Source: Halosimplex rubrum
GTDB lineage: Archaea; Halobacteriota; Halobacteria; Halobacteriales; Haloarculaceae
Reading direction: 5' to 3'
Assembly: GCF_013415885.1 (NCBI RefSeq)
Contig: NZ_CP058910.1
Span: forward strand, 3,782,001-3,846,000
DNA length: 64,000 nucleotides
The notes under the pieces are model-generated. The model was not told the DNA's origin and did not search any database. It worked only from the letters and a program-made list of their open reading frames with translations. Made by a program: the position numbers and the translations under genes. This document shows positions 1-64,000 of the stretch, one piece after another. Each line of letters opens with the position of its first letter. Position 1 is the stretch's first letter.

Positions 1-618
1 GGCCTCGTCGCCGTTGAGGAGCACGTAGTCCTCGTCGGTGGTCTCGATGTCGTAGTCGAACTCGTGGTCGTACTCCTCTTGGACGTGCTGCTGGCCCAGG
101 CGGGCGGCCTCCTTGTTGTTCTCGACGATGGCCTCGCCCTTGTCGCCGAAGCGTTTCTCCAGTGATTCGTCCAGGTTCTCGATGGGGAACTGCGCCACTT
201 CGCAGGCCGCGCCCAGGGCGACGACGTTCGCCATGATGGCGCCGCCGGCGTCCTCGGCGAGCCGCTGCAGCGGCACGGACAGGCCGATCATCCCGTCGGG
301 AACTTCGACGTCCTGCATCGTGGAGCGCTCACCGTCGTAGATGATGACGCTGCCCTCGTGCAGTTCGTCCATGTTCTCGTCGATGGTGCGCTCGGTGAGC
401 GCGATCAGGATGTCGAGTCTGTCGACGACGCTCTCGACGCGGTCGACGGATGTCCGGACCTTGTAGGCGGTGTACCCGCCTCGGATCCGTGACGCGAAGT
501 CCTTCGAGGTGAAGACGTGACGGCCGGCACGCGAGAGTGCCTGAGCGAAGATCTTCCCGGTAGAGTCGATCCCGTCACCGGCTTCACCGCCGATGGCCCA
601 GTTCAGGTCCTCGGGCAT
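1..618 (-). CDS. korA: 2-oxoacid:ferredoxin oxidoreductase, alpha subunit (N-terminal part; runs off the left edge)
   Basis: The visible 206 residues are the N-terminal (gamma-type) domain of a fused alpha subunit of a 2-oxoacid:ferredoxin oxidoreductase, which decarboxylates a 2-oxoacid to an acyl-CoA and passes electrons to ferredoxin in the cytoplasm. The start reads MPEDLNWAIGGEAGDGID, with the GGEAGDG glycine loop and then SRIRGGYTAYKVR, both hallmarks of the gamma domain. In haloarchaea the gamma and alpha domains are fused and the TPP-binding beta subunit is a separate gene, which should lie beyond the edge. An AT-rich TCTTTTTG box about 30 bases upstream suits a leaderless start. Pyruvate versus 2-oxoglutarate specificity cannot be told from this part. 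Confidence 0.85.
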   Translation of the reverse strand, partial: MPEDLNWAIGGEAGDGIDSTGKIFAQALSRAGRHVFTSKDFASRIRGGYTAYKVRTSVDRVESVVDRLDILIALTERTIDENMDELHEGSVIIYDGERSTMQDVEVPDGMIGLSVPLQRLAEDAGGAIMANVVALGAACEVAQFPIENLDESLEKRFGDKGEAIVENNKEAARLGQQHVQEEYDHEFDYDIETTDEDYVLLNGDEA

Positions 619-905
619 ACTGCATTGGAGTATCTCCCGCCCGGCAAAAAGACTTCTGTAATGGCCCCGGAATCAGACCCCCGTATCCGTCGCAAAAGTG
701 GACAGACAGGCGAAAATCGGCGGTTTCGAACAACCGGTAACACTGTCCTCCAATAGTGAACGCCGGTCCCCGATAGCGGTGGCCGAGCGGTCGACGAGCC
801 GGTCGGTCCGTCCGGGGGTTCGGGGACTCCGCGTCGGGGCCGTCGACGACCGGCCCGACGCGCCGGAACGAAAGGAACATGCGCCGCGGCCCCCGACACT
901 GGGGC

Positions 906-1535
906 ATGGACGATACCGAAGTCGCCGTCGTCGCGGTCGAGTCGGTCGGCGAGGACGCTATCGCCGTCGACTTCGAGACGCCCGACGGGTTCGACGCCCA
1001 GCCCGGGCAGTTCGTGAAGGTCGCCCTCGCCGGGGTCGAGGAGTCCCGGTTCTACACGATCTCTTCGCCCGACGTGGACGGGACGTTCGAGATCACGGTC
1101 GGTATCGATCCCGAGGGCGAGGTCGGGCCAGAACTTGCCGAGCTGACCGCCGGCGACACCGTGACGGTCTCGGGCCCGTACGGGGACGCCTACTACGAGG
1201 GCGAACAGCGGGTGCTGATCCTGGCCGGCGGCCCCGGCGTCGGCCCGGCGATCGGGATCGCCGAACGGGCGCTCGACGAGGGCGGCGAGGCCGCGATCGT
1301 CTACCGCGACGCCGCGCCGATCCACGACGAGCGGTTGACCGAACTGAACGAGCGCGGCGCGTCCGTCGCAGTCGTCGCCCCGTCGTCCCCCCTGGCGTCG
1401 TCGGTCGACGAGGTACTGACCGACGACACGCAGGTGTTCGTCTACGGCTTCGCGGAGTTCCTCGACGACGCGATCGCCGCCATCGAGACAGCTGGAGGCG
1501 ACCCCGAGACCGCGAAAGTCGAGAACTTCGGGTAG
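906..1535 (+). CDS. FAD-dependent ferredoxin/NAD(P)H reductase-like protein (FNR family)
   Basis: A 209-residue cytoplasmic oxidoreductase of the ferredoxin-NADP reductase superfamily. Residues 1-95 form the FAD-binding barrel, with RFYTIS at 48-53 as the RxY(T/S) flavin motif. Residues about 100-209 form the pyridine-nucleotide domain, with LAGGPGVGP near 107-115 and VFVYGF near 187. There is no 2Fe-2S module, so it probably shuttles electrons between NAD(P)H and a separate carrier such as ferredoxin. I used the ATG at 906 because the in-frame ATG at 879 adds an arginine-rich stretch not expected in the family. The gene is divergent from korA, whose product also uses ferredoxin; a functional link is inference. 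The exact acceptor is unknown. Confidence 0.8.
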
Positions 1536-1632
1536 CGCGGGTTCCGGACAGATCTGGGCGTCGGCCGGCGGCGCTAGCGCGGGCGCTCGACCGCGACTCA
1601 GCGGCGCCCAGCCGGCCGGCGCAGTTGGCAAC

Positions 1633-1642
1633 GGTTAAAACC
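1633..1642 (+). promoter_or_regulatory. TATA box of the zinc-finger microprotein / aEF-1beta operon
   Basis: GGTTAAAACC lies 22-31 bases before the ATG at 1664, the spacing of a haloarchaeal TATA box driving a leaderless transcript. Confidence 0.6.
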
Positions 1643-1663
1643 CGTGAGGAGGTACGGGGTGGT

Positions 1664-1843
1664 ATGAGCGAGAGCCAACAGAAACGCCAGGAAAAGTGCG
1701 TTTCGTGCGGCATCAACATCGCCGGCACGAACGCCGCCGCGTTCAAGTGTCCCGACTGCGGCCAGCAGATCTACCGCTGCGCGAAGTGTCGCAAGCAGAG
1801 CAACCTCTACGAGTGCCCGGACTGCGGGTTCATGGGGCCGTAA
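1664..1843 (+). CDS. HVO_2753-family zinc-finger microprotein
   Basis: A 59-residue protein with four cysteine knuckles: CVSCG, CPDCG, CAKC and CPDCG. It matches in length and motif layout the Haloferax volcanii microprotein HVO_2753, which folds around two zinc sites and has been linked to swarming and biofilm formation; that role is family knowledge, not visible here. The knuckles imply two rubredoxin-like zinc ribbons that could bind nucleic acid or protein. The stop is followed two bases later by the aEF-1beta start, so the two are co-transcribed. The neighbourhood with aEF-1beta supports orthology. Confidence 0.9.
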
Positions 1844-1845
1844 CG

Positions 1846-2112
1846 ATGGGGAAAGTCGCCGCGCAGATCAAGGTCATGCCGCAGAACCCCGAGGTCGACC
1901 TCGACGCGCTCCAGGAGCGCCTGGAAGCGTCGCTGCCCGAGGGCGCGAAGATCAACGGCTTCGAGCGCGACGACGTGGCCTTCGGCCTCGTCGCCCTGCT
2001 CCCGACCGTCGTCGTCCCGGACGAGGCCGGCGGTACCGAGGCCGTCGAGGAAGCCTTCTCCGGCGTCGAAGGCGTCGAGAGCGTCGAAGTCGGCGACGTG
2101 GGTCGCCTCTGA
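1846..2112 (+). CDS. ef1b: Translation elongation factor aEF-1beta
   Basis: An 88-residue protein corresponding to the guanine-nucleotide-exchange domain of aEF-1beta, which recharges aEF-1alpha with GTP during elongation. It starts [19 protein letters not shown] and keeps the family pattern of a ferredoxin-like fold with [15 protein letters not shown] in the centre and [15 protein letters not shown] at the end. Length is typical for archaea, where only the exchange domain exists. It shares a transcript with the upstream zinc microprotein, separated by two bases. Confidence 0.95.
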
Positions 2113-2358
2113 GGCTGGACCGTTCTCGCGTTTCGGGACGACCCCGAGCGACGCGTCACGCTCCCGACGACCGGGCCGTCCGCGAGCCCAGCCGCCGCGG
2201 CGACCTGCCGTCGCCACGGTCACCGGGACCGGTCGGCGCTCTCACCCGATCGTAATCTGAATCGTGCTCGTCGTGGAGCCGAGTTTCGGCCACACATTGA
2301 TTATCAACCGTGATACTCCGCAGGAAATCTTAACTCATGGTCGCGGGTCGGGGTAGGT

Positions 2359-4956
2359 ATGGATCGTCGGATCTCGACGTACCTTCCCGACTCGATTCGG
2401 CGCAGTTACGTGCGCCAGTTCGCAGCGGCGGTCGTGCTGATCCTCCTCGTACTCATGATCGTCCTCGGCGGCGTCTACGCCGCCGAGCAACGGTCTCAGC
2501 GCGATTCCGTCCGGGAGTCGCTGCAGTCAACGACCGAGCGCAACGCCGACCAGGTCGGGGACTGGCACCGGCAGTACACCGCCTCGACGCGGCTCGTCTC
2601 CCAGTCGGGGAAGCTCCGCCCCGAGGATGGGCAGTCGCTGAACACCCACCTCCGCAGCGTCTCCCGGTCGATGCCCACCGAAGTCGTCGGCGTTCACTTC
2701 ATCTCCTGGGACGAGAAGAGCGTCGTCGCCAGTTCGGAAGAGGTGAGCGAGAGCCCGGTCGACCGGTTCCCGTGGCTCGCCGACCTCGACCTCGAGCGCG
2801 CCGGCGTCACGTCCGTCCGGACGACCGACGCCTATCGGGTCGACAACGACACCCGAATCGCGTTCGTGAGCCAGACCCAGTACGGCATCGGCTACGCCGC
2901 CGCGGTCGAGCTGTCGGTCTCCGAGTCGTTCGACCTCGACGACGCGACGGCCGGGAGCCGAACGCACGTGCTCTACCGGAACGCGACCTACCTCCACGGG
3001 GACGCCCCCGACCGCTTCGGGACGGCCTACGACGGCCTCGGGGCGGAGAACCTGGCGAACCGGACGGAGTTCATCCCTTCGCTGGCGAGTCTGAGTCCCA
3101 ACGAGGGGTACCGGAACGCGACGCTCGTCCAGCAGGACGGGTCGGTCGTCAGCTACGCCGGCGTCCCGGGTTCGCGGCTGGCGGTCGTGACGAGCGCGAC
3201 GACGGACGCCTACGCCGTCCCGACGGGGACGAAGCTCTACCTCGCGCTCGTGTTCCTGTTCGTCGCGCTCAGCCTCGGGACCGTCGGCCTCGTCGTCGAG
3301 CGGCCGGTCGCCCGCTCGATCAGCGAGCTGGCCGACCGGACCGAGGCCATCGAGAACGGCGACCTCCAGGTCGACCTGGAGACCCACCGCCAGGACGAGA
3401 TCGGGACGCTCTACGCGCGGTTCGCGTCGATGCGCGACTCGCTGGCCGACCGCATCGACCAGGTCGAGACGGCCCGCGAAGAGGCGCGCGCCGAAGCCGA
3501 CACGGCCCGGCAGGAGGCCGAGCGCGAGCGCGAGGCCGCCGAGCAGTTCACGGAGCACCTCGAGGAGACCGCCGACGACTACGGCGAGACCATCCGTGCG
3601 TGCGCCGACGGCGACCTGACGCGGCGGCTCGACCCCGACGAGGAGAGCGACGCGATGGCCGAGATCGCGCGCTCGTTCAACGACATGATGAGCGACCTGC
3701 AGGACACCGTCGCGCGGGTGCGGTCGTTCACCGACGGCGTCGCCGACCGGACGGCCAACGCCACCGAGTCCACCCAGGAGGTCCGGGCGTCCAGTCGGGA
3801 CGTGAGCGAGGCCGTCTCCGATATCGCGGACGACGCGAACGAACAGGACGAGTACCTCGGTGAGGTCACCGAGGAGATGAACGACCTCTCGGCCACCGTC
3901 GAGGAGGTCGCGGCGACGACCGACACCGTGGCGGACCTCGCGGACGAGACGGAGGATCTCGCAAGCGACGGCTCGTCCGCGGCGAGCGAGGCGATGTCCG
4001 AGATGGAGACTATCGAGTCGCGCACCGCGGAGACCGCCGAGGAGATCCGCGCGCTCGACGAGGAGGTCGAGCAGGTCGCGGAGATCGTCGACCTCATCGA
4101 CGACATCGCGAGCCAGACGAACACGCTCGCACTGAACGCCTCCATCGAGGCCGCCCGCGCCGGCGAGTCCGGGCAGGGCTTCGCCGTCGTAGCGAGCGAG
4201 GTCAAGGAGCTCGCCGAGGAGACGAGCGAGGCGACCCAGGAGATCGACGAGCTGCTCACGCAGCTCTCCGAGCGGACCGGCGAGGCCGTGACCGACATCG
4301 AGTCGATGCGCTCGGACGTCGTCACCGGTGTCGAGACGACCGAGCATGCGCTCGACGCGCTCGACGAGATCGCCGAGCAGGTCCGGGAGACCAACGACGG
4401 CGTCCAGGAGATCAGCGACGCGACCGCCGACCAGGCCGACTCCGCCCAGGAGGTCGTCTCGCTCGCCGATCAGGTCGCCGAGATCAGCGCCCGGACCGCC
4501 ACGAGCGCCGGGACAGCCGCCGAGCGGACGGACAAGCAGGTCGACGGCATCGACGAGGTGACCGAGACCGCCGAGGCGATCGAATCGCAGGTCGAGGAAC
4601 TGCGGGACCTCCTCGATAGCTTCACCGTCCAAGTCGACGACGCCGTGGGCGCGGCCGACGACTCGGAGCCCCTCCCCGAACCGGTCGACGACGCCGACGG
4701 AACCGACGACACCGACGCCGCGACCGCCGAGGACGAGTGGTTCGGTCCCGACGAGGACTCGAACGCCGACGGGAACTCGGGCGCGGACGAGGACTCGAAC
4801 GCCGAGACCGACGGGGACGGGATCCCGGCGGTCGACGAAGGCGGTGCCGGCCAGTCCGAGAGCGGCGATGGAGCCGGCGACGAGGGCGGTAACGCCGACG
4901 GCGAGGACGATGTCGCGACCGATAGCGACGACGTCGACGCCGCGGCGGACGACTGA
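2359..4956 (+). CDS. Halobacterial transducer (methyl-accepting chemotaxis protein) with extracellular sensor
   Basis: An 865-residue membrane receptor. A first membrane helix lies at about residues 21-42 and a second at about 293-314, enclosing an extracellular domain of about 250 residues that looks like a Cache-type sensor but whose ligand I cannot name. Two HAMP modules follow (about 315-368 and 400-455), then the signalling hairpin with its conserved tip [20 protein letters not shown] near residue 590. The protein ends in an Asp/Glu/Ser-rich disordered tail of about 100 residues. Such receptors control the CheA kinase and the archaellum. No che genes occur in the window, so this is an orphan locus. 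A weak TATA-like ATCTTAACT stands about 27 bases before the ATG. Confidence 0.93.
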
Positions 4957-4993
4957 CCGGTCGCGTCGGCGGCGCCTCGACCGCGTAACGCAC

Positions 4994-5003
4994 GTTTTAT
5001 AAG
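4994..5003 (+). promoter_or_regulatory. TATA box of the L21e-Rpo4 operon
   Basis: GTTTTATAAG stands 27-36 bases before the L21e ATG at 5030. This is a strong archaeal TATA element with room for a leaderless or very short-leader transcript. Confidence 0.7.
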
Positions 5004-5029
5004 CGTGACCGGATAACGGGACCGCACGA

Positions 5030-5320
5030 ATGCCCAACTCCAACGGACCCCAGAAGAAGTCGCGCAAGAAGCTCCGAAACAAGCCCCGAGAGAGCGGGAC
5101 CTCCCCGCCTCAGCGAGCGGTCACCGAGTTCGAGGACGGCGAGAAAGTCCACCTGAAGATCGACCCGAGCGTCCCGGACGGGCGCTACCACCCGCGCTTC
5201 GACGGCCGCACGGGCGAGGTCGTCGGCGAGCAGGGCGCCGCCTACAAGATCGCCGTCACCGACGGGAGCGTCGAGAAGACGCTGATCGTCAAGCCCGCCC
5301 ACCTCCGCAGCCAGGCATGA
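5030..5320 (+). CDS. rpl21e: 50S ribosomal protein L21e
   Basis: A 96-residue basic ribosomal protein of the large subunit. The N-terminus ([20 protein letters not shown]) is the typical basic extension that reaches into rRNA, followed by the SH3-like core with [19 protein letters not shown] and [16 protein letters not shown]. Length is normal for archaea. The last codons overlap the Rpo4 start by four bases, so translation of the two is probably coupled. Confidence 0.97.
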
Positions 5321-5673
5321 CGATATTCAAAGAGAAGGTCGACGAAGAGTACCTGACGGTCGCCGAGACCAAGGCGGTCCTCGAGGAGCTCGAACGCGAG
5401 CGGGCCGCCGACGAGGACCGGGAGATGCGCTACGAGCTCGCGCGGGCCATCGAGCACGTCAACCGCTTCGCCGTCCTCGACCCCGAGGAGTCCCGCGAGT
5501 TCGTCGCCGAACTCCGGGAGCTCGACAAGGTCGACGAGCCGACCGCCTACAAGATCGCGAACCTGCGTCCCCGAGACCGGGACGAGCTGCGGTCGATCTA
5601 CGCTCAGGAGCGGTTCACTCTCTCGGGCGACGAACTCGACGCCATCCTCGAAGTCGTCGCGAAGTACGCCTGA
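5317..5673 (+). CDS. rpoF: RNA polymerase subunit Rpo4 (RpoF/Rpb4)
   Basis: A 118-residue Rpb4-family subunit. With Rpo7 it forms the stalk of archaeal RNA polymerase, which helps open-complex formation and RNA capture. The helical C-terminal HRDC-like region is evident ([20 protein letters not shown]). Overlap ATGA with L21e and position before DUF655, KsgA and HemK2 match other haloarchaeal genomes. Rpo7 is not in the window. Confidence 0.93.
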
Positions 5674-5708
5674 CCGGGCTCCGTTTCCCCAAGCGCCCGA
5701 CTGCGGGG

Positions 5709-5717
5709 GTTTAAGTT
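5709..5717 (+). promoter_or_regulatory. TATA box before the DUF655 gene
   Basis: GTTTAAGTT sits 24-32 bases before the ATG at 5741, giving DUF655-KsgA-HemK2 their own leaderless promoter besides any read-through from L21e-Rpo4. Confidence 0.6.
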
Positions 5718-5740
5718 CCGTCTCGCCCTACTCGTCTGTC

Positions 5741-6328
5741 ATGAGCGACACCGAGCGCGGCGACGACGATCCGGGGGGCCCCACGGCGATCGTCCTCGAC
5801 TTTCTCGCACACGGTCGGACAGAGGACGATCGCCCGCAGTACCAGAAACAACCCCTCGCCTACGCGCTCGGGCGCGAGGACTTCCGCCTGTTCGAGGTGG
5901 TCCTCGGGCCCGACGCCGACGTGTCGATCGGCGACGACCTGGTGATCGACCGGGCGGCCGACGCCATCGAGCGCACCGGCGAGGTCGAGTACGAGGACCT
6001 GCCCGGGGGCGCCCAGTCCGAACTCGACTACGCCGTCGAGGACCTGGTCGACGAGGAGGAACGCCGGTTCGTCGACTTCTACAACGACGCCCAGCCGATC
6101 ACTCTCCGACTACATCAGTTGAACCTCCTGCCGGGCATCGGGAAGAAACTGCGCAACGCCATCCTCGACGAGCGCAAGCGCGGCCCCTTCGAGAGCTTCG
6201 CTGACCTCGAAGAGCGCGTCGAGGGGCTGCACAACCCCCGCGAGGTCGTCGTCGAGCGCATCCTCGAGGAGATCCGCGAGGACGACCTGAAGTACCAGAC
6301 GTTCGCCCGCCGGGACGACGAGGAATGA
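5741..6328 (+). CDS. DUF655 family RNA/DNA-binding-like protein
   Basis: A 195-residue member of the archaeal DUF655 family. Residues about 20-75 form a small barrel-like part (PLAYALGREDFRLFEVVLGP). The C-terminal half carries a helix-hairpin-helix segment, LNLLPGIGKKLRNAILDERK near residues 128-147, a nonspecific nucleic-acid-binding motif. The family always lies next to KsgA and RNA polymerase or ribosomal genes, suggesting a role in rRNA or translation; the biochemical activity is not known. The stop overlaps the KsgA start by four bases. Confidence 0.88.
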   Translation: MSDTERGDDDPGGPTAIVLDFLAHGRTEDDRPQYQKQPLAYALGREDFRLFEVVLGPDADVSIGDDLVIDRAADAIERTGEVEYEDLPGGAQSELDYAVEDLVDEEERRFVDFYNDAQPITLRLHQLNLLPGIGKKLRNAILDERKRGPFESFADLEERVEGLHNPREVVVERILEEIREDDLKYQTFARRDDEE

Positions 6329-7266
6329 ACGGCGAGCGCACGCGGGGTGACGAGGGGGACAGCGACGGTGACCCCGACCGCGACGGCGCCGCGACGGTCG
6401 ACAGCCCGGAGACGGGCACCCGCGACCCCGACGCCCTGCTCCGGCGGGCGGGCGTCCGCGGCGACCCGAACCGCGACCAGCACTTCCTGGTCGACGACCG
6501 GGTGCTGGACCGGCTGCCCGAGTACGCCGCGGAGGCCGACGTGGATCTCTCGCACGTCCTGGAGATCGGCGCCGGGACCGGCGCGCTGACCGACCGCCTG
6601 CTCGTCGCCGGCGACCGCGTGACCGCCATCGAGCGCGACCCCGACCTCGCCGCGTTCCTCCGCGAGGAGTTCGTCGCGGAGATCGAGGCCGGGGACCTCA
6701 CCGTCGTCGAAGGCGACGCCCTCGAGGTCGAGCTCCCGGAGTTCACCGCCTCCATCTCGAATCTCCCCTACGGCCCCTCCAGCGAGCTGGCCTTCCGCCT
6801 GCTCCCGGAGGAGCGGCCGCTCGTGTTGATGTTCCAGCGGGAGTTCGCCGAGCGGATGGCCGCCGAGCCGGGGACGGACGACTACGGCCGCCTGTCGGTG
6901 ACCGCGGGCCACTACGCCGACGCCGAGGTGGTCGAGCCCGTCCCCAAAGAGGCGTTCTCGCCGCCGCCCGCGGTCCAGAGCGCCGTGGTGCGGACGACGC
7001 CGCGGGACCCGGACTACGAAGTGGACGACGAGGAGTTCTTCATGGCGTTCCTGAAGGCCGTGTTCACCCAGCGCCGGAAGACGATGCGCAACGCCGTCCG
7101 CAACACCGCCCACATCTCCGGGCTGGGCGACCCCGACGCGGTGGTCGAGGCCGCGGACGAGGACCTGATGAGCGCCCGCGCAGGGAACGTGACCCCCGCG
7201 GAGTTCGCCGACCTGGCGACGCTGGCGTACGAGGTCGGCGAACCGGGCGAGCACCCCTCGGCATGA
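6325..7266 (+). CDS. ksgA: 16S rRNA dimethyladenosine transferase
   Basis: A 313-residue SAM-dependent enzyme that dimethylates two adjacent adenines near the 3' end of 16S rRNA, late in 30S assembly. After an acidic N-terminal extension of about 45 residues come the SAM-binding motif VLEIGAGTGALTDRL and the catalytic motif ISNLPYGPSSELAF, with NLPY as the adenine-methylating NxPY signature. The C-terminal domain (about 215-313) is the usual RNA-binding part. The gene overlaps DUF655 upstream and HemK2 downstream by four bases each, so it sits in the middle of a translationally coupled operon. Confidence 0.96.
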   Translation: MNGERTRGDEGDSDGDPDRDGAATVDSPETGTRDPDALLRRAGVRGDPNRDQHFLVDDRVLDRLPEYAAEADVDLSHVLEIGAGTGALTDRLLVAGDRVTAIERDPDLAAFLREEFVAEIEAGDLTVVEGDALEVELPEFTASISNLPYGPSSELAFRLLPEERPLVLMFQREFAERMAAEPGTDDYGRLSVTAGHYADAEVVEPVPKEAFSPPPAVQSAVVRTTPRDPDYEVDDEEFFMAFLKAVFTQRRKTMRNAVRNTAHISGLGDPDAVVEAADEDLMSARAGNVTPAEFADLATLAYEVGEPGEHPSA

Positions 7267-7901
7267 CCGACGGGAGCGGAGCAGATTGGACTGAGGACGG
7301 CAGCGTGGATGGTGCCGACGGTAAGCCGAGCCTTACCGACCAGCGCGACGTGGAGCAGGTGTACCAGCCCGCGGAGGACTCGAAGCTGCTGGCCGACGCC
7401 GTGGTCGAGCGGGTCGAGGGCGGCGAGCGAGCGCTTGACGTAGGGACCGGGTCGGGATACGTCGCCGCGCGCATGCGGGAGGCGGGCGCCGACGCGGTCG
7501 GCGCGGACCTGAACCCGCACGCCTGTCGGCAGGCCGCCGAGTCGGGTATCCCGGTCGTTCGGGCCGACCTGACGGGTGCGTTCCGGGACGGCGCCTTCGA
7601 CGTGGCGACGTTCAACCCGCCGTACCTCCCGACCGAATCCGAGCAGGAATGGGACGACTGGATGGAGCGCGCGCTCTCGGGCGGCGAGGACGGCCGCGCG
7701 GCCATCGACCCGTTCCTCGACGACGTGGCGCGCGTGCTCGCACCGGGGGGCGCCGCGTATCTGCTCGTGAGTTCGCTGACCGACCCGGACGCCGTGCGGG
7801 AGCGAGCACGGGCGAACGGACTGACGAGCGAGGAGGTCGACAGCGAGTCTCACCCCTTCGAAACGCTGCTGGTCTATCGGTTCGTACGCCGGGACGAGTG
7901 A
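7263..7901 (+). CDS. HemK2/MTQ2-type protein methyltransferase
   Basis: A 212-residue SAM-dependent methyltransferase. The SAM motif is ALDVGTGSGYVAARM and the active-site motif is FNPPYLP, the NPPY signature of enzymes that methylate the glutamine of the GGQ loop in class I release factors. In archaea this family is linked to aRF1, and some members to other N-methylations. Length and single-domain layout match eukaryotic MTQ2. It is the last gene of the L21e-Rpo4-DUF655-KsgA run and overlaps KsgA by four bases. Confidence 0.88.
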   Translation: MTDGSGADWTEDGSVDGADGKPSLTDQRDVEQVYQPAEDSKLLADAVVERVEGGERALDVGTGSGYVAARMREAGADAVGADLNPHACRQAAESGIPVVRADLTGAFRDGAFDVATFNPPYLPTESEQEWDDWMERALSGGEDGRAAIDPFLDDVARVLAPGGAAYLLVSSLTDPDAVRERARANGLTSEEVDSESHPFETLLVYRFVRRDE

Positions 7902-7961
7902 CCGAGGACGGGGTCGACCGAGTCGGAGCAGACTGACGAGTCGAGCGCGCCGCTCGCGGAC

Positions 7962-9803
7962 TCACTCGACGAAGACGGTCCCGTCGGGCTCGACGTGTCC
8001 GTCGGTCCCGGTCGGGTACCACCGGTCGCGCTCCCGGTTCGCCGGCTGTCCGCCCCCGTTCCGCCCGATCGTGACGGTCGGGCCGCGGACCAGCAGTTCC
8101 CCGTCGTCGGTGTTGGCGATCTCGATCCCGCTCGTCGGACGCCCGGCCGCGCCGTCGACCGAGGTTTCGGGAGCGGCCAGCGCGCCGACGCCGGCGGTCC
8201 CGACCGTTCCGTAGAGGTTCCGGACCGGGACGCCGACCCCCGCGAACAGGTACAGGAGGTGGGCGTCCAGTCGGCCGGTCCCACAGAGGGCGTACTCCAG
8301 GTCCGCGAGCCCGAACGCCTCGCGGAGCGGCCCGTAGACGAGCCGGTCGGCGGCGGCGTACTTCAGCGGCGTCCCGCCGCCGTCGAGCCGGTCGCGGCCG
8401 TACGACGCGACGCGGCCGGCGACCTTCCGCTTCATCCAGTTCATCGACCCGATGCGGTCCTGCAGGGCGCCGTAGAGCCGCTGGTAGACCGCCGGAGCGC
8501 CGACGAGGACCGACGGGCTGGCGGCCGCGAGGCTATCGACGAACCCGTCGGACCCGGCGTAGGCGACGGCCCCGCCCGTCGACCAGAGGTAGTACGTCGC
8601 GACGCGCTGGTAGGCGTGCGCGAGCGGGAGGAAACACGTGCCGGTCGCGCCGGGGTCGAGCGGCAAGTCCGTCTCCAGCGTCGCCGCCCCGGCGAGGAGC
8701 GCGCGGTGGGTGAGCGCGCGCCCCGTGGGGTCCGTCGCGGCGGGGTCGAACACGACGGTCGCCACGTCGCGCCCGTCGGCTTCGAGCCCCGGCAGTTCGT
8801 CCGGTCGTGCGGTCGGGAGGGCGTCGATATCGAACCGAACGTCCACGCCGGACAGCTCCGCGTCGACGACTCCGTCCCCCGCCACGAGGCCCGACAGGTC
8901 GATGCGGTCGACGGCCCGACGGGTCTGCTCGGCGGTGAACGAGGGGTACAGCGGAACCGAGACGAGGCCGGCGAACTGGCAGGCGAGGTCGACGACCGAC
9001 CACTCGTAGCTGGACGCCGCCGCGACGGCGACCCGGTCGCCCGGTGCGAGCCCCGATTCCAGCAGACCCGCGGCGACGCCGCGGGCGCGCACGGCGAGGT
9101 CCTCGAACGTCCGCTCGTCGTACCCCTCGGCCGTCGGGACGAGCGCGGCCGGGCGGTCGCCGTGGGCCGCCACGACCAACTCGAACCAGTCTGCGACGGA
9201 CCCGTCGGGTACGTCGAGGGGCCCGCCGTCGGCGACCGGGCCCGCGGGCGAGACGTCCGCGGTGGGTTCGGTGTGGTCGGTGGTGGGTTCCCCGGTCGAC
9301 CGGTCGGCCGCCGCGGAGCCCCGTTCCTGTCGGAGCGCGCCGGGGCTGTACTCGTAGCCGTCGGCGACCTCCGACTCGAAGTAGTCGGCGTAGTTCTGGT
9401 CCTCGTCGAGGGCGGCGATGTGGGCGTCGAGCCAGTCGCGGAGGAACGTCAGCACCTCCATCGTGACGTACTCGCCGTTCTCGTGTTTCTCGCGGAACTC
9501 GGCGACCCTGGCGGCGAACTCCTCGTGCATCTCGCGGTGGTCGTAGAAGCAGTCGGCGCAGTCCATCGCGTACCCGCAGTCCTGCATGAACTCCTCCTCG
9601 TCGCCGAAGTGGTACTCCGTGTAGCGTTCGAGTTCCCGGAGGATGTCGCCGATCTCCGCCTCGGAGTGGCCCTCCTCCATGGCCGTGTGGAGGTCGTTGA
9701 GCAGTCCGAACAGGCGCTTGTGTTGCTCGTCGAACCGCTCGATGTGCGTGCTGTAGCGCTCGTCGTCCCAGTCGGCGAACCGCTCGTCCGAGCCCGCTTG
9801 CAT
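7962..9803 (-). CDS. Hemerythrin domain fused to a degenerate, truncated acyl-CoA ligase (AMP-binding) domain
   Basis: A 613-residue two-part protein. Residues 10-142 form a complete bacteriohemerythrin: the diiron ligands H28, H65, E69, H89, H93, H128 and D133 are all in place. A linker rich in Thr, Pro and acidic residues follows (about 143-205). Residues 206-613 resemble a long-chain fatty acyl-CoA ligase (LPLAHAYQRVATYYLW, GAPAVYQRLYGALQDRIG, DDGELLVRGPTV). Its catalytic motifs are lost: the P-loop reads VVFDPAATDPTGRALTH in place of a Ser/Thr/Gly-rich loop, the YGxTE motif reads YGTVGTA, TGD reads TGTDG, and the protein stops before the C-terminal subdomain with its lysine. I infer an oxygen- or redox-sensing protein with a binding-only ligase domain. 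The start at 9803 is chosen over an in-frame one 69 bases upstream because it fits the TATA box. Confidence 0.85.
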   Translation of the reverse strand: MQAGSDERFADWDDERYSTHIERFDEQHKRLFGLLNDLHTAMEEGHSEAEIGDILRELERYTEYHFGDEEEFMQDCGYAMDCADCFYDHREMHEEFAARVAEFREKHENGEYVTMEVLTFLRDWLDAHIAALDEDQNYADYFESEVADGYEYSPGALRQERGSAAADRSTGEPTTDHTEPTADVSPAGPVADGGPLDVPDGSVADWFELVVAAHGDRPAALVPTAEGYDERTFEDLAVRARGVAAGLLESGLAPGDRVAVAAASSYEWSVVDLACQFAGLVSVPLYPSFTAEQTRRAVDRIDLSGLVAGDGVVDAELSGVDVRFDIDALPTARPDELPGLEADGRDVATVVFDPAATDPTGRALTHRALLAGAATLETDLPLDPGATGTCFLPLAHAYQRVATYYLWSTGGAVAYAGSDGFVDSLAAASPSVLVGAPAVYQRLYGALQDRIGSMNWMKRKVAGRVASYGRDRLDGGGTPLKYAAADRLVYGPLREAFGLADLEYALCGTGRLDAHLLYLFAGVGVPVRNLYGTVGTAGVGALAAPETSVDGAAGRPTSGIEIANTDDGELLVRGPTVTIGRNGGGQPANRERDRWYPTGTDGHVEPDGTVFVE

Positions 9804-9827
9804 ACCGGTCGTACCGACCAGGGTCCC

Positions 9828-9834
9828 TGAAAAC
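9828..9834 (-). promoter_or_regulatory. TATA-like box of the hemerythrin-fusion gene
   Basis: On the minus strand GTTTTCA stands 25-31 bases before the ATG at 9803, consistent with leaderless transcription. It borders the palindrome at 9837-9869 directly. Confidence 0.45.
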
Positions 9835-9836
9835 CC

Positions 9837-9869
9837 GGGTCCCGTTCCCGGTCGCTGGGAACGGGACCC
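9837..9869. promoter_or_regulatory. Perfect 13-bp inverted repeat between two divergent promoters (operator candidate)
   Basis: GGGTCCCGTTCCC at 9837-9849 and GGGAACGGGACCC at 9857-9869 are exact reverse complements with a 7-base spacer. The repeat fills the space between the leftward and rightward TATA boxes, where the BRE elements of both promoters would lie. A bound dimeric regulator could therefore control both genes; this role is inferred. A shorter inverted repeat, GGTCG-TAC-CGACC, lies at 9807-9819. Confidence 0.6.
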
Positions 9870-9870
9870 C

Positions 9871-9880
9871 ACTCAAAACT
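9871..9880 (+). promoter_or_regulatory. TATA-like box of the PPOX-family gene
   Basis: ACTCAAAACT lies 26-35 bases before the ATG at 9906, the expected spacing for a leaderless haloarchaeal transcript. Confidence 0.45.
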
Positions 9881-9905
9881 CCGGGCCGGCGCTACGTCCG
9901 GACGG

Positions 9906-10331
9906 ATGAACCGCCTCAGCGACGACGAAGTCACCGAACTGCTCGCCCGCAACGGCGTCGGCGTGATCGCGTTCCGCGGCGCCGAAGCGCCGTACCCGAT
10001 CCCGGTCGCGTTCGGCTACGACCCCGACGCCGACGTGCTCGCCGTGCAGCTCGAAGGCGACGAGTCGAGCCGCAAGTACCGCAGTCTGGACCGGACGCGG
10101 GCCGTCGGCTTCACCGTCTACGAACACGACGAGAGCGAGCGGGTCTGGCGCAGCGTCGTCGCGATCGGCCGCCTGGTGGAGACGACCTACGACGACGCCG
10201 AACCGGCGTTCGCCGCGCTCGCGCGGAACAGCCGGTCGGCGCCCAACCCCGTCCGGTGGAGCGACGCGGGCGACGTGACACCGTTCGAACTCGCGGTCGA
10301 CCGGTGGGACGGCCGCGCCTTCGGGGTCTGA
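9906..10331 (+). CDS. Pyridoxamine 5'-phosphate oxidase (PPOX) family flavin-binding protein
   Basis: A 141-residue split-barrel flavoprotein. It begins MNRLSDDEVTELLARNGVGV, the usual N-terminal helix, and continues with strands such as PYPIPVAFGYDPDADVLAVQ and the phosphate-contact segment SSRKYRSLDRTRAVGFTVYE. Such haloarchaeal proteins bind FMN or heme-like cofactors and most are uncharacterised; a true PNPOx activity is not implied. It is divergent from the hemerythrin fusion and shares its palindromic intergenic region, so a redox-linked role is possible but inferred. Confidence 0.82.
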   Translation: MNRLSDDEVTELLARNGVGVIAFRGAEAPYPIPVAFGYDPDADVLAVQLEGDESSRKYRSLDRTRAVGFTVYEHDESERVWRSVVAIGRLVETTYDDAEPAFAALARNSRSAPNPVRWSDAGDVTPFELAVDRWDGRAFGV

Positions 10332-10487
10332 GACCGCCGCGACCGGTCACTCCGAAGCGGGACCGACACCCGACGCGGGCGACGCACTTGAACTGTCGCC
10401 TCACGGGTCGCCATCCGGATAGTTCGCCACTACTTCTTCCAGACCGACGTGGGACTCTTTCGCGCAGATTACTACAGTGCATCAATC

Positions 10488-10506
10488 GATATAAGAAATA
10501 TTATAG
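10488..10506 (+). promoter_or_regulatory. AT-rich promoter of the split MetE operon
   Basis: The segment GATATAAGAAATATTATAG is strikingly AT-rich in a high-GC background and ends 24 bases before the ATG at 10531. It should contain the TATA box. Confidence 0.6.
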
Positions 10507-10530
10507 GGCGTCATTTCGTAGGGCGTTCCA

Positions 10531-11544
10531 ATGACGCAGGTACTCTCCACGACGCCCGGCCTGTATCCGTTGCCGGACTGGGCGAAAGACGAACTCGCGA
10601 ACCTGAAGGGACGACAGAAGGGCGGGCTGGTCTCGGGCGACGAGAGCGCCGAGATCGGCGACGCCTACGACCGAGCGCGGACGGAGGTCGTCGACCTCCA
10701 GACCGACGCCGGCCTCGACCTGGTCGTCGAGGGCCAGCTGCGGTGGGACGACATGCTCACTCACCCGCTCGCCGTCGCCGACGCCGTCGAGACCAAGGGG
10801 ATCGTCCGCTACTTCGACAACAACAACTTCTACCGCGATCCGGTGGTGACTGGCGACCTCTCTGCCACGGGCGACGTGGCGACCGATCTCGAAGCGACCG
10901 TCGAGCTCACGGACGAGTCGCTCAACGCCGTCCTGCCGGGGCCGTACACCCTCTCGCAGCTCGCGACCGACGAGCACTACGGCGACGAGGCCGCCTTCCT
11001 CTCGGCGCTGGCCGAGTTCCTCGCGAGCGAGGCCGAGCAGTTCCCGGAAGTCGAGACGCTGTTCCTGCTGGAACCCTCGCTGCTGGAGTCGCCGCCCGGC
11101 GACGGCGCCGACGAGCGCGCCAGCGAGGCGATCGATACCGTGGCACAGGCCACCGAGGCCGACGTGGTCGCCCACACCTACTGGGAGTCCCACGGCGGCG
11201 ACGGCGGCATCGACGAGAAGGTGTACGCCCACCTCATGGACGCCGACGTCGACGCGGTCGGTTTCGACTTCGTCGCCAACCACGAGGACAACGCCTACGT
11301 CCTCTCCGAGTACGGCGCCAAAGACGACATCGCGCTGGGCATCGTCGACGGGCAGAACACCCTCGTCGAGGAGGGCGAGGAGATCGCCGAGCGCGTCGAG
11401 TGGACGCTCGACAACGCCCACGGCGTCGACTTCGAGACCGCCTACGCGACGATCAACACGCCGACGTTCTACCTGCCCTCGGGCCGCTTCGAGGAGAAGC
11501 TCGCGGCGCTTGGCGCCGTCGAGCGCACGGAGGTGAAAGCATGA
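10531..11544 (+). CDS. MetE-type methionine synthase, N-terminal-like partner (no zinc ligands)
   Basis: A 337-residue TIM-barrel protein of the cobalamin-independent methionine synthase superfamily (TTPGLYPLPDWAKDELANLK, LVVEGQLRWDDMLTHP, VLPGPYTLSQLA). It lacks the catalytic zinc ligands: where active members have HxC, a glutamate and a late Cys (DCGL), it has AHTYWE, FDFVANH and NTPTFYLP. It thus corresponds to the non-catalytic N-terminal half of bacterial MetE. The stop overlaps the start of the second half by four bases. I infer that the pair forms one functional methionine synthase, with this protein helping bind the methyl donor. Confidence 0.8.
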   Translation: MTQVLSTTPGLYPLPDWAKDELANLKGRQKGGLVSGDESAEIGDAYDRARTEVVDLQTDAGLDLVVEGQLRWDDMLTHPLAVADAVETKGIVRYFDNNNFYRDPVVTGDLSATGDVATDLEATVELTDESLNAVLPGPYTLSQLATDEHYGDEAAFLSALAEFLASEAEQFPEVETLFLLEPSLLESPPGDGADERASEAIDTVAQATEADVVAHTYWESHGGDGGIDEKVYAHLMDADVDAVGFDFVANHEDNAYVLSEYGAKDDIALGIVDGQNTLVEEGEEIAERVEWTLDNAHGVDFETAYATINTPTFYLPSGRFEEKLAALGAVERTEVKA

Positions 11545-12626
11545 CTGAGCGCCCCGCCGACAACCGCGAGCAGTTCCGCCCGGCCGACCACGATAACGAC
11601 CACTTCCTGCTGACCTCGGTCGTCGGCAGCTACAAGAAGCCCAAGTGGCTCGACCGCGCCCGCGAGCTCTACGAGGACGACGAGGACAACTTCGGCGACA
11701 CGGAGTGGGAGGAAGCGAAGGACGACGCCGCTCGCCTCATCACCGAGGAACACGAGCGCGCGGGCCTCGACACCGTCGTCGACGGCGAGATGCGCCGGAC
11801 GGAGATGGTCGAGTACTTCGCCGAGCGCATCGAGGGCTACGAGTTCAACGGCCGCGTGAAGGTCTGGGGCCACAACTACTTCAACAAGCCCAGCGTCGCC
11901 GAAACCGTCGAGTACGGCGAGCAGTGGCTCGTCGACGAGTTCGAGTTCACCGACTCGGTGGCCGACCGCCCGGTCAAGGTGCCCATCACCGGCCCGTACA
12001 CGCTGGCCAACTGGACGTTCAACGAGGCCTACGACGACGACGAAGCGCTGGCCTACGACCTGGCCGAGCTGGTCAACGAGGAGATCGAGCAGCTCGTCGA
12101 CGCCGGCGCCCGCTACATCCAGATCGACGAGCCCGCGCTCGCCACGACGCCCGACGACCACGCCATCGTCGGCGAGTGTCTCGAACGCATCGTCGAGGAC
12201 ATCCCCGAGGAGGTCCGCATCGGTCTCCACGTCTGTTACGGCGACTACTCGCGGATCTACCCCGAGGTGCTCGACTACCCGGTCGACGAGCTCGACCTGG
12301 AGCTCACCAACGGTGACTACGAACAGATCGACGTGTTCACAGACCCCGAGTTCACCCTCGACCTCGCCCTGGGCGTCGTCGACAACCACACTGCCGACGT
12401 CGAGTCCGTCGAGGAGATCAAGGCCAACATCCAGCAGGGCCTGAAGGTCGTCCCGCCGGAACAGCTGACCATCTCCCCGGACTGCGGCCTGAAGCTCCTC
12501 CCGCGGGAAGTGGCCTACGAGAAAATGGAGAACATGGTCACCGCGGCCCGCGAGGTCGAGGCCGAACTCGACGCCGGCGAGATCGACGTGCCCGCGCTCG
12601 GGGAAACCGCCTCCGCCGACGACTGA
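11541..12626 (+). CDS. metE: MetE-type methionine synthase, catalytic (C-terminal-like) subunit
   Basis: A 361-residue catalytic barrel that transfers a methyl group to homocysteine to make methionine. Zinc ligands are present: HVCYGDY supplies His and Cys, LELTNGD the Glu, and SPDCGLKLLP the last Cys. The homocysteine/methyl pocket motifs ITGPYTLANWTFNE and QIDEPALATTP are also clear. The start is the ATG overlapping the stop of the partner gene. The methyl donor (folate analogue or methylcobalamin protein) cannot be read from sequence. Confidence 0.9.
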   Translation: MTERPADNREQFRPADHDNDHFLLTSVVGSYKKPKWLDRARELYEDDEDNFGDTEWEEAKDDAARLITEEHERAGLDTVVDGEMRRTEMVEYFAERIEGYEFNGRVKVWGHNYFNKPSVAETVEYGEQWLVDEFEFTDSVADRPVKVPITGPYTLANWTFNEAYDDDEALAYDLAELVNEEIEQLVDAGARYIQIDEPALATTPDDHAIVGECLERIVEDIPEEVRIGLHVCYGDYSRIYPEVLDYPVDELDLELTNGDYEQIDVFTDPEFTLDLALGVVDNHTADVESVEEIKANIQQGLKVVPPEQLTISPDCGLKLLPREVAYEKMENMVTAAREVEAELDAGEIDVPALGETASADD

Positions 12627-12823
12627 CCGCGACCCGAACGTTTCGGCCGGTTCCCTGCCGTCAGCGGACCCTGTTCACGAGCGAACCGCACGAGTGCGAG
12701 GGAGGGATCGCGCAAGAACGGCGCTAACGACCCCACATACTAGGTCTCTAGAGTCCCTCGAAGGAATAGGGCGGAAAGGGTTTTCAGAGGGCCACCCGAA
12801 AGATCAGTTAAGTGAGAGACACG

Positions 12824-13336
12824 ATGACCACGAACACCAGCGACCAGCGGATCGAACTCTACCTCCGGGGGGACACGTACGGCAGCTACGACCGCCAGCA
12901 GCGGATTCTCGGGCGCGTCGAGGACCTGGAAGCCGAGGGGGTCGTCACCGACACGGAGGTCGACGCCTCCTGGCAGCGCATCCGGACGCCCGAGCAGGAC
13001 AGCCGCGACGAGGCGCTGGCCACCTACGAGGAGTTCGGCGAGTGGGCGAGCGAGAACGGCTACCGGCTCGAACCGGCCTTCGAGCGGCGCCAGCGCTCGT
13101 ACATCGGGACCGACGCCGTCCACGACGTGGTCGTGTTCCCGATGGCGTCGCTGGCGGTGTACGAGGGCAGCGACCTGCAGGCCGTCTTCCCCTGTGCCGA
13201 CGAAACCGGCGCGATCAACTTCACCGTGCAGGACTGTCTGGACGCCTTCGAGGCGGGGGAGAGCGAGTGGTTCGAGCAGTTCGCGCCGGTGACCGTCGAC
13301 CGCGCGAGCCCGCGGCTGACGGTCGACGCCGACTGA
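12824..13336 (+). CDS. Conserved haloarchaeal protein of unknown function
   Basis: A 170-residue protein I do not recognise beyond likely conservation in haloarchaea. It begins with RIELYLRGDTYGSYDRQQRI and has a mixed alpha/beta composition with no membrane segment or metal motif, only two isolated cysteines (in PCADE and QDCLD). The end is SPRLTVDAD. The ATG at 12824 is preferred to a GTG four codons upstream. It follows the methionine synthase genes by about 200 bases and faces the convergent ABC transporter operon, so it is probably its own unit. Confidence 0.75.
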   Translation: MTTNTSDQRIELYLRGDTYGSYDRQQRILGRVEDLEAEGVVTDTEVDASWQRIRTPEQDSRDEALATYEEFGEWASENGYRLEPAFERRQRSYIGTDAVHDVVVFPMASLAVYEGSDLQAVFPCADETGAINFTVQDCLDAFEAGESEWFEQFAPVTVDRASPRLTVDAD

Positions 13337-13369
13337 CGCGGACGGAAAACCGAACGCGGCGACGATTTC

Positions 13370-14518
13370 TCAGCCCCGCAGCGCTTCGACGGGGCGTTCG
13401 TTGGCGGCCTTCCACGCCGGGTAGAGCCCGCTCAGGAGGCTCGTCCCGACGCCGAAGGCGAACGCGAGGCCGATGTAGAGGAAGTTCCCCGGGCGGAAGG
13501 CGAGCATGGCGTCGCCGACGACGAAGTGATTGATGACCATCCCGGCGACGATAGAGAAGGCGGCACCGGCGACGCCGCCGATGACCCCGAGCAGGACGGC
13601 CTCCGAGAGCATGATCTTCAGCACGTCGAGCTTCTGGAAGCCGACGGCGCGCAACACGCCGATCTCCTGGCGGCGCTCGACGGTGCTCATCAGCATGACG
13701 TTGAGGATGCTCACGCCGGCGACCAGAAGCGAGATGGAGCCGATGCCGATGAGGAAGAGGTTCAGCGCCTGGAACGTCTGGCCGATCTGGTCGGCGACGC
13801 CGGAGAAGTCCTGGACGGTAACGCGCTCGCGCCGGTCGTTCAACTGGGCACGGATCGCCATCGCGGTGGCGTTGGCGGCGGTGCTGTCGGTCTCGGTGAC
13901 GGTGATGGTGTCGTAGCCGCGGCCGTCGAAGCTCCGCATCGGGAGGACGATCTGGTTGCTCGGGTCGGTGTACCCGAAGCCCTGGCTCGGCGCGAGGACG
14001 GCGACGACTCGCTCGGTCGAGCCGTTGACCGAGATGGTATCGCCGGGACCGAGGTCGCGCTGGTCCGCGAGATCGGGTCCGATCAGGGCGCCGCTCCGGT
14101 AGGGCTGGGGGATCGATCCGTCCCGAGCCTCGAACAGCTTGCCCGGTTGGTCGATCCCCATCACCCCCCTTGTCTCCGAGACTCCCCTGCCGTACGAAAC
14201 CGTGGTGAACCGCTGGACCGCGGGCGCGACCGTGGCGCCGGAACCCGCGGCCGACTCGACCTGCCGGAGGTCCCGCTCGGTGAGCGCGTCGGGCGCCTCC
14301 GCCGAGTCGGCCGGCTGGACCATCACCTGGTTACCGATGCCGCCCAGGTTCTCGGTGAGCTGGTAGCGCAGCGTCAGCCCGAACATCCCCAGCGATGCGA
14401 TGGCGATGACGCCGATGACGATGCCCAGCGCCGCCAGCACCGACCGGACCTTCGTCCGGCCGATGTTGCGCCGGGCCATCAGCAGGGCGGGGAACCGCCG
14501 CCGCAGCCAGCCCATCAC
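13370..14518 (-). CDS. ABC transporter permease, FtsX/MacB type
   Basis: A 382-residue membrane protein with the MacB/FtsX layout: a first helix at about residues 25-48 (RSVLAALGIVIGVIAIASLG), an extracellular MacB periplasmic-type domain of about 200 residues, and three C-terminal helices (FLIGIGSISLLVAGVSILNV, AVLLGVIGGVAGAAF, YIGLAFAFGVGTSLLSGLYP). The STVERRQEIGVLRAVGF motif couples to the ATPase. It ends KAANERPVEALRG, the classic family ending. Its start overlaps the stop of the ATPase gene. Such transporters act by mechanotransmission or export rather than uptake. Confidence 0.92.
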   Translation of the reverse strand: MMGWLRRRFPALLMARRNIGRTKVRSVLAALGIVIGVIAIASLGMFGLTLRYQLTENLGGIGNQVMVQPADSAEAPDALTERDLRQVESAAGSGATVAPAVQRFTTVSYGRGVSETRGVMGIDQPGKLFEARDGSIPQPYRSGALIGPDLADQRDLGPGDTISVNGSTERVVAVLAPSQGFGYTDPSNQIVLPMRSFDGRGYDTITVTETDSTAANATAMAIRAQLNDRRERVTVQDFSGVADQIGQTFQALNLFLIGIGSISLLVAGVSILNVMLMSTVERRQEIGVLRAVGFQKLDVLKIMLSEAVLLGVIGGVAGAAFSIVAGMVINHFVVGDAMLAFRPGNFLYIGLAFAFGVGTSLLSGLYPAWKAANERPVEALRG

Positions 14519-15249
14519 GGTCGATCACTCCCCGAGCCGCCGTCGGGACCGGTGACCGGCTTCCCGTGGCCCCCGTCCGTCGGCACGTCCTCGCCCATGA
14601 GCCCGTCGACGAGCTCCACGGTCCGGTCGACGTACTCGTTGACGAGTTCGTCGTGCGTGACGGCGATGACGGCCACGTCGCGCCCGGTGATCTCGACGAA
14701 CTCCTCGAGGATCTGCCGGCCGGTGTCCCGATCCAGGTTCCCCGTCGGCTCGTCGGCCAGCAGGAGCCGCGGCTCGTTGATGAGCGAGCGGGCGATGGCG
14801 ACGCGCTGTTTCTGCCCGCCCGACAGCTCGTCGGGCTTGTGGTCGAGCCGATCCCCGAGGCCCATCCGTTCGAGCAGGTCGACCGACCGCTCCTCGACGC
14901 TCGGGTCGTGGTCGAACAGCGCGGGCACCTCGACGTTCTCCTTCGCCGTCAGCGTCGGGATGAGGTAGAAGTTCTGGAAGACGAACCCGATGGTGCGCTT
15001 GCGGGCACTGGTCTGCTCGCGGTCGGAGAGGCCGGTCACGTCCTCGCCGTCGAGCAGGACCTCGCCCTCGCTGGGGTCGTCGAGCAGGCCGAGCAGGTTG
15101 AGCAGCGTGGTCTTGCCGCTGCCGCTGGGGCCCATGATGGAGACGAACTCGCCGGGTTCGACGGCGAAGTCGATCCCCTTCAGCGCCTCCAGCGTCTGCC
15201 CGCCGGTCCGGTAGCGCTTGACGACGTTCCGGGTCTCAATCACCGCCAC
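14515..15249 (-). CDS. ABC transporter ATP-binding protein, LolD/MacB type
   Basis: A 244-residue cytoplasmic ATPase. It contains Walker A (GPSGSGKTT), the Q-loop (FVFQNFYLIPTLT), the signature LSGGQKQRVAIARSL, Walker B (LLLADEPTGNLD) and the H-loop (VIAVTHD). PTGNLDRDTG is typical of the MacB/LolD group. The C-terminus carries a Gly/Asp-rich tail. It sits between the secreted Ig-repeat protein (14-base overlap) and the permease (4-base overlap), so these three are one tightly coupled operon. Confidence 0.95.
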   Translation of the reverse strand: MAVIETRNVVKRYRTGGQTLEALKGIDFAVEPGEFVSIMGPSGSGKTTLLNLLGLLDDPSEGEVLLDGEDVTGLSDREQTSARKRTIGFVFQNFYLIPTLTAKENVEVPALFDHDPSVEERSVDLLERMGLGDRLDHKPDELSGGQKQRVAIARSLINEPRLLLADEPTGNLDRDTGRQILEEFVEITGRDVAVIAVTHDELVNEYVDRTVELVDGLMGEDVPTDGGHGKPVTGPDGGSGSDRP

Positions 15250-17035
15250 GGCTCGCCCTCCAGGCGCGGACGACCACCGCCAGCACGCCGACCACCACGA
15301 CGGCGCCGATCGCCAGCGGGACGAGGAATCCGCCGCCGCCGGAGTTCGCGTCGATGTCCGGACCGGCGGCGAGCGCGCGGCTGGCGCTCGCGGCGTCGAC
15401 CTCGACGGTTCGGGTGTGGCGCTGGCCGTCGACGAGGTACTCGACTTCCAGCGGGACCGACGAGACGTTACCCCGCGTGCTCGCGTACACGTCGAACGAG
15501 ACGAAGTCGCTCGCGGGGACGGTGCCGACGAAATACTCGCGGTTGGGCGAGGTCGGCGTCACCGCCTCGGTGTCGACGACGCTGACGAGCACGCTCTGGG
15601 CGTCGGTCGTCCCGAGGTTGCTCGCGCTCCCCGAGATGCGGAGTCGTCCCCCCTCGGGCACGACCTCCAGTCCGGTCAGGCCGATGGTACCGGGCGTCTG
15701 GGTGAGCGCCGTCGACGCCGAGGCCTCGCCGCGCTGGCGGGCCACGTCGTAGGTGGCGACCACGTCGACCGCCGCGCGGTCGCCCGACAGCGTCGAGTTC
15801 AGGCGAACCGTCCGGGACTCGCCCGAGGCGACGCGGTCGACGAGCGCCTGCCCGACCGAGGCGTTGGGCGAACTGGCGCGGACGCTGACGTTCGAGATCG
15901 GCGCGTTGCCCCGGTTGAGCACCGACACCGTCACCGCCTGGGAGTTGCCGCCCTCGCGGGTACTCAGGTCCAGCGCGACGCTATCGCGAAGCGGGTCGGT
16001 CCCCACGGTGACCGTCTCGGTGACGGTGCGGGTCGCCCCGCCCGGCGTCGAGTACGAGAGGGTCGCGGTCACCTCGTGGTCGCCGGCCGCCGACGGTCGG
16101 AAGTCGAAGGCGGCCGTCGCCGACTCGCCGTCGGCGATGCGGGTGAACACCGAGCGGTCGTTGCGGACGGTGACGCCGTCGCCGGCGACCGTCAGTTCGG
16201 CGTTGGTCACCGCCGCGCCGAGACCGTTGGCGAGGGTGACGGTCCCGGACGACTCCAGCCCGGCGATGGAGGTGTTCGTGTCGATGTCGAGTTGCGGGCG
16301 CTCGGTCTCCGTCCGGACCGTCACCGTGTCGGTGACCGTGTCGGTCACGCCGCCGGCGGTCGTGTAGGTGAGCGTCGCCGTCACCCGGTGGCGGCCGGGG
16401 TCGTCCGCGCGGTAGTCGAACTCGACGGTTCGCGAGGCGTTGCTCCCGACCGTCGCGAGCACTTCCCGGCGGTTCGTGATGCTGACGTTCTCGCCGTCGA
16501 CGGTCAGTTCGACGCTCTCGATGGGGCTCGACAGGCTGTTGGCGACGGTGACCGAACCGTCCGCGCGGACGCCGGCGACGGAGTCGTTGGCGTCGACGTC
16601 CAGTTGCGGATACCGCTCCTCGACGGTGAGCGAGACCGGGTAGCTCAGCCGCGTCAGGCCGCCCCCGTCGGTAGGGCGGCCGGAGACGTTGACCAGCAGG
16701 TCGTACGTGCCCGCCTCGTCGAACGACACCGACAGCGGGACGGTCCTGTCGGCCCCGGCCGGCACGGTTCCGATGTTTTTCACGCCGGCGTACTCCTTCG
16801 GATGGGGGCCGTCGTCGGCCCTGACGACCCGCACGCGGTCGACGAAGTAGCCCGTGGAGCTACTGTCGAAGTTCTCGATGGTCGGTTCGATCGTGATCTC
16901 GTCGCCGGGGACCGGTTCGGAGGGGCTCACGTCGACCGACGAGATGGTCACGTTCGCGTTGGTTGCGGCCGCGACGGCCGGAAGCGATGCGACTGCGATC
17001 AGGACCGCGAGTGCTACCGTCTTGGTTCGGTTCAT
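15236..17035 (-). CDS. Secreted, membrane-anchored Ig/CARDB-repeat protein (COG1361-like)
   Basis: A 599-residue surface protein. A signal peptide (MNRTKTVALAVLIAVASLPA) precedes an extracellular region of several Ig-like CARDB/NEW3-type modules, each with a central PQLDVDAN- or PQLDIDTN-like strand. Two of about 115 residues are clear repeats of each other. A C-terminal helix (PLAIGAVVVVGVLAVVVRAW) anchors it, with a short cytoplasmic RASRGGD tail. It overlaps the ABC ATPase gene, so it is probably the extracellular partner of the MacB-like transporter. Its cargo is unknown. Confidence 0.88.
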   Translation of the reverse strand: MNRTKTVALAVLIAVASLPAVAAATNANVTISSVDVSPSEPVPGDEITIEPTIENFDSSSTGYFVDRVRVVRADDGPHPKEYAGVKNIGTVPAGADRTVPLSVSFDEAGTYDLLVNVSGRPTDGGGLTRLSYPVSLTVEERYPQLDVDANDSVAGVRADGSVTVANSLSSPIESVELTVDGENVSITNRREVLATVGSNASRTVEFDYRADDPGRHRVTATLTYTTAGGVTDTVTDTVTVRTETERPQLDIDTNTSIAGLESSGTVTLANGLGAAVTNAELTVAGDGVTVRNDRSVFTRIADGESATAAFDFRPSAAGDHEVTATLSYSTPGGATRTVTETVTVGTDPLRDSVALDLSTREGGNSQAVTVSVLNRGNAPISNVSVRASSPNASVGQALVDRVASGESRTVRLNSTLSGDRAAVDVVATYDVARQRGEASASTALTQTPGTIGLTGLEVVPEGGRLRISGSASNLGTTDAQSVLVSVVDTEAVTPTSPNREYFVGTVPASDFVSFDVYASTRGNVSSVPLEVEYLVDGQRHTRTVEVDAASASRALAAGPDIDANSGGGGFLVPLAIGAVVVVGVLAVVVRAWRASRGGD

Positions 17036-17105
17036 TGGTCGGGGGAGGTGTGGCTCGTGACTGTCGACTCGATGCGGCGACGCGGGGAGCGAGCGCGGCG
17101 GGTCA

Positions 17106-17765
17106 TCACAGGACTTCGAGGGCGACCAGGAGCGTCCGGAGCGAGAGCAACACCGCGATCAGGACCGGTACGGCGACTGTCAGCGCCGCCTGCCGGACGT
17201 CCAGTGTTCGGGCGTGTTTCAGCGCGAACGTCCAGAGGAACGCGCACCAGAGCGTGAAGACGATGCCGAGCGCCGCCGTCAGCGCCACCATCGGTCCGGT
17301 CTGTACCGCTCGGTTGAACTGCTGCATCGACTCCTGTGTGATCTCCGAGGGCACGTCGATCCCCCGGACGTTGAACCGGTAGTAGGTGATCGGGATGCCG
17401 ACGGCCGACCCGAAAACGCTGGGGACGAACCCCCAGCCCACGAGAGCGAACGTCGTCGAGAAGTCGCCCTCGCCGCCGAACACCACGGAGATGGCGTGGA
17501 ACAGCCCGGCGTACAGCAGCCAGATCACGAACGGCCCGGCGATGACGAACAGGTACGTGAACGCCTGGACGAACGCCACGAGGCCGCTACCGACGCCAGC
17601 GCCTTCGAACAGTTGCGACGTGAACCGCGACTGCAACACCGCCGCGACCACGTCGATCGCGACGACCGCGAGTATCACGACCAGCGGTCCTTTCAGTGAC
17701 GGGTCGGACTCCTGCCGACGGAAGAACTCGTCCGGGTCGGTCAGCAGAGACAGTACGGAGGGCAT
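17106..17765 (-). CDS. Yip1-family membrane protein
   Basis: A 219-residue integral membrane protein with about five helices (VVILAVVAIDVVAAVL, FVIAGPFVIWLLYAGLFHAI, FALVGWGFVPSVFGSAVGIP, MVALTAALGIVFTLWCAFLW, VAVPVLIAVLLSL). The N-terminus LLTDPDEFFRRQESDPSLK is the characteristic haloarchaeal Yip1 entry motif. It lies 70 bases upstream of the Ig-repeat/ABC operon on the same strand and may be co-transcribed. Function in archaea is unknown; Yip1 proteins in eukaryotes act in membrane trafficking. Confidence 0.85.
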   Translation of the reverse strand: MPSVLSLLTDPDEFFRRQESDPSLKGPLVVILAVVAIDVVAAVLQSRFTSQLFEGAGVGSGLVAFVQAFTYLFVIAGPFVIWLLYAGLFHAISVVFGGEGDFSTTFALVGWGFVPSVFGSAVGIPITYYRFNVRGIDVPSEITQESMQQFNRAVQTGPMVALTAALGIVFTLWCAFLWTFALKHARTLDVRQAALTVAVPVLIAVLLSLRTLLVALEVL

Positions 17766-17790
17766 CTCGCCGGGGAATCCGTAGAGCGGT

Positions 17791-17800
17791 AACTTAAAAC
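17791..17800 (-). promoter_or_regulatory. TATA box of the Yip1/ABC operon
   Basis: On the minus strand GTTTTAAGTT lies 26-35 bases before the ATG at 17765, ideal for a leaderless transcript. Confidence 0.65.
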
Positions 17801-17868
17801 TTCGTTACAGGAAACCAGTCTGGGTGAAAACAGGTTCGGCCGTGTCGGACCGGCGGGACCGCGGGTCC

Positions 17869-18882
17869 TCACCGCGGGAGTTCGCCCAGCAGGCGGTCGA
17901 ACTGCTGGCGGTACTGGAACTCGGCGCGGGCCCGTCCCAGGTCGTCCTCGGCGAAGGCGTCGTCGAAGCCGGTCATCCGCCACAGTAGCGTCGACAGCTG
18001 GTAGATCGGCTTGCACCGCTCGTAGGCCTCGCCCGGGTCGAACTCCGTGTGGGTCCGGTACCCCTCGTAGAGCTGTTCGCGCAGGCGGTCGCGCACTTGC
18101 GGGTCGTCGAACGTCGAGTCGATGTAGAGGAACTCCGACTGGGCGAGCTGGTAGTCCCGATGGGCGGCCAGCGTGTCCTGCCAGTCCAGCACCGCGGTGA
18201 CCGGGTCCGGTTCGTCGAGCATGCACAGCAGGTTCGTCGGTTGCATGTCGTCGTGGACGAGACGGGGCATCCCGTCCTCCGGCACCAGCGAGAGGGTGTC
18301 GTCGATGGCGTCGCGGGCCCGCGACTGCATCCCCTCGAAGGGCGTCCCGGCGAGCCGGTCGATGTGCGAGCGGGTCAGGTCGCCGAAGTACTCCCGCCAG
18401 TTGCCCCGCCAGTTGCGGATCGTGATCCGGTCGTCGTAGAGCATCAGCCGGCCGAACGCCTCGAAGGCGATCTCCGAGTGCAGGTCGCCCATGATCGACC
18501 CGACCTGCTCGATCACTCGCTCCCAGTGGCTCTGGTCCATCGCGCCGTACTGGTCGGCGAGGTTGTCCCCCCGGACCCGCTCGGTGACGAAGTAGGGCGG
18601 CACGTTGCGCTCCGGTTCCTGTTTGAACACGAGGATGCGAGGGATCGGGATGTCGGTTCGATCGGCGACGTAGTCGTGGAGCTTCGGCTCGACCGCGAAC
18701 CGGTCGTCGTTCGGCGGCTGGAACTTGACGACGACCTCGTACTCGTTGCCCTGATAGACGAGCGTCACCATGTACACGTCCGCCCGCGTCCCACCGGTGG
18801 CCGCTTCGTAGCTGAACTCCTCGTAGTCCGGCCCGGACTCGTCGAGGACGGCTTCGATATCGGCGGCCGATGTCGTCTGCAC
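17869..18882 (-). CDS. Aminoglycoside phosphotransferase-fold kinase-like protein
   Basis: A 337-residue protein of the APH/choline-kinase-like family. The N-lobe has YEVVVKFQPPNDD with the ATP-anchoring lysine, the catalytic loop reads LVHDDMQPTNLL, and the metal-binding motif reads AVLDWQDTLAAHRDYQL. The usual HGD of the catalytic loop is HDD here. Substrate is unknown; chromosomal archaeal members are usually metabolic small-molecule kinases rather than resistance enzymes. The start is a GTG at 18882, supported by a TATA-like run (minus strand TACATTTTTC) about 25-35 bases upstream. Confidence 0.82.
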   Translation of the reverse strand: MQTTSAADIEAVLDESGPDYEEFSYEAATGGTRADVYMVTLVYQGNEYEVVVKFQPPNDDRFAVEPKLHDYVADRTDIPIPRILVFKQEPERNVPPYFVTERVRGDNLADQYGAMDQSHWERVIEQVGSIMGDLHSEIAFEAFGRLMLYDDRITIRNWRGNWREYFGDLTRSHIDRLAGTPFEGMQSRARDAIDDTLSLVPEDGMPRLVHDDMQPTNLLCMLDEPDPVTAVLDWQDTLAAHRDYQLAQSEFLYIDSTFDDPQVRDRLREQLYEGYRTHTEFDPGEAYERCKPIYQLSTLLWRMTGFDDAFAEDDLGRARAEFQYRQQFDRLLGELPR

Positions 18883-18962
18883 GCCACCCTATTGATCAGG
18901 GGGTGAGAAAAATGTATCACCTGCGGCGAGCGCAGTGCCCCCGGTTCGAGTCACCGTGTTGA

Positions 18963-19048
18963 CTATAGTAGAATTTGAAAGACATCGCTCGGCTGACCGC
19001 ACGCAGTCGTGCGGTCGACCGTGCAAACGCTTTCAAATTCTACTATAG
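18963..19048. repeat. 86-bp palindromic element with nested hairpins (MITE-like)
   Basis: CTATAGTAGAATTTGAAAG at 18963-18981 is the exact reverse complement of CTTTCAAATTCTACTATAG at 19030-19048. Inside lies a second perfect stem, GACCGCACG (18995-19003) against CGTGCGGTC (19008-19016), with a CAGT loop. The AT-rich ends contrast with the GC-rich surroundings. The arms look like terminal inverted repeats of a small non-autonomous insertion. I see no clear target-site duplication, and no protein is encoded. Confidence 0.7.
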
Positions 19049-19082
19049 ACGAGGCGCCGTCAACTGCGCCCGAACCCACGCG

Positions 19083-19307
19083 TCATATCGCGGCGGACTC
19101 GTCCAGATACGCCCGGAGACACCCGCGGTGGACCCATCGCTCGGTCATCACGCCCGCGGTCTCCGGGTCCGCGGCCCGCAGGACGGCGTACTCCTCGCCT
19201 GCGGGCGGGACCACTCCCGCATCGATCGGGATCGGCTCGCCACAGACCGAACAGTCCTCGTCGGAGTCGGGGGGCGTCGACAGCACGTCCTCGGCGATCT
19301 CGTCCAT
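19083..19307 (-). CDS. Small zinc-knuckle protein of unknown function
   Basis: A 74-residue acidic protein with a CSVCGEPIPIDAG knuckle followed by a WVHRGCLRAYLDE segment. Together these supply three Cys and one His, enough for a single zinc site. No other domain is visible. The ATG at 19307 is chosen over an in-frame one nine codons upstream because the extra residues are not acidic. It stands alone, 35 bases after the palindromic element and separate from Ndk. Confidence 0.7.
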   Translation of the reverse strand: MDEIAEDVLSTPPDSDEDCSVCGEPIPIDAGVVPPAGEEYAVLRAADPETAGVMTERWVHRGCLRAYLDESAAI

Positions 19308-19446
19308 GGCGGACAGGTGCGGCCGACCGGGCAAAAAGCTACGCGGGAGAGTCGCCCCACCGCAACCCCGCTACGGCGGAGACAGTCGGGACTCGCGGTC
19401 GGAAAACGCGAAGTCGACCGGAGCCCGGTCGACGTGCGCAGCGACG

Positions 19447-19462
19447 GCCGAAAAGCGGGGAC
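19447..19462 (-). terminator. Probable terminator of the L7Ae-S28e-L24e-Ndk operon
   Basis: Just after the Ndk stop the minus strand reads GCTTTTCGGC, a T run between GC-rich flanks, as at many haloarchaeal transcript ends. Confidence 0.35.
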
Positions 19463-19470
19463 TCAGCGGC

Positions 19471-19950
19471 TCAGTGGTCTTCGTCTTCGTAGACCCAGGG
19501 CTCGTCCGAGCGCGAGTAGTCGACGAGTTCGTCCTCGTCGAAGAACAGCTCGATCTCGCGTTCGTTGGCGCCCTCGTCCTCGTGGTCCGAGCCGTGGATG
19601 ATGTTCTGCCCGAGGTCGAGCCCGTAGTCGCCGCGGATGGTACCGGGTGCGGCGTCGGCGGGATCGGTCGCGCCCATCATCTGCCGGACCTGGCGGGTCG
19701 CGTCGGCGCCCTGCCAGACCATCGCCATCACCGGACCGCTGGTGATGAACTCGACCAGCTCGTCGAAGAAGGGCTTGTCGGAGTGCTCGCCGTAGTGCTG
19801 CTCGGCGAGCTCCTGGTCGATCTGCATGAACTTCGCGCCGACGAGCTTCAGCCCGCGCTCTTCGAGGCGGGTGACGATCTCGCCGGTGAGCCCGCGCTGG
19901 ACGGCGTCGGGCTTGGCCATCACGAACGTGCGCTCGTCGTGGTGGCTCAC
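19471..19950 (-). CDS. ndk: Nucleoside diphosphate kinase
   Basis: A 159-residue enzyme that equilibrates nucleoside di- and triphosphates through a phosphohistidine. The catalytic histidine is in NIIHGSD, and other family signatures are [14 protein letters not shown] and [18 protein letters not shown]. The C-terminus has a short acidic extension (WVYEDEDH). It is the last gene of the L7Ae-S28e-L24e-ndk operon, overlapping the L24e stop by four bases. Confidence 0.97.
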
Positions 19951-20348
19951 TGCTCGGCCTCCGCTTCCTCGGCGTCGTCGGACTCGTCGTCCTCGGAGTC
20001 GGCGTCCGCCTCGTCGGCGTCCGAGGCGCCGGCCTCGACGGCCTCGTCAGGCTCGACGTCTTCGAGGTCCTCATCGGTGTCACCGGGCGCGTCGACGTCC
20101 TGGCCCTGGTCCTCGATGTCGGTCGGGCGCTGGTCGGCGGCCGGCTCGGACTCCTCGTCCTCGGTGGCCTCGGCGGCTTCCTCCTCGCCGGCCCACTCGA
20201 GGTCGCGCGATTCGCGACCGAGGTTGGCGTTCTTCTCGCACTTCGAGGAGCAGTAGTGGATGGTCGAGCCGTTGGTGCGGACGAACATGGTGCCCGTCCC
20301 GGGCTCGATATCGGTGCCGCAGTAGTCGCATTCGCGCGTTCGTGGCAT
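19947..20348 (-). CDS. rpl24e: 50S ribosomal protein L24e with a long acidic C-terminal tail
   Basis: The first 55 or so residues are canonical L24e: a zinc ribbon with C7, C10, C33 and C37 ([19 protein letters not shown] and HYCSSKC), ending near RDLEWA. Residues 53-133 are an added Asp/Glu/Ala-rich tail with no recognisable fold, more than doubling the usual length of about 60 residues. The core binds the 50S surface near the subunit interface. The start shares one base with the S28e stop, and the stop overlaps ndk. Confidence 0.93.
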
Positions 20349-20578
20349 TATTGGCCTCCGATCTGGTCGGCCTCGCGCGCGGTCTCGCGGAGCTGGAGCA
20401 CGTCGCCCTCCCGGACCGGCCCGAGGACGTTTCGCGTGATGATGCGGCCCTGGTTCTCGCCGCCGCGGATCCGGCACTTGACCTGCATGGCCTCGCCGTG
20501 CATCCCCGTGCGGCCCACGACTTCGATGACTTCGGCGGCCGTGGAACCGCCGTCTCCGTCGGATTCTTCAGCAGACAT
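20348..20578 (-). CDS. rps28e: 30S ribosomal protein S28e
   Basis: A 76-residue OB-fold protein of the small subunit located near the mRNA exit. Family motifs [20 protein letters not shown] and [16 protein letters not shown] are intact, with an N-terminal acidic extension ([12 protein letters not shown]) of haloarchaeal type. It is the second gene of the L7Ae operon and its stop shares a base with the L24e start. Confidence 0.97.
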
Positions 20579-20588
20579 CGAAGGTCAC

Positions 20589-20951
20589 CTACCGGAGTTC
20601 CTCGACCTTGCCGGCGATGTCGTCGACGTCGTCCTGGGCGTCGCCCGCGTCGACGACGGCTGCCGCGGCGCTGCCGACTTCGAGACCGGCGGCGTGGCCG
20701 ACCTCGTCCTGCGTGCCGATGAAGACGAACGGGATGTCCTTCTCGTCGGCCAGCTCCGGGAGGTGCATGACGATCTCCTCGGGCTGGACGTCCTCGGCGA
20801 CGAAGACGAGCTCGGCGTTGCCGCGCTCGACGGCCTTGGTCGTCTCGTTGGTTCCTTTCTTCACGGTGCCTGTGTCTCGTGCGACCTCGAGGGCCTCGAG
20901 GGCGTCGTCCTCGAGGTCCGCGGGCACGTCGAAATCTACGTATACTGGCAT
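20589..20951 (-). CDS. rpl7ae: 50S ribosomal protein L7Ae (k-turn-binding protein)
   Basis: A 120-residue L7Ae that binds kink-turn RNA in 23S rRNA, box C/D and H/ACA guide RNAs and RNase P. The RNA-binding motif [20 protein letters not shown] and the following [20 protein letters not shown] are family-diagnostic. The start MPVYVDFDV has a strong Shine-Dalgarno sequence, unusual in this genome. It leads the operon L7Ae-S28e-L24e-ndk. Confidence 0.97.
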
Positions 20952-20955
20952 TTGT

Positions 20956-20966
20956 GGATCACCTCC
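20956..20966 (-). promoter_or_regulatory. Strong Shine-Dalgarno sequence of L7Ae
   Basis: The minus strand carries GGAGGTGATCC four bases before the L7Ae ATG, a near-perfect match to the 16S rRNA 3' end. Most genes here have short leaders without such a site, so this marks a leadered mRNA. Confidence 0.75.
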
Positions 20967-21097
20967 CGTGCGTGGGCTCGCGCTCCCCCGCCGGTCCGGG
21001 CCGAACCCGGGCGCCGCGCAAAATCGCGGCGGAATATCCTGAGAGGCTAGGAGCATCATCAACCCCGCACGGGCTGTACACCAATCTGGCAGAGGAG

Positions 21098-21106
21098 TAC
21101 TAAAAG
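21098..21106 (-). promoter_or_regulatory. Probable TATA box of the L7Ae operon
   Basis: CTTTTAGTA on the minus strand, about 150 bases before the L7Ae start. This predicts a 5' leader of about 120-125 bases. The leader contains a box-C-like TGATGA (minus strand, 21056-21061), a possible part of a kink-turn for L7Ae autoregulation. Confidence 0.45.
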
Positions 21107-21464
21107 CCCTTTCGAAGACGCAACGGCGTGCGAGAGGCCTGCACACGTCGCGGACGGGGGCCTCGGGGTTCCTCGTCCGCGGTTACCGTCTCACCGCTCT
21201 CGGTCGCATTCGGCCGGCCCGCTCCCCCGTGTCCCGGCGCGCTCTCGCCGAGTCGACCGCCACTGCTGTGCCGGCCGCGGCTCGACCCACGGCAGTGCCA
21301 GCGAGCGCGACTTCGGCCGCACCGCCGGCGCGCTGACCGGCGTCGTATGGCAGATACTCGACACACGGTCGGACGGTCCAGCGCCGGGAGTGGACGGCCG
21401 CGGTCGCGGGTCGAGATCGGGACCGATCGGCGGTTCTTTGCCCCTCGGCGGCCGACCGAGAAGT
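21107..21464. other. Intergenic region between the divergent L7Ae and TmcA promoters
   Basis: About 360 bases of GC-rich sequence. I find no convincing gene; open frames here are Arg/Ala-rich by-products of GC bias. The right end carries a TATA-like GGTTCTTTG (21432-21440) about 25 bases before the TmcA ATG. Confidence 0.5.
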
Positions 21465-23762
21465 ATGTCCGTCGACCGCGTCGCGAGCGCGCTTCGCGCG
21501 GAGGCTCGCGCGACCGACGAGCGACGCCTGCTCGTCCTCGCCGGCGGGGAGACCGCGACCCGCGCGGCCGCCGAGCGCGCGCTCGACGCGGCCGACATCG
21601 ACTGGCGGGACGTGACCTACCTCGGCGACGCCGAGGGGATGCCCTGGGAGCGAGTTCCGCCGGCCAGGGCCGGCGACCTACTCGGAACCACGCACGGCGC
21701 GCTCGTGGTCGACTGCCACGACGCGTGTCGCCCGAACGCCCTCGGTCGCGCCGTCGGCGCCGTCGACGGCGGTGGGCTGCTGGTACTCTGTACCCCGGCG
21801 CTCGATTCGTGGCCCGAGCGCCGCGACGCCTTCGACGAGAGCCTCGCCGTCCCGCCGTTCGAGGTGGGCGACGTGGCCGGCAACTTCCGGCGTCGGCTGG
21901 TGGCGTTGCTGCGCGCTCATCCCGGGATCGCCGTCGTCGACGTGGGCGACGGCTCGGTCGAACCGACCGTCGAGCGCGACGGGCTGACCGAACCCGCACC
22001 GCGTCGTCCGCCCGACCCGCCGGCGGTCCCCGACGACCCCGGCTTTCCCGCCGCCGTCTACGAGCGGTGTCGCACCGACGATCAAGTGACCGCCGTCGAG
22101 GCCCTCGAAGCGCTCGGCGACCCCGGCGACGCCGTCGTCGTCGAGGCCGACCGCGGCCGCGGCAAGTCCAGCGCCGCGGGGCTCGCAGCGGGCGCGCTCG
22201 CGCTGGCGGGCCGGGACGTGCTCGTCACCGCGCCACAGTACCGGGGCGCCGCCGAGGTGTTCGCCCGCGCCCGCGAGGTGCTGGTCGACGCCGACGCGCT
22301 CGCCGGCGACCCCGACGAGTCCGACCCGACCCTGCTCGAAGCTGCCCGGGGCCGCGTCCGCTTCGAGAAGCCGACCGCGGCGGCCGAGTTGCCCGGTGAC
22401 CCCGACGCGGTCGTCGTCGACGAGGCCGCGGCGCTCCCGGTCCGGCTGCTCGAACGGTTCCTCGACGCCCCCGCGGCGGCGTTCGCGACCACCGTCCACG
22501 GCTACGAGGGCGCCGGCCGCGGGTTCTCCGTCCGATTCCGCGACCGCCTCGACGACGGCGACTTCGAGGTCGCCGACGTGTCGATGACCGACCCGATCCG
22601 CTACGCCGCCGGCGACCCCGTCGAGGTGTGGGCCTTCCGCGCGCTCCTGCTCGACGCCGGTCCCGCCGTCGACTCGCTGGTGGACGGCGTCGCCCTCGCC
22701 GGCGACCCGACCGACGAGTCCGCCACGGCCCTCGACTCGCTCGACTACCGCGCCTTCGGCCCCGCCGACCTGCTCGCCGACGAGCACCTGCTCCGGGAGG
22801 TGTTCGGACTGCTCGTCGCGGCCCACTACAGGACCGAGCCGAACGACCTGGCTCGCCTGCTCGACGCGCCGAACGTGACCGTCCGGGCGCTCACCCACGA
22901 GGGGCACGTCGTCTCGGTCGCGCTGCTGGCCCGCGAGGGGGCGCTTCCGGCGGACCTGCGGGCGCACATGTACGAGGGCGGCCGGGTGCGCGGGAACATG
23001 ATCCCCGACGTGCTGACGAGCCAGCTGCGCGACGAGCGGGCGGGGATCCCCGAAGGGCTGCGCGTGCTACGGATCGCGACCCACCACGCCGTCCGCTCGC
23101 GCGGTCTGGGATCGCGCCTGCTCTCGGCGATCCGCGAGGAGGTCGCCGACGACGTGGACTGGCTCGGTACGGGCTACGGCGCGACCCCCGAACTCCTCCA
23201 GTTCTGGCGGGCCAACGGCTTTTCCACCGTGCATCTCTCGACGACGCGCAACGACGCCAGCGGGGAGTACTCCGCGGTGATGCTCGCCCCCACGAGCGAC
23301 GCCGGCCGCGAGTTGGCCGAGCGCCACTCGCGGTGGTTCGTCGACCGCGTCGCGGCGATGCTGTCCGACCCGCTGGACGACGTTGACCCCGACGTGGTGC
23401 GCGCGGCGCTCCGGAGCGTCGACGCGACGCCCGAACTCGGTCTCTCCGAGTGGGAGTGGCGCCTGCTCGCCGGGATGACCGGCGGCGCCGGTATCTTCGA
23501 CACCTCGCCGCGGCCGCTCCGGCGGTTGACCGTCCGGTACCTGACCGAGGCCGGGCCGCCCGACGACGAACCGCTGACTTCCCGCCAGGAGCGCCTGCTC
23601 GTTCGGAAGGCGCTGCAGGGCCACCCCTGGGGCGCGGTCGCCGCGGAGCTGAACTTTCACTCCCACGGCCAGTGCATGCGGGCGCTGGGGGAGGCGACCC
23701 GACCGCTGGTTTCACGGTTCGGCGGCCCGAAGGTCGGGGCGGAACTGGAGCGACTGAAATGA
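21465..23762 (+). CDS. tmcA: tRNA(Met) cytidine acetyltransferase TmcA
   Basis: A 765-residue enzyme that uses acetyl-CoA and ATP to make N4-acetylcytidine in RNA; archaeal members act on tRNA and often widely on other RNAs. Domain order is an N-terminal DUF1726-type module, a RecD-like helicase with Walker A ADRGRGKSSAAG (about residues 227-238) and VVVDEAAALPVRLLERF, a GNAT acetyltransferase with THHAVRSRGLGSRLLSAIR, and a C-terminal tRNA-binding region. All core motifs appear intact. The start at 21465 fits the upstream TATA-like box. The final codons overlap the next gene. Confidence 0.95.
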   Translation: MSVDRVASALRAEARATDERRLLVLAGGETATRAAAERALDAADIDWRDVTYLGDAEGMPWERVPPARAGDLLGTTHGALVVDCHDACRPNALGRAVGAVDGGGLLVLCTPALDSWPERRDAFDESLAVPPFEVGDVAGNFRRRLVALLRAHPGIAVVDVGDGSVEPTVERDGLTEPAPRRPPDPPAVPDDPGFPAAVYERCRTDDQVTAVEALEALGDPGDAVVVEADRGRGKSSAAGLAAGALALAGRDVLVTAPQYRGAAEVFARAREVLVDADALAGDPDESDPTLLEAARGRVRFEKPTAAAELPGDPDAVVVDEAAALPVRLLERFLDAPAAAFATTVHGYEGAGRGFSVRFRDRLDDGDFEVADVSMTDPIRYAAGDPVEVWAFRALLLDAGPAVDSLVDGVALAGDPTDESATALDSLDYRAFGPADLLADEHLLREVFGLLVAAHYRTEPNDLARLLDAPNVTVRALTHEGHVVSVALLAREGALPADLRAHMYEGGRVRGNMIPDVLTSQLRDERAGIPEGLRVLRIATHHAVRSRGLGSRLLSAIREEVADDVDWLGTGYGATPELLQFWRANGFSTVHLSTTRNDASGEYSAVMLAPTSDAGRELAERHSRWFVDRVAAMLSDPLDDVDPDVVRAALRSVDATPELGLSEWEWRLLAGMTGGAGIFDTSPRPLRRLTVRYLTEAGPPDDEPLTSRQERLLVRKALQGHPWGAVAAELNFHSHGQCMRALGEATRPLVSRFGGPKVGAELERLK

Positions 23763-24268
23763 TGCAACTCCCCGCGCTCGACGCCCTCCCCGTCGACCTG
23801 TTCGTGATCGTCGCGTTCGTCCTGCTGGTCGGCGGCGTCGTCGGCAGCGTCACCCCGCTGGTCCCCGGCGGGATCCTCTCGCTCGCCGGCGTCGTCGTCT
23901 ACTGGTGGGCCAGCGGCTTCGCCGAACCGAACGTCTTCGTCCTCTCGGGGCTGCTGTTCGTCGCGCTGATCGCCGTCGCGACCGACTGGCTCGCCGGCGC
24001 CGTCTCCGCGAAGGCCGGCGGCGCCTCGACCCGGACGACCGTGATCGCCACCGTCGTCGGCCTGGTCGGCCTCGTGTGGGGCCCGCTGGGATTCCTCCTC
24101 GGCACCGCCGGCACCGTCTTCGTCCTCGAACTGGCCGACGGCGGCGAGATCGAGGGGAGCGCCCGCGCGGCCGGCGTGACGCTACTCGGGATGCTCACCT
24201 CCAGCGTCCTCCAGATACTGCTGACCGCCGGCGTCCTCGTCGCCATGGTCGGCGTCTTCCTGCTCTGA
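23759..24268 (+). CDS. DUF456 family membrane protein
   Basis: A 169-residue hydrophobic protein with about four to five helices (LFVIVAFVLLVGGVVGSVTP, VFVLSGLLFVALIAVATDWL, VVGLVGLVWGPLGFLLGTAG, LLTAGVLVAMVGVFLL) and the family's Gly-rich PLVPGGILSLAG and GPLGFLLGT motifs. The start ATGATG overlaps the TmcA stop, so the two are co-translated; the first ATG at 23759 was taken. Function is unknown. Confidence 0.85.
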   Translation: MMQLPALDALPVDLFVIVAFVLLVGGVVGSVTPLVPGGILSLAGVVVYWWASGFAEPNVFVLSGLLFVALIAVATDWLAGAVSAKAGGASTRTTVIATVVGLVGLVWGPLGFLLGTAGTVFVLELADGGEIEGSARAAGVTLLGMLTSSVLQILLTAGVLVAMVGVFLL

Positions 24269-24710
24269 GTTCGCTTTCGTTCGGTTCGGGTTGCGAGTTG
24301 AGCAGTGGTTTCTGATTGAGTTGGTGTGGAAGGAAGTTGGGTAAGAGCGACCGCAGTCGACGCTAGGCGTTGAAAGCCCTCGGCGCGCTCGCGGTCGCTG
24401 AGGCGGGATATCCGCGCTCTCGGCACCGCCCGCGCGGATAGTGGCCCGCTCAGGCGACTAAAGTGAACGCGAGCCCACCTCGCCCTTTCAGTCCGCCAGG
24501 AAACCGCCCCGCACAGCACCGCAGACGGCCACGAACCTCCCCAGCCGATTCGTTCGCTTCGCTCACTCATCCCTCGCGCGGCTTCCGTCGCGCGCATGAA
24601 AGCGCGCGACAGCGCACGCCACCGCACCGCAACCGCTCACTCCACCACCTGTACTGAACACTCCGGGTGTAGCCACCAAAGACTACCCTCGCGGCGCTCG
24701 AAGCGGGGGT
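24269..24710. repeat. Gene-free region, probable degenerate dispersed repeat
   Basis: No plausible gene is present in 440 bases. The segment from about 24369 to 24500 (TTGAAAGCCCTCGGCGCGCT ... CTCGCCCTTTCAGTCCGCC) has a pattern that I associate with dispersed intergenic repeats of haloarchaeal genomes, with GAAAG-/CTTTC-type inverted pieces at its ends. The right part (CGTTCGCTTCGCTCACTCAT) is a further low-complexity stretch of the same kind. Copy number cannot be checked inside this window. Confidence 0.4.
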
Positions 24711-24875
24711 ATGGTCGAGTGCGCGGAGGACGGGTGCGGGGCCGAGGCGGTCGTGGAGTTGCACGTCCCCTGGGGCGCTAACCGGCGGGTCTGCGCCGGG
24801 CACGCGCGGGTGATCGCCCGACAGGACGGCGTGGTCGCGGACCCGCTGGAGGGGCACGACGAGGAGTGGCCCTGA
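24711..24875 (+). CDS. 54-residue cysteine-containing microprotein
   Basis: A short reading frame starting MVECAEDGCGAEAVVELHVP and ending EGHDEEWP. Cys4, Cys9, Cys28 and His31 (in RRVCAGHARV) form a C-x4-C ... C-x2-H pattern that could hold one zinc ion. The acidic, charged composition is that of a genuine haloarchaeal microprotein. It is short, and no partner gene is evident, so the call rests on motif and composition. Confidence 0.6.
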   Translation: MVECAEDGCGAEAVVELHVPWGANRRVCAGHARVIARQDGVVADPLEGHDEEWP

Positions 24876-24912
24876 ATCGCCGCGGGGGCGGAGTACCGCG
24901 GCGGTCGGGCGG

Positions 24913-25257
24913 TCAGTCCGACTTCGAGGAGCGGTGCATCCACTGGTCCGAGCGGTAGGACTGGGCCACGTCGAGACACCGCTCGACGAGCGGGTGGGAG
25001 TCGTAGCTGACCACGCCCTCCTCGCGGTCGAACTCGACGACCCCGGCGTCGTCGAGCTTCGGGAGGTGGCGGTGGTGGAGCGACGACGCGAGCGCGTCGG
25101 GGTCCGCCTCGCACTCCGTCGCGACGGCGTCGACGAGCGCCGGGAGTTCCAGCGCCCCGCGGGGCGCCGCGCGGAGGAACTCGACGACCGCTCTTCGCCG
25201 TCGGTCCGCGAGCAACTCGAACGCCGTATCGAGTTCGTCCTCGTCGTCGACCGTCAT
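24913..25257 (-). CDS. Winged-helix regulator of the DUF7344 type
   Basis: A 114-residue DNA-binding-like protein. It opens with ELDTAFELLADRRRRAVVEF, the entry helix of the haloarchaeal DUF7344/ArsR-like winged helix, and continues with SSLHHRHLPKLDDAGVVEFD as recognition helix and wing. No sensor domain is present. It is monocistronic with a strong TATA box. Targets are unknown. Confidence 0.85.
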   Translation of the reverse strand: MTVDDEDELDTAFELLADRRRRAVVEFLRAAPRGALELPALVDAVATECEADPDALASSLHHRHLPKLDDAGVVEFDREEGVVSYDSHPLVERCLDVAQSYRSDQWMHRSSKSD

Positions 25258-25280
25258 CGACTACGACTTTGTGAGAACGT

Positions 25281-25290
25281 CGTATAAAAG
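25281..25290 (-). promoter_or_regulatory. TATA box of the DUF7344 gene
   Basis: CTTTTATACG on the minus strand, 24-33 bases before the ATG at 25257; a strong leaderless promoter. Confidence 0.65.
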
Positions 25291-25390
25291 ACTACCGTGG
25301 TGGACCCGGAAACCGTCGCCGAACGACCGTTTCGCTCCCGTGAGTTCCGAGCGGGCGGTCCCCGAACCGCGAGGGGCGTCGCCGAACCCC

Positions 25391-26122
25391 TCAGACGGTC
25401 GTCGCGAGCATCACCTCGTCGAGGTACTCGCCGTCGATCTTGTAGTGGTCCTCGCGGACCGCCTCGACCTCCCAGCCGTGGCCTTCGAGGAACTCGATGG
25501 CGCCCTCGTTGGCGTCGGGGACGCTGTTGTAGATCTTCTCGTAGCCGTTGTCGCTGGCCCACTCGACGCCGCGTTCGAGGAGTTCGCTGCCGATGCCGTG
25601 GCCGCGGTACTGGTCGAGGACGCCGACGGTGAGTTCGGCGGTGTGGTCGAGTTTCGCCGTCTCGTGGGTGTTGAGGTTGACCCAGCCGACGACCTCGCCG
25701 TCGACGGTGGCGACGAAGAACACGCGGGACTGCAGTTCGTTGTGCCGCAACAGCACCTCCTCGGACTCGACCACGTCGGCGACCGTCTCGGCGTCGACGT
25801 AGGTGCCGCCGCCGATGGCCTGGCGGATCACGCCCACCAGCCCCGTCAGGTCCTCCTCGCGGGCGCGGCGGATCGTCACCTGCACCCCGTCCGAACTGAA
25901 CTCCTCCTCGAGTTCGTCCTCGTACGCGATCCGCAACTCCCCCTCCGACTCCAGCAGGACGCCGTCGCGCTTGAGGATAGCGACGTGGTGGCCGAACGCC
26001 CGCGGATCCATCTCCAGCGCCCGGCGAGCCTTCCGGGGCTCGACCGACCCGTGACGCTCGACGTAGTCGTAGATGTCGCGCCGGTCGTCGTGGTCGAACG
26101 AGAGCTCCGCTGTGAGTTCCAT
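25391..26122 (-). CDS. Winged-helix/GNAT N-acetyltransferase fusion
   Basis: A 243-residue protein with an N-terminal winged helix (about 1-68; RRDIYDYVERHGSVEPRKAR and FGHHVAILKRDGVLLES) and a GNAT domain (about 80-243). The acetyl-CoA motif reads QYRGHGIGSELLERGVEWA, followed by GYEKIYNSVPDANEGAIEFL. This architecture suggests an acetyltransferase whose domain also binds DNA or that is allosterically linked to it. The acceptor is unknown. It follows the fix operon on the same strand but is separated by about 90 bases. Confidence 0.88.
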   Translation of the reverse strand: MELTAELSFDHDDRRDIYDYVERHGSVEPRKARRALEMDPRAFGHHVAILKRDGVLLESEGELRIAYEDELEEEFSSDGVQVTIRRAREEDLTGLVGVIRQAIGGGTYVDAETVADVVESEEVLLRHNELQSRVFFVATVDGEVVGWVNLNTHETAKLDHTAELTVGVLDQYRGHGIGSELLERGVEWASDNGYEKIYNSVPDANEGAIEFLEGHGWEVEAVREDHYKIDGEYLDEVMLATTV

Positions 26123-26211
26123 GCGTATCGGTACCACGCCGCGACACTTAGCATTTGTCACGGTCGATCGAGATAGAAGGAGCGCCGGCGGTGGGACAGA
26201 CCGCACCGGAG

Positions 26212-26583
26212 TCACTCGCGGTCGCGGTCGGGGACGCCCGTCAGGATCCGGGCCACGTCGGCGACGTCGTGGGTGTCGAGCAGCGCCTCGGCCGCGGTCC
26301 GGACGGAGTGGTCTGCGTCGATGTCGACGCCGTAGCAGCGGGCGTACAGTTCCAGGTAGGTGTTCAGCGCCCGCTCCAGCCGGTCGAACTCCGCCTCGCC
26401 GAAGCGGTCCCACTCGCCCGAGCGGGCGTCGACGTAGACGGCGACGGCTTCGCCGACGCCCTCCCGGCAGACGGCCGTCGCGCGCTCCTTGTCCGGTGGG
26501 TCGACCGGCGGGACGAACGACTCCTCGGCGGCGGCCGCCTCGTCGGCCAACTCGTCGATGCGGTCGCGGTACTTCGATGGCAT
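26212..26583 (-). CDS. Conserved helical protein downstream of fixCX
   Basis: A 123-residue, mostly helical acidic protein with no recognised domain (MPSKYRDRIDELADEAAAAE; FDRLERALNTYLELYARCYG). It begins 33 bases after the fixCX stop, on the same strand, and therefore is probably the last gene of the fix operon. A structural or assembly role with the Fix complex is possible only by position. Confidence 0.7.
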   Translation of the reverse strand: MPSKYRDRIDELADEAAAAEESFVPPVDPPDKERATAVCREGVGEAVAVYVDARSGEWDRFGEAEFDRLERALNTYLELYARCYGVDIDADHSVRTAAEALLDTHDVADVARILTGVPDRDRE

Positions 26584-26616
26584 GGACGGGTGATTCGGTG
26601 TGAGCGGTCGAGTCCG

Positions 26617-28284
26617 TCAGCCCTGTTCGTACTCGACGCCCTTGCCGCCCCGGGGATGAGTCCAGTCGGTGTCGGCGACGACGGCGCAGGTGCCGCACTC
26701 GACGCAGGGCTGGGTGTCGAGGCTGACGACGTGCTCCTCGGAGCCGTTCGTCCCGACGTACTCGTCGCGGTAGCAGCCGCCGCCGAAGTCCTTCGCGCTG
26801 ACCGGACAGGCCGTCACCGCCGTCCCGCTGGCGGCGAAGGAGTTGTCCCGCAGCTCGATGTGCGGGTTGCCCTCGTCGATGTCGTAGGTCAGGTCGCCGA
26901 TCCGGTCGTCCAGCTCCGGCGGTTCGATCGTGTTGACGCCCTCGACCGGTGCGCCGAGTTCCTCGGCGATGACGGTCGGGACGGTGACGTAGCCCATCCG
27001 CGTGTCCGGGAGCATCCCCATGAGGAACGGGGAGTTGAACAGCGACTCCGCGCGGTCCCCGAGCGCCGAGATCGCGGCCCGGCCGAGCGCGGAGTCGGTC
27101 ACGGCGTTCATCGCCGAGGCGACGGGGCCGACCTCGCCGAGCTTGCCCAGGGTCTTGTAGCGGGTGGGCCGGAGCTTGTCCATCACGCCCTCGTTCTCCA
27201 GTTTCGCCACGTAGCGCTCGCCGGCGGCGGACGTGTCGCCCCGGGACCTGGCGTCGACGAACGCCTCGGCGGCCAGGGCGCCCGCAGTGACGGCGTGGTT
27301 CATCCCCTTGATGATCGGCCCCTGGGCCTGCATCTGGCCGGCCGCGTCGCCCACGAGGAGGAGCCGGTCGCGGTACGGCGAGGGGTGGGCCACCTTCTTC
27401 GAGTCGGGGACGAGCTTCGCCGAGTACTCCAGTTCGTCGTACTCGTCGCCGAGCCAGTCCGCCAACAGCGGGTGCGTCAGCAGGTTGTCGAGCAACTGCT
27501 GGGGCTCCGCCCGCTCGTCGGCGATCGAGTCGAGGTGGAAGACCGTCCCGATCGAGAGGGACTGGTCGTTCGTGTAGAGGAACCCGCCCCCGCGGACGTT
27601 CCGGAACAGGTCGCCCGAGAACAGGTGGGCGACGCCCTCGTCCTCGTCGACGTTGAACCGGTCCTCGATGGCGCCCTCGGGCATGTCGACGACGGCCTTG
27701 ACGCCCTGGAACCACTCCTCGGGCTCCTCCCAGTCCATCAGGCCGGCGTCCCGGGCCAGTTCGGAGTTGACGCCGTCGGCGGCGATGATCACGTCCGCTC
27801 TGATGGGATCGAGTTCGTCGCAGGTGACGCCGACGATCTCGGCGCCCTCTCGCAACAGCCCGTTCACCCGCACCTCCGTCAGGAGGCCGCCGCCGGTCTC
27901 GCGGGTCATCTCGTGGACCTCGCGGGCGAGCCAGGAGTCCATCTTCCGCCGGAGCACCGAGTCGGCCCACTCCGTGTCGTGGTGGTGCAGGTCGCCCAGG
28001 TCGAACGTCTTCACGTCGCGACCGGCGACGTTGTGGATGTAGTGTTCCGTGACCTCGCGGTCGCTGGCCTCGTCGCGGAAGCCGGGGAACAGCTCGTCGA
28101 TCGTGTACGGCGAGGACTCCTCGGCGTAGAGCAGCCCGCCGGACACGTTCTTCGAGCCGGCGTCGACGCCCCGCTCTAGAACCAGCGTCTCGATACCGTT
28201 GCGCGCCAGCGTGGCGGCCGCCGCCGCGCCGCCGGGCCCGGCGCCGACGACGACCGCCTCGTAGTGTTCGTAGTCGTCCGTCAT
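26617..28284 (-). CDS. fixC: Electron-transfer flavoprotein:quinone oxidoreductase FixC fused to ferredoxin FixX
   Basis: A 555-residue flavoprotein. The N-terminus has the FAD dinucleotide fold VVGAGPGGAAAAATLARNG and GLLYAEE, and the middle has the ETF-QO features LLVGDAAGQMQAQGPIIKG. The C-terminus (about 480-555) is a FixX-like ferredoxin domain with CPVSAKDFGGGCY and CVECGTC. In bacteria FixC and FixX are separate. The protein would pass electrons from FixAB to membrane quinone. The gene follows fixB by two bases. Confidence 0.92.
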   Translation of the reverse strand: MTDDYEHYEAVVVGAGPGGAAAAATLARNGIETLVLERGVDAGSKNVSGGLLYAEESSPYTIDELFPGFRDEASDREVTEHYIHNVAGRDVKTFDLGDLHHHDTEWADSVLRRKMDSWLAREVHEMTRETGGGLLTEVRVNGLLREGAEIVGVTCDELDPIRADVIIAADGVNSELARDAGLMDWEEPEEWFQGVKAVVDMPEGAIEDRFNVDEDEGVAHLFSGDLFRNVRGGGFLYTNDQSLSIGTVFHLDSIADERAEPQQLLDNLLTHPLLADWLGDEYDELEYSAKLVPDSKKVAHPSPYRDRLLLVGDAAGQMQAQGPIIKGMNHAVTAGALAAEAFVDARSRGDTSAAGERYVAKLENEGVMDKLRPTRYKTLGKLGEVGPVASAMNAVTDSALGRAAISALGDRAESLFNSPFLMGMLPDTRMGYVTVPTVIAEELGAPVEGVNTIEPPELDDRIGDLTYDIDEGNPHIELRDNSFAASGTAVTACPVSAKDFGGGCYRDEYVGTNGSEEHVVSLDTQPCVECGTCAVVADTDWTHPRGGKGVEYEQG

Positions 28285-28286
28285 TG

Positions 28287-29957
28287 TCAGTCGTCGCTCG
28301 CCTCCGCGACCGCCGTCGCCAGTTCGCCCGCCTCGACCGCCTCGGTCAAGCGGGGGAGCACCTCGAAGAGGTCGCCCTCGATGTAGTAGTCGGAGAAGCC
28401 GCGGATGTCCGCGTCCGGGTCGGTGTTGATCGCGACGATGGTGTCCGACTCGTCCATCCCGACCTTGTGCTGGATCGCCCCGGAGATGCCCGCGGCGACG
28501 TACACGTCGGGTTCGACCACCTGGCCGGACTCGCCGATCTGGCGGTCCTCGCCGACGTAGCTCTCGACGTGGCCCTCGAAGTTGTACGAGGAGGTGATCA
28601 CCCCCCGCGAGAGGCCGAACGCGGCGTCATCGAACGCGTCGACCAGATCGAGACCGAGTTCGATCCCCTCGGTGGGACTGTCGCCGATCCCCCGGCCCAT
28701 CGCGACGACCACGTCGTGGCCGGTCAGGTCGATCCCCGAATCGAGCGTGTCGAACTCCGTCACCTCGACGCCGAACCAGTCGTCGTCGAGATCCATCTCG
28801 TACTCGACGATTTCGCCCTCCCGCTCGGGGTCGGCCTCGGGGATCTCGAAGCTACCCGGGATCACCGACGCGCCCTGCGGGTGGAAGTCGCGGAACGGCT
28901 TGTCGATACAGAGGATCGTCGAGTACTCGAACCCGGAGAAATCGGGGCGCTTCATGTGCAGGATGCGCTCGAACTCCTTGCTGTCGCCGGGCTTGCCGGT
29001 CTTCGCGGGGTTGGAGATCATCGCCTCCTCGATGTACAGGCCCGAACAGTCCGAGGCCAGCCCGGAGTCGAGTTCGCCCTGCACCAGCGCCGAGAGGTCC
29101 CGGCCGTTGTTCGTCGCCGGGAAGACCGTGTAGCGCGGTTCGTCGTAGTCCTTCCAGTCGACCGCGGCGTGGCCCCCGTCGGCCACCTGCCCGCCCGCGC
29201 GGGCCATCGAGCAGAAGACCTCCGTGTACGGCTTGTGCCGGAACCGCTCCAGCCGGTCGTCTTCCAGATAGACGACGCGGTCGGCACCGTACTCGATCAC
29301 CTGCTCGGTGAGGGCGCTCACGGAGTCGCCGATCAGGACGGCGACCACGTCCTCGGGCTCGCCGTCCTCGTCCCCGCCGTAATGATCGTTGTAGTCGTCC
29401 ATCAGCCGGCGCGCCTTGCCGAGCATCTCCCTCGACACGTCGATGAGTTCGCCGTGCTGGGTCTCGCAGTAGACCCACATGTCCCGATACTCGGCGTCCT
29501 CCAGGGACTCGACCCACTGCTTGTCTGCGGTCGGGTGGTCCAGATCGGGATGTTTCTCCTCGGGGGGCACGTACTCCAGCTGTTCGCCCTCCTCGTCGTC
29601 GCTGCCCTCGATGGACTCGATGCGGTCCTCGATCTGGCCCTTGGCGGTCTTGCGGTCCTGGCCGTCCCGCTCGCGCTCCAGCATGTCCCGGAGCACGTCG
29701 GCGTCGTCGACGTCGCGCACGAGGTTCGCGATATCCGCGACGGTCAGATCGGACAGGTCGACCGACTCGGGGTCGCCCTCCTTGTCGTCCGCTTCGAGCT
29801 TCTCGATCCGACTCTCGACGAGCGTCTTCACCGGCGCGCGGTCCTCGCCTTCTGCCTCCAGTTCGAGCATCTCGCGCAGCTCGTCGGCGTCGTCGATGTC
29901 CTTGATCTTCGGGCCCAGTTCGGCGATCTCGTGCTCTCTGGGGTCTATCTCCGGCAC
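28287..29957 (-). CDS. fixB: Electron transfer flavoprotein alpha subunit FixB with a duplicated N-terminal helical extension
   Basis: A 556-residue ETF alpha subunit. Residues about 160-556 contain the normal protein: the FAD-binding C-terminal domain has GRGIGDSPTEGIELGLDLVD, IGESGQVVEPDVYVAAGISG and IQHKVGMDESDTIVAINTDP. The first 120 residues are an extra acidic region containing two similar helical repeats (about 11-54 and 75-115; DIDDADELREMLELEAEGED and DVDDADVLRDMLERERDGQD). Start is GTG at 29957, two bases after fixA. With FixA it takes electrons from a dehydrogenase and gives them to FixCX, possibly with bifurcation to ferredoxin. Confidence 0.93.
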   Translation of the reverse strand: MPEIDPREHEIAELGPKIKDIDDADELREMLELEAEGEDRAPVKTLVESRIEKLEADDKEGDPESVDLSDLTVADIANLVRDVDDADVLRDMLERERDGQDRKTAKGQIEDRIESIEGSDDEEGEQLEYVPPEEKHPDLDHPTADKQWVESLEDAEYRDMWVYCETQHGELIDVSREMLGKARRLMDDYNDHYGGDEDGEPEDVVAVLIGDSVSALTEQVIEYGADRVVYLEDDRLERFRHKPYTEVFCSMARAGGQVADGGHAAVDWKDYDEPRYTVFPATNNGRDLSALVQGELDSGLASDCSGLYIEEAMISNPAKTGKPGDSKEFERILHMKRPDFSGFEYSTILCIDKPFRDFHPQGASVIPGSFEIPEADPEREGEIVEYEMDLDDDWFGVEVTEFDTLDSGIDLTGHDVVVAMGRGIGDSPTEGIELGLDLVDAFDDAAFGLSRGVITSSYNFEGHVESYVGEDRQIGESGQVVEPDVYVAAGISGAIQHKVGMDESDTIVAINTDPDADIRGFSDYYIEGDLFEVLPRLTEAVEAGELATAVAEASDD

Positions 29958-29959
29958 AG

Positions 29960-30856
29960 TCAGTCACCCCCCGCGTACGGCGCGAGTTCCTCAACGACGC
30001 CCTCCATGGCCGCGTCGTCGTCGGGGTCGACCACGGTGGCCTCGCGCTCGGAGGGGGCCTTCGGGATCGGGTCGACGCCGGCGACGATGGTGGGCGAACC
30101 GTCGAGGCCGATGTAGTCGGGGTCGAGGTTCAGCGCCTCGTGGTTCCACATCGTGAACCGGTCCCAGTCCGTGGGGTCGAGATCGGTGTCGTCGTCGAGG
30201 TACTCGCCGAACTCGTCGGCCCGGTCCCGTGTCGTCTCGCGCAGGTCCTTGTGCTTCAGCCGGTGGTCGGCCCGGCGGTAGGTCGGTTCGAACTCGGGGT
30301 CGGCGACGACGAACGCCGGCAGCGGCGCCTCGACCGTCTCGATCTCCTCCACGTCGCCCTCGACGAGACGCTTCGCCCTGAGCGTCTCCTCCGCCTCGTC
30401 GATGTCGAGCGAGATGACGTGAGTCAGCAGCGGCATGTCGAGACACCACTCGGTCTGGGGACCGGTGTGACCGGTCTCCCCGTCGGCGGTCTTGAAGCCC
30501 GCGAACACCAGGTCCGGCGGGTCGTCGAGCTTCTGGATGCCCGTGGCGACGGTCATCGCCGTCGCCCACGTGTCGGCGGCGCCCATCTCCCGGTCCGAGA
30601 GCAGATACAGGTCGTCGGCGTACACGTCCCGCATCCCCTCCTGCAGGACCTCCATGTAGCCCGGCGGCCCCATGCTCATCAGCGAGACGCTCCCCTCGTT
30701 GCGGACTTTCGTCTGCAGTGCCGCCCTGAGCGCGTGTCTGTCGTTCGGGTTCATCACCGTCGGCGTCTTCCCCCGCTCCAGGTGGCCGTCCTCGTCGAAG
30801 GAAACCTGGCCCTCCCTGAAGTCGGGGACGCCTTTCGTTAGTACGACGCTGTGCAT
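29960..30856 (-). CDS. fixA: Electron transfer flavoprotein beta subunit FixA
   Basis: A 298-residue ETF beta subunit with the conserved MHSVVLTKGVPDF start, the AMP/FAD-binding stretch ADTWATAMTVATGIQKL and the FAGFKTADGETGHTGPQTEW region. The start at 30856 is used because upstream in-frame codons lack conservation. It heads the operon fixA-fixB-fixCX. In the well-known bacterial Fix complex the FixAB pair carries the bifurcating flavin. A TATA-like AAAACTTA occurs about 40 bases upstream, so the promoter lies in the intergenic space before zfx. Confidence 0.93.
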   Translation of the reverse strand: MHSVVLTKGVPDFREGQVSFDEDGHLERGKTPTVMNPNDRHALRAALQTKVRNEGSVSLMSMGPPGYMEVLQEGMRDVYADDLYLLSDREMGAADTWATAMTVATGIQKLDDPPDLVFAGFKTADGETGHTGPQTEWCLDMPLLTHVISLDIDEAEETLRAKRLVEGDVEEIETVEAPLPAFVVADPEFEPTYRRADHRLKHKDLRETTRDRADEFGEYLDDDTDLDPTDWDRFTMWNHEALNLDPDYIGLDGSPTIVAGVDPIPKAPSEREATVVDPDDDAAMEGVVEELAPYAGGD

Positions 30857-31074
30857 GTGTATATCACACATTGGTAGCCGAAGGGACAATGGGTAAGTTT
30901 TTCGTCCATCGAAACCACCGGATCCGGTATGCGTCCCGGGATCGAGATCGGATCGCGGAGGCGCGACCGTTCGGGTCGCCTACCGGCGGGATCGACGCCG
31001 GAGTCGCGACTATGCGAAGAACGACCGGTAAAAACGCGGGACGTGACGGTGGCCGGCCACCGAACCGGGTCGCG

Positions 31075-31410
<336 letters not shown>

Positions 31411-31557
31411 CTAGGTTCACCGCCCGGGCCACCGTAAACCTTGCTCCCGTCGAACCGCACGACGCCGCCGGATTCGAGTGCGAGCGGCCCCGAACGGCGA
31501 CTCGGAGGCGGTGTCCGCCACCGCGGCCCCCGGTCGGTCGCGTCCGACGGACCGCCG

Positions 31558-32211
31558 TCAGGTCTCGGGCGAGGTGAGGATGGTGTTGGTGACGAGCCTG
31601 ACGATCGCTCGCCGGAGCCGTTCGGTGACCGCCTGGTCGGAGATACCGAGTTGCTCGGCCAGTTCGACCGTCGTGCAGTCGCGGGGGATGTCGTAGTACC
31701 CCTCCTCGACGGCGAGGACGATCGCCTCGCGCTGGCGCTCGGTCAGCCCGAACCAGGGGCCCAGATCGGGTTTGCTCGGGTTGTAGACGCGGATGACCTC
31801 GAAGCCGATGTCGCACTCGCGACAGCGCTCCTGAAAGGCCGACATCGCGTCGTGGGAGGGAAAGCGCAGCTCGAACCGCCAGGAGTCGCCGGTTCCGGTC
31901 GCGTTGAGGATGTAGGCGTTGACCGTCCGAACGGCCCGAAAGACGGCGTCGTTCTCGACCGACCACTCGAAGGTGTAGAGCACGCGGTCGTCGTAGGTGT
32001 CGATCTGGACGAGGTCGTCGACCGACGAGGCCGCGAAGACGGTCTCCTCGAACGCCTCGAAGTCAGCACCGTAGACCCAGAAGAAGGGGACCGCCCGCTC
32101 GCCGGTCGGGACGAGCGACTCCAGTTCGACCGTCCCCGAATCAGACACGTCCATGATACGTCCCAGCTCGAACTCCGTCGCGGGAATGCTAATCTCGGCG
32201 ATGACGCTCAT
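31558..32211 (-). CDS. HTH_10 (bacterio-opsin activator-type) transcription regulator
   Basis: A 217-residue regulator. The N-terminal about 150 residues form the GAF/bat-like sensor-associated domain found in these proteins (IPATEFELGRIMDVSDSGTV). The C-terminal HTH_10 domain starts GLTERQREAIVLAVEEGYYD and contains TTVELAEQLGISDQAVTERL as the recognition region. The signal is unknown. It lies upstream of the zfx/fix genes on the same strand but separated by about 150 bases, so regulating them is possible but unproven. Confidence 0.88.
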   Translation of the reverse strand: MSVIAEISIPATEFELGRIMDVSDSGTVELESLVPTGERAVPFFWVYGADFEAFEETVFAASSVDDLVQIDTYDDRVLYTFEWSVENDAVFRAVRTVNAYILNATGTGDSWRFELRFPSHDAMSAFQERCRECDIGFEVIRVYNPSKPDLGPWFGLTERQREAIVLAVEEGYYDIPRDCTTVELAEQLGISDQAVTERLRRAIVRLVTNTILTSPET

Positions 32212-32384
32212 ATAGACAACGCTTCCGTGTTACACGGCCCGCCCGAAAGCCAATGAGCATGACACATCATGCAGCGTTATCGTTTCTGAATACGCTCGTG
32301 TCTGTGGAAATAACTGACGGAGACATCGACCAAGACCGGGTCTCTGAAGACTGGGTCTCTGAATCGAACGTTTCCGCGGTGACC

Positions 32385-32411
32385 GCGGGCGGCGTCGGCC
32401 CCGCCGCCCGC
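32385..32411 (-). terminator. GC-rich hairpin downstream of GluRS
   Basis: GCGGGCGGCG (32385-32394) and CGCCGCCCGC (32402-32411) are perfect reverse complements with a 7-base loop, starting 9 bases past the gltX stop on the minus strand. It probably ends the rnj-idsA-gltX transcript. Confidence 0.55.
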
Positions 32412-32419
32412 TCGAACTC

Positions 32420-34153
32420 TCAGGAATGAGTGTAGTAGGCGACGGCGGGGTCGCTGTCGAGGTCGTCGAGACGGGCGAAGCCGACGCGCTCGAACTGGAC
32501 CAGGTCGTCGGCCCCGTAGTCGAGGACGCCGGGCTCGGCGACGCCGGTCACGTCGCCGTCCATCGTCCGCAAGCGCAGTCGCGGCCCCGCTGCGGGCGCC
32601 CAGTGGACCACGTCAACGCCGCCCTCGCGGACCACGTCCAGGTCGTCGCCCGTCGCGACGAGCTCGTCGCCCTCGTAGCGGACGCAACCGTATCCCTTCA
32701 GCCAGACGCGCTCGCCGTCGGCCGGCAGGTCCGCCGTCTCGACCACCACGCCGCCCTCGACGGGGATCGAGCGCCGACCGCGGTCCTCGTGGTTGGGGTG
32801 GACGAGCGGCTCGCCCGCGTCGGGACCGCCCGAGACCGGTAGTTCGACGCTCCCCTCGGTTCCCGGCCCCTCGTCGCGGACGAAGAAGGCGCGGTCGGTC
32901 TCCTCGTCGACCAGCTCGCGGTTGTTCGCGTAGACCGACGACATCGCCAGGTCGACGTTCGACGAGGAGGTCCCGAGTTCGACCATCGCGTCGACGATGG
33001 CCTCGCCGCGGATCCCCCGTCGGCGCAGGCTCGCGATGGTGGGCGCCCGCGGGTCGTCCCACCCCGTCAGCTCGCCCGCTTCGATCCGCTCGATGATGGT
33101 CGAGGTGCTCATCGGCACGTCGTAGGCGTCGATCTGGACGTGGCCCCAGTGGACGACCTCGGGGTACTCCCAGCCGAAGTAGTCGTAGACGAACGCCTGC
33201 CGTTTCGCCGAGTCCTGCAGGTCGATCCCGCGGACGATGTGGGTGATACCCGTGAGGTGGTCGTCGATCCCGCTCTGGAAGTCCAGCATGGGCCAACAGC
33301 GGTACTCGGCGGCGTCCTCGCGCGGGTGTGGCGTGTCGATCATCCGGAAGGCGACGAAGTCCCGCAGCGCGGGGTTCTTGTGGTCGATGTCGGTCTTGAC
33401 CCGCAGGACCATCTCCCCGCTGTCGAAGTCGCCATCGACCATCGCGTCGAACTCATCGTGGACCGTCTCGGGGTCCTTGTCGCGGTGGGGGCAGGGCTCC
33501 GCCGAGTTCTTCAGCTCAGAGAACTCCGCTCCGGGGCAGGAACAGGTGTAGGCCCCACCGAGGTCGATCAGTTCCCGCGCGTGGTCGTAGTAGACGTCGA
33601 CCCGGTCGCTGGCCTTGATCACCTCGTCCGGTTCGAACCCGAGGTAGTCGACGGCGTCGAGGATCTCGTCGTAGGCGTCCAGATCGGGTCGCTTCGTCTC
33701 GGGGTCGGTGTCGTCGAATCGGCAGAGCATCCAGCCGTCGTAGATGTCCTTGTACGTCCCGATGACGGCGGGCATCCGGGCGCTCCCGAGATGCCACGGC
33801 CCGTTGGGGTTCGGGGCGAGGCGCATCCGCACCTCGTCGTACTCGTCGACGTTGGGCAGGTCCGGGAGGGCCTGGTCGTCCTCCTCGTCTTCCGCTTCCA
33901 GTTCCTCGACGCGCTCGGGGGCGAGTTCCGCGAGTCGCTCGCGTTTCTCGCCGGCGTCCATCCCGTTGACCCGCTCGACGACCGGCGCGACCACGCCGGC
34001 CATCTCGTCGCCGTGCTCGCGGAACTCGGGGTTCTGTCCCATCAGCGGCCCCATGATGGCGCCGACCTGCGCGTCGCTGTCGTGTTTCAGCGCGTTGTAG
34101 AGGGCATTGACCTCGGCGGCCTCCTCGGCCTGCTCGCGTACGTCGTCGTCCAT
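32420..34153 (-). CDS. gltX: Glutamyl-tRNA synthetase
   Basis: A 577-residue archaeal-type GluRS (GlnRS-like class I), which charges tRNA-Glu and, in haloarchaea, tRNA-Gln for later amidation. The nucleotide motif HIGH appears as HLGS in APNPNGPWHLGSARMPAVI near residue 115, and the KMSKS equivalent is VPMSTSTI. A zinc-ribbon-like CSCPGAEFSELKNSAEPCPH segment lies near residue 205. The C-terminus is the beta-barrel anticodon-binding region. It lies 50 bases downstream of idsA. Confidence 0.95.
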   Translation of the reverse strand: MDDDVREQAEEAAEVNALYNALKHDSDAQVGAIMGPLMGQNPEFREHGDEMAGVVAPVVERVNGMDAGEKRERLAELAPERVEELEAEDEEDDQALPDLPNVDEYDEVRMRLAPNPNGPWHLGSARMPAVIGTYKDIYDGWMLCRFDDTDPETKRPDLDAYDEILDAVDYLGFEPDEVIKASDRVDVYYDHARELIDLGGAYTCSCPGAEFSELKNSAEPCPHRDKDPETVHDEFDAMVDGDFDSGEMVLRVKTDIDHKNPALRDFVAFRMIDTPHPREDAAEYRCWPMLDFQSGIDDHLTGITHIVRGIDLQDSAKRQAFVYDYFGWEYPEVVHWGHVQIDAYDVPMSTSTIIERIEAGELTGWDDPRAPTIASLRRRGIRGEAIVDAMVELGTSSSNVDLAMSSVYANNRELVDEETDRAFFVRDEGPGTEGSVELPVSGGPDAGEPLVHPNHEDRGRRSIPVEGGVVVETADLPADGERVWLKGYGCVRYEGDELVATGDDLDVVREGGVDVVHWAPAAGPRLRLRTMDGDVTGVAEPGVLDYGADDLVQFERVGFARLDDLDSDPAVAYYTHS

Positions 34154-34203
34154 TGGGAGTGGATTCAGGCCCCCGCGTAAAAACCGCGTTGGGTTCGACC
34201 CGG

Positions 34204-35250
34204 TCAGTACTCGCGCTCGATGAGGTAGTCGGCGATGTCCTCCAGCCGGGCGCGGGCCTCGTTGTCGGGGAGGACCCGGAGGTTGTCCTTCCCGCTGGCG
34301 ATGAGGTCCCGGGCGGTCTCGCGGGCGTACCGGATCGATCCCGCCTCGCGCAGGCGGTCGACGGCGGCTTCGATCTCGGCCTCGTCGACGGCCTCGACGG
34401 AGTCGGTCTCGACGAGGTCGTCCACGTCGACGCCCTGTTCGCGAGCGTGAAGCGTGATCAGCGTCTGCTTGCCCTCGACCAGGTCCGAGCCGCGCTGTTT
34501 GCCCAGCTTCTCGCTGGGCGTCGTCAGGTCCAGCAGGTCGTCCTGAATCTGGAAGGCGCGGCCCACGTCGAGGCCGTAGCCGTGCAGCGAGTCGACGGCC
34601 TCGTCGTCGGCGCCGACGAGCATGGCCGGGATGGCCGCGCTGGCCGCGTACAGCACGGCGGTCTTGAGTTCGACCATCTCGAGGTACTCGTCGGTGGCGA
34701 CGGCGTCGCGGGACTCGAAGTCGATGTCCAGCGACTGCCCCTCGCAGATCTGGGTGCAGGTGGTCGCCAGTTCCATGAGCGCGGCGTTGGTGCGCTCGGG
34801 GGCCGCGCCGGTCTCGACGAGGTACTGGAAGGCCTTGGAGTAGAGGGTGTCCCCGGCGAGGATCGCCGTCGAGAGGTCGTACTCGCGGTGGACCGAGGGG
34901 ACGCCGCGGCGCAGGTCGTCGTCGTCCATGATGTCGTCGTGGATGAGGGTGAACGACTGGATGACCTCGACGCTGACCGCGGCCTTGAGCACGTCGACGC
35001 TCCCGCCCTCGGCGGGGAACGACCGGTAGTCGGCGGTCTCGGGGTCGGCGTCCACGTCGGCCAGCGACTCCGCGACCAGCAGGACGACGGTCGGACGGAG
35101 CCGCTTCCCGCCGGCGTCGAGCAGGTAGCGCGCCGCCTCGTAGAGCCGCTCGGGCTCGTCGACCGGCAACTCCTCGGGGACCGCCTGATTGACGCGCTCG
35201 CGGCGCGCGACGATGGCCCGCTCGACGGCCGCCTGGGACTGTCGGCTCAT
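34204..35250 (-). CDS. idsA: Polyprenyl (geranyl/farnesyl/geranylgeranyl) diphosphate synthase
   Basis: A 348-residue isoprenyl chain-elongating enzyme. The first aspartate motif is LIHDDIMDDDDLRRG and the second is FQIQDDLLDLT. GGKRLRPTVVLLVAESL supplies the homoallyl substrate-binding lysine and arginines. It makes the C20 (or C25) chains of archaeal ether lipids. Its start follows the RNase J stop by one base, so expression is coupled. Product length cannot be set from this sequence alone. Confidence 0.95.
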   Translation of the reverse strand: MSRQSQAAVERAIVARRERVNQAVPEELPVDEPERLYEAARYLLDAGGKRLRPTVVLLVAESLADVDADPETADYRSFPAEGGSVDVLKAAVSVEVIQSFTLIHDDIMDDDDLRRGVPSVHREYDLSTAILAGDTLYSKAFQYLVETGAAPERTNAALMELATTCTQICEGQSLDIDFESRDAVATDEYLEMVELKTAVLYAASAAIPAMLVGADDEAVDSLHGYGLDVGRAFQIQDDLLDLTTPSEKLGKQRGSDLVEGKQTLITLHAREQGVDVDDLVETDSVEAVDEAEIEAAVDRLREAGSIRYARETARDLIASGKDNLRVLPDNEARARLEDIADYLIEREY

Positions 35251-35251
35251 G

Positions 35252-36598
35252 CTACTCGACCAGCTGGATCAGGTTGCCGTTGCGCGTGACGTGCAGGTCC
35301 CGACCCAGCTTGTACCCCTCGCTCTCGGCCAGGTTGACGTAGTCCGAGAACCCGGCCATGTCCTGGTGGGCCGGGATGACGTGCTGAGGCTGGAGCGCGT
35401 CGAGCATCTCGTAGTGGCCCTCCTTGTTCAGGTGGCCCGAGACGTGGATGTCGTCGTAGATGCGCGCGCCCTGCATACCCAGCAGTTTCTCGCTCTGGTA
35501 GCGCTGGCCCTCGTTGGTCGGCTCCGGGATGACCCGAGCCGAGAAGATGACTTTGTCGCCGTCGTCGATCTCGTAGGGTGTCTCGCCGCGACCCATTCGG
35601 GTGAGCATCGCGCGCGGTTCGCCCTGGTGACCGGTGACGATGGGGAGGAAGTTCTCCTTGCCCTCGTTCATGATCCGCTTGAACGTCCGGTCGACGGACT
35701 TGCGGTGGCCGTACATCCCCAGGTCCTCCGGGAAGTCGACGAAGTCGAGTCGCTCGGCCGTGCCGGAGTACTTCTCCATCGAACGACCCAGCAGCACCGG
35801 CTGACGGCCGATGTCCTCGGCGAACTCGACCAGCGAGGTGACCCGCGCGATGTGGGAGCTGAAGGTCGTGGCGACGATGCCGCCGTCGTAGTCCTCCAGG
35901 GAGTACATCACGTCCTTGAGGTGCCGTCGCGCGACTGACTCGGAGGGCGTGCGACCCTTCTTGTTGGCGTTGGTACAGTCCTCGATGTAACAGAGGACGC
36001 CCTCGCCCTCGCGGCCGATCTCCCGGAACCGCTTCATGTCGATGGGGTCGCCGATGACCGGCGTGTGGTCCATGCGCTTGTCCAGCCCGTAGACGACGGC
36101 GCCCTCGGGCGTGTGCAGGACCGGGTTGATCGCGTCGATGATGGAGTGGGTGACGTTGACGAACTCCAGCTCGTTGCGCTCGCCGATGCTCATCGTCTCG
36201 CCGGCCTCCATCTTCTTCAGGTCGTTCTGGACGCCGAACTTCTCCTCGCTCTTGATCTGCTGTTTGACCAGCTCGATGGTGAACGGCGTCGCGACGATGG
36301 GCGCGTCGTAGCGGTGGGCCAGCTTGGAGATGGCACCGATGTGGTCAAGGTGGCCGTGTGTCGGCACGATGGCCTTCACGTCGCCCTCCAGGTCGGACAT
36401 GATGCGGTCGTCGGGGATCGCACCCATGTCGATCAGGTCGAGGCTATGCATCCGTTCGGTCTCGACGTTGTCGTGGATGAGGACCTTCGAGAGGTTCAGG
36501 CCCATGTCGAACACCACGACGTCGTCGCCTGCGCGAACTGCCGTCATCTGGCGGCCGACTTCCTCGTAGCCGCCGATAGTTGCGATTTCGATTTCCAT
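35252..36598 (-). CDS. rnj: Ribonuclease J (archaeal 5'-3' exoribonuclease)
   Basis: A 448-residue metallo-beta-lactamase/beta-CASP nuclease. The zinc-binding motif is [13 protein letters not shown] (about residues 80-92), with further metal/phosphate motifs NVTHSI and SGHLNKEGH and the CASP helix region [20 protein letters not shown]. It degrades RNA 5' to 3' and acts in rRNA and mRNA turnover. The ATG at 36598 ([10 protein letters not shown]) is used; a GTG three codons upstream is possible. It leads the operon rnj-idsA-gltX, with a TTTTTAAAA stretch about 250 bases upstream. Confidence 0.95.
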
Positions 36599-36878
36599 GG
36601 TTTGCACTCCGAGGGAGGCTCGCCCGCGACGGCGGTGCGACCGGCGAACAGTGGACGCTCGCGTAACTGCCCCGCTCCGGACCGTCCCGGTCGACCAACC
36701 CGCGAGCCATCGGGTGGTTCCGACGGCTCCCGCGTCACCGGCGCGGTCGGAGCGCAGTCCGCATCGGCGCCCGATGCGTCAGCCGGCCGCCCACTCCGCA
36801 CCCGGGCGGCCGTATGCTCGGTTACCTCCACATATACGGCGAGGTTTTAAAAAGCGTGCGACTCGTCTCCGACAGCTG
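36599..36878 (-). promoter_or_regulatory. Region upstream of RNase J, with candidate promoter at about 36847-36858
   Basis: The minus strand holds CTTTTTAAAACC about 250 bases before rnj. It can serve both as the T-rich end of the acidic-protein transcript and as a distant TATA box, implying a long leader for rnj. No gene was found in the 280 bases. Confidence 0.35.
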
Positions 36879-38651
36879 TCACTCCTCGCCGACGTGGCCC
36901 GGGCCCGTCGTCCAGTCGCCGTCCCCGTCGTCCGTCCCGGACCCGTCTCCATCGTCGTCGCCGGAACTGTCCCCATCGCCGTCCCCGTCGACGACGCCCG
37001 CACCCGGGGCACCACCGTCGTCGCCGCCGTCGCCGGCGTCGCTCTCGGCCGACGCCTCGCTCGCGTCGACCGCGTCCGGCTCGGCCTCCTCACCGGCTGC
37101 GGTCGGGTCACCGGACTGGTCGTCCGGCGCGGGTGCCAACGGGTCGTCGTCACCGCCCCCGAGCGGGTCGGCGCTCCCGCCTGGAGCCAGCGGGTCCCCG
37201 GACTCGCCCGGTGCGAGCGGGTCGTCGTTCCCGCCCTCGTCGTCGGGCGGGAACGGCTCCGGTTCCTCGCCCGGGTCGTCCGGGACCGCTGGCGGCGTCT
37301 CGTCACCGGGACCGTCCGGATCGCCGCCCTCCCCGTCGGCGAGGGACGCGACCGAACCGTCGGCGGGCTCAACCGTCGCGTCGTCGGACTCCGCCGGCTC
37401 CGAGTCGCCCTCTTCGGCCACCGTCGACGGGTCCGACCGCTCGTCTCCCTCGTCGCCGGATGCGAACAGGTCGTCGTCGGAACCCGGCGCGAGCGGGTCG
37501 TCCCCGTCCGTCTCCGGCGCCAACGGGTCGTCCGCCGGCTCGCCCGACGCGGCGTCCGAACCGGAGCCCCGTGTAACGTCGTCGCCGGACGCCGAACCGT
37601 CGCTCGGGTCCGTACCCGCGCTGTCTGTCGGATCGGTCCCGTCGTCGCCGTCCGACTCGTCTCCGCCCGCGTCCGAGCTATCGTCCGCGCCGGCGGCGTC
37701 TCCGGATCCCCGGGCCGGGCCGCCCGCCTGCCCGAATCCGAGTTCCTCGGCGATACCGCTCTCGTTGGCCACGTCTTCCGGCGACTCGCGGGGGTCCTCG
37801 GCGCCGTCGTCCGCCCCGTCCGCGTCGGCGGTCTCGGACTCCGGACCCGGTTGCGACGGGTCGTCGGTTCCCGACTCGTCGCCCATCGAGTCCCCAGCGT
37901 CGGGCTCGTCCGCGTCGTCGTTCTCCGACGGCTCGTCGCTCACGCTCGGCGACACCCACTCGTCGGCCGTCGTCCCGTCGGATTCGTCGCCGGCCGTCGG
38001 CCGACCGGCCCCCTCGCCCGCGGCCGTCGTCGGTTTCTCGGCGCCGACCGACGAGCCGTCGGCGGTCTCGGACGCGCCCGAGTCGTCGTCACCGGAGCCG
38101 GGCGGTCGCTCGTCGCCGCCGGTCGCTTCGGTGCCGGTCGGCTCGGCGGGTTCGGTCCCGTCGTCGTCGGCCGCCGCGGGGCCGGTCCGGGGCGCGGCGG
38201 CCCCTCGGTCCCGGGGTTCCGGCTTCGGCCGCTCGTCGGCGCTCCCGTCGCCGCCCAGCGGGTCGTCGGATCCGCCGGTCGGACTCGCGGCGGTCGCGCC
38301 GTCCTCGGCCGCCGACTCCGGCTCCGTGTCCGTCTCGTCGGCCGTATCGCTCCCGGCGTCGTCGGGCCGGCCCACGGCGCCGACGACCCCCGCCCGCGTG
38401 CCGTCGGCGACGAGCTTGTACGCGAGACCGGCCTGGCCGGCGCCGTAGACGAGGACGCCGAGGACGACCGCGAAGCCGCCGGCCGCGGCGGACGCGCCGT
38501 CCGCGCTCACGTCGAGCGTATCGACGTTCCCCTCGACGAGAAGCCAGGCGCCGCCGCCGACTGACGCGGCGCAGACGGCCACCAGTATCAGCCAGTACGA
38601 GAAGAGGTAGAATCCGTACCGAAACGCCGCTCGCCGGGGGACCGATGTCAT
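36879..38651 (-). CDS. Membrane protein with long acidic low-complexity tail (DDPLAP repeats)
   Basis: A 590-residue protein. Residues about 15-85 contain two membrane helices (YLFSYWLILVAVCAASVGGG and AAAGGFAVVLGVLVYGAGQA). The remaining 500 residues are Asp/Glu/Ser/Gly/Pro-rich and disordered, with recurring DDPLAP-, GDPLAP- and DDPLGG-type motifs, mostly in the C-terminal half. No fold or catalytic motif is visible. The tail would face the cytoplasm or surface as a charged brush. A good Shine-Dalgarno (GGAGGTGAT) is directly before the ATG. Some of the sequence could come from biased composition, but the N-terminal helices and continuous frame argue for a gene. Confidence 0.75.
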   Translation of the reverse strand: MTSVPRRAAFRYGFYLFSYWLILVAVCAASVGGGAWLLVEGNVDTLDVSADGASAAAGGFAVVLGVLVYGAGQAGLAYKLVADGTRAGVVGAVGRPDDAGSDTADETDTEPESAAEDGATAASPTGGSDDPLGGDGSADERPKPEPRDRGAAAPRTGPAAADDDGTEPAEPTGTEATGGDERPPGSGDDDSGASETADGSSVGAEKPTTAAGEGAGRPTAGDESDGTTADEWVSPSVSDEPSENDDADEPDAGDSMGDESGTDDPSQPGPESETADADGADDGAEDPRESPEDVANESGIAEELGFGQAGGPARGSGDAAGADDSSDAGGDESDGDDGTDPTDSAGTDPSDGSASGDDVTRGSGSDAASGEPADDPLAPETDGDDPLAPGSDDDLFASGDEGDERSDPSTVAEEGDSEPAESDDATVEPADGSVASLADGEGGDPDGPGDETPPAVPDDPGEEPEPFPPDDEGGNDDPLAPGESGDPLAPGGSADPLGGGDDDPLAPAPDDQSGDPTAAGEEAEPDAVDASEASAESDAGDGGDDGGAPGAGVVDGDGDGDSSGDDDGDGSGTDDGDGDWTTGPGHVGEE

Positions 38652-38660
38652 ATCACCTCC
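38652..38660 (-). promoter_or_regulatory. Shine-Dalgarno of the acidic membrane-protein gene
   Basis: The minus strand reads GGAGGTGAT directly before the ATG at 38651. Like L7Ae, this gene uses a leadered mRNA with a strong anti-SD match. Confidence 0.6.
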
Positions 38661-38731
38661 ATTGCATAGCCCGGCCTAATAGGTTACGCCCGTCGAGCCT
38701 GCGACGCGTCTCGCACCCGGTCGACCTCGCG

Positions 38732-39475
38732 TCACTCCCCGCGGACGACGGTCCCCGGCGACCCGCCGGCGACGAACTCGTCGAGCCCCTCGGAGCCGAA
38801 GACGTGCGCCGGCGCGCCGAGCGCGAGCAGCTTCTCGACCTTGGCGGCCATCCCCCCGGTCACGTCGGTCGCGTCGCTGCCCCCCAGCGCGTCGGCGGCC
38901 TCGGCGAACCGCTCGATCCGCGCGATCACGTCGCCGTCCTCGTCGAGGACCCCGGGAACCGTCGAGCAGAGGCCGACCCGACCCACGTCGAGCGCGCCGT
39001 CGCCGGCCAGCGCGACGACGAGGTCGTCGCCGCTCGTGACCGTCACACCGGACCCCGACTGGACGACCCCGTCGCCGTGGAGCACCGGGACGAACCCCTC
39101 GGCCAGCATCGTCGCGACGCTCCCGGTCGGCAGGGAGAGGTCGCCGTCGGCGTCGCGGCTGGCGAGCGACAGGGGTCTCACCGGGAGCGCCTCGACGCCC
39201 GCCTCGTGGAGCGCGTCGAGGACGGCGGCGTTGAGCCGCCCCATCGCGTCGTGGATCGCCCGGGCGTCCGCCGCCGAGCGGGTACCCGAGTCGGCCGAAA
39301 CACCGCGCTCGGCCGCGGCGTGGTGGCCGAAGCTCCCGCCCCCGTGGACGAGGACCAGGTCGCCGTCGAAGTCGGCCACCGCCTCGGCCGCCCGCGCGAG
39401 CGCCGCGTCGTCGACGGTCTCGGGTGAGTCCTTCTCGGTGACGACGCTCCCGCCGAGTTTCAGGACCGTCGTCAT
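38732..39475 (-). CDS. ipk: Isopentenyl phosphate kinase
   Basis: A 247-residue amino-acid-kinase-fold enzyme that phosphorylates isopentenyl phosphate to IPP, the last step of the alternative archaeal mevalonate pathway. VLKLGGSVVTEKDSPETVD holds the glycine loop and lysine, and VHGGGSFGHH holds the catalytic histidine that marks IPK within the family. GGMAAKVEKLLALG near the end is the nucleotide-binding part. The start overlaps the mevalonate kinase stop by four bases. Confidence 0.95.
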   Translation of the reverse strand: MTTVLKLGGSVVTEKDSPETVDDAALARAAEAVADFDGDLVLVHGGGSFGHHAAAERGVSADSGTRSAADARAIHDAMGRLNAAVLDALHEAGVEALPVRPLSLASRDADGDLSLPTGSVATMLAEGFVPVLHGDGVVQSGSGVTVTSGDDLVVALAGDGALDVGRVGLCSTVPGVLDEDGDVIARIERFAEAADALGGSDATDVTGGMAAKVEKLLALGAPAHVFGSEGLDEFVAGGSPGTVVRGE

Positions 39476-40455
39476 TCGACGCGGACTCCCTCGGTGGCCA
39501 GTTCCGCCTGGAACGTCTCCTCGCAGCCGGGGAGATAGCGCAGCGCCGTCTCCGTCTCCTCGGTCTCGTCGAGCGCGACGACGCAGCCGCCGCCGCCCGC
39601 GCCCGTCAGTTTCGCCCCGAGCGCGCCCGCGTCGCGGGCCGCCCACACCATCGCGTCCAGCGACCGCGAGGAGACCCCCAGCGCCGACAGCAGGCCGTGG
39701 TTGAAGTCCATCAGCTCCCCGAGTTCGGCGAGGTCGCCGGCCGCGAGCGCGTCCTCGCCGTTGCGCACCAGGTCGCCGACGGCCGCCACGGTGTCCGCGG
39801 CGAAGTCGTAGGAGTTCTTCAGCTCGCGCACGCCCGAGACGAGCGCGCCCGTATCGCCCGCGCCGCCGTCGAAGCCCACGACGAAGGGGAGCTCGGGCGC
39901 GTCGAGCGAGCGGCAGTCGTCGCCCTCCACGCGGACGGCGCCGCCCGTCGCCGAGCAGAACGTGTCCGCCCGGGAGGCGTTGCCCTCCTGGACGGCCAGC
40001 TCGGCCGAGTAGGCGCGCTCGGCGACCTCGTCGGTCGAGAGGTCGGCCCCCAGCTCTTCCGCGGCCGCGTAGATGCCCGCGGCGGTGACCGCCGCCGAGG
40101 AGCCGAGGCCGGCGCCCAGCGGGATCTCGCTCTCGATGGTGATATCGAAGCCGGCGTCGGGCGCGCCGGCGGCGTCGCGTGCCTGCTCGACCGCGGCGTC
40201 GACGTAGCCGGTCGCCGCCTCGACGAGCGACTGGGACACGTCCACGTCCGGGTCGCTACCGGTCGTCCCGCCGTACTCGACGGTGAACCCGTCGAGGCTG
40301 AGGTCCTCGGCGTGGACGCGGAGGTGGTCGTCGGCCCGTCGCTCGACCGTCACCCGCGCGCGGCGGTCGATAGCGCAGGGCACCGCCGGCTCGCCGTACA
40401 CCACTGCGTGCTCCCCGAAGAGATACACCTTCCCGGGAGCGCTCGCGGTAACCAT
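39472..40455 (-). CDS. mvk: Mevalonate kinase
   Basis: A 327-residue GHMP kinase. APGKVYLFGEHAVVYGEP is the N-terminal signature of mevalonate kinase, IPLGAGLGSSAAVTAAG the ATP-binding loop, and KLTGAGGGGCVVAL the C-terminal GHMP motif. It phosphorylates mevalonate in isoprenoid (lipid) synthesis. It is co-transcribed with ipk, and the idsA prenyl synthase lies close by, so three lipid-pathway genes cluster. Start ATG at 40455 is preferred to one five codons upstream. Confidence 0.96.
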   Translation of the reverse strand: MVTASAPGKVYLFGEHAVVYGEPAVPCAIDRRARVTVERRADDHLRVHAEDLSLDGFTVEYGGTTGSDPDVDVSQSLVEAATGYVDAAVEQARDAAGAPDAGFDITIESEIPLGAGLGSSAAVTAAGIYAAAEELGADLSTDEVAERAYSAELAVQEGNASRADTFCSATGGAVRVEGDDCRSLDAPELPFVVGFDGGAGDTGALVSGVRELKNSYDFAADTVAAVGDLVRNGEDALAAGDLAELGELMDFNHGLLSALGVSSRSLDAMVWAARDAGALGAKLTGAGGGGCVVALDETEETETALRYLPGCEETFQAELATEGVRVE

Positions 40456-40532
40456 GCACGCCCGTCGCACCCGCGGGGAGGTAATGGTTTCCGAAGGGGC
40501 CGGGAGGCCGCCGCCGGCCGAGCGCCGCCGGT

Positions 40533-40910
40533 TCAGAGGTCGATGTCCGTGTCGTACTTGACGTAGTTGCCGATCCAGCCGCCCAGGGCGCTCAACCCGA
40601 CGAAGTAGAGCACCAGAAACACGAAGAGGAAGAGAATGATGACCCCACCGATCGCGAAGCCCGCCGCCTCGCCGCTCCCGACGGCGATGAAGCCGAAGAT
40701 ACTGAAGATAACGAACGCGATCGCGGCGGACGGGAGCAACGCGATCGTACCCGACAGGGCACCGACTTTCAGCCCGTCCGAGCGCGTCCCGCCCTGGAAG
40801 TACCCCGCGAGCGCACCGCCGAACATCGGGGCGAACGGGAGGAAAAAGCCCGCGACCGTCGATACTACGGCACCGATCAGCGCGTTGACGAGCGTGTTGC
40901 CTTCGTCCAT
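40533..40910 (-). CDS. DUF5518-like small membrane protein
   Basis: A 125-residue hydrophobic protein with about three to four helices (LIGAVVSTVAGFFLPFAPMF, LLPSAAIAFVIFSIFGFIAV, IGGVIILFLFVFLVLYFVGL) and the conserved GGALAGYFQGG loop of this family. Function is unknown. It lies upstream of mvk on the same strand, separated by about 80 bases. Confidence 0.82.
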   Translation of the reverse strand: MDEGNTLVNALIGAVVSTVAGFFLPFAPMFGGALAGYFQGGTRSDGLKVGALSGTIALLPSAAIAFVIFSIFGFIAVGSGEAAGFAIGGVIILFLFVFLVLYFVGLSALGGWIGNYVKYDTDIDL

Positions 40911-40990
40911 GCCACCCCGTTGACCCACCGGTGACTTAAAAGTGCCACTCGATCCGACAGGTCACACCGCCGACGCGCCCCACCGGCCGG

Positions 40991-42601
40991 TCACAGCGAG
41001 ACGGTCACGGAGTGCCAGCCCGTCGACCCGCCGGGATGGGCGCCGGTCTCCTCGCGCGTCTGCAGGGCGCCCGTCCCGTCGGTGGCGCGGACGACCACGT
41101 CTTTCGGTCCCGAGTCCGGTAGCTCGGCGACGTGGCGGAAGCGCCGCCAGGCGTGCGGAGAGGGCGGGGCTTCGAGTTCGGCGTCGGCCCACGTGTCGCC
41201 GCCGTCGAGACTCACCTCGACGCCGTCGATCCCGCGGCGGCCGCCGTAGGCGACCCCGCCGACCGCGACGCGGTCGCCGCGGCGCTGGACCCCGCGGACG
41301 TACGAGAGCGTGTTGACGACGGCCTCCTCGACCCAGCCGCGGGCCTCCCAGTAGCTCTCGTGGTCGCCGGCGCTGACCTCGATGTCCTCGACCCACTTCG
41401 TCGACTTCATGCCGTAGCGTCCGGGGATCAGGAGCCGCGCCGGGAACCCGTGCTCTTTCGGCAGGGTCCGACCGTCCATTCCCACCGCGAGCACGACGTC
41501 CTCGCGCTCGCTCACCACGTCCCACGGGATCGCCTCGGTGTAGCCGTCCGCCGCCCGGGTCACCACGTCCTCGGCGGCGTCGGGGACGCCCGCGTCCGCC
41601 AGCAGCGCCCGCACCGGCACCGCCCGCCACTCCGCGGTACTGATCAGGTTCCCGCCGACGGAGTTGGAGATGCACGCCGTCGTGACGGTCATATCGCGGG
41701 CCTCGGGGTGGGTGACCAGCTCCGAGAAGGACAGGTCGTACGACTCCCGTACCGCCCCGCCGACCGACAGCGACCACCGCTCGGCGTCGACGCTCGGATT
41801 GGAGACGTTCTTGTCGACGACGTAGTGGTCGGCGGCCGTCCCGACCGCCGGGGTCATGCCCGCGAAACCGTAGCCGAAGACCGGGTCCGCGTCGGCCTCG
41901 GCGACCGAGACGACGACGTTCTCGGTGGTGCTGCGGGATTCGAGGATCTCGCCGGTCGCAGCGGTCGTCACCGTCCGCCCGGAGTCGGGCGTCGTCGTCC
42001 CCTCCGCGCGCTTCTCGACGACCGCGTCCAGCGACTCGCCGGGCTGGGGCCCGTCGCTGGAGGTCGCCGGCCGGCCGAGGCTCCGCGCGACCACGCCGCC
42101 GCCCGCCGCCAGCCCGACGGCGCCGCCGAGGTTTCGGAGCGTCCGGCGCCGTCCCACCGACGGGCGGTGCCCGCCGCTCGCCACGCGGAGGAGCCCGGGC
42201 GGTAGCAGCGCCAGCGCCGTCGCGAGCGTCCACCGCCAGAAGACGCCGTCGGCCGCCGCGCGAAAGCCCGCCGCCGTCAGGACGACGACCGCCACCGAGA
42301 CGCCGGTCGCGAGGTATCGCTCCTGCGCGCGAGTCGTGCCGTACCCCTCCGCGAAGGCGGCGATCCCCGCTGCGGCGGCCACCGCCGCGACCGCAATCGC
42401 GACCATCAGCGCTGGCTGTGCGGCCGCGCCCAGCGTCTCGATAGCCAGCGTCGCCACGGTTCCGGGCGAGGCCTCGATCACGACCTGTGCGGCGACCGCC
42501 AGCGGGTGGCCGCCCACCAGCGGCGCGGCCGCGAGGATCCCGACCAGCCACACGACCGCCGTCGCGGCCCACCCGACGGCTACGCGCTCTCGTCCGTCCA
42601 T
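40991..42601 (-). CDS. Membrane-anchored molybdopterin-dependent (sulfite-oxidase-type) oxidoreductase
   Basis: A 536-residue protein. The first about 180 residues contain four or five membrane helices (VGWAATAVVWLVGILAAAPL, LMVAIAVAAVAAAAGIAAFA, YLATGVSVAVVVLTAAGF, TLATALALLPPGLLRVA). The rest is a sulfite-oxidase-fold molybdopterin domain, with TTACISNSVGGNLISTAEW supplying the Mo-binding cysteine, FPARLLIPGRYGMKSTKWVE and a C-terminal Ig-like dimer domain (VEVSLDGGDTWADAELEAP). The fold suggests an outward-facing oxidoreductase, but the electron carrier and substrate are unknown. No heme domain is attached. Confidence 0.9.
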   Translation of the reverse strand: MDGRERVAVGWAATAVVWLVGILAAAPLVGGHPLAVAAQVVIEASPGTVATLAIETLGAAAQPALMVAIAVAAVAAAAGIAAFAEGYGTTRAQERYLATGVSVAVVVLTAAGFRAAADGVFWRWTLATALALLPPGLLRVASGGHRPSVGRRRTLRNLGGAVGLAAGGGVVARSLGRPATSSDGPQPGESLDAVVEKRAEGTTTPDSGRTVTTAATGEILESRSTTENVVVSVAEADADPVFGYGFAGMTPAVGTAADHYVVDKNVSNPSVDAERWSLSVGGAVRESYDLSFSELVTHPEARDMTVTTACISNSVGGNLISTAEWRAVPVRALLADAGVPDAAEDVVTRAADGYTEAIPWDVVSEREDVVLAVGMDGRTLPKEHGFPARLLIPGRYGMKSTKWVEDIEVSAGDHESYWEARGWVEEAVVNTLSYVRGVQRRGDRVAVGGVAYGGRRGIDGVEVSLDGGDTWADAELEAPPSPHAWRRFRHVAELPDSGPKDVVVRATDGTGALQTREETGAHPGGSTGWHSVTVSL

Positions 42602-42703
42602 GCCCCGCTCTCAGGACTGACGGCGGTAATACTTTGTGCGCGTCGCGACGGCTCGCGGCCGCCGAGCCGTCGGATCCCCCTAGAACGGGGGACCGGCGCG
42701 CAC

Positions 42704-43354
42704 CTACGCCGGAGCGAGCTTCTCCTTGTAGGTCGCCGAGAGGTAGATCAGGACCGGCGTCCCGACGACGGTCGGCCCCAGCCATCGCGCGACGCTCGGG
42801 AGGAAGCCGAAGTTGACGGTCGCGAACGCCGTCACCGTCGCGATGTAGCCGGCTCCCATCCGGGTGACGTGTTCGGGCACCCAGGCGCCGCGGTCGCGCT
42901 CGCGCCGAAACTTCAGGGCGTCCGTGCCCGCGAAGATCGCACCGATCCCGCCGAACACCAGCGCCACCGGCGCGAACGAGTCACCACCGAGCACCATCAC
43001 GCCGCCCATCGCGAGCAGGCCGACGCTCGCCGCCCCCACCAGCCCGACCGCCGCCCAGTCGACCGCCGCCGCGCCGTCCGCCGGACGCTTGCGCCCCAGC
43101 ACCCGATACCCCGAGAACGCGAAGTAGAAACTGAACACGGCCACCAGCGCGAGGAACCGTCGGAGGTCGGTCGCCTCGAAGGCGAACAGCGCCAGCGCCG
43201 ACCCGGAGACGAACGCCATCGCGTAGACGTACGCCCGCCCCAGCCGACGGTGTCGGCGCCCACCCTTCGTCGTGAGGAACGCGCCCAGCCCCGCAAAGAG
43301 CGCCACGAACCCCGCCGCGACGTGCGCCCACAGCGTCAGTTCCTCCGGAGTCAT
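42704..43354 (-). CDS. DUF2306-like membrane protein
   Basis: A 216-residue protein with about six or seven helices (LWAHVAAGFVALFAGLGAFL, AYVYAMAFVSGSALALFAF, FLALVAVFSFYFAFSGYRVL, AVGLVGAASVGLLAMGGVMV). The HVAAGFVALFAG ... GGRRHRRLGRAYV pattern matches the predicted membrane proteins of DUF2306, in which His residues may bind metal or heme. Function is unknown. It is divergent from nothing and sits in the accessory block with a TetR regulator upstream on the same strand. Confidence 0.78.
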   Translation of the reverse strand: MTPEELTLWAHVAAGFVALFAGLGAFLTTKGGRRHRRLGRAYVYAMAFVSGSALALFAFEATDLRRFLALVAVFSFYFAFSGYRVLGRKRPADGAAAVDWAAVGLVGAASVGLLAMGGVMVLGGDSFAPVALVFGGIGAIFAGTDALKFRRERDRGAWVPEHVTRMGAGYIATVTAFATVNFGFLPSVARWLGPTVVGTPVLIYLSATYKEKLAPA

Positions 43355-43512
43355 CCCCGCACACCCGCCAGCTCGTCCGTTGTCATACCTCGTCGTTACA
43401 CGACCGCCAACTTAAATTTACTGAGTAAGCACTTACTTTGTTACGTCGAGCCCGAAGCGTCCCGTCGGGAATCGCTCCGCTGGTCGTCACGGGGGCCGAC
43501 TCCGCGGCGGCG

Positions 43513-44100
43513 TCAGTCGGCGAGGATGCCGTCGACGTAGCTCGCCCAGCCGGTTCGGAGCGCGCCGCCCACGTCCATGCCGAGCGCGACGCAGATCCCG
43601 GTCGACCCGTCCCCGGCCGCGAGGAGAAAGGCGGCAGTCGCGTCGGGGTCGACCGGTCGGAAGGTCCCGTCTTCGACGCCCTCGCGGACCGTCTCGGCGA
43701 GCACATCGAGTTTCGCCGACTGGAGCGCGACGAGCGGATCCCGTAGCGTCTCGTTGTGCGGCGCGTGCGAGAGCAGTTCCATCACCGCGACGTGCAGGTC
43801 GGCGCCCTCCTCGCCCGGCGAGAGGAACATCCGCTCGCACGCGGCACGGAGCCGCGCTTCGGGACCGTCGGCCTCGATCGCGTCCAGTTCCTCGCCGAAC
43901 CGACCGACCGCGAACTCCAGAAACGCCGCGATCATCTCGTCTTTGGCGTCGTAGTAGTAGTACAGTCCGGACTCGCTCTTGGGATAGGCCTCGGCGATCT
44001 TCGCCGTCGTCAACCGCTCGTACCCGTGCTCGGCCAGCGCGTCCCGCACCGCGAGCGCGACCTCCGCCCGCGCCTCGGCCGGCACTCCCTCGTCGCTCAT
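43513..44100 (-). CDS. TetR/AcrR family transcription regulator
   Basis: A 195-residue one-component regulator. The N-terminal HTH reads YERLTTAKIAEAYPKSESGL followed by the typical YYYYDAKDEMIAAFLEF turn-and-entry sequence; the C-terminal about 140 residues form the ligand-binding/dimer domain (ALQSAKLDVLAETVREGVED). It probably represses its own gene and the adjacent DUF2306 gene, about 160 bases downstream on the same strand. The inducer is unknown. Confidence 0.9.
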   Translation of the reverse strand: MSDEGVPAEARAEVALAVRDALAEHGYERLTTAKIAEAYPKSESGLYYYYDAKDEMIAAFLEFAVGRFGEELDAIEADGPEARLRAACERMFLSPGEEGADLHVAVMELLSHAPHNETLRDPLVALQSAKLDVLAETVREGVEDGTFRPVDPDATAAFLLAAGDGSTGICVALGMDVGGALRTGWASYVDGILAD

Positions 44101-44188
44101 ACCGGTGAGTGAGCGCTCACTCGTGTTCAGGGTTGCGCTACGGCTCTTCGGCGTGTGGAGAACGGGTCGAAACGCGCCGAAAAACGGG

Positions 44189-44974
44189 TTAAATCTCGGT
44201 CTCGAAGTCGTCGAGACCGTAGGACGGCTCGGCGCCGCGGCGGTCGAGCGTCTCGTTGGCCAGCAGCCAGTAGACGACCGACAGGGCCTTGCGCCCCTTG
44301 TTGTTGGTCGGGACGACCAGGTCGACGTTGGAGGTCTGGTTGTTGGAGTCGCACATCGCGATGACCGGGATGCCGACGGTGATGGCCTCCTTGACGGCCT
44401 GGGCGTCGCCGATGGGGTCGGTGACGACCACGACGTCGGGCTCGATGTAGCCCTCGTAGTCGGGGTTGGTCAGGGTGCCCGGGATGAAGCGGCCGGTGCG
44501 GGCGCGGGCGCCCACGGCGTCGGCGAACTTCTCCGCGGGGAAGCGACCGTACTGGCGCGACGACGCCACGAGGATCTGCTCGGGGTCGTAGTTGGCCAGG
44601 AAGTCCGCCGCGGTCCGGATGCGCTTGTCCGTCATGCTCACGTCGAGCACGTACAGCCCGTCCGTCCGGACGCGGTGGATGAACCGCTCCATGTCCTTGG
44701 TCTTCTGCTGGGTACCGATGTGGACACCCGCGGCCAGGTAGTCCTCGACGGGGATGAGGAGGTCTGCCTCGTCGTCGGGCATGACGTCCTCGTCGAGGGC
44801 GGGCCCCTCGTCGGCCTCCTCGGCCGGCTCCTCGTCGGCCGCCTCGTCGGCGACCCGCTCGTCGGCCCCAGTGGCCGGTTCCTCAGTCTCTGTCTCGGCC
44901 GCCGCGTCCTCGTCGACCTCGGGGTCGACCTCGGAGTCGCTGGCGTCGAGACCGTCGTTTTCGTTTCCGCTCAT
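44189..44974 (-). CDS. rps2: 30S ribosomal protein S2
   Basis: A 261-residue small-subunit protein. Residues 1-70 are an acidic haloarchaeal extension. The core begins [20 protein letters not shown] and includes [20 protein letters not shown] and [20 protein letters not shown], the standard S2 motifs. It is the last gene of the long S13 superoperon, overlapping enolase by four bases. After the stop the minus strand has CCCGTTTTTCGG, a possible terminator. Confidence 0.96.
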
Positions 44975-46176
44975 ACTGCGTTGTCCTCGATTCGGATGAG
45001 TTCGTTCAGCTTGGCAGTGCGCTCGCCCGCGACCGCGCCCGTCTTGATGAACGGCGCGTCCGTCGCGACTGCGAGGTGTGCGATGGTAGCGTCCTCGGTC
45101 TCGCCGCTGCGATGGGAGACCACGTGTCCGTAGGCGTTCTCGACCGCCAGCTCGATGGCGTCGAACGCGTCCGACAGCGTCCCGATCTGGTTGGGCTTGA
45201 TCAGGATGCTGTTGGCCGCGCCCTGCTGGATGCCCTCGCCCAGCCGGTCCGTGTTGGTCACGAAGAGATCGTCGCCACAGACCAGCGTCCGGTCGCCGAC
45301 CTTCTCGGTCAGGTCGGCGAAGCCCTCGTAGTCGTCCTCGTCGAGCGGGTCCTCGACGTACTTCAGATCGTACTCGGCGACGAGGTCGGCGATGTACTCG
45401 ACCTGCTCCTCGGTGGAGCGCACTCGGTCGGAGTAGACGTAGCCGCCCTCCGCCTCGTCGTACATCTCCGCGGCGGCCACGTCCAGGCCGAAGCGGATCT
45501 CGAAGCCGACCTCGTCGGCGACGGTCGTCGTCGCCTCGTCCATGATCTCGAAGGCCTCCTCGTCGTCGATGGAGGGCGCCCACGCCCCCTCGTCGCCCTT
45601 GCCCGCGGGCTCGTCGCGCTCCATGAGGATGTCGTGGACCTCCCCGTGGACCGCGGCGTTGGCGAAGATGGCCTCCGACACGGACGGCGCCCCGACGGGC
45701 GCCGCGAGGAACTCCTGGATGTCCGTCGCGTCGGCGGCGTGCTCGCCGCCGCCGATGACGTTGCCCAGCGGGATCGGGTAGTTGTTCCCGCGGAAGGTCC
45801 CGCCGAGGTGCTGGTACAGCGGCGCGCCGGTCACGCTGGCGCCGGCCTTCGCGGCCGCCATCGAGATGGCGACCGCGCTGTTGGCGCCGATGCCCGAGAA
45901 GTCCTCGGTGCCGTCGGCGACGTGCAGGGCCCGGTCGACCTCGCGCTGGTTGCCCGCGTGGACCTCCCCGACGAGTCGGGGGACGGCGTCCTCGCGAGCC
46001 TTCGCGATGGCCTCGGCGGCCGGCAGCTCGATGGCCTCGTACTCGCCCGTGGAGGCGCCGCTCGGTGCGGCCGCGCGGCCGAAGCCGCCCTCCTCGGTCA
46101 GCACGTCGGCCTCGACGGTCGGGTTGCCCCGCGAGTCGAGCACGCGACGCAGCCGCACGTCGGTGACGAGGGTCAC
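44971..46176 (-). CDS. eno: Enolase
   Basis: A 401-residue glycolytic enzyme converting 2-phosphoglycerate to phosphoenolpyruvate. [20 protein letters not shown] and [15 protein letters not shown] contain the mobile loop, [20 protein letters not shown] the catalytic lysine, and [19 protein letters not shown] the C-terminal substrate motif. All metal ligands in the barrel look intact. It lies between RpoK and S2, overlapping both by four bases; this placement within ribosomal genes is known for haloarchaea. Confidence 0.97.
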
Positions 46177-46349
46177 TGCTCACCCCGCCGGACGGTGAAG
46201 GGCAGCGCACCGGAGTCGTACTCCTCGGCGGCGATCAGGATGGGCTGGGTCTGCTCGGTGTCGACGAGCACGGGCGCCCCGTAGGCCACCTGCAGCGCTC
46301 GCGCGCCGATGATGCGGGCCTTCTCGTAGCGGTTGTACTGCTGGCTCAT
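46173..46349 (-). CDS. rpoK: RNA polymerase subunit Rpo6 (RpoK)
   Basis: A 58-residue subunit that stabilises the core near Rpo1. It begins [20 protein letters not shown] and ends [12 protein letters not shown], with the family motif [20 protein letters not shown]. It is shorter than eukaryotic Rpb6 because the acidic N-terminus is absent. The stop overlaps the enolase start and the start overlaps the RpoN stop. Confidence 0.95.
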
Positions 46350-46546
46350 TGGTAGGGGGCGACGATGTCGACCAGGTCCTTGTGCGAGACGAGCATCCGC
46401 CGGCAGCAGTGCCGCTCGACGCCCAGCTCGTCGAGGACCTTCTCCGGGTCCTCGGGATCCTCGGCCTCGCGGGTGCGAGCCTTGAACTCCTCCCAGTGCT
46501 CGCCGACGACGGTACCGCACGTGAAACACCGGACCGGGACCATCAT
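46346..46546 (-). CDS. rpoN: RNA polymerase subunit Rpo10 (RpoN)
   Basis: A 66-residue zinc subunit. It opens [20 protein letters not shown] and closes with [17 protein letters not shown]; Cys in CFTC and CCRR form the zinc site. It connects Rpo3 and Rpo11 to the core. It lies seven bases downstream of S9 and overlaps RpoK. Confidence 0.96.
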
Positions 46547-46553
46547 GGCGATA

Positions 46554-46952
46554 TCACCGGTAGGACTTCTGGTAGCGGGCCCGTGCGCCGGGGCCGCCCC
46601 ACTTCTTGGACTCGCTCTGGCGCACGTCGTTGACGAGCAACGAGCGGTCGAACTCCATGTATGCGTCCCGCAGCTCGGCGTCGTTCGTGTGCTGGACCAG
46701 CCCGCGGGCGATGGCGGTGCGGGCCGCGTCGGCCTGCCCCATCACGCCGCCGCCCTCCACGTCCACCTCGACGTCGACGCCCTCGCGGAGGTCGTCGTCG
46801 GCCAGGCGGAACGGTTCGAGCATCTTCAGCTGGGCCAGCTCCGGCTCGGTCAACTCGACTGGCTGTGCGTTGATACGCACGCGACCCTCGCCCTCGCGGA
46901 TCGTCGCGCGGGCCACGGCCGTCTTCTTCTTTCCGGAGGTGTTCGTTACCAT
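46554..46952 (-). CDS. rps9: 30S ribosomal protein S9
   Basis: A 132-residue protein. It starts [20 protein letters not shown] and ends [15 protein letters not shown], the basic C-terminal tail that reaches the P-site t[23 protein letters not shown] is the central signature. It overlaps the L13 stop by seven bases. Confidence 0.97.
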
Positions 46953-47383
46953 GTGTTGTTGGCTCCCAGTGCCTCGCTCACGTCGCCGAGCGAGACGAAC
47001 TTGATGTTCGACAGTCGGTCCAGCGACGTGCCGTCGAGGACCTCGCCGTCGTCGTCGTAGGGGTTGCCCACGTAGACGCGGACGTTCTCGAAGGCGTCGC
47101 GACCGCGCGTCGTCTTGTAGGGCACCATCCCGCGGATCGACCGCTTGAAGATGCCGTCCGGTCGCTTCGGGTAGGCCGGCCCCTGGTCGGAGCCCAGCTC
47201 CCGGCGCGTCTCGAACGTGCCGATCACGTCGTCCTCGCTGCCGGTGACGACCGCCGCCTCGGCGTTGACCACCGCGACGCGCTCGCCGTCCATCGCCCGC
47301 TCGGCGACCTGCGAGGCGACGCGACCGAGGATGCAGTCACGCGCGTCGACGACCACGTCGGCCTCGAACTCGGCGAGGCTCAT
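46946..47383 (-). CDS. rpl13: 50S ribosomal protein L13
   Basis: A 145-residue large-subunit protein. [20 protein letters not shown] is the conserved N-terminal motif, and [20 protein letters not shown] the late basic motif. Both overlaps (with L18e by four bases and S9 by seven) show tight operon coupling. Confidence 0.97.
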
Positions 47384-47730
47384 CGGATCACCCGCACGTT
47401 CGATCCCTCGGGGTTGTTCTCGAGTACCTGTTCTAGCGGTGCCGTCTCGCCGACCTGGTCGATCTTCTTCTCGGCGGTGCCGGAGAAGTCGACCGCGGCG
47501 ACGGTCACGTCCTTCTGCAGGACGCCACTGCCGAGCACCTTGCCGGGCACGACCACTGTCTCGTCCTCCTGGGCGTATCGCTCGATGCGACCCAGGTTGA
47601 CTTCCGCGTGGGTGCGCCGCGGACTCTCTAAGCGCTCGGCCACGTCGCCCCAGACGTCGCCGCCCGAGTTGCGGGCGGTCGTCTTGAGGTCAGCGATGAG
47701 GCTACTGAGTCTCGGATTGCTCTTACTCAT
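47380..47730 (-). CDS. rpl18e: 50S ribosomal protein L18e
   Basis: A 116-residue large-subunit protein (HL29 in older Haloarcula naming). [20 protein letters not shown] and the ending [11 protein letters not shown] are typical. It directly follows tRNA-Leu, whose 3' end is about 19 bases upstream, so the tRNA and proteins share a precursor transcript as described in Haloarcula. Confidence 0.96.
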
Positions 47731-47748
47731 ACGTTTCTCCTAGAAAAG

Positions 47749-47833
47749 TGCAGGGAGCAGGATTTGAACCTGCGGACCCCTACGGGACAGCGCCCTGAAC
47801 GCTGCGCCGTTGGCCTGACTTGGCTATCCCTGC
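47749..47833 (-). tRNA. tRNA-Leu (CAG)
   Basis: An 85-nt tRNA with a seven-base acceptor stem (GCAGGGA/TCCCTGC), a long variable arm (class II) and an anticodon loop TTCAGGG giving CAG. T-loop GGTTCAAATCC is present. It is embedded between rpoD and L18e on the minus strand. Confidence 0.93.
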
Positions 47834-48010
47834 TCGCAAACTGCTGTTTCGTGCCGCCCCTCAAACCGCTTTCGATCCGGCCGCCGTCTGCGACCGATCG
47901 GCGACTCGTCCGCGCGTTTCCAGCCGGACGAGCCCGGCGCTCGTGGCCGTCGGAACTGCCGCCCGACGACCGGATGCGAACGCCGTGGGTTCGAGGGGTG
48001 TCGTTCATCG

Positions 48011-48778
48011 TTACAGTTGGATCGATTCGCGCAGTTCGTCCGCGCGGTCGCGCAGCGAGCCGACCGCCCGTGTCACGAGTTCGTCGACCGTCAGCGACCC
48101 GTCGGTCTCGACGTGGAAGACGAAGGCGTTCGGCACGTCCTCGACTTCGATCTCCTTGCCGGGGTAGCGCTGGGTCAGGTCGTTGCCGAACTCGTCGGTG
48201 TGGACCAGCTCGCCGTCCTCCTCGATCACGCCGCGGAGGATGTGCGGTTCCTCGTCGGCGAACTCGCCCTTGTCGCCGACCACGTTCACGCGCTGGAGGT
48301 GGCGATAGCCGACGGCCACGCCGCCCTGGTGTTTGGCGTGGTCCCGACCGCGGTCGAGCACGGCGTCGGCCTCGACTTCGAGCCGCTGGCCGGCCTTGAG
48401 GTCGATGATCGGGATGTCGTCGTTGGCGGGCCGGACCATCTCGTCGCTGGAGACGATGTCGCCCGAGTAGGCCGTCACCGTCTCGGTCGTCTCCTCGCGG
48501 CTCGGCCCCTCTACGTCCAGCGCCAGCGTCACTTCGTCGCCGATCCCGAACTCACCCTCGGGCGTGGTCAGCGGGACCAGCCCGAGGCGGAGTCCGATCT
48601 GCTCGTCGAACATGACGCTGGAGTTCTCCACGACCCGAAGCTCGTCGATGGAGAAGGTCGGCACGTCCGCGATCATCGCGCGGCGGATACCGTTGGCGAA
48701 CGCGGGGGTGATCCCCCGCACCAGGAACCGGGCCTCCCGGTCGCCGCGTTCGACGAACTCGACCTCGTAGTCCTCCAT
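48011..48778 (-). CDS. rpoD: RNA polymerase subunit Rpo3 (RpoD)
   Basis: A 255-residue alpha-like subunit that, with Rpo11, nucleates polymerase assembly. [20 protein letters not shown] is the conserved N-terminal dimerisation motif. No cysteines occur in the insert domain, so it lacks the Fe-S cluster seen in some archaea. It sits between S11 (two-base gap) and tRNA-Leu. Confidence 0.95.
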
Positions 48779-48780
48779 CG

Positions 48781-49170
48781 TTAGAATCCTGCGTTCTTGG
48801 GACCGCGGGTACCGTCGTGCGGGATCGGGGTCACGTCCTCGATGCGACCGATCTCCAGGCCGGCTCGCGCCAGCGCGCGGATGGTCGCCTGCGCGCCCGG
48901 ACCGGGGTTGGTCTGCTGGTTACCACCCGGACCGCGCACGCGGACGTGAACGCCCTCGACGCCCTGTGCTCGGACCTCCTCGGCGACGACCTCGGCCATC
49001 TGCATGGCCGCGTACGGCGACGCCTCGTCGCGGTTCTGCTTGACGACGGTCCCGCCCGAGGATTTGGCGAGCGTCTCGGCGCCCGTCTCGTCGGTGATCG
49101 TGATGATCGTGTTGTTGAACGATGCGTGTACGTGGGCGATGCCCCACTTGTCGTCCTGGGTCTCGCTCAT
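48781..49170 (-). CDS. rps11: 30S ribosomal protein S11
   Basis: A 129-residue small-subunit protein. [20 protein letters not shown] and [20 protein letters not shown] are diagnostic. The end ([11 protein letters not shown]) is slightly divergent from the more basic tails of other archaea. It follows S4 by one base and precedes Rpo3. Confidence 0.97.
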
Positions 49171-49171
49171 G

Positions 49172-49690
49172 TTATTGGTCCTCCGCGCGTTCGGGGTGGA
49201 GTTCGTCCGTCAGCGGGCTCGTCGAGTCGAACTCGACGCTCCCCTCCTCGCTCACGTCGACCTTCTTCGAGGGGCGCGTGACGCGCTGACCCTCGACGGT
49301 GACGTGACCGTGGGAGACGAACTGGCGGGCCTGGCTCGTCGTGTTGGCCAGCCCCTTCCGGTAGACGACCGTCTGGAGCCGCCGTTCGAGGATGTCCGTC
49401 ACGTCCAGCGACAGGATGTCGTCCAGCGAGTCCGTCTCGTCGAGGACGCCGATGCGCTTCAGGCGCGCGAGGAACTCCTCGGTCTCCTTGGCGGCACCCT
49501 CGGCGTCGGTCTGGCCCAGCAGCTTCCGGGCCTCCCGGCGGTAGGCGCGCAGCTCGGACTGGGCGCGCCACAGCTCCTCCTTGTTCTTGAGGCCGTACTG
49601 GCCGGTGAGCGCCGACTCCTCACTGATGCGCTCGCCCTGGTAGGGATGGTTGGGCGTCTCGTAGAACTTGGTGTTGCTACCGAGCGCCAT
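49172..49690 (-). CDS. rps4: 30S ribosomal protein S4
   Basis: A 172-residue protein with the archaeal S4 core. The S4 RNA-binding module is in [40 protein letters not shown] precedes it. The start [20 protein letters not shown] is conserved. It shares one base with the S13 stop. Confidence 0.97.
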
Positions 49691-50220
49691 TATTCGTCAT
49701 CCTCCTCGGCTTCGGCCGCCTCGGCCTGTTCTTCCTTGATGGCCTCGACGTTGACGCCGATTGTACCCTCCGAGCGGCCGGTGGACTTGGTACGCTGACC
49801 GCGGACCTTCTGTCCGCGCTTGTGCCGGGCGCCCTTGTAGGAGTCGATCATCTTCATGCGGTTGATGTCCTGGCGGCGAGACATCTCGAGGTCGGTCCCC
49901 GTCTCGTGGGTGGTGTCGCCGGCGAAGAAGTCGTTCCGGTGGTTCGTGAGCCACTCGGGCGCCTCCTCGGCGAAGCCCTCCACGAGCGAGACGATCTCGT
50001 CGATGTCCTCCTCGTCGAGTTTGCCGAAGACTGCCCGGCGGTCGATGCCGGCCTCCTCGGCGATGATGCGGGCCGCGCGATGGCCGATACCGTTCATGTC
50101 GGTGAGCGACCGCTCGACGGACTTCGTGCCGTCGAGGTCGGTCTGGCCGATTCGGACGAAGTAGCGGATGTCCTCTTCCTCCTCCGCTTCCTCGTCCGGG
50201 TCTTGGTCTTCTGCACTCAT
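49690..50220 (-). CDS. rps13: 30S ribosomal protein S13
   Basis: A 176-residue subunit-bridge protein, first protein of the superoperon after tRNA-Ser. [20 protein letters not shown] starts the core and [20 protein letters not shown] is the basic rRNA-binding C-terminal region. N- and C-terminal acidic extensions ([28 protein letters not shown]) are haloarchaeal. Confidence 0.97.
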
Positions 50221-50242
50221 GTGTCTGTGATTCGGGTGTGAG

Positions 50243-50327
50243 CGTCGTGGCGGGGATTCGAACCCCGGAGGCTGTACGCCACAGAGTTAGCAACCCTGCG
50301 CCTTGGGCCAGGCTTGGCTACCACGAC
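50243..50327 (-). tRNA. tRNA-Ser (GCT)
   Basis: An 85-nt class II tRNA with acceptor stem GTCGTGG/CCACGAC, a long variable arm and anticodon loop TTGCTAA giving GCT. The T-loop GGTTCGAATCC is present. It is the first gene of the S13 superoperon. A TTTAAATA TATA-like box at 50447-50454 (minus) and GTATAC at 50349 are candidate promoters. Confidence 0.92.
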
Positions 50328-50446
50328 ACGCACTTGCAGCGTGCGGTTGTATACTACCGCCCTCGCGTTCCGTGACCGGCTGTCACGTGCGGGACTCGGG
50401 GCCCGGCGCCCCTGCACGAGCGTACCTGAATTACCTCCCGGCCCCT

Positions 50447-50456
50447 ATTTAAACAT
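50447..50456 (-). promoter_or_regulatory. AT-rich promoter candidate of the tRNA-Ser/S13 superoperon
   Basis: TATTTAAACA (minus TGTTTAAATA) lies about 120 bases before tRNA-Ser and is the only strong AT-rich box in the intergenic region. A nearer GTATAC motif could instead serve the tRNA. Confidence 0.4.
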
Positions 50457-50570
50457 CACGAAGTGGGCGCCTCGCGTGAACCGCTGACACGGGGCCCGGC
50501 CGCGGACCGCCGGCGAACCTCGCCCGGCGCCCGCCGTCACCGCTTTCCCCGCCCGCCTCGTCGTGTCGAT

Positions 50571-50858
50571 ATGGCCGCTCCCGACACCGAATCCGTCGAC
50601 CCAGCCGACGGCGAGGCCGTCCGGGACGCTCTCGAACGCTTCGCCGGGTCGAGCGCCGTCTCCGAGCGCGACGACGGGTCGGTCGTCGCCGACTTCCGCG
50701 GGACGACCCACGTCACGGTCCACCCCGGCGGGCGGATCGAGACCGGGATGCCCCTCCACGAGTTCTCCGGCGTCCCCGAGCGATTCGTCTTCGACCACGA
50801 CGCCGGCGAACTCCGCGTCGAGCGCGACGGCGTCACCTACACCTTCAGACGACCGTAG
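50571..50858 (+). CDS. Small conserved haloarchaeal protein of unknown function
   Basis: A 95-residue acidic protein (MAAPDTESVDPADGEAVRDA) with a beta-rich C-terminal half (VVADFRGTTHVTVHPGGRIE; ERDGVTYTFRR). No motif points to a function. The ATG at 50571 is chosen over in-frame starts 108 bases upstream because those residues are Arg/Pro-rich and not acidic. Standalone, before the NUDIX gene. Confidence 0.72.
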   Translation: MAAPDTESVDPADGEAVRDALERFAGSSAVSERDDGSVVADFRGTTHVTVHPGGRIETGMPLHEFSGVPERFVFDHDAGELRVERDGVTYTFRRP

Positions 50859-50970
50859 GGCGTCCCGCTCGCGAGTCCCGAACCGGCCGACCGGCGGCCG
50901 CCGCGGTCGACCGAACCCTCACGATCGAATCGACGCAGGCGTTAACAGCCCGGCGGACGACCGTCGGGCG

Positions 50971-51519
50971 ATGACGAACTTCGAGCCCGATTACTGCGGC
51001 TACTGCGGCCACGAGCTCCGTGATTCGGATCTCGCTCCCGGAGCGTCCGTCTGCGACGACTGCGAGCGGTACGTCTTCCACAGCCCGACGCCGGGCGCGA
51101 GCGTCACGGTCGTCGACGGGGACAGCGTCCTGCTCGTCCAGCGAGCAGTCGGCGACGACGCGGGTCAGTGGGGCACTCCTGCGGGGCACGTCGACTGGGG
51201 CGAGGCTCCTGACGCCGCGGCCGCGCGCGAACTCGAGGAGGAGACCGGGCTCGCGGTCGACCGCCGCGACCTGACGCTGGTCGCCGGCCGCGGGACCTGG
51301 CCGGTCGAGGGCAAACACATGGTCGCCTTCGAGTACGCCGTCCATCGCGGGGACACCCGCGGCTCGCTGTCGGCCGGCAGCGACGCGAAAGACGCCCGAT
51401 TCTGGACGACCGAGGCGTGGGACGAAGCCGACGAACGGATGCGCGCCGTCACGAAGCGACGCTACGGCACGACCGACACGGGGGAGATCGCCGAGCGGAC
51501 GCGGACCGAACTCGACTGA
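50971..51519 (+). CDS. NUDIX hydrolase with N-terminal zinc ribbon
   Basis: A 182-residue protein. The N-terminal ribbon has YCGYCGHEL and CDDCERYVF, four Cys for zinc (residues about 9-32). The NUDIX box is GHVDWGEAPDAAAARELEEETGLAVD (the G-x5-E-x7-REUxEExGU pattern), near residues 72-97, in the shape of ADP-ribose/NADH pyrophosphatases. Such zinc-ribbon NUDIX enzymes often hydrolyse NADH or ADP-ribose, but the substrate is not visible. Confidence 0.88.
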   Translation: MTNFEPDYCGYCGHELRDSDLAPGASVCDDCERYVFHSPTPGASVTVVDGDSVLLVQRAVGDDAGQWGTPAGHVDWGEAPDAAAARELEEETGLAVDRRDLTLVAGRGTWPVEGKHMVAFEYAVHRGDTRGSLSAGSDAKDARFWTTEAWDEADERMRAVTKRRYGTTDTGEIAERTRTELD

Positions 51520-51572
51520 TCGGACGCCCCGGCCCCGATGCCGGCCGCCGGGCGGGTCGGCTCTCGGGCCGG

Positions 51573-52661
51573 TCAGTCGTCGCTCCGCGCGGGCGCCTCG
51601 TCGGCGACGGCGTCGCGGTCGGCGTCCTCGACCGGGCCGCCGTCAGCCGGATCGACGCCGGTCGCGCCGTCGAGATACTTTTCGTTGACGACCCACTCGC
51701 CGTCCTCCTTGACCATGTACTCCCCGTAGAAGGGGACGCGGTTCGCGACCGTCTCGCGGAACGCATCGCGGATCTCGGTGCGGGTCATCTCGCCCATCGG
51801 TCGCAGGTCGTCGTTGCGGTTCAGGCACCCTTTTAGATACCCTTCGTGCGTGACGCGCACGCGATGGCAGTTCGCACAGAACGTCGGGTTCTCGACGGGG
51901 TCGACGATCTCGACCATCCCCGCCACGGACTCGTCGGTCGGGTCGTCGACGGACTCGCCGTCGGGGCTCACCCAGTAGCGCTTGCGGTCGTGCATCTCGC
52001 GGCGCTCGACGTGGTCGGCCTGCTCTTCCAGCCAGCCGTGGACGCGCTCGATGTCGATCGCCCACTCGGGGTGACCGGCGATCTCCGGCATGTACTCGAT
52101 GAGTTGGAGCCGCAAGCCGTCGTTCTCGGCGACGTGTTCGACCATCTCCGGGACGTACCCCGCGGTCCGCTCGAAGACGACCATGTTGAGCTTCACGGGG
52201 GCGAGCCCCGCATCGAGCGCCGCGTCGACCCCGTCCATCACCGCGTCGTACGCGCCGGCCTGGGTCACCTGTTTGAACGTCTCCTCGTCGAGGGCGTCCT
52301 GCGAGACATTCACTCGTTCGAGGCCGGCGTCGACCAGATCCGCGGCCCGCCCGGGTAACATCGTCCCGTTGGTCGTCAGCGAGACCTCCATCTCCGCGGG
52401 CGTGCGGGCGACGATCTCCTCTAAGTCGTCGCGCAGGAGCGGTTCGCCGCCGGTGAACTTCACCGAGTCGACGCCGAACTCCGCGACGACCTCCAGAAAG
52501 CGGACCACGTCGTCGGTGGTCATCTCGTGCTCGCGGGGTGCCATGGGGCCGCGGGTGTCGCCCAGCCCCTCGTTGTGGCAGTAGACGCAGTCGAAGTTGC
52601 ACCGGTCGGTGAGCGAGACGCGCACGCCCGACACCTCCCGACCGAACTCGTCCGCGAGCAT
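51573..52661 (-). CDS. moaA: GTP 3',8-cyclase MoaA (molybdenum cofactor synthesis)
   Basis: A 362-residue radical SAM enzyme that starts molybdopterin synthesis from GTP. The radical SAM cysteines are in [16 protein letters not shown], and the second cluster is supplied by [36 protein letters not shown] is the GGE motif. The C-terminus carries an acidic extension in place of the usual GG end. It supports the molybdoenzyme at 41-42.6 kb, although the two are 9 kb apart. Confidence 0.94.
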
Positions 52662-52789
52662 ACCAGCCCTTTCGGCCCGGCGGTAATAAGGCCGGTGCCC
52701 GTTGCAAGGTTTCTGCACACCCGCCCGCGCCGGCGCAGGGATCGCCTCCGACGACAGGTTGAAACCGCCGTGGCACGCAGTGCCGTGTC

Positions 52790-53917
52790 ATGACCGACGG
52801 CCGGCGGGACGGTGGCGGAGACGGAGCGGCGGACACCGAGTCCGCGATCGCTACCGCGAGCGACGCCGAGACCCCCGGCGCGGCGGCGCCGAGCGACGCG
52901 TTCGGCGCGCTCGGCGGGGAGACGCGTCTCGCCGTCGTCCGCGCGCTCGACGCGGCGTCGCTGCGCACGTTCTCCGACCTCGTCGACGCGACCGGCGCGG
53001 ACACCTCCGCCGGGTTCGCGTACCACCTCCGTCAGCTCACCGACCGGTTCGTCCGCCAGCGCGAGGACGAGCGCTACGAGCTGACCGACGCCGGTCGGTC
53101 CGTCGCCCGCGCCCTCCGCGCCGGCATCTACACCGCCAGCGTCGACCGCGAACCGGTCGACCTGCCGGACCCGTGCCCGATCTGCCGCGAGGACGGGCTC
53201 GTCGCCGCCGTCGCGGACAACGTCACCGAGGTCGGCTGCGAGCGCTGCGACGGAACGGTCCTCCGGCTCTCGCTCCCCCCGGGCGGCTACGCCGGCCGCG
53301 ACTCCGACGAGTTCGCCGACGCCATCGACGCACACCACCGCCGCCGCATCGAATCGTTCGACGACGGCGTCTGCCCCGAGTGCGCCGGAGCCGTCTCGAC
53401 CCGGATCGAACCGGTCGCCGACGGTGACCGCGGCGGGGACGGCGACGGCGACGGGCCCAGCGACCCCGACGGGGGCGGGGAGGACGACGAGCACGTCCCG
53501 GTCCAGACGGTCTACGACTGCGAGACCTGCGGCGCCGACCTGCGCTGTCCGGTCGCACTCACGCTGCTCGACCACCCGGCGGTCGTCGCGTTCTATCACG
53601 ACCACGACCAGGACGTGCGCGACCGCCCTATCTGGAACGTCGGCAGCGAGTGGCGCGAGCGAGTCGTCTCCCGCGACCCGTGGTGCATCGTCGTCGGCGT
53701 CCGCCTCGACGGGGACGAACTCGTCTGCTACGTCGCGGGCGACGGCCGCGTCGTCGACCACCGCCGGGAGTCGCGCGACGACGCGCCGGCGGCGGAGAGC
53801 GCCACCGACGACACCGACGCGAACGCCGACGGCGACTCGACCGCGGTATCGACGGACGACACGGAGGGCCTGCGCGCGAACGACGGCGCCGCCGAGTCGG
53901 GCGCCGCCGAATCCTGA
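52790..53917 (+). CDS. Winged-helix protein with three zinc ribbons
   Basis: A 375-residue protein. After an Ala/Asp-rich start comes an ArsR-like winged helix (about 38-105; FGALGGETRLAVVRALDAAS and GFAYHLRQLTDRFVRQREDE). Then come Cys pairs CPICRE/CERCDG, CPECAG and CETCGADLRCP, forming up to two or three zinc ribbons, and a beta-rich region. The C-terminus is a disordered acidic tail. This layout resembles a family of haloarchaeal transcription regulators of the DUF7351 kind, but target and signal are unknown. Confidence 0.8.
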   Translation: MTDGRRDGGGDGAADTESAIATASDAETPGAAAPSDAFGALGGETRLAVVRALDAASLRTFSDLVDATGADTSAGFAYHLRQLTDRFVRQREDERYELTDAGRSVARALRAGIYTASVDREPVDLPDPCPICREDGLVAAVADNVTEVGCERCDGTVLRLSLPPGGYAGRDSDEFADAIDAHHRRRIESFDDGVCPECAGAVSTRIEPVADGDRGGDGDGDGPSDPDGGGEDDEHVPVQTVYDCETCGADLRCPVALTLLDHPAVVAFYHDHDQDVRDRPIWNVGSEWRERVVSRDPWCIVVGVRLDGDELVCYVAGDGRVVDHRRESRDDAPAAESATDDTDANADGDSTAVSTDDTEGLRANDGAAESGAAES

Positions 53918-53976
53918 ACGCGTCGGCTTCGGATTCGGGCCGCTGACTCGGGACCGGCCCCGACGGACACACCTCA

Positions 53977-54088
53977 CTACCCCGAGAGGGTCACGTAGAG
54001 GACGACCGACCAGCCGAAGAGCGCACCGCCGAACCAGACGACGCTCCGTCGGTTCCTCCCGGACGATCCGACCGCGGTCTACGCCCAT
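53977..54088 (-). pseudogene. Possible frameshifted small membrane protein
   Basis: An ATG at 54088 starts MGVDRGRIVREEPTER, but the frame continues into Arg-rich nonsense. A shifted frame reads RSVVWFGGALFGWSVVLYVTLSG-stop split over about 70 bases, a typical single membrane helix ending at the TAG at 53977-53979. Joining the two with one frameshift gives a plausible 37-residue membrane peptide. Sequencing error, decay or chance are all possible. Confidence 0.25.
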
Positions 54089-54130
54089 CTCGGGTTCTCT
54101 AGCCGTCCCGACAGGTAAGCCCCGTCCCGG

Positions 54131-54889
54131 TTACGACGCGCCGTCGAGCCCGGCGTCGGCCAGTGCGCTCGCTCGCCGGTCGCGGTCGAACGCGCCGAAG
54201 CCGTCCCGGTCCAGTACAGCCACGTCGATCTCCTCGGGGGTCGGCGCCTCGTCGACACCCTCTGCCAGCGCGGTGAGCGCGAGCGAGACGCCCGCACCGA
54301 TGTCCAGCCCGGGGGAGTACTCGGCTTCGAGGCGCTCGCGGATGTCGTCGCTCCCGCGGCCGACCGCGGTCGCGCGCCACTCCGTCGGCGTCCCCGAGGG
54401 GTCGATCTCGTAGAGTCGCGGGTCGGGATCGGCCGCCTCACCGGCCACCTGAGACACCGCCGGGACGCCGCCCACCAGCAGCGCCGCCCCGAACGGTCGC
54501 GTCCCGCCGGTCTGAGTCGATTCCTGGATCTGAGCGGCGACCGCCTTCGCGAGCGGTTCGACGCCCGGCGGTTCACCGTAGCGCAACCGCTCGCGCTGGG
54601 CGAACTGCCGCCCGAAGTCGACGAGGCGGCGCGCGTCGGCGACGTGCCCCGCCGTCGCGACCCCGAGTCGGCCGTCGAGGTCGTGAACCTTCTCGATGCT
54701 ATCGGCCTCCATCAGCGGCGACCGCGGTCGGGCGTGGGCAACGAACACAACCCCGTCGTCGGTCGCGACGCCCACCGCGGGACTACCGCGCTTGACCGCC
54801 TCGCGGGCGTACTCGACCTGATACAGTCGGCCGTCCGGCGAGAAGACCGTCACGCCGCGGTCGTACGCCCGCTGGTCGTTCGACTGCAT
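54131..54889 (-). CDS. psmA: Proteasome alpha subunit (divergent paralogue)
   Basis: A 252-residue 20S alpha subunit. AYDRGVTVFSPDGRLYQVEY is the canonical N-terminal gate motif and AREAVKRGSPAVGVATDDG follows. Compared with the usual haloarchaeal PsmA, the region after it is divergent (VVFVAHARPRSPLMEADSIE). Haloarchaea commonly have two alpha genes, so this may be the second type. It overlaps the beta gene stop (TGATG). Confidence 0.9.
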   Translation of the reverse strand: MQSNDQRAYDRGVTVFSPDGRLYQVEYAREAVKRGSPAVGVATDDGVVFVAHARPRSPLMEADSIEKVHDLDGRLGVATAGHVADARRLVDFGRQFAQRERLRYGEPPGVEPLAKAVAAQIQESTQTGGTRPFGAALLVGGVPAVSQVAGEAADPDPRLYEIDPSGTPTEWRATAVGRGSDDIRERLEAEYSPGLDIGAGVSLALTALAEGVDEAPTPEEIDVAVLDRDGFGAFDRDRRASALADAGLDGAS

Positions 54890-55611
54890 CAGGCCACCTC
54901 CTCCCCCGGAGTGTCGGGGTCCGACGCGTCTCGGCCGTCGCCGACGCCCTCGATATCGACCCCGTCGGCAGTGACCGTCGCCACGGTCACGCCGTTGCCG
55001 CTGGCGGTGTCGCGCTCGCTCGCCGCTTCGACCGCGGCGACGGCCGCCCCGGTCGCCTCGTCGAGCGTAGCCTCGGGGTCGAACCGTCGTTCGAGCACGC
55101 CGTAGGCGACTTGCATCCCGCTCCCGCCCGCCGCGTAGTCGGTCGCCATCACGCTCCCGCCGCCGTCGAGTTCGTAGACGTGCCCGCCCCCGGCGTCGAC
55201 GCCGCCGAGGATCGGCGCGACCGGTAGCCCGCGCACGAGGTGACCGGCCGTCTGCGAGAGCGCTCGCATGCTCATCGGTTCCTTCCGGCGGGATTCGTAG
55301 AGACTCGTCTCGGCCCGCAGCGACCGGATCAGGTTCTGCGCCGGCCCGACCGACCCCGATATCGCCAGCGCGCCCGTCGGGTGGACTCGCGAGATCTTCT
55401 CCGCGTTCTTGTTCGTCGTGAACCTCCCGCCGAGGCTCGCCCGCTGGTCGGCCGCCATCACCGCGCCGTCGTCGGTGGCGATCGCGACGATGGTCGTCCC
55501 AGTGTCGAACGTCGGCGCGTCGTGGTCGATCTGTCTGGATTCCGTGAGTTCGTCGTGGGGTAGTCGGTGTAGTCGGTCGTCGTCCGCGGGACTGTAGTTG
55601 GGTAGCGCCAT
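54889..55611 (-). CDS. psmB: Proteasome beta subunit (divergent paralogue)
   Basis: A 240-residue 20S beta subunit, made with a propeptide. The cleavage site is at G38/T39 (TFDTG-TTIVAIATDDG), giving the N-terminal nucleophile threonine. Asp at mature position 17 (MAADQRAS) and a downstream Lys in NKNAEKI are present, so the active site looks functional, with one extra residue between them. GSVGPAQNLIRSLRAET and GGSGMQVAYGVLERRFDPE are family motifs. The C-terminal Asp/Glu tail is unusual. It is co-transcribed with the alpha gene. AT-rich sequence before 55611 holds the promoter. Confidence 0.9.
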   Translation of the reverse strand: MALPNYSPADDDRLHRLPHDELTESRQIDHDAPTFDTGTTIVAIATDDGAVMAADQRASLGGRFTTNKNAEKISRVHPTGALAISGSVGPAQNLIRSLRAETSLYESRRKEPMSMRALSQTAGHLVRGLPVAPILGGVDAGGGHVYELDGGGSVMATDYAAGGSGMQVAYGVLERRFDPEATLDEATGAAVAAVEAASERDTASGNGVTVATVTADGVDIEGVGDGRDASDPDTPGEEVA

Positions 55612-55639
55612 CGGCAGGTTGTCGGGGCCGGGCAGGAAT

Positions 55640-55665
55640 ATATGTTAGCTAAAAAATATTTTAGT
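55640..55665 (-). promoter_or_regulatory. AT-rich promoter region of the proteasome pair
   Basis: The sequence just before the beta gene (minus strand ACTAAAATATTTTTTAGC, then TAACATATATTCC) is almost entirely A/T and lies 25-55 bases from the ATG at 55611. It fits a TATA box and begins the AT-rich island. Confidence 0.55.
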
Positions 55666-55704
55666 GGCGAGACGAGAATAAAGTACTGTAGCTCTGTAGT
55701 ACGG

Positions 55705-56505
55705 TCAATCGGCCGTTTCGTTATAGAGTGTTTGATTACCTGTTCTCAGGTCCATATTATACACAAACTCTATCTCGTCAGAAGTCATGTTCCGCTCCGT
55801 ACTCCAGTACTCTTCAGTGAACTCTACAGCGTTGATTTGGCCTGTATAGTACTCCCGTGCCAGAGAAGTGTTGACGATGAGAGTCTTCGGTGTAGCACCA
55901 GTATTGTTGACTTCAGCTATCCGAAGCCTATCTGTGATTTTTCCACCAATTTTCCCAGTATCGTGATGCGCTACAGCCTGTGCATATCCGCTAGTAACAA
56001 ACGTGTTTACTTCCTTGACCCTCTTAGCATTGTTCTCAGAGTCCGCAGTCAAGTTTAGAATGACGATCAATGAATTTCCTTCCGCAACAGTCCATGCACG
56101 AACTCTGATTGGAATCTCAGTATCAACTTCTGCCTCCCCAAATACAGCACTCACAAATTCGTCATATTTTTCATTCGAAAACTTACTCGTTTGAGTCGGC
56201 GTTAATGTTGGAGATACGGTCGACAGGGGTGTTGAAGTCGGTGTGGGTGAAGAAGTTGGGGTTCGAATCGGAGAAGGTGTCGGTGTTTGGACTTGAGTTG
56301 GAGAACGCACTGTACTTGCGGTTGAACTCAATACTGCTTCCGGTGTGTTGGCTGAATTTTCTTCCACAGGGCTTGAGGTTAAAGTTGGGCCTCCCATATT
56401 CTCAGAGTGGCTATTAAGCGGTGGAATCAGACCAGAGTATGCGATGAAGAAGACGATTACGAACGAAATACCCAACAGAAGTGTTGCAGTTTTCATTTTC
56501 GTCAT
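55705..56505 (-). CDS. AT-rich gene for a membrane-anchored protein with Thr/Pro-rich linker
   Basis: A 266-residue protein from the start chosen at MTKMKTATLLLGISFVIVFF (56505); other in-frame ATGs lie up to 56556. A single N-terminal membrane helix or lipoprotein-like signal is followed by a Thr/Pro/Ser-rich linker (about 50-105; TPTPSPIRTPTSSPTPT) and a folded alpha/beta domain of about 150 residues (KYDEFVSAVFGEAEVDTEIP; WTVAEGNSLIVILNLTADSE) that I do not recognise. GC is far lower than neighbouring genes, and codon use is correspondingly AT-rich, pointing to recent transfer. Confidence 0.7.
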   Translation of the reverse strand: MTKMKTATLLLGISFVIVFFIAYSGLIPPLNSHSENMGGPTLTSSPVEENSANTPEAVLSSTASTVRSPTQVQTPTPSPIRTPTSSPTPTSTPLSTVSPTLTPTQTSKFSNEKYDEFVSAVFGEAEVDTEIPIRVRAWTVAEGNSLIVILNLTADSENNAKRVKEVNTFVTSGYAQAVAHHDTGKIGGKITDRLRIAEVNNTGATPKTLIVNTSLAREYYTGQINAVEFTEEYWSTERNMTSDEIEFVYNMDLRTGNQTLYNETAD

Positions 56506-56545
56506 ACATCTGTTGTCCATATTTAACATCATTGGTCTGTCAGAA

Positions 56546-57886
56546 TTAGAACCCACCGCTGCTCCTACCAGGGGGTACGCGGCCAGTCCTTGTGTTTACG
56601 TTATTACTACTATCGGAATCTGTCTCTGATGAATTAGATCCGTTCATTTTGTTTATCCGTTCTGAGATTCTATCTGGGATATCTCTGGAAGCACCAGAAT
56701 TCTCCGTCGGCGGGTCGGTAGACTGGTCGTTCTCACCCGTATCTCCTGATGTATCTGAAGAGTCTTCATCGCCTGTACTTGATGGATCGTCTGAGCTGCC
56801 CTGATTGAACGAGTTTTCATCAGTTCTGCCGTCCGTGACATCTGTAGTTTCCGAATTAACGTCCGCTTCCGGATTCACATTCACCGAATCTACCTCCAGC
56901 GCCTCTTTGTACGTTTCCTGGTCGTCAAATTCCACAACGCCGTCGGTCGAATCGTACGACACGCCTTCGTGGTTCTGAGCGAACTCCTCGTCGAGGGTCG
57001 CGCCCGCCCATCGAGCCGACCCGTCGTTGTCGGCGTCGGAGATCACGATTCCGTCGCTATCGAGCGTCATCCTGTCGTTGTTGCAGTACGTGTCGCCCGA
57101 CCCGAATCGGGAGCATCTGTCCCTGTCGTCGTCGGTGCCGCCAGTCGAGTAGTCGCTCCCGGAGCCGCCGTCACCGATGCCGTTGTCGGGCGGCGACGGG
57201 TCGGTGACCGTCACGTTCCTCGTCGCGGTCCGCTCGCGGCCGAGTCGATCGACTGCGGTGGCGCTGAGCGTGATCGTCCCACCAGATCTGAACGCGTGGC
57301 GGTGTTCGACGGACGCGCTGTCCCCCGTGAGCACCGTTCGATTCACCCGTCGACCGTCCGCGCGCCAGACCACCCCCGCGAGGTCGTTCGCGCCGGCCGA
57401 AACCGACGCCGAGTACTCACCGATGCTGCCCTCTACGACGCTGTCCGGGCCCGATAGCGTCACCGACGGGCCGTTCGACGGTTCGACGTGGACGCGCAGC
57501 GTGTCGGTGCTGGTCGCACCGTCTCCGTCGGTGACCGTGACCGTCGCGTTGTAGGTGCCGGTCTCGCGCGGAACGAACTTCGTTCGCCCGCACGTCTCGC
57601 ACGACGGCGTCGTATAGCTCCCGTCCGGCAGTTCGAGGCGCCACCGATACTGGCCGATCTCGCCATCGGGATCGCGCGACCCCGTCGCGTCCAGGTACAC
57701 CGTCGTGTTGGCGCCGACGGTCTGGTCCAGCCCCGCCTCGGCCAGCGGCGACTCGTTTCCACCGGCGGCCGGACCGCTCGCGCCCGCCGCGACCGTTGCA
57801 CTAACCACCGTAACTCCGGCGAACACCGCGCTGACTATCACGGCGCTCGCTACAGCCGTCGTCGTTCCCTGTCCCCAGCGTATCAT
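56546..57886 (-). CDS. Secreted PKD-domain protein with AT-rich C-terminal half
   Basis: A 446-residue secreted protein. The signal peptide (TAVASAVIVSAVFAGVTVVS) is followed by one clear PKD-type Ig domain (AGLDQTVGANTTVYLDATGS; GTYNATVTVTDGDGATSTDT) and a second, weaker one. Then comes a Cys-containing segment (DRCSRFGSGDTYCNNDR) and a long Ser/Asp/Asn-rich disordered tail. The 5' part of the gene is GC-rich, but from about 56940 toward the stop the sequence becomes AT-rich, so the gene spans the boundary of the low-GC island. Function is likely adhesive or cell-wall-associated. Confidence 0.78.
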   Translation of the reverse strand: MIRWGQGTTTAVASAVIVSAVFAGVTVVSATVAAGASGPAAGGNESPLAEAGLDQTVGANTTVYLDATGSRDPDGEIGQYRWRLELPDGSYTTPSCETCGRTKFVPRETGTYNATVTVTDGDGATSTDTLRVHVEPSNGPSVTLSGPDSVVEGSIGEYSASVSAGANDLAGVVWRADGRRVNRTVLTGDSASVEHRHAFRSGGTITLSATAVDRLGRERTATRNVTVTDPSPPDNGIGDGGSGSDYSTGGTDDDRDRCSRFGSGDTYCNNDRMTLDSDGIVISDADNDGSARWAGATLDEEFAQNHEGVSYDSTDGVVEFDDQETYKEALEVDSVNVNPEADVNSETTDVTDGRTDENSFNQGSSDDPSSTGDEDSSDTSGDTGENDQSTDPPTENSGASRDIPDRISERINKMNGSNSSETDSDSSNNVNTRTGRVPPGRSSGGF

Positions 57887-58042
57887 ACCGTTGCTCGGAC
57901 ATTCATTCCCTCTATCATAAAAGTGTTCGTAGTACTGGTAGACGGCGAGTTACTTTCGTCCAGCCGACCCTCCGGCGGGAGGACGCAGTCGGATACCGGT
58001 CGCTCCACAACTCTTTTCGCCGGGACCACCGGAGACGGTCGT

Positions 58043-59086
58043 ATGGACGAAGACGACGTGCTCGACCTGCTCGGCACGGTCGAGGACCCGGACCTGGACG
58101 ACGATATCGTCTCGCTCGGACTGGTCAACTCGGTGGAGATGGACGAGGAGGAAGTCCGTGTCTCACTGGCGCTGGGCGCGCCGTACTCCCCGATCGAGAC
58201 CGACATCGCGGGGGCAGTCCGGGAGGCGCTGTCGGGCCTGGACCTGCGGGTCGAACTCGACGCCGAGGTCGACAGCGGGCTCGTCGCCGAGGGGTCGGTC
58301 CTGCCGGGCGTCGAGAACGTCATCGCCGTCGCCTCGGGGAAGGGCGGCGTCGGCAAGAGCACGATCGCCGTGAACCTCGCGGCGGGGCTGGCCCAGCTGG
58401 GCGCTCGCGTCGGACTGTTCGACGCCGACGTCTACGGGCCGAACGTGCCGCGGATGCTCGACGCCGACCAGCAGCCCCAGGCGACGCCCGACGAGACGCT
58501 CGTGCCGCCGGAACGGTACGGGATGAAGCTGATGAGCATGGACTTCCTCGTCGGGGAGGACGACCCCGTCATCTGGCGGGGACCGATGGTCCACAAGGTG
58601 CTCACCCAGCTCTGGGAGGACGTGGAGTGGGGTAGTCTCGACTACATGGTCGTCGACCTGCCGCCGGGGACCGGCGACACCCAGCTCACGCTCCTCCAGA
58701 GCGTCCCCGTCACCGGCGCGGTCATCGTTACGACGCCCCAGGAGGTCGCGATCGACGACGCGCGGAAGGGCCTCGAGATGTTCGGCGAGCACGAGACGCC
58801 CGTCCTGGGCATCGTCGAGAACATGAGTTCGTTCAGGTGTCCGGACTGCGGCGGCGAACACGCTATCTTCGGCGAGGGTGGCGGGGAAGCGTTCGCCGAA
58901 GAGACGCGGATGCCGTTCCTCGGCGAGATCCCGCTGGACCCGGCCGTCCGCGAGGGCGGCGACGCCGGGGAGCCGATGGTGCTAGACGAGGACAGCGAGA
59001 CCGGCGAGGCGCTCCGATCGTTCGTACGGAACGCGGCGGACAACCAGGGGATCGTCCACCGGCGGCGCCACGCCGACTCGCACTGA
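58043..59086 (+). CDS. Mrp/NBP35-family Fe-S cluster carrier ATPase
   Basis: A 347-residue P-loop ATPase. The N-terminal about 85 residues are a DUF59/MIP18-like domain (DDVLDLLGTVEDPDLDDDIV), followed by the deviant Walker A ASGKGGVGKSTIAVNLA (about residue 97) and the Mrp motif LDYMVVDLPPGTGDTQLTLL. A CPDC motif near residue 268 binds the shared Fe-S cluster of the dimer. It inserts or carries Fe-S clusters in the cytoplasm. Start at 58043; a TATA-like ACTCTTTTCG is about 27-36 bases upstream. Confidence 0.94.
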   Translation: MDEDDVLDLLGTVEDPDLDDDIVSLGLVNSVEMDEEEVRVSLALGAPYSPIETDIAGAVREALSGLDLRVELDAEVDSGLVAEGSVLPGVENVIAVASGKGGVGKSTIAVNLAAGLAQLGARVGLFDADVYGPNVPRMLDADQQPQATPDETLVPPERYGMKLMSMDFLVGEDDPVIWRGPMVHKVLTQLWEDVEWGSLDYMVVDLPPGTGDTQLTLLQSVPVTGAVIVTTPQEVAIDDARKGLEMFGEHETPVLGIVENMSSFRCPDCGGEHAIFGEGGGEAFAEETRMPFLGEIPLDPAVREGGDAGEPMVLDEDSETGEALRSFVRNAADNQGIVHRRRHADSH

Positions 59087-59129
59087 TCGGCGAGAGGGAC
59101 GGGGCCGGCGTCGACGCGCCGTGGCCGTA

Positions 59130-61562
59130 TCAACCGCTCTTTCCGGTGTACTGGAGCGCCTGTCGGTCGACCCGGTAGACGATCGCGCCGTCCCATCGTT
59201 TCTCGACCGTGACGCCGGCCATCGATTCGAAGACGGCCAGGTCGTCGCTCGCGTAGGCGTCGCGCTCGTTCGACCCGACGTAGACGTACTCGACATCGTA
59301 GACGTCGAGGTAGTAGGCCCGCTGTTCGGGTGACCCGGTGTAGATGGTGTTCACGTCGTCCACGCGGGCGCGATAGGACTCGCCGCCGCGATAGCCGACC
59401 TCGTGGGCCCACCCGGCCAGCGTCGGGACGCCCGTGAGACTCGAGACGGGGTTGGTCCACCGGTACATGTCCTGTCCCGGCGCCGAGGCGATGTTGGGCT
59501 GGCCCTCGAGGTCCTCGAACCAGCGGATGGCGGCGTACTCCTCGGGGTGGGTCTCGTTGATGTAGGTGAAGCCGTCGAGCGTGGGGTCGTCGGGGTGGTT
59601 GTACCGGCTGAAGTAGCCGTCGCCACCGAAGTGGCCGCCGAGGGCGAGCGCGCCGTACAGCGCGGTGGAGACGACCAGGACCACGGCGAGCGCGCGGAAG
59701 ACCGACGCCCAGCGCTCGCCCGACAGCGCCAGTTCGGGCGAGTGGTTCTCGACGAGGTGGGCGAGGATGGCGCCGGCCGCGACCGCCCAGAGGATCCACA
59801 CGTCCGCGTAGGTCTTGAACACGGTGTTCATCCGGCCCGGCCCTGCCTGTTCCTTGACGTAGACGAACTCGACGAGGACGACGATCCCCGCCCCCGCGAC
59901 GATCAGGAGCGTCTCGAAACCGACCACGTCGCGGAGCCGTTCGGGGACTCCGGGGTCGGGATCGGTATCGGACCCCGAGGTCGTTCCGGCGGTCGCCGTC
60001 CCGCCGTCGGTGGCGACCCGGCGGGCGGTGTCGGCGGCCCGCGCGGTCGCGCGGTGGACCGCGTCGGCCTGCGTCCGGAGGAGGACCCAGGCGACGAGGA
60101 TCATCGGACCGAATATCGCGAACGCGGCCGTCGAGCCGCCGATCCAGGCGACCAGCACGGCGACGGCGAGCATCACGACCGCTTCGCCGACGTGCTCGCG
60201 GCCGATCTCCGCGAGGGAGTGCCGGGCCAGGTGGATCGCGAACAGGAACGCGAACGCGCCGTGGGCGAACAGCAGCCCGCCGAGCGAACTCCGGTCGGGG
60301 AGGAAGGCGATCGACCGGCCGCTGGCGGTGCCGAGCCAGAACGGCAGCGACCAGAGGAGACCGAGCGCGACGACGGCGACGGCGCCGCCGAGCGCGACGC
60401 CGTGACGGGCGAGTTCGCGCCGCCAGCTCTCCCGCCGTGGTATCCGGTCGGAGAGCGGCGCCGGGAGCAGCGTCACCGGGTCGGCGGGCGCGAGCGCGAG
60501 TGCCAGGAACGCCAGCCCGCCAGCGGTCGGGAACGACCACGTGTTGACGACGGCGAGCATCCCGGCGAGCGGCGGCACGACGACGAACACGAGCAGTCGG
60601 CGGCGGGTCAGGTCGGTCTCGGGCGTCCGGTAGTAGCTGAAGAGCAGCGCCGCGGTGAAGAGGACGAACGGCGCGGACATCATGTGGGCGTGCAGGTCGC
60701 CGTTGAGCCAGGCGAACAGCGGGAACTCGTTGATCGTCCCCTCGATGACGCGGCTGGCGTCCCAGTAGCGGAACTCCGCCAGCCCGCCCGTACCGACCCG
60801 TCCCAGGCTCGTGCCGAACAGCCCGGCGAAGAAGGAGGCGATCCCGTCGGGGAGCAGCCAGGCGACGACGTACACCGGCGTCGAGATGTTGCTCGCGAAG
60901 CCGACGAAGAACGCGGCGAACGCGCCCGCTCGAACGCGGGAGACATCGCGGCTCGCCGCGATCGACCCCGCCAGCCCGTAGGCGGCCGTGACGAGCATCC
61001 CGTAGAAACCGGCGAGCGCGAGGTTGTAGGCGAACCGGGGCTCGGTCCCCGTGATCTTCGTCAGCAGCGCGACGATCAGGTGTCCGCCGTAGTAGTACTG
61101 GACCGGGCGGCCGGCGAACCACATGTCCTCGGGCGGGAGGCGGTCGGCGCGCAGCAGCGACTGCAGCATGCCGAAGTCGAGGAACTTCTCGCCGAGGAAG
61201 GGATGGACGCCGGCGTCGACGGCGCGGATCGCTATCATGAACAGGAAGGCGACGGTGAACACGGCGGCGGCCTCCGCGTAGCGCCGCCGGTCGAACAGCG
61301 GCTCCCCGTCCGTCTCGTTGGCGCGGTAGAGGGCGGCACCGGCGACGGTCGCGAGCGCGCCGAGGCCGACGAGCAGGCCGGCGGTCAGCGAGACGTGGCC
61401 GAGGAGATAGGCGACGACCCAGAGGACGGCCAGCGCCGTCGGGAGCGCGACGCCCGCCCCGCGGTCGGCGAGGCGGGGGAACAGGGCGGCCGCCAGCGGC
61501 ATCCCCACGGCCAGCAGGGCGAGGTAGGCCACGAGCCACCAGATGACCAGACCGTACTCCAT
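59130..61562 (-). CDS. DUF2298 (YYY) giant membrane protein
   Basis: An 810-residue protein of archaeal/bacterial family DUF2298, with about 15 or more helices. The diagnostic YYY motif is in PVQYYYGGHLIVALL (about residue 158), with SREVSRVRAGAFAAFFVGFA-like helices nearby and a large C-terminal soluble part (RWFEDLEGQPNIASAPGQDM; VDDVNTIYTGSPEQRAYYLD). The fold resembles membrane glycosyltransferases of the oligosaccharyl/ArnT group. It lies next to a divergent GT2 glycosyltransferase and a GtrA protein, so a role in surface glycosylation is likely. The exact reaction is unknown. Confidence 0.88.
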   Translation of the reverse strand: MEYGLVIWWLVAYLALLAVGMPLAAALFPRLADRGAGVALPTALAVLWVVAYLLGHVSLTAGLLVGLGALATVAGAALYRANETDGEPLFDRRRYAEAAAVFTVAFLFMIAIRAVDAGVHPFLGEKFLDFGMLQSLLRADRLPPEDMWFAGRPVQYYYGGHLIVALLTKITGTEPRFAYNLALAGFYGMLVTAAYGLAGSIAASRDVSRVRAGAFAAFFVGFASNISTPVYVVAWLLPDGIASFFAGLFGTSLGRVGTGGLAEFRYWDASRVIEGTINEFPLFAWLNGDLHAHMMSAPFVLFTAALLFSYYRTPETDLTRRRLLVFVVVPPLAGMLAVVNTWSFPTAGGLAFLALALAPADPVTLLPAPLSDRIPRRESWRRELARHGVALGGAVAVVALGLLWSLPFWLGTASGRSIAFLPDRSSLGGLLFAHGAFAFLFAIHLARHSLAEIGREHVGEAVVMLAVAVLVAWIGGSTAAFAIFGPMILVAWVLLRTQADAVHRATARAADTARRVATDGGTATAGTTSGSDTDPDPGVPERLRDVVGFETLLIVAGAGIVVLVEFVYVKEQAGPGRMNTVFKTYADVWILWAVAAGAILAHLVENHSPELALSGERWASVFRALAVVLVVSTALYGALALGGHFGGDGYFSRYNHPDDPTLDGFTYINETHPEEYAAIRWFEDLEGQPNIASAPGQDMYRWTNPVSSLTGVPTLAGWAHEVGYRGGESYRARVDDVNTIYTGSPEQRAYYLDVYDVEYVYVGSNERDAYASDDLAVFESMAGVTVEKRWDGAIVYRVDRQALQYTGKSG

Positions 61563-61659
61563 TACCAGTGTGGCCGTCTCCGGAGCCTATACCTCTTGTG
61601 GACCGATCGGAGTCGCGCGAGGAGTCGGCGACGTGGCCGGAACGTTCGCCGTTCCGAAC

Positions 61660-61669
61660 GGTTTTTACT
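61660..61669 (+). promoter_or_regulatory. TATA box of the GT2-GtrA operon
   Basis: GGTTTTTACT lies 24-33 bases before the ATG at 61693, a leaderless haloarchaeal promoter. Confidence 0.65.
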
Positions 61670-61692
61670 CGCCGCGGTGGTCACGGCAGACA

Positions 61693-62460
61693 ATGAGCGC
61701 GTCCGTCGGTCTCGTGGTCCCCGCCTTCCGTCCCGACGTGGACCGACTCTCCGCCTACGTTCGCTCGCTCGACGAGGAGTTCGCCCCCGACGCGATCCGG
61801 ATCGAACTGGACGACGCCGACGACCGGGTGGCCGCCGCCCTCTCGGACCTCCCGGCGACCGTCCACCGCTCGCCGTACCGCCGGGGCAAGGGCGCCGCCG
61901 TCACCGCCGGGTTCGAGGCGCTCGACACCGACGTGCTCGGGTTCGTCGACGCCGACGGCTCCACCGCGCCCGGCGAGTTCGCCGACGTGCTCGCCGCGGT
62001 CACCGACGGCGCCGCCGACGTGGCCGTCGGCTCCCGTCGCCATCCCGACTCGACGATCACCAGCCACCAGACGTTCGCCCGCCGGTTCCTCGGCGACGGC
62101 TTCGCCTGGCTCGCCCGCCGGATGTTAGACGCCGACCTCTACGACTACCAGTGCGGCGCGAAGGCGATCACCGCCGAGTCGTGGGAGGCCGTCCGCCAGC
62201 ACCTCTACGAACCGGGGTTCGCCTGGGACGTGGAACTGGTCGCGATGGCCGGCGCGCTGGAGATGGACGTGGCCGAGGTCCCGATCACCTGGGAGGACAA
62301 GCCGGGCTCGACCGTCTCGCCGGTCCGGACGTCGGTGCGACTCGCCCGCGCGTTGCTCTCCTCGCGCCACCGCGCGAAACAGATCCGGGACAGCCGCGTC
62401 CACAACGCCATCGCGGCGACCCGCGAGGAGCCGACCGCACTGGTGGACAAGCATGACTGA
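61693..62460 (+). CDS. Family 2 glycosyltransferase (dolichol-phosphate sugar synthase-like)
   Basis: A 255-residue cytoplasmic GT-A enzyme. The N-terminus VGLVVPAFRPDVDRLSAYVR is the nucleotide-sugar start, GFVDADGSTAP supplies the DxD metal motif, and YQCGAKAITAESWEAV plus PITWEDKPGSTVS are typical of dolichol-phosphate glucose/mannose synthases. It would charge dolichol phosphate for protein N-glycosylation or lipid glycosylation. It overlaps the GtrA gene by eight bases. Confidence 0.9.
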   Translation: MSASVGLVVPAFRPDVDRLSAYVRSLDEEFAPDAIRIELDDADDRVAAALSDLPATVHRSPYRRGKGAAVTAGFEALDTDVLGFVDADGSTAPGEFADVLAAVTDGAADVAVGSRRHPDSTITSHQTFARRFLGDGFAWLARRMLDADLYDYQCGAKAITAESWEAVRQHLYEPGFAWDVELVAMAGALEMDVAEVPITWEDKPGSTVSPVRTSVRLARALLSSRHRAKQIRDSRVHNAIAATREEPTALVDKHD

Positions 62461-62980
62461 CGGCGAGCGGTCGGCCAGGGGGCGCCTGTCGTCGCTCGTT
62501 TCCGGGATCCGATTCGGCAAGTTCGTCTCCGTCGGGGTCGTCGGTGCGGCCTGCGACACGGCCGTGCTGGTCTTCCTCTCGGAGGTCGTCGGGGCGCACC
62601 CGACCGTCGCCTGGGCGGCCGGCGTCGAGACCGCGATTCTGGTGATGTTCCTGGTCAACGAGAACTGGACGTTCGCCGACCACGGCGGCGGCGACCGGGA
62701 GTCGTTACTCTCGCGTCTCAAACGTTCGCACGCCGTCCGCGCCGTCGGCGTGACGACGCAGTTCGTCATCTGGTGGAGTATCTACAACCCGCTGTTCGTC
62801 GATCTGTCCTTCGGCGACGTGGCGGTGCTGTCGAGCGCGGCCGGCGTCGTCGGGCTCGCGTCGGTGCTCTCGGGACTCGACCTCTGGCTGCTCGTCGCGA
62901 AGGGCTGTGGCATCGCCGTCGGGATGGTCGTCAACTACGTCTTCGAGAGCCTGTTCACCTGGCAGGTCCACGAGGCGTGA
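62453..62980 (+). CDS. GtrA-family membrane protein
   Basis: A 175-residue protein with four helices (GKFVSVGVVGAACDTAVLVF, AWAAGVETAILVMFLVNENW, AVGVTTQFVIWWSIYNPLFV, VAKGCGIAVGMVVNYVFESL). VNENWTFADHGG is the GtrA loop signature. GtrA proteins assist transfer or flipping of polyprenyl-linked sugars. Co-translated with the GT2 gene. Confidence 0.92.
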   Translation: MTDGERSARGRLSSLVSGIRFGKFVSVGVVGAACDTAVLVFLSEVVGAHPTVAWAAGVETAILVMFLVNENWTFADHGGGDRESLLSRLKRSHAVRAVGVTTQFVIWWSIYNPLFVDLSFGDVAVLSSAAGVVGLASVLSGLDLWLLVAKGCGIAVGMVVNYVFESLFTWQVHEA

Positions 62981-63017
62981 CCGCGAGGGTAATTCACGGA
63001 CGGCGAACGAATCACAA

Positions 63018-63027
63018 CCCTTAATGG
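63018..63027 (+). promoter_or_regulatory. TATA box of initiator tRNA-Met
   Basis: CCCTTAATGG lies 23-32 bases before the first tRNA nucleotide at 63050, the expected position. Confidence 0.5.
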
Positions 63028-63049
63028 GTGGTCGCCGGTACAAACTGGT

Positions 63050-63124
63050 AGCGGGATGGGATAGCCAGGAGATTCCGGCGGGCTCATAACCCGCAGATCG
63101 GTAGTTCAAATCTACCTCCCGCTA
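63050..63124 (+). tRNA. Initiator tRNA-Met (CAT)
   Basis: A 75-nt tRNA with acceptor stem AGCGGGA/TCCCGCT and anticodon loop CTCATAA. The anticodon stem GCGGG/CCCGC has three consecutive G:C pairs next to the loop, the hallmark of initiators, and base pair A1:U72 fits archaeal initiators. The last 24 bases recur downstream. Confidence 0.92.
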
Positions 63125-63439
63125 TTTCTCGTGACCTCACACACCCAGCGAGGCGTTTCATCGCCGAGCGCGTCATGAGGTCACGAAATCGTCAGTAGAT
63201 TTGAAGTAGGCAAGTCGCGCGCAGCGGGTGCAACGAGCGAGCACGTCTTGACGTAGTTCAAATCTCCCTCCCGCTACGATTTTGCCGCGAACCACACGAC
63301 GAGCACCGTCTCGCGTGTGCTCGCCACCGCGATCCGGAGACACCCATCAATGACCGAACACGTCTCTGAGCGAGGGCTTCACGGCCGACCGACGACAAGC
63401 GGAGGGTTCTTGAGGCGTCGGGACGGGAACACGTCACGT
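63125..63439. other. Gene-free region after tRNA-Met with an att-like 3'-end duplication
   Basis: No gene is visible. The region contains an 11-bp inverted repeat (TCGTGACCTCA at 63129-63139; TGAGGTCACGA at 63176-63186), an inverted fragment of the tRNA T-arm (GTAGATTTGAA at 63195-63205) and the duplicated tRNA 3' end described separately. It reads as the scar or remnant of an integrated element. A TATA-like GGTTCTTGAG near 63404 serves htpX. Confidence 0.55.
63253..63276 (+). repeat. Duplicated 3' end of tRNA-Met (att-site-like)
   Basis: A 24-base copy of the tRNA-Met 3' end (63101-63124), beginning GTAGTTCAAATCT and ending CCTCCCGCTA, with one mismatch (A to C at 63266). It ends exactly as the tRNA does, a pattern left by tyrosine integrases that use tRNA 3' ends. 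Confidence 0.7.
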
Positions 63440-64000
63440 ATGCGTCACCCGAGTCTCACCGCGCGGATGGCGGTCGTGGGGTCGATCCTGTTCGCGTTCT
63501 ACGCCGTCGCCGCGGTCGTGGCGATGGGCGCGTTCAGCGTCCCGCTGTGGCTGGTACTGGTCGGCAGCGTCCTGTTCGTGGGCGTCCAGTACAAGGTCGG
63601 CAAGTGGGCGGCGATCCGGAGCGTCGGGGCCGAAGACATGCCCGAGGAGCAGTACCGGGAGATCCACCGCCAGGTCAAGACGCTCTCCGAGGAGATGGGC
63701 ATCGACAAGCCCCGACTCATGATCGCCCGGATGGGCGTGCCCAACGCCTTCGCGGTCGGGCGGAAGGGCGCCGGGACGGTCGTCGTCTCGCGTGAGCTGC
63801 TCGCGACGCTCGACGCCGACGAGGTCGAGGGCGTCCTCGCTCACGAACTGGCCCACATCGCGAACCGCGACGTGGTGATGATGGTGCTCGGGCAGGGGAT
63901 CGCCTCGATCGTCGCCATCGTCGCCCAGTGGGTCGTCCTACTGACCGGCGACAACGAGATCGCCGACCTCTTTCTGGCCATCGTCGTCGGTCAGATCGTC
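63440..64000 (+). CDS. htpX: HtpX-like M48 zinc metalloprotease (C-terminus beyond right edge)
   Basis: The visible 187 residues contain two N-terminal membrane helices (MAVVGSILFAFYAVAAVVAM and VPLWLVLVGSVLFVGVQYKV), the M48 core with MGVPNAFAVGRKGAGTVVVS and the zinc motif LAHELAHIANRDVVMM (HExxH). HtpX acts in membrane-protein quality control, with the catalytic site facing the cytoplasm. The third zinc ligand and last helices lie past the window end. It is preceded by the tRNA-Met and its integration scar. Confidence 0.93.
   Translation, partial: MRHPSLTARMAVVGSILFAFYAVAAVVAMGAFSVPLWLVLVGSVLFVGVQYKVGKWAAIRSVGAEDMPEEQYREIHRQVKTLSEEMGIDKPRLMIARMGVPNAFAVGRKGAGTVVVSRELLATLDADEVEGVLAHELAHIANRDVVMMVLGQGIASIVAIVAQWVVLLTGDNEIADLFLAIVVGQIV

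Follow-up and report, generated by a model that had tools for sequence, protein, structure and literature searches.

The gene at 7962–9803 of the window (the whole 64,000 nt stretch of the Halosimplex rubrum genome analysed here) encodes a bacteriohemerythrin (Hr) and, after it, the large N-terminal domain of an ANL-fold acyl-CoA ligase. Judged by its sequence, the ligase half is catalytically dead. The two-domain architecture, a ligase fold that is preserved but stripped of its catalytic parts, purifying selection, a palindromic operator and a PPOX-fold partner gene can each be read from the DNA and its homologues. With regard to function, we give about an even chance to the reading that the product is a non-enzymatic member of a low-oxygen regulon, a hemerythrin joined to a pseudo-ligase, which would serve as an O2- or NO-responsive sensor or buffer of micro-oxic respiration and not as an acyl-CoA ligase.

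Both the coordinates and the combination of hemerythrin with an acyl-CoA-ligase-like domain that the initial annotation had proposed are borne out, the latter by Pfam, NCBIfam and predicted models. The gene is read on the minus strand, from an ATG at 9803 to a stop at 7962–7964, as a single frame of 613 residues that is open throughout and is backed by orthologues. The Pfam Hemerythrin model matches residues 20–131 (46.3 bits, above its cut-off) and AMP-binding (PF00501) matches residues 209–578 (118.8 bits against a cut-off of 29.9); these are the only Pfam domains in the protein, with no MCP, GGDEF or kinase output domain present. The two halves are connected by a linker (residues 144–199; 9207–9374, minus strand) of low complexity and poor conservation, in which pLDDT is low at residues 144–181 and dN/dS reaches 0.80. 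The host genome, of 4.48 Mb, forms one contig, and an orthologue of the fusion that is 80 % identical is present in Halosimplex pelagicum. A family-wide search finds the fusion in 35 of 146 genomes, and it is because the identical architecture recurs in this way that chance is excluded, and that an assembly join or a frameshift, a prospect raised by the initial annotation, is ruled out as an explanation, its probability being practically nil. Named records, such as those of Haloarcula marismortui (WP_049938576.1) and H. hispanica (WP_014031271.1), show this architecture as well, and across the six genera in which the gene is conserved dN/dS stays far below 1.

Alignment of 36 distinct fused sequences covers six genera of the Haloarculaceae, namely Halosimplex, Haloarcula, Halorientalis, Halomicrobium, Salinibaculum, Halovenus and relatives; outside of the family, no fused homologues were found among 392 genomes of the order and 393 of the phylum. 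Fused sequences make up a single clade in the ANL tree (SH-aLRT 99) and likewise in the Hr tree (SH-aLRT 99), and on this ground they probably derive from a single fusion event. The closest relatives of the fused ANL domains are haloarchaeal full-length ligases (e.g. L063 and L065–L070), and the six nearest unfused examples (L063, L065 and L067–L070) keep the P-loop motif, YGATE, TGD and the C-terminal domain. We envisage an origin in which a haloarchaeal oxygen-type hemerythrin became fused, once, to a long-chain acyl-CoA ligase; the ligase would have lost first the C-terminal domain and subsequently the ATP site.

Purifying selection is apparent in every pair of sequences tested, with dN/dS of 0.03–0.11 for the Hr part and 0.09–0.43 for the ANL part. 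For the latter, values of 0.09–0.13 are obtained in Haloarcula, whilst within Halosimplex the Hr and ANL parts stand at 96 and 78 % identity, and at dN/dS of 0.11 and 0.43, respectively, such that the ANL half may be only loosely constrained in Halosimplex. None of the main copies contains a stop. One genome (G011) carries a second copy of the fusion (L072) that is frameshifted within the ligase part, with residues 1–498 lying in one frame and 499–611 in another.

The ANL half, as delimited by Pfam and the predicted model, spans residues 200–613 (7965–9206, minus strand) and is without the C-terminal domain. Alignment reveals degeneration of its hallmark motifs, all on the minus strand: the A3 P-loop at residues 352–361 (8721–8750) reads FDPAATDPTG in place of YTSGTTGxPKG, A5 at residues 531–535 (8199–8213) reads YGTVG in place of YGxTE, and A7 at residues 598–601 (8001–8012) reads TGTD in place of TGD. 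In all 36 fused sequences, this one included, the chain stops at the A8 hinge, and both the C-terminal domain and the catalytic Lys are missing. In a column test, P-loop positions T353, S354 and K360 are retained in 0 % of every clade; the ATP-site columns are retained at 31–63 %, as opposed to 70–84 % for other enzyme-invariant columns. The initial annotation had described a ligase rendered catalytically dead by alteration of the P-loop, YGxTE and TGD motifs (the last being TGT here) and by absence of the C-terminal catalytic subdomain. Each of these points holds in the sequences, the losses are shared amongst the homologues, and no fused homologue within the 36 has an intact P-loop or C-terminal domain. 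Supply of the missing domain in trans was considered and is ruled out: no free-standing AMP-binding_C gene is found in the genome, where all six matches sit within open frames of 681–921 aa.

The extent of erosion beyond the P-loop differs by clade. Homologues from Halovenus and Salinibaculum largely keep A5 and A7, along with part of the loop; in Haloarcula and Halosimplex all three are mostly lost, and the adenine-site motifs are eroded too. The C-terminal domain and the P-loop chemistry were thus probably lost at, or soon after, the fusion, and the adenine-site residues later, since Halovenus and Salinibaculum still retain much of A5 and A7 and Haloarcula and Halosimplex do not. In most clades the A4 region is well preserved, H396 and R400 included.

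AlphaFold2 supports both halves of the protein, modelling the ANL N-domain with confidence and its junction to Hr with low confidence. The ANL model aligns to the N-domain of Mycobacterium tuberculosis FACL13 (3t5c) over 356 residues, with a VIA-align Z of 42.8 and an rmsd of 2.1. The ANL half shares the N-domain fold of the long-chain acyl-CoA synthetases (PF00501; FACL13/FadD13) over its whole length, but differs from them in being without the P-loop, the C-terminal domain and the catalytic Lys, and in the erosion, to a varying extent, of A5 and A7. Ligand binding without a C-terminal domain is possible in principle, because there are crystal structures of isolated ANL N-domains with a ligand bound, as for the PqsA N-domain alone with anthraniloyl-AMP (5oe3). 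Of the lipid or nucleotide sensing, or scaffolding, under oxygen or redox control that the initial annotation had proposed for the dead domain, nucleotide sensing appears unlikely in Haloarcula and Halosimplex, given the erosion of adenine-site motifs that survive in Halovenus and Salinibaculum; with the nucleotide site so degraded, an acyl group or a protein would be the likelier ligand in Haloarcula and Halosimplex.

The bacteriohemerythrin domain occupies residues 9–143 (9375–9779, minus strand; Pfam and NCBIfam), and scores 114.3 against the NCBIfam bact_hemeryth model (NF033749; cut-off 84) and 97.5 against TIGR02481 (cut-off 51.75). Its AlphaFold2 model superimposes on the Methylococcus capsulatus hemerythrin 4xpw with a TM of 0.77/0.87 and an rmsd of 1.7. 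Of the seven iron ligands named in the initial annotation, H28, H65, E69, H89, H93 and H128 stand, being invariant in 36/36 fused homologues, but the seventh is probably D135 and not D133 as first assigned. D135 is likewise invariant in all 36 and falls, in the alignment, at the position of the canonical ligand Asp in methanogen Hrs, whereas D133 varies, being Asn in five homologues, and it is on these grounds that D135 is preferred. Although D133 would give the canonical spacing of four residues between His and Asp, it is not conserved; six residues separate H128 and D135.

This altered spacing reflects one of two insertions that set haloarchaeal Hrs apart from methanogen Hrs of the same phylum, with 2 residues added between the last ligand His and the Asp. 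The other insertion, of 5 residues, lies in the B–C loop, just before H89 and H93, and falls within a cysteine triad, C76-x5-C82-x2-C85 (9549–9578, minus strand; from alignment), located beside these two ligands. All three cysteines are invariant, both across the 36 fused sequences and across the complete single-domain relatives from haloarchaea, and are absent from the methanogen Hrs. The Hr half thus has in common with bacteriohemerythrin (NF033749; M. capsulatus McHr, PDB 4xpx) the four-helix fold, the seven iron ligands and a score above the curated cut-off. It differs from McHr-type proteins in the 2-residue insertion before the ligand Asp and in the 5-residue insertion that puts C-x5-C-x2-C beside H89 and H93, and the fusion protein further adds the ANL N-domain.

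Upstream of the fusion gene, and between it and the divergent PPOX gene, lies a palindromic operator, GTTCCCAGCGACCGGGAAC (9844–9862, minus strand). Its centre lies 50 bp ahead of the ATG, a spacing seen in nearly all loci, and the full inverted repeat covers 9837–9869. It is the sole match in the window, where 0.01 are expected. The operator consensus is GTTYYCA-N4-TGRGAAC, and the pattern TTYTCA-N6-GRGAAY was drawn from 18 loci together with the window itself. Within the first set of loci this pattern is found at −57 to −61 in 22 of 23, and three of the four loci that lay outside the derivation of the pattern match. In loci tested afterwards, several of them in genomes new to the analysis, it is present at −58 or −59 in 9/9.

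Genome-wide, the relaxed pattern TTYYCA-N6-GRGAAY yields 10–23 matches per genome, compared with 0–2 for a reversed control, in the eight genomes scanned, all of which carry the fusion (G000, G018, G037, G059, G078, G093, G100 and G141). Amongst 92 operator sites examined, 25 gene starts lie 44–60 bp away, set against 0.8 % for random positions. Recurrent targets comprise the blue-copper halocyanin, a multicopper oxidase and DmsR_N/HTH_10 regulators (NarO/DmsR type), as well as DoxX, a radical-SAM pair, an AhbA/B-like siroheme decarboxylase, NosL, MoaA, Usp and MCP genes. In the genome from which the window derives, an operator at 671,171 lies between a true NirK gene (above the TIGR02376 cut-off) and a halocyanin gene, and NirK is present in 32/35 genomes with the fusion compared with 50/111 of the others (p 5e-7). 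The operator-linked multicopper oxidases were themselves considered as NirK, an assignment that was rejected, the one tested scoring far below the Cu_nitrite_red cut-off.

It is from the annotation of the genes beside its sites that the operator takes its low-oxygen meaning, and because the fusion promoter carries an element that recurs by nirK, halocyanin, NosL and regulator genes, the fusion gene probably belongs to a low-oxygen/denitrification regulon. The link to oxygen that the initial annotation had drawn from the hemerythrin is hence strengthened by independent means. The targets overlap in kind with those of the haloarchaeal denitrification regulon governed by NarO/DmsR-type regulators (nirK, halocyanin, NosL and DmsR_N–HTH_10 regulators), but the operator itself differs in sequence from the denitrification motif described in the literature for Haloferax mediterranei, CGAAYATDKTYG. 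As separate observations, the operator regulon comprises approximately 10–20 sites in each genome, situated near genes for denitrification and low-oxygen life, and, in several genera, genes for a candidate peptide of the Htur_1727 family and for radical-SAM/pseudo-SAM proteins (TIGR04347 and TIGR04053) also lie under the operator (L159, L169, L181 and L195).

The divergent neighbour across the operator, a PPOX-fold gene of the split-barrel family (Pyridox_ox_2, PF12900; 9906–10331, plus strand; Pfam 60.4 bits), is the only one conserved across genera, other recurrent neighbours being conserved essentially inside Haloarcula. A close orthologue, adjacent and divergent, is present in 28/35 fusion genomes, and the 111 others have no orthologue at all (Fisher 8e-24, with the threshold chosen after the matches had been seen, and with genomes that are not independent and uncorrected for relatedness). 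Of the seven fusion genomes without a PPOX orthologue, five (G011, G012, G015, G023 and G028) fall within a single subclade of the tree. Comparison of the fusion loci across genera turned up no conserved catabolic gene, and a conserved catabolic operon is ruled out, PPOX being the only cross-genus neighbour. In a Haloarcula genome, a second operator match lies just past the PPOX gene (G037:C2:270089-270106; L177). In Halosimplex loci, two tandem cobalamin-independent methionine synthase-like genes adjoin PPOX (10531–12626 of the window, plus strand).

In the same clade of haloarchaeal Hrs, single-domain members adjoin a HemAT-type globin/MCP aerotaxis gene in 9 of the 11 loci examined (L078, L079, L082, L083, L084, L086, L087, L088 and L090), and at least two single-domain loci (L086 and L087) display a full operator match at −59 to −61. 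Through these HemAT-type neighbours and operators, the haloarchaeal Hr clade is tied by context to oxygen signalling, independently of the fusion.

In the favoured low-oxygen reading, the gene would be induced when oxygen is scarce or when the cell denitrifies, and the di-iron centre of its product would bind O2 or NO. The cysteine triad may have a redox or metal-binding role, perhaps joining in a relay of the state of Hr, which might then be passed to the ANL N-domain, acting as a non-catalytic module for ligand binding or docking; the PPOX flavoprotein could re-reduce Hr or be its partner. A more specific version, which we put forward tentatively and consider rather less probable, is that the dead ligase serves an O2/NO-sensing Hr as its receiver or as the half that binds a ligand, and that together with a dedicated PPOX protein it would form a new archaeal gas-sensing module coupling O2 or NO to acyl or nucleotide status at the switch to denitrification.

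The main rival, which we regard as somewhat unlikely, is that Hr works alone as an O2/NO buffer or scavenger in denitrification and low-oxygen respiration, with the ANL domain a passive scaffold for oligomerisation or solubility that binds nothing. The far greater conservation of Hr than of ANL (most evident within Halosimplex) is in keeping with this, as are the variation of ANL pocket motifs between clades and the existence of single-domain Hr relatives, at least two of which have the operator. Against it, every fused lineage has kept the ANL domain with its fold intact, the enzyme-invariant columns that are not catalytic remain 70–84 % conserved, and ANL is closely constrained in Haloarcula. 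We also consider it improbable that the ANL half is in decay, a remnant retained alongside a useful Hr gene: the ATP-site motifs are indeed progressively lost from Halovenus to Haloarcula, and the second copy in G011 is frameshifted, yet purifying selection acts on ANL in all pairs tested, the main copies are without stops, and one clade has persisted through six genera.

It is slightly more improbable again, in our estimation, that the protein is an enzyme of altered chemistry, in which the ANL N-domain would hold a substrate, for example an acyl or aryl compound, that the di-iron site of Hr, reduced by PPOX, would oxygenate or reduce. The co-occurrence of a di-iron protein with an acyl-pocket fold, next to a gene of flavin type, would suit such an enzyme, as would the well-kept A4 region with H396 and R400 in most clades. 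However, the seven Hr ligands are those of an O2 carrier and not of a carboxylate-rich oxygenase, the weakly conserved linker and low-confidence junction give no hint of a shared active site, and the loci harbour no conserved catabolic neighbour.

The claim of the initial annotation that no system with this architecture had been described is not quite right. A hemerythrin survey from 2016 (PMC4919030) lists proteins with an O2-binding Hr and an AMP-binding domain in passing, the same Pfam domain pair as here, which its text ascribes to archaea, Methanococci; in that text the entry comes without analysis of sequences, remark on lost catalysis or named haloarchaea. According to the survey, annotated domains in such long Hr proteins most often point to signalling. 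The fusion likewise resembles the known hemerythrin sensor fusions (Hr with MCP, GGDEF or kinase domains, e.g. DcrH) in joining an oxygen-type Hr to a second domain in one chain, but that second domain is a dead metabolic enzyme and not a known signalling output, a pseudoenzyme being an unusual partner for a hemerythrin. A literature search on haloarchaeal hemerythrins or ANL pseudoenzymes returned nothing specific and no study of the fusion protein, and the RefSeq-derived NCBI label of the Haloarcula homologues (WP_049938576.1 and WP_014031271.1) is simply 'bacteriohemerythrin'. The three invariant cysteines seen in the alignment by the di-iron ligands, the operator identified at the fusion promoter and the pairing with the PPOX gene are new observations.

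Should the proposed role be true, the fusion would represent a new type of output or receiver for hemerythrin sensors, and would provide a clear example of an ANL pseudoenzyme incorporated into gas sensing. The unstudied 'bacteriohemerythrin' of Haloarcula marismortui and H. hispanica (gene HAH_RS18715 in the latter) would, moreover, fall within the low-oxygen regulon of denitrifying haloarchaea, to which the operator offers a direct handle.
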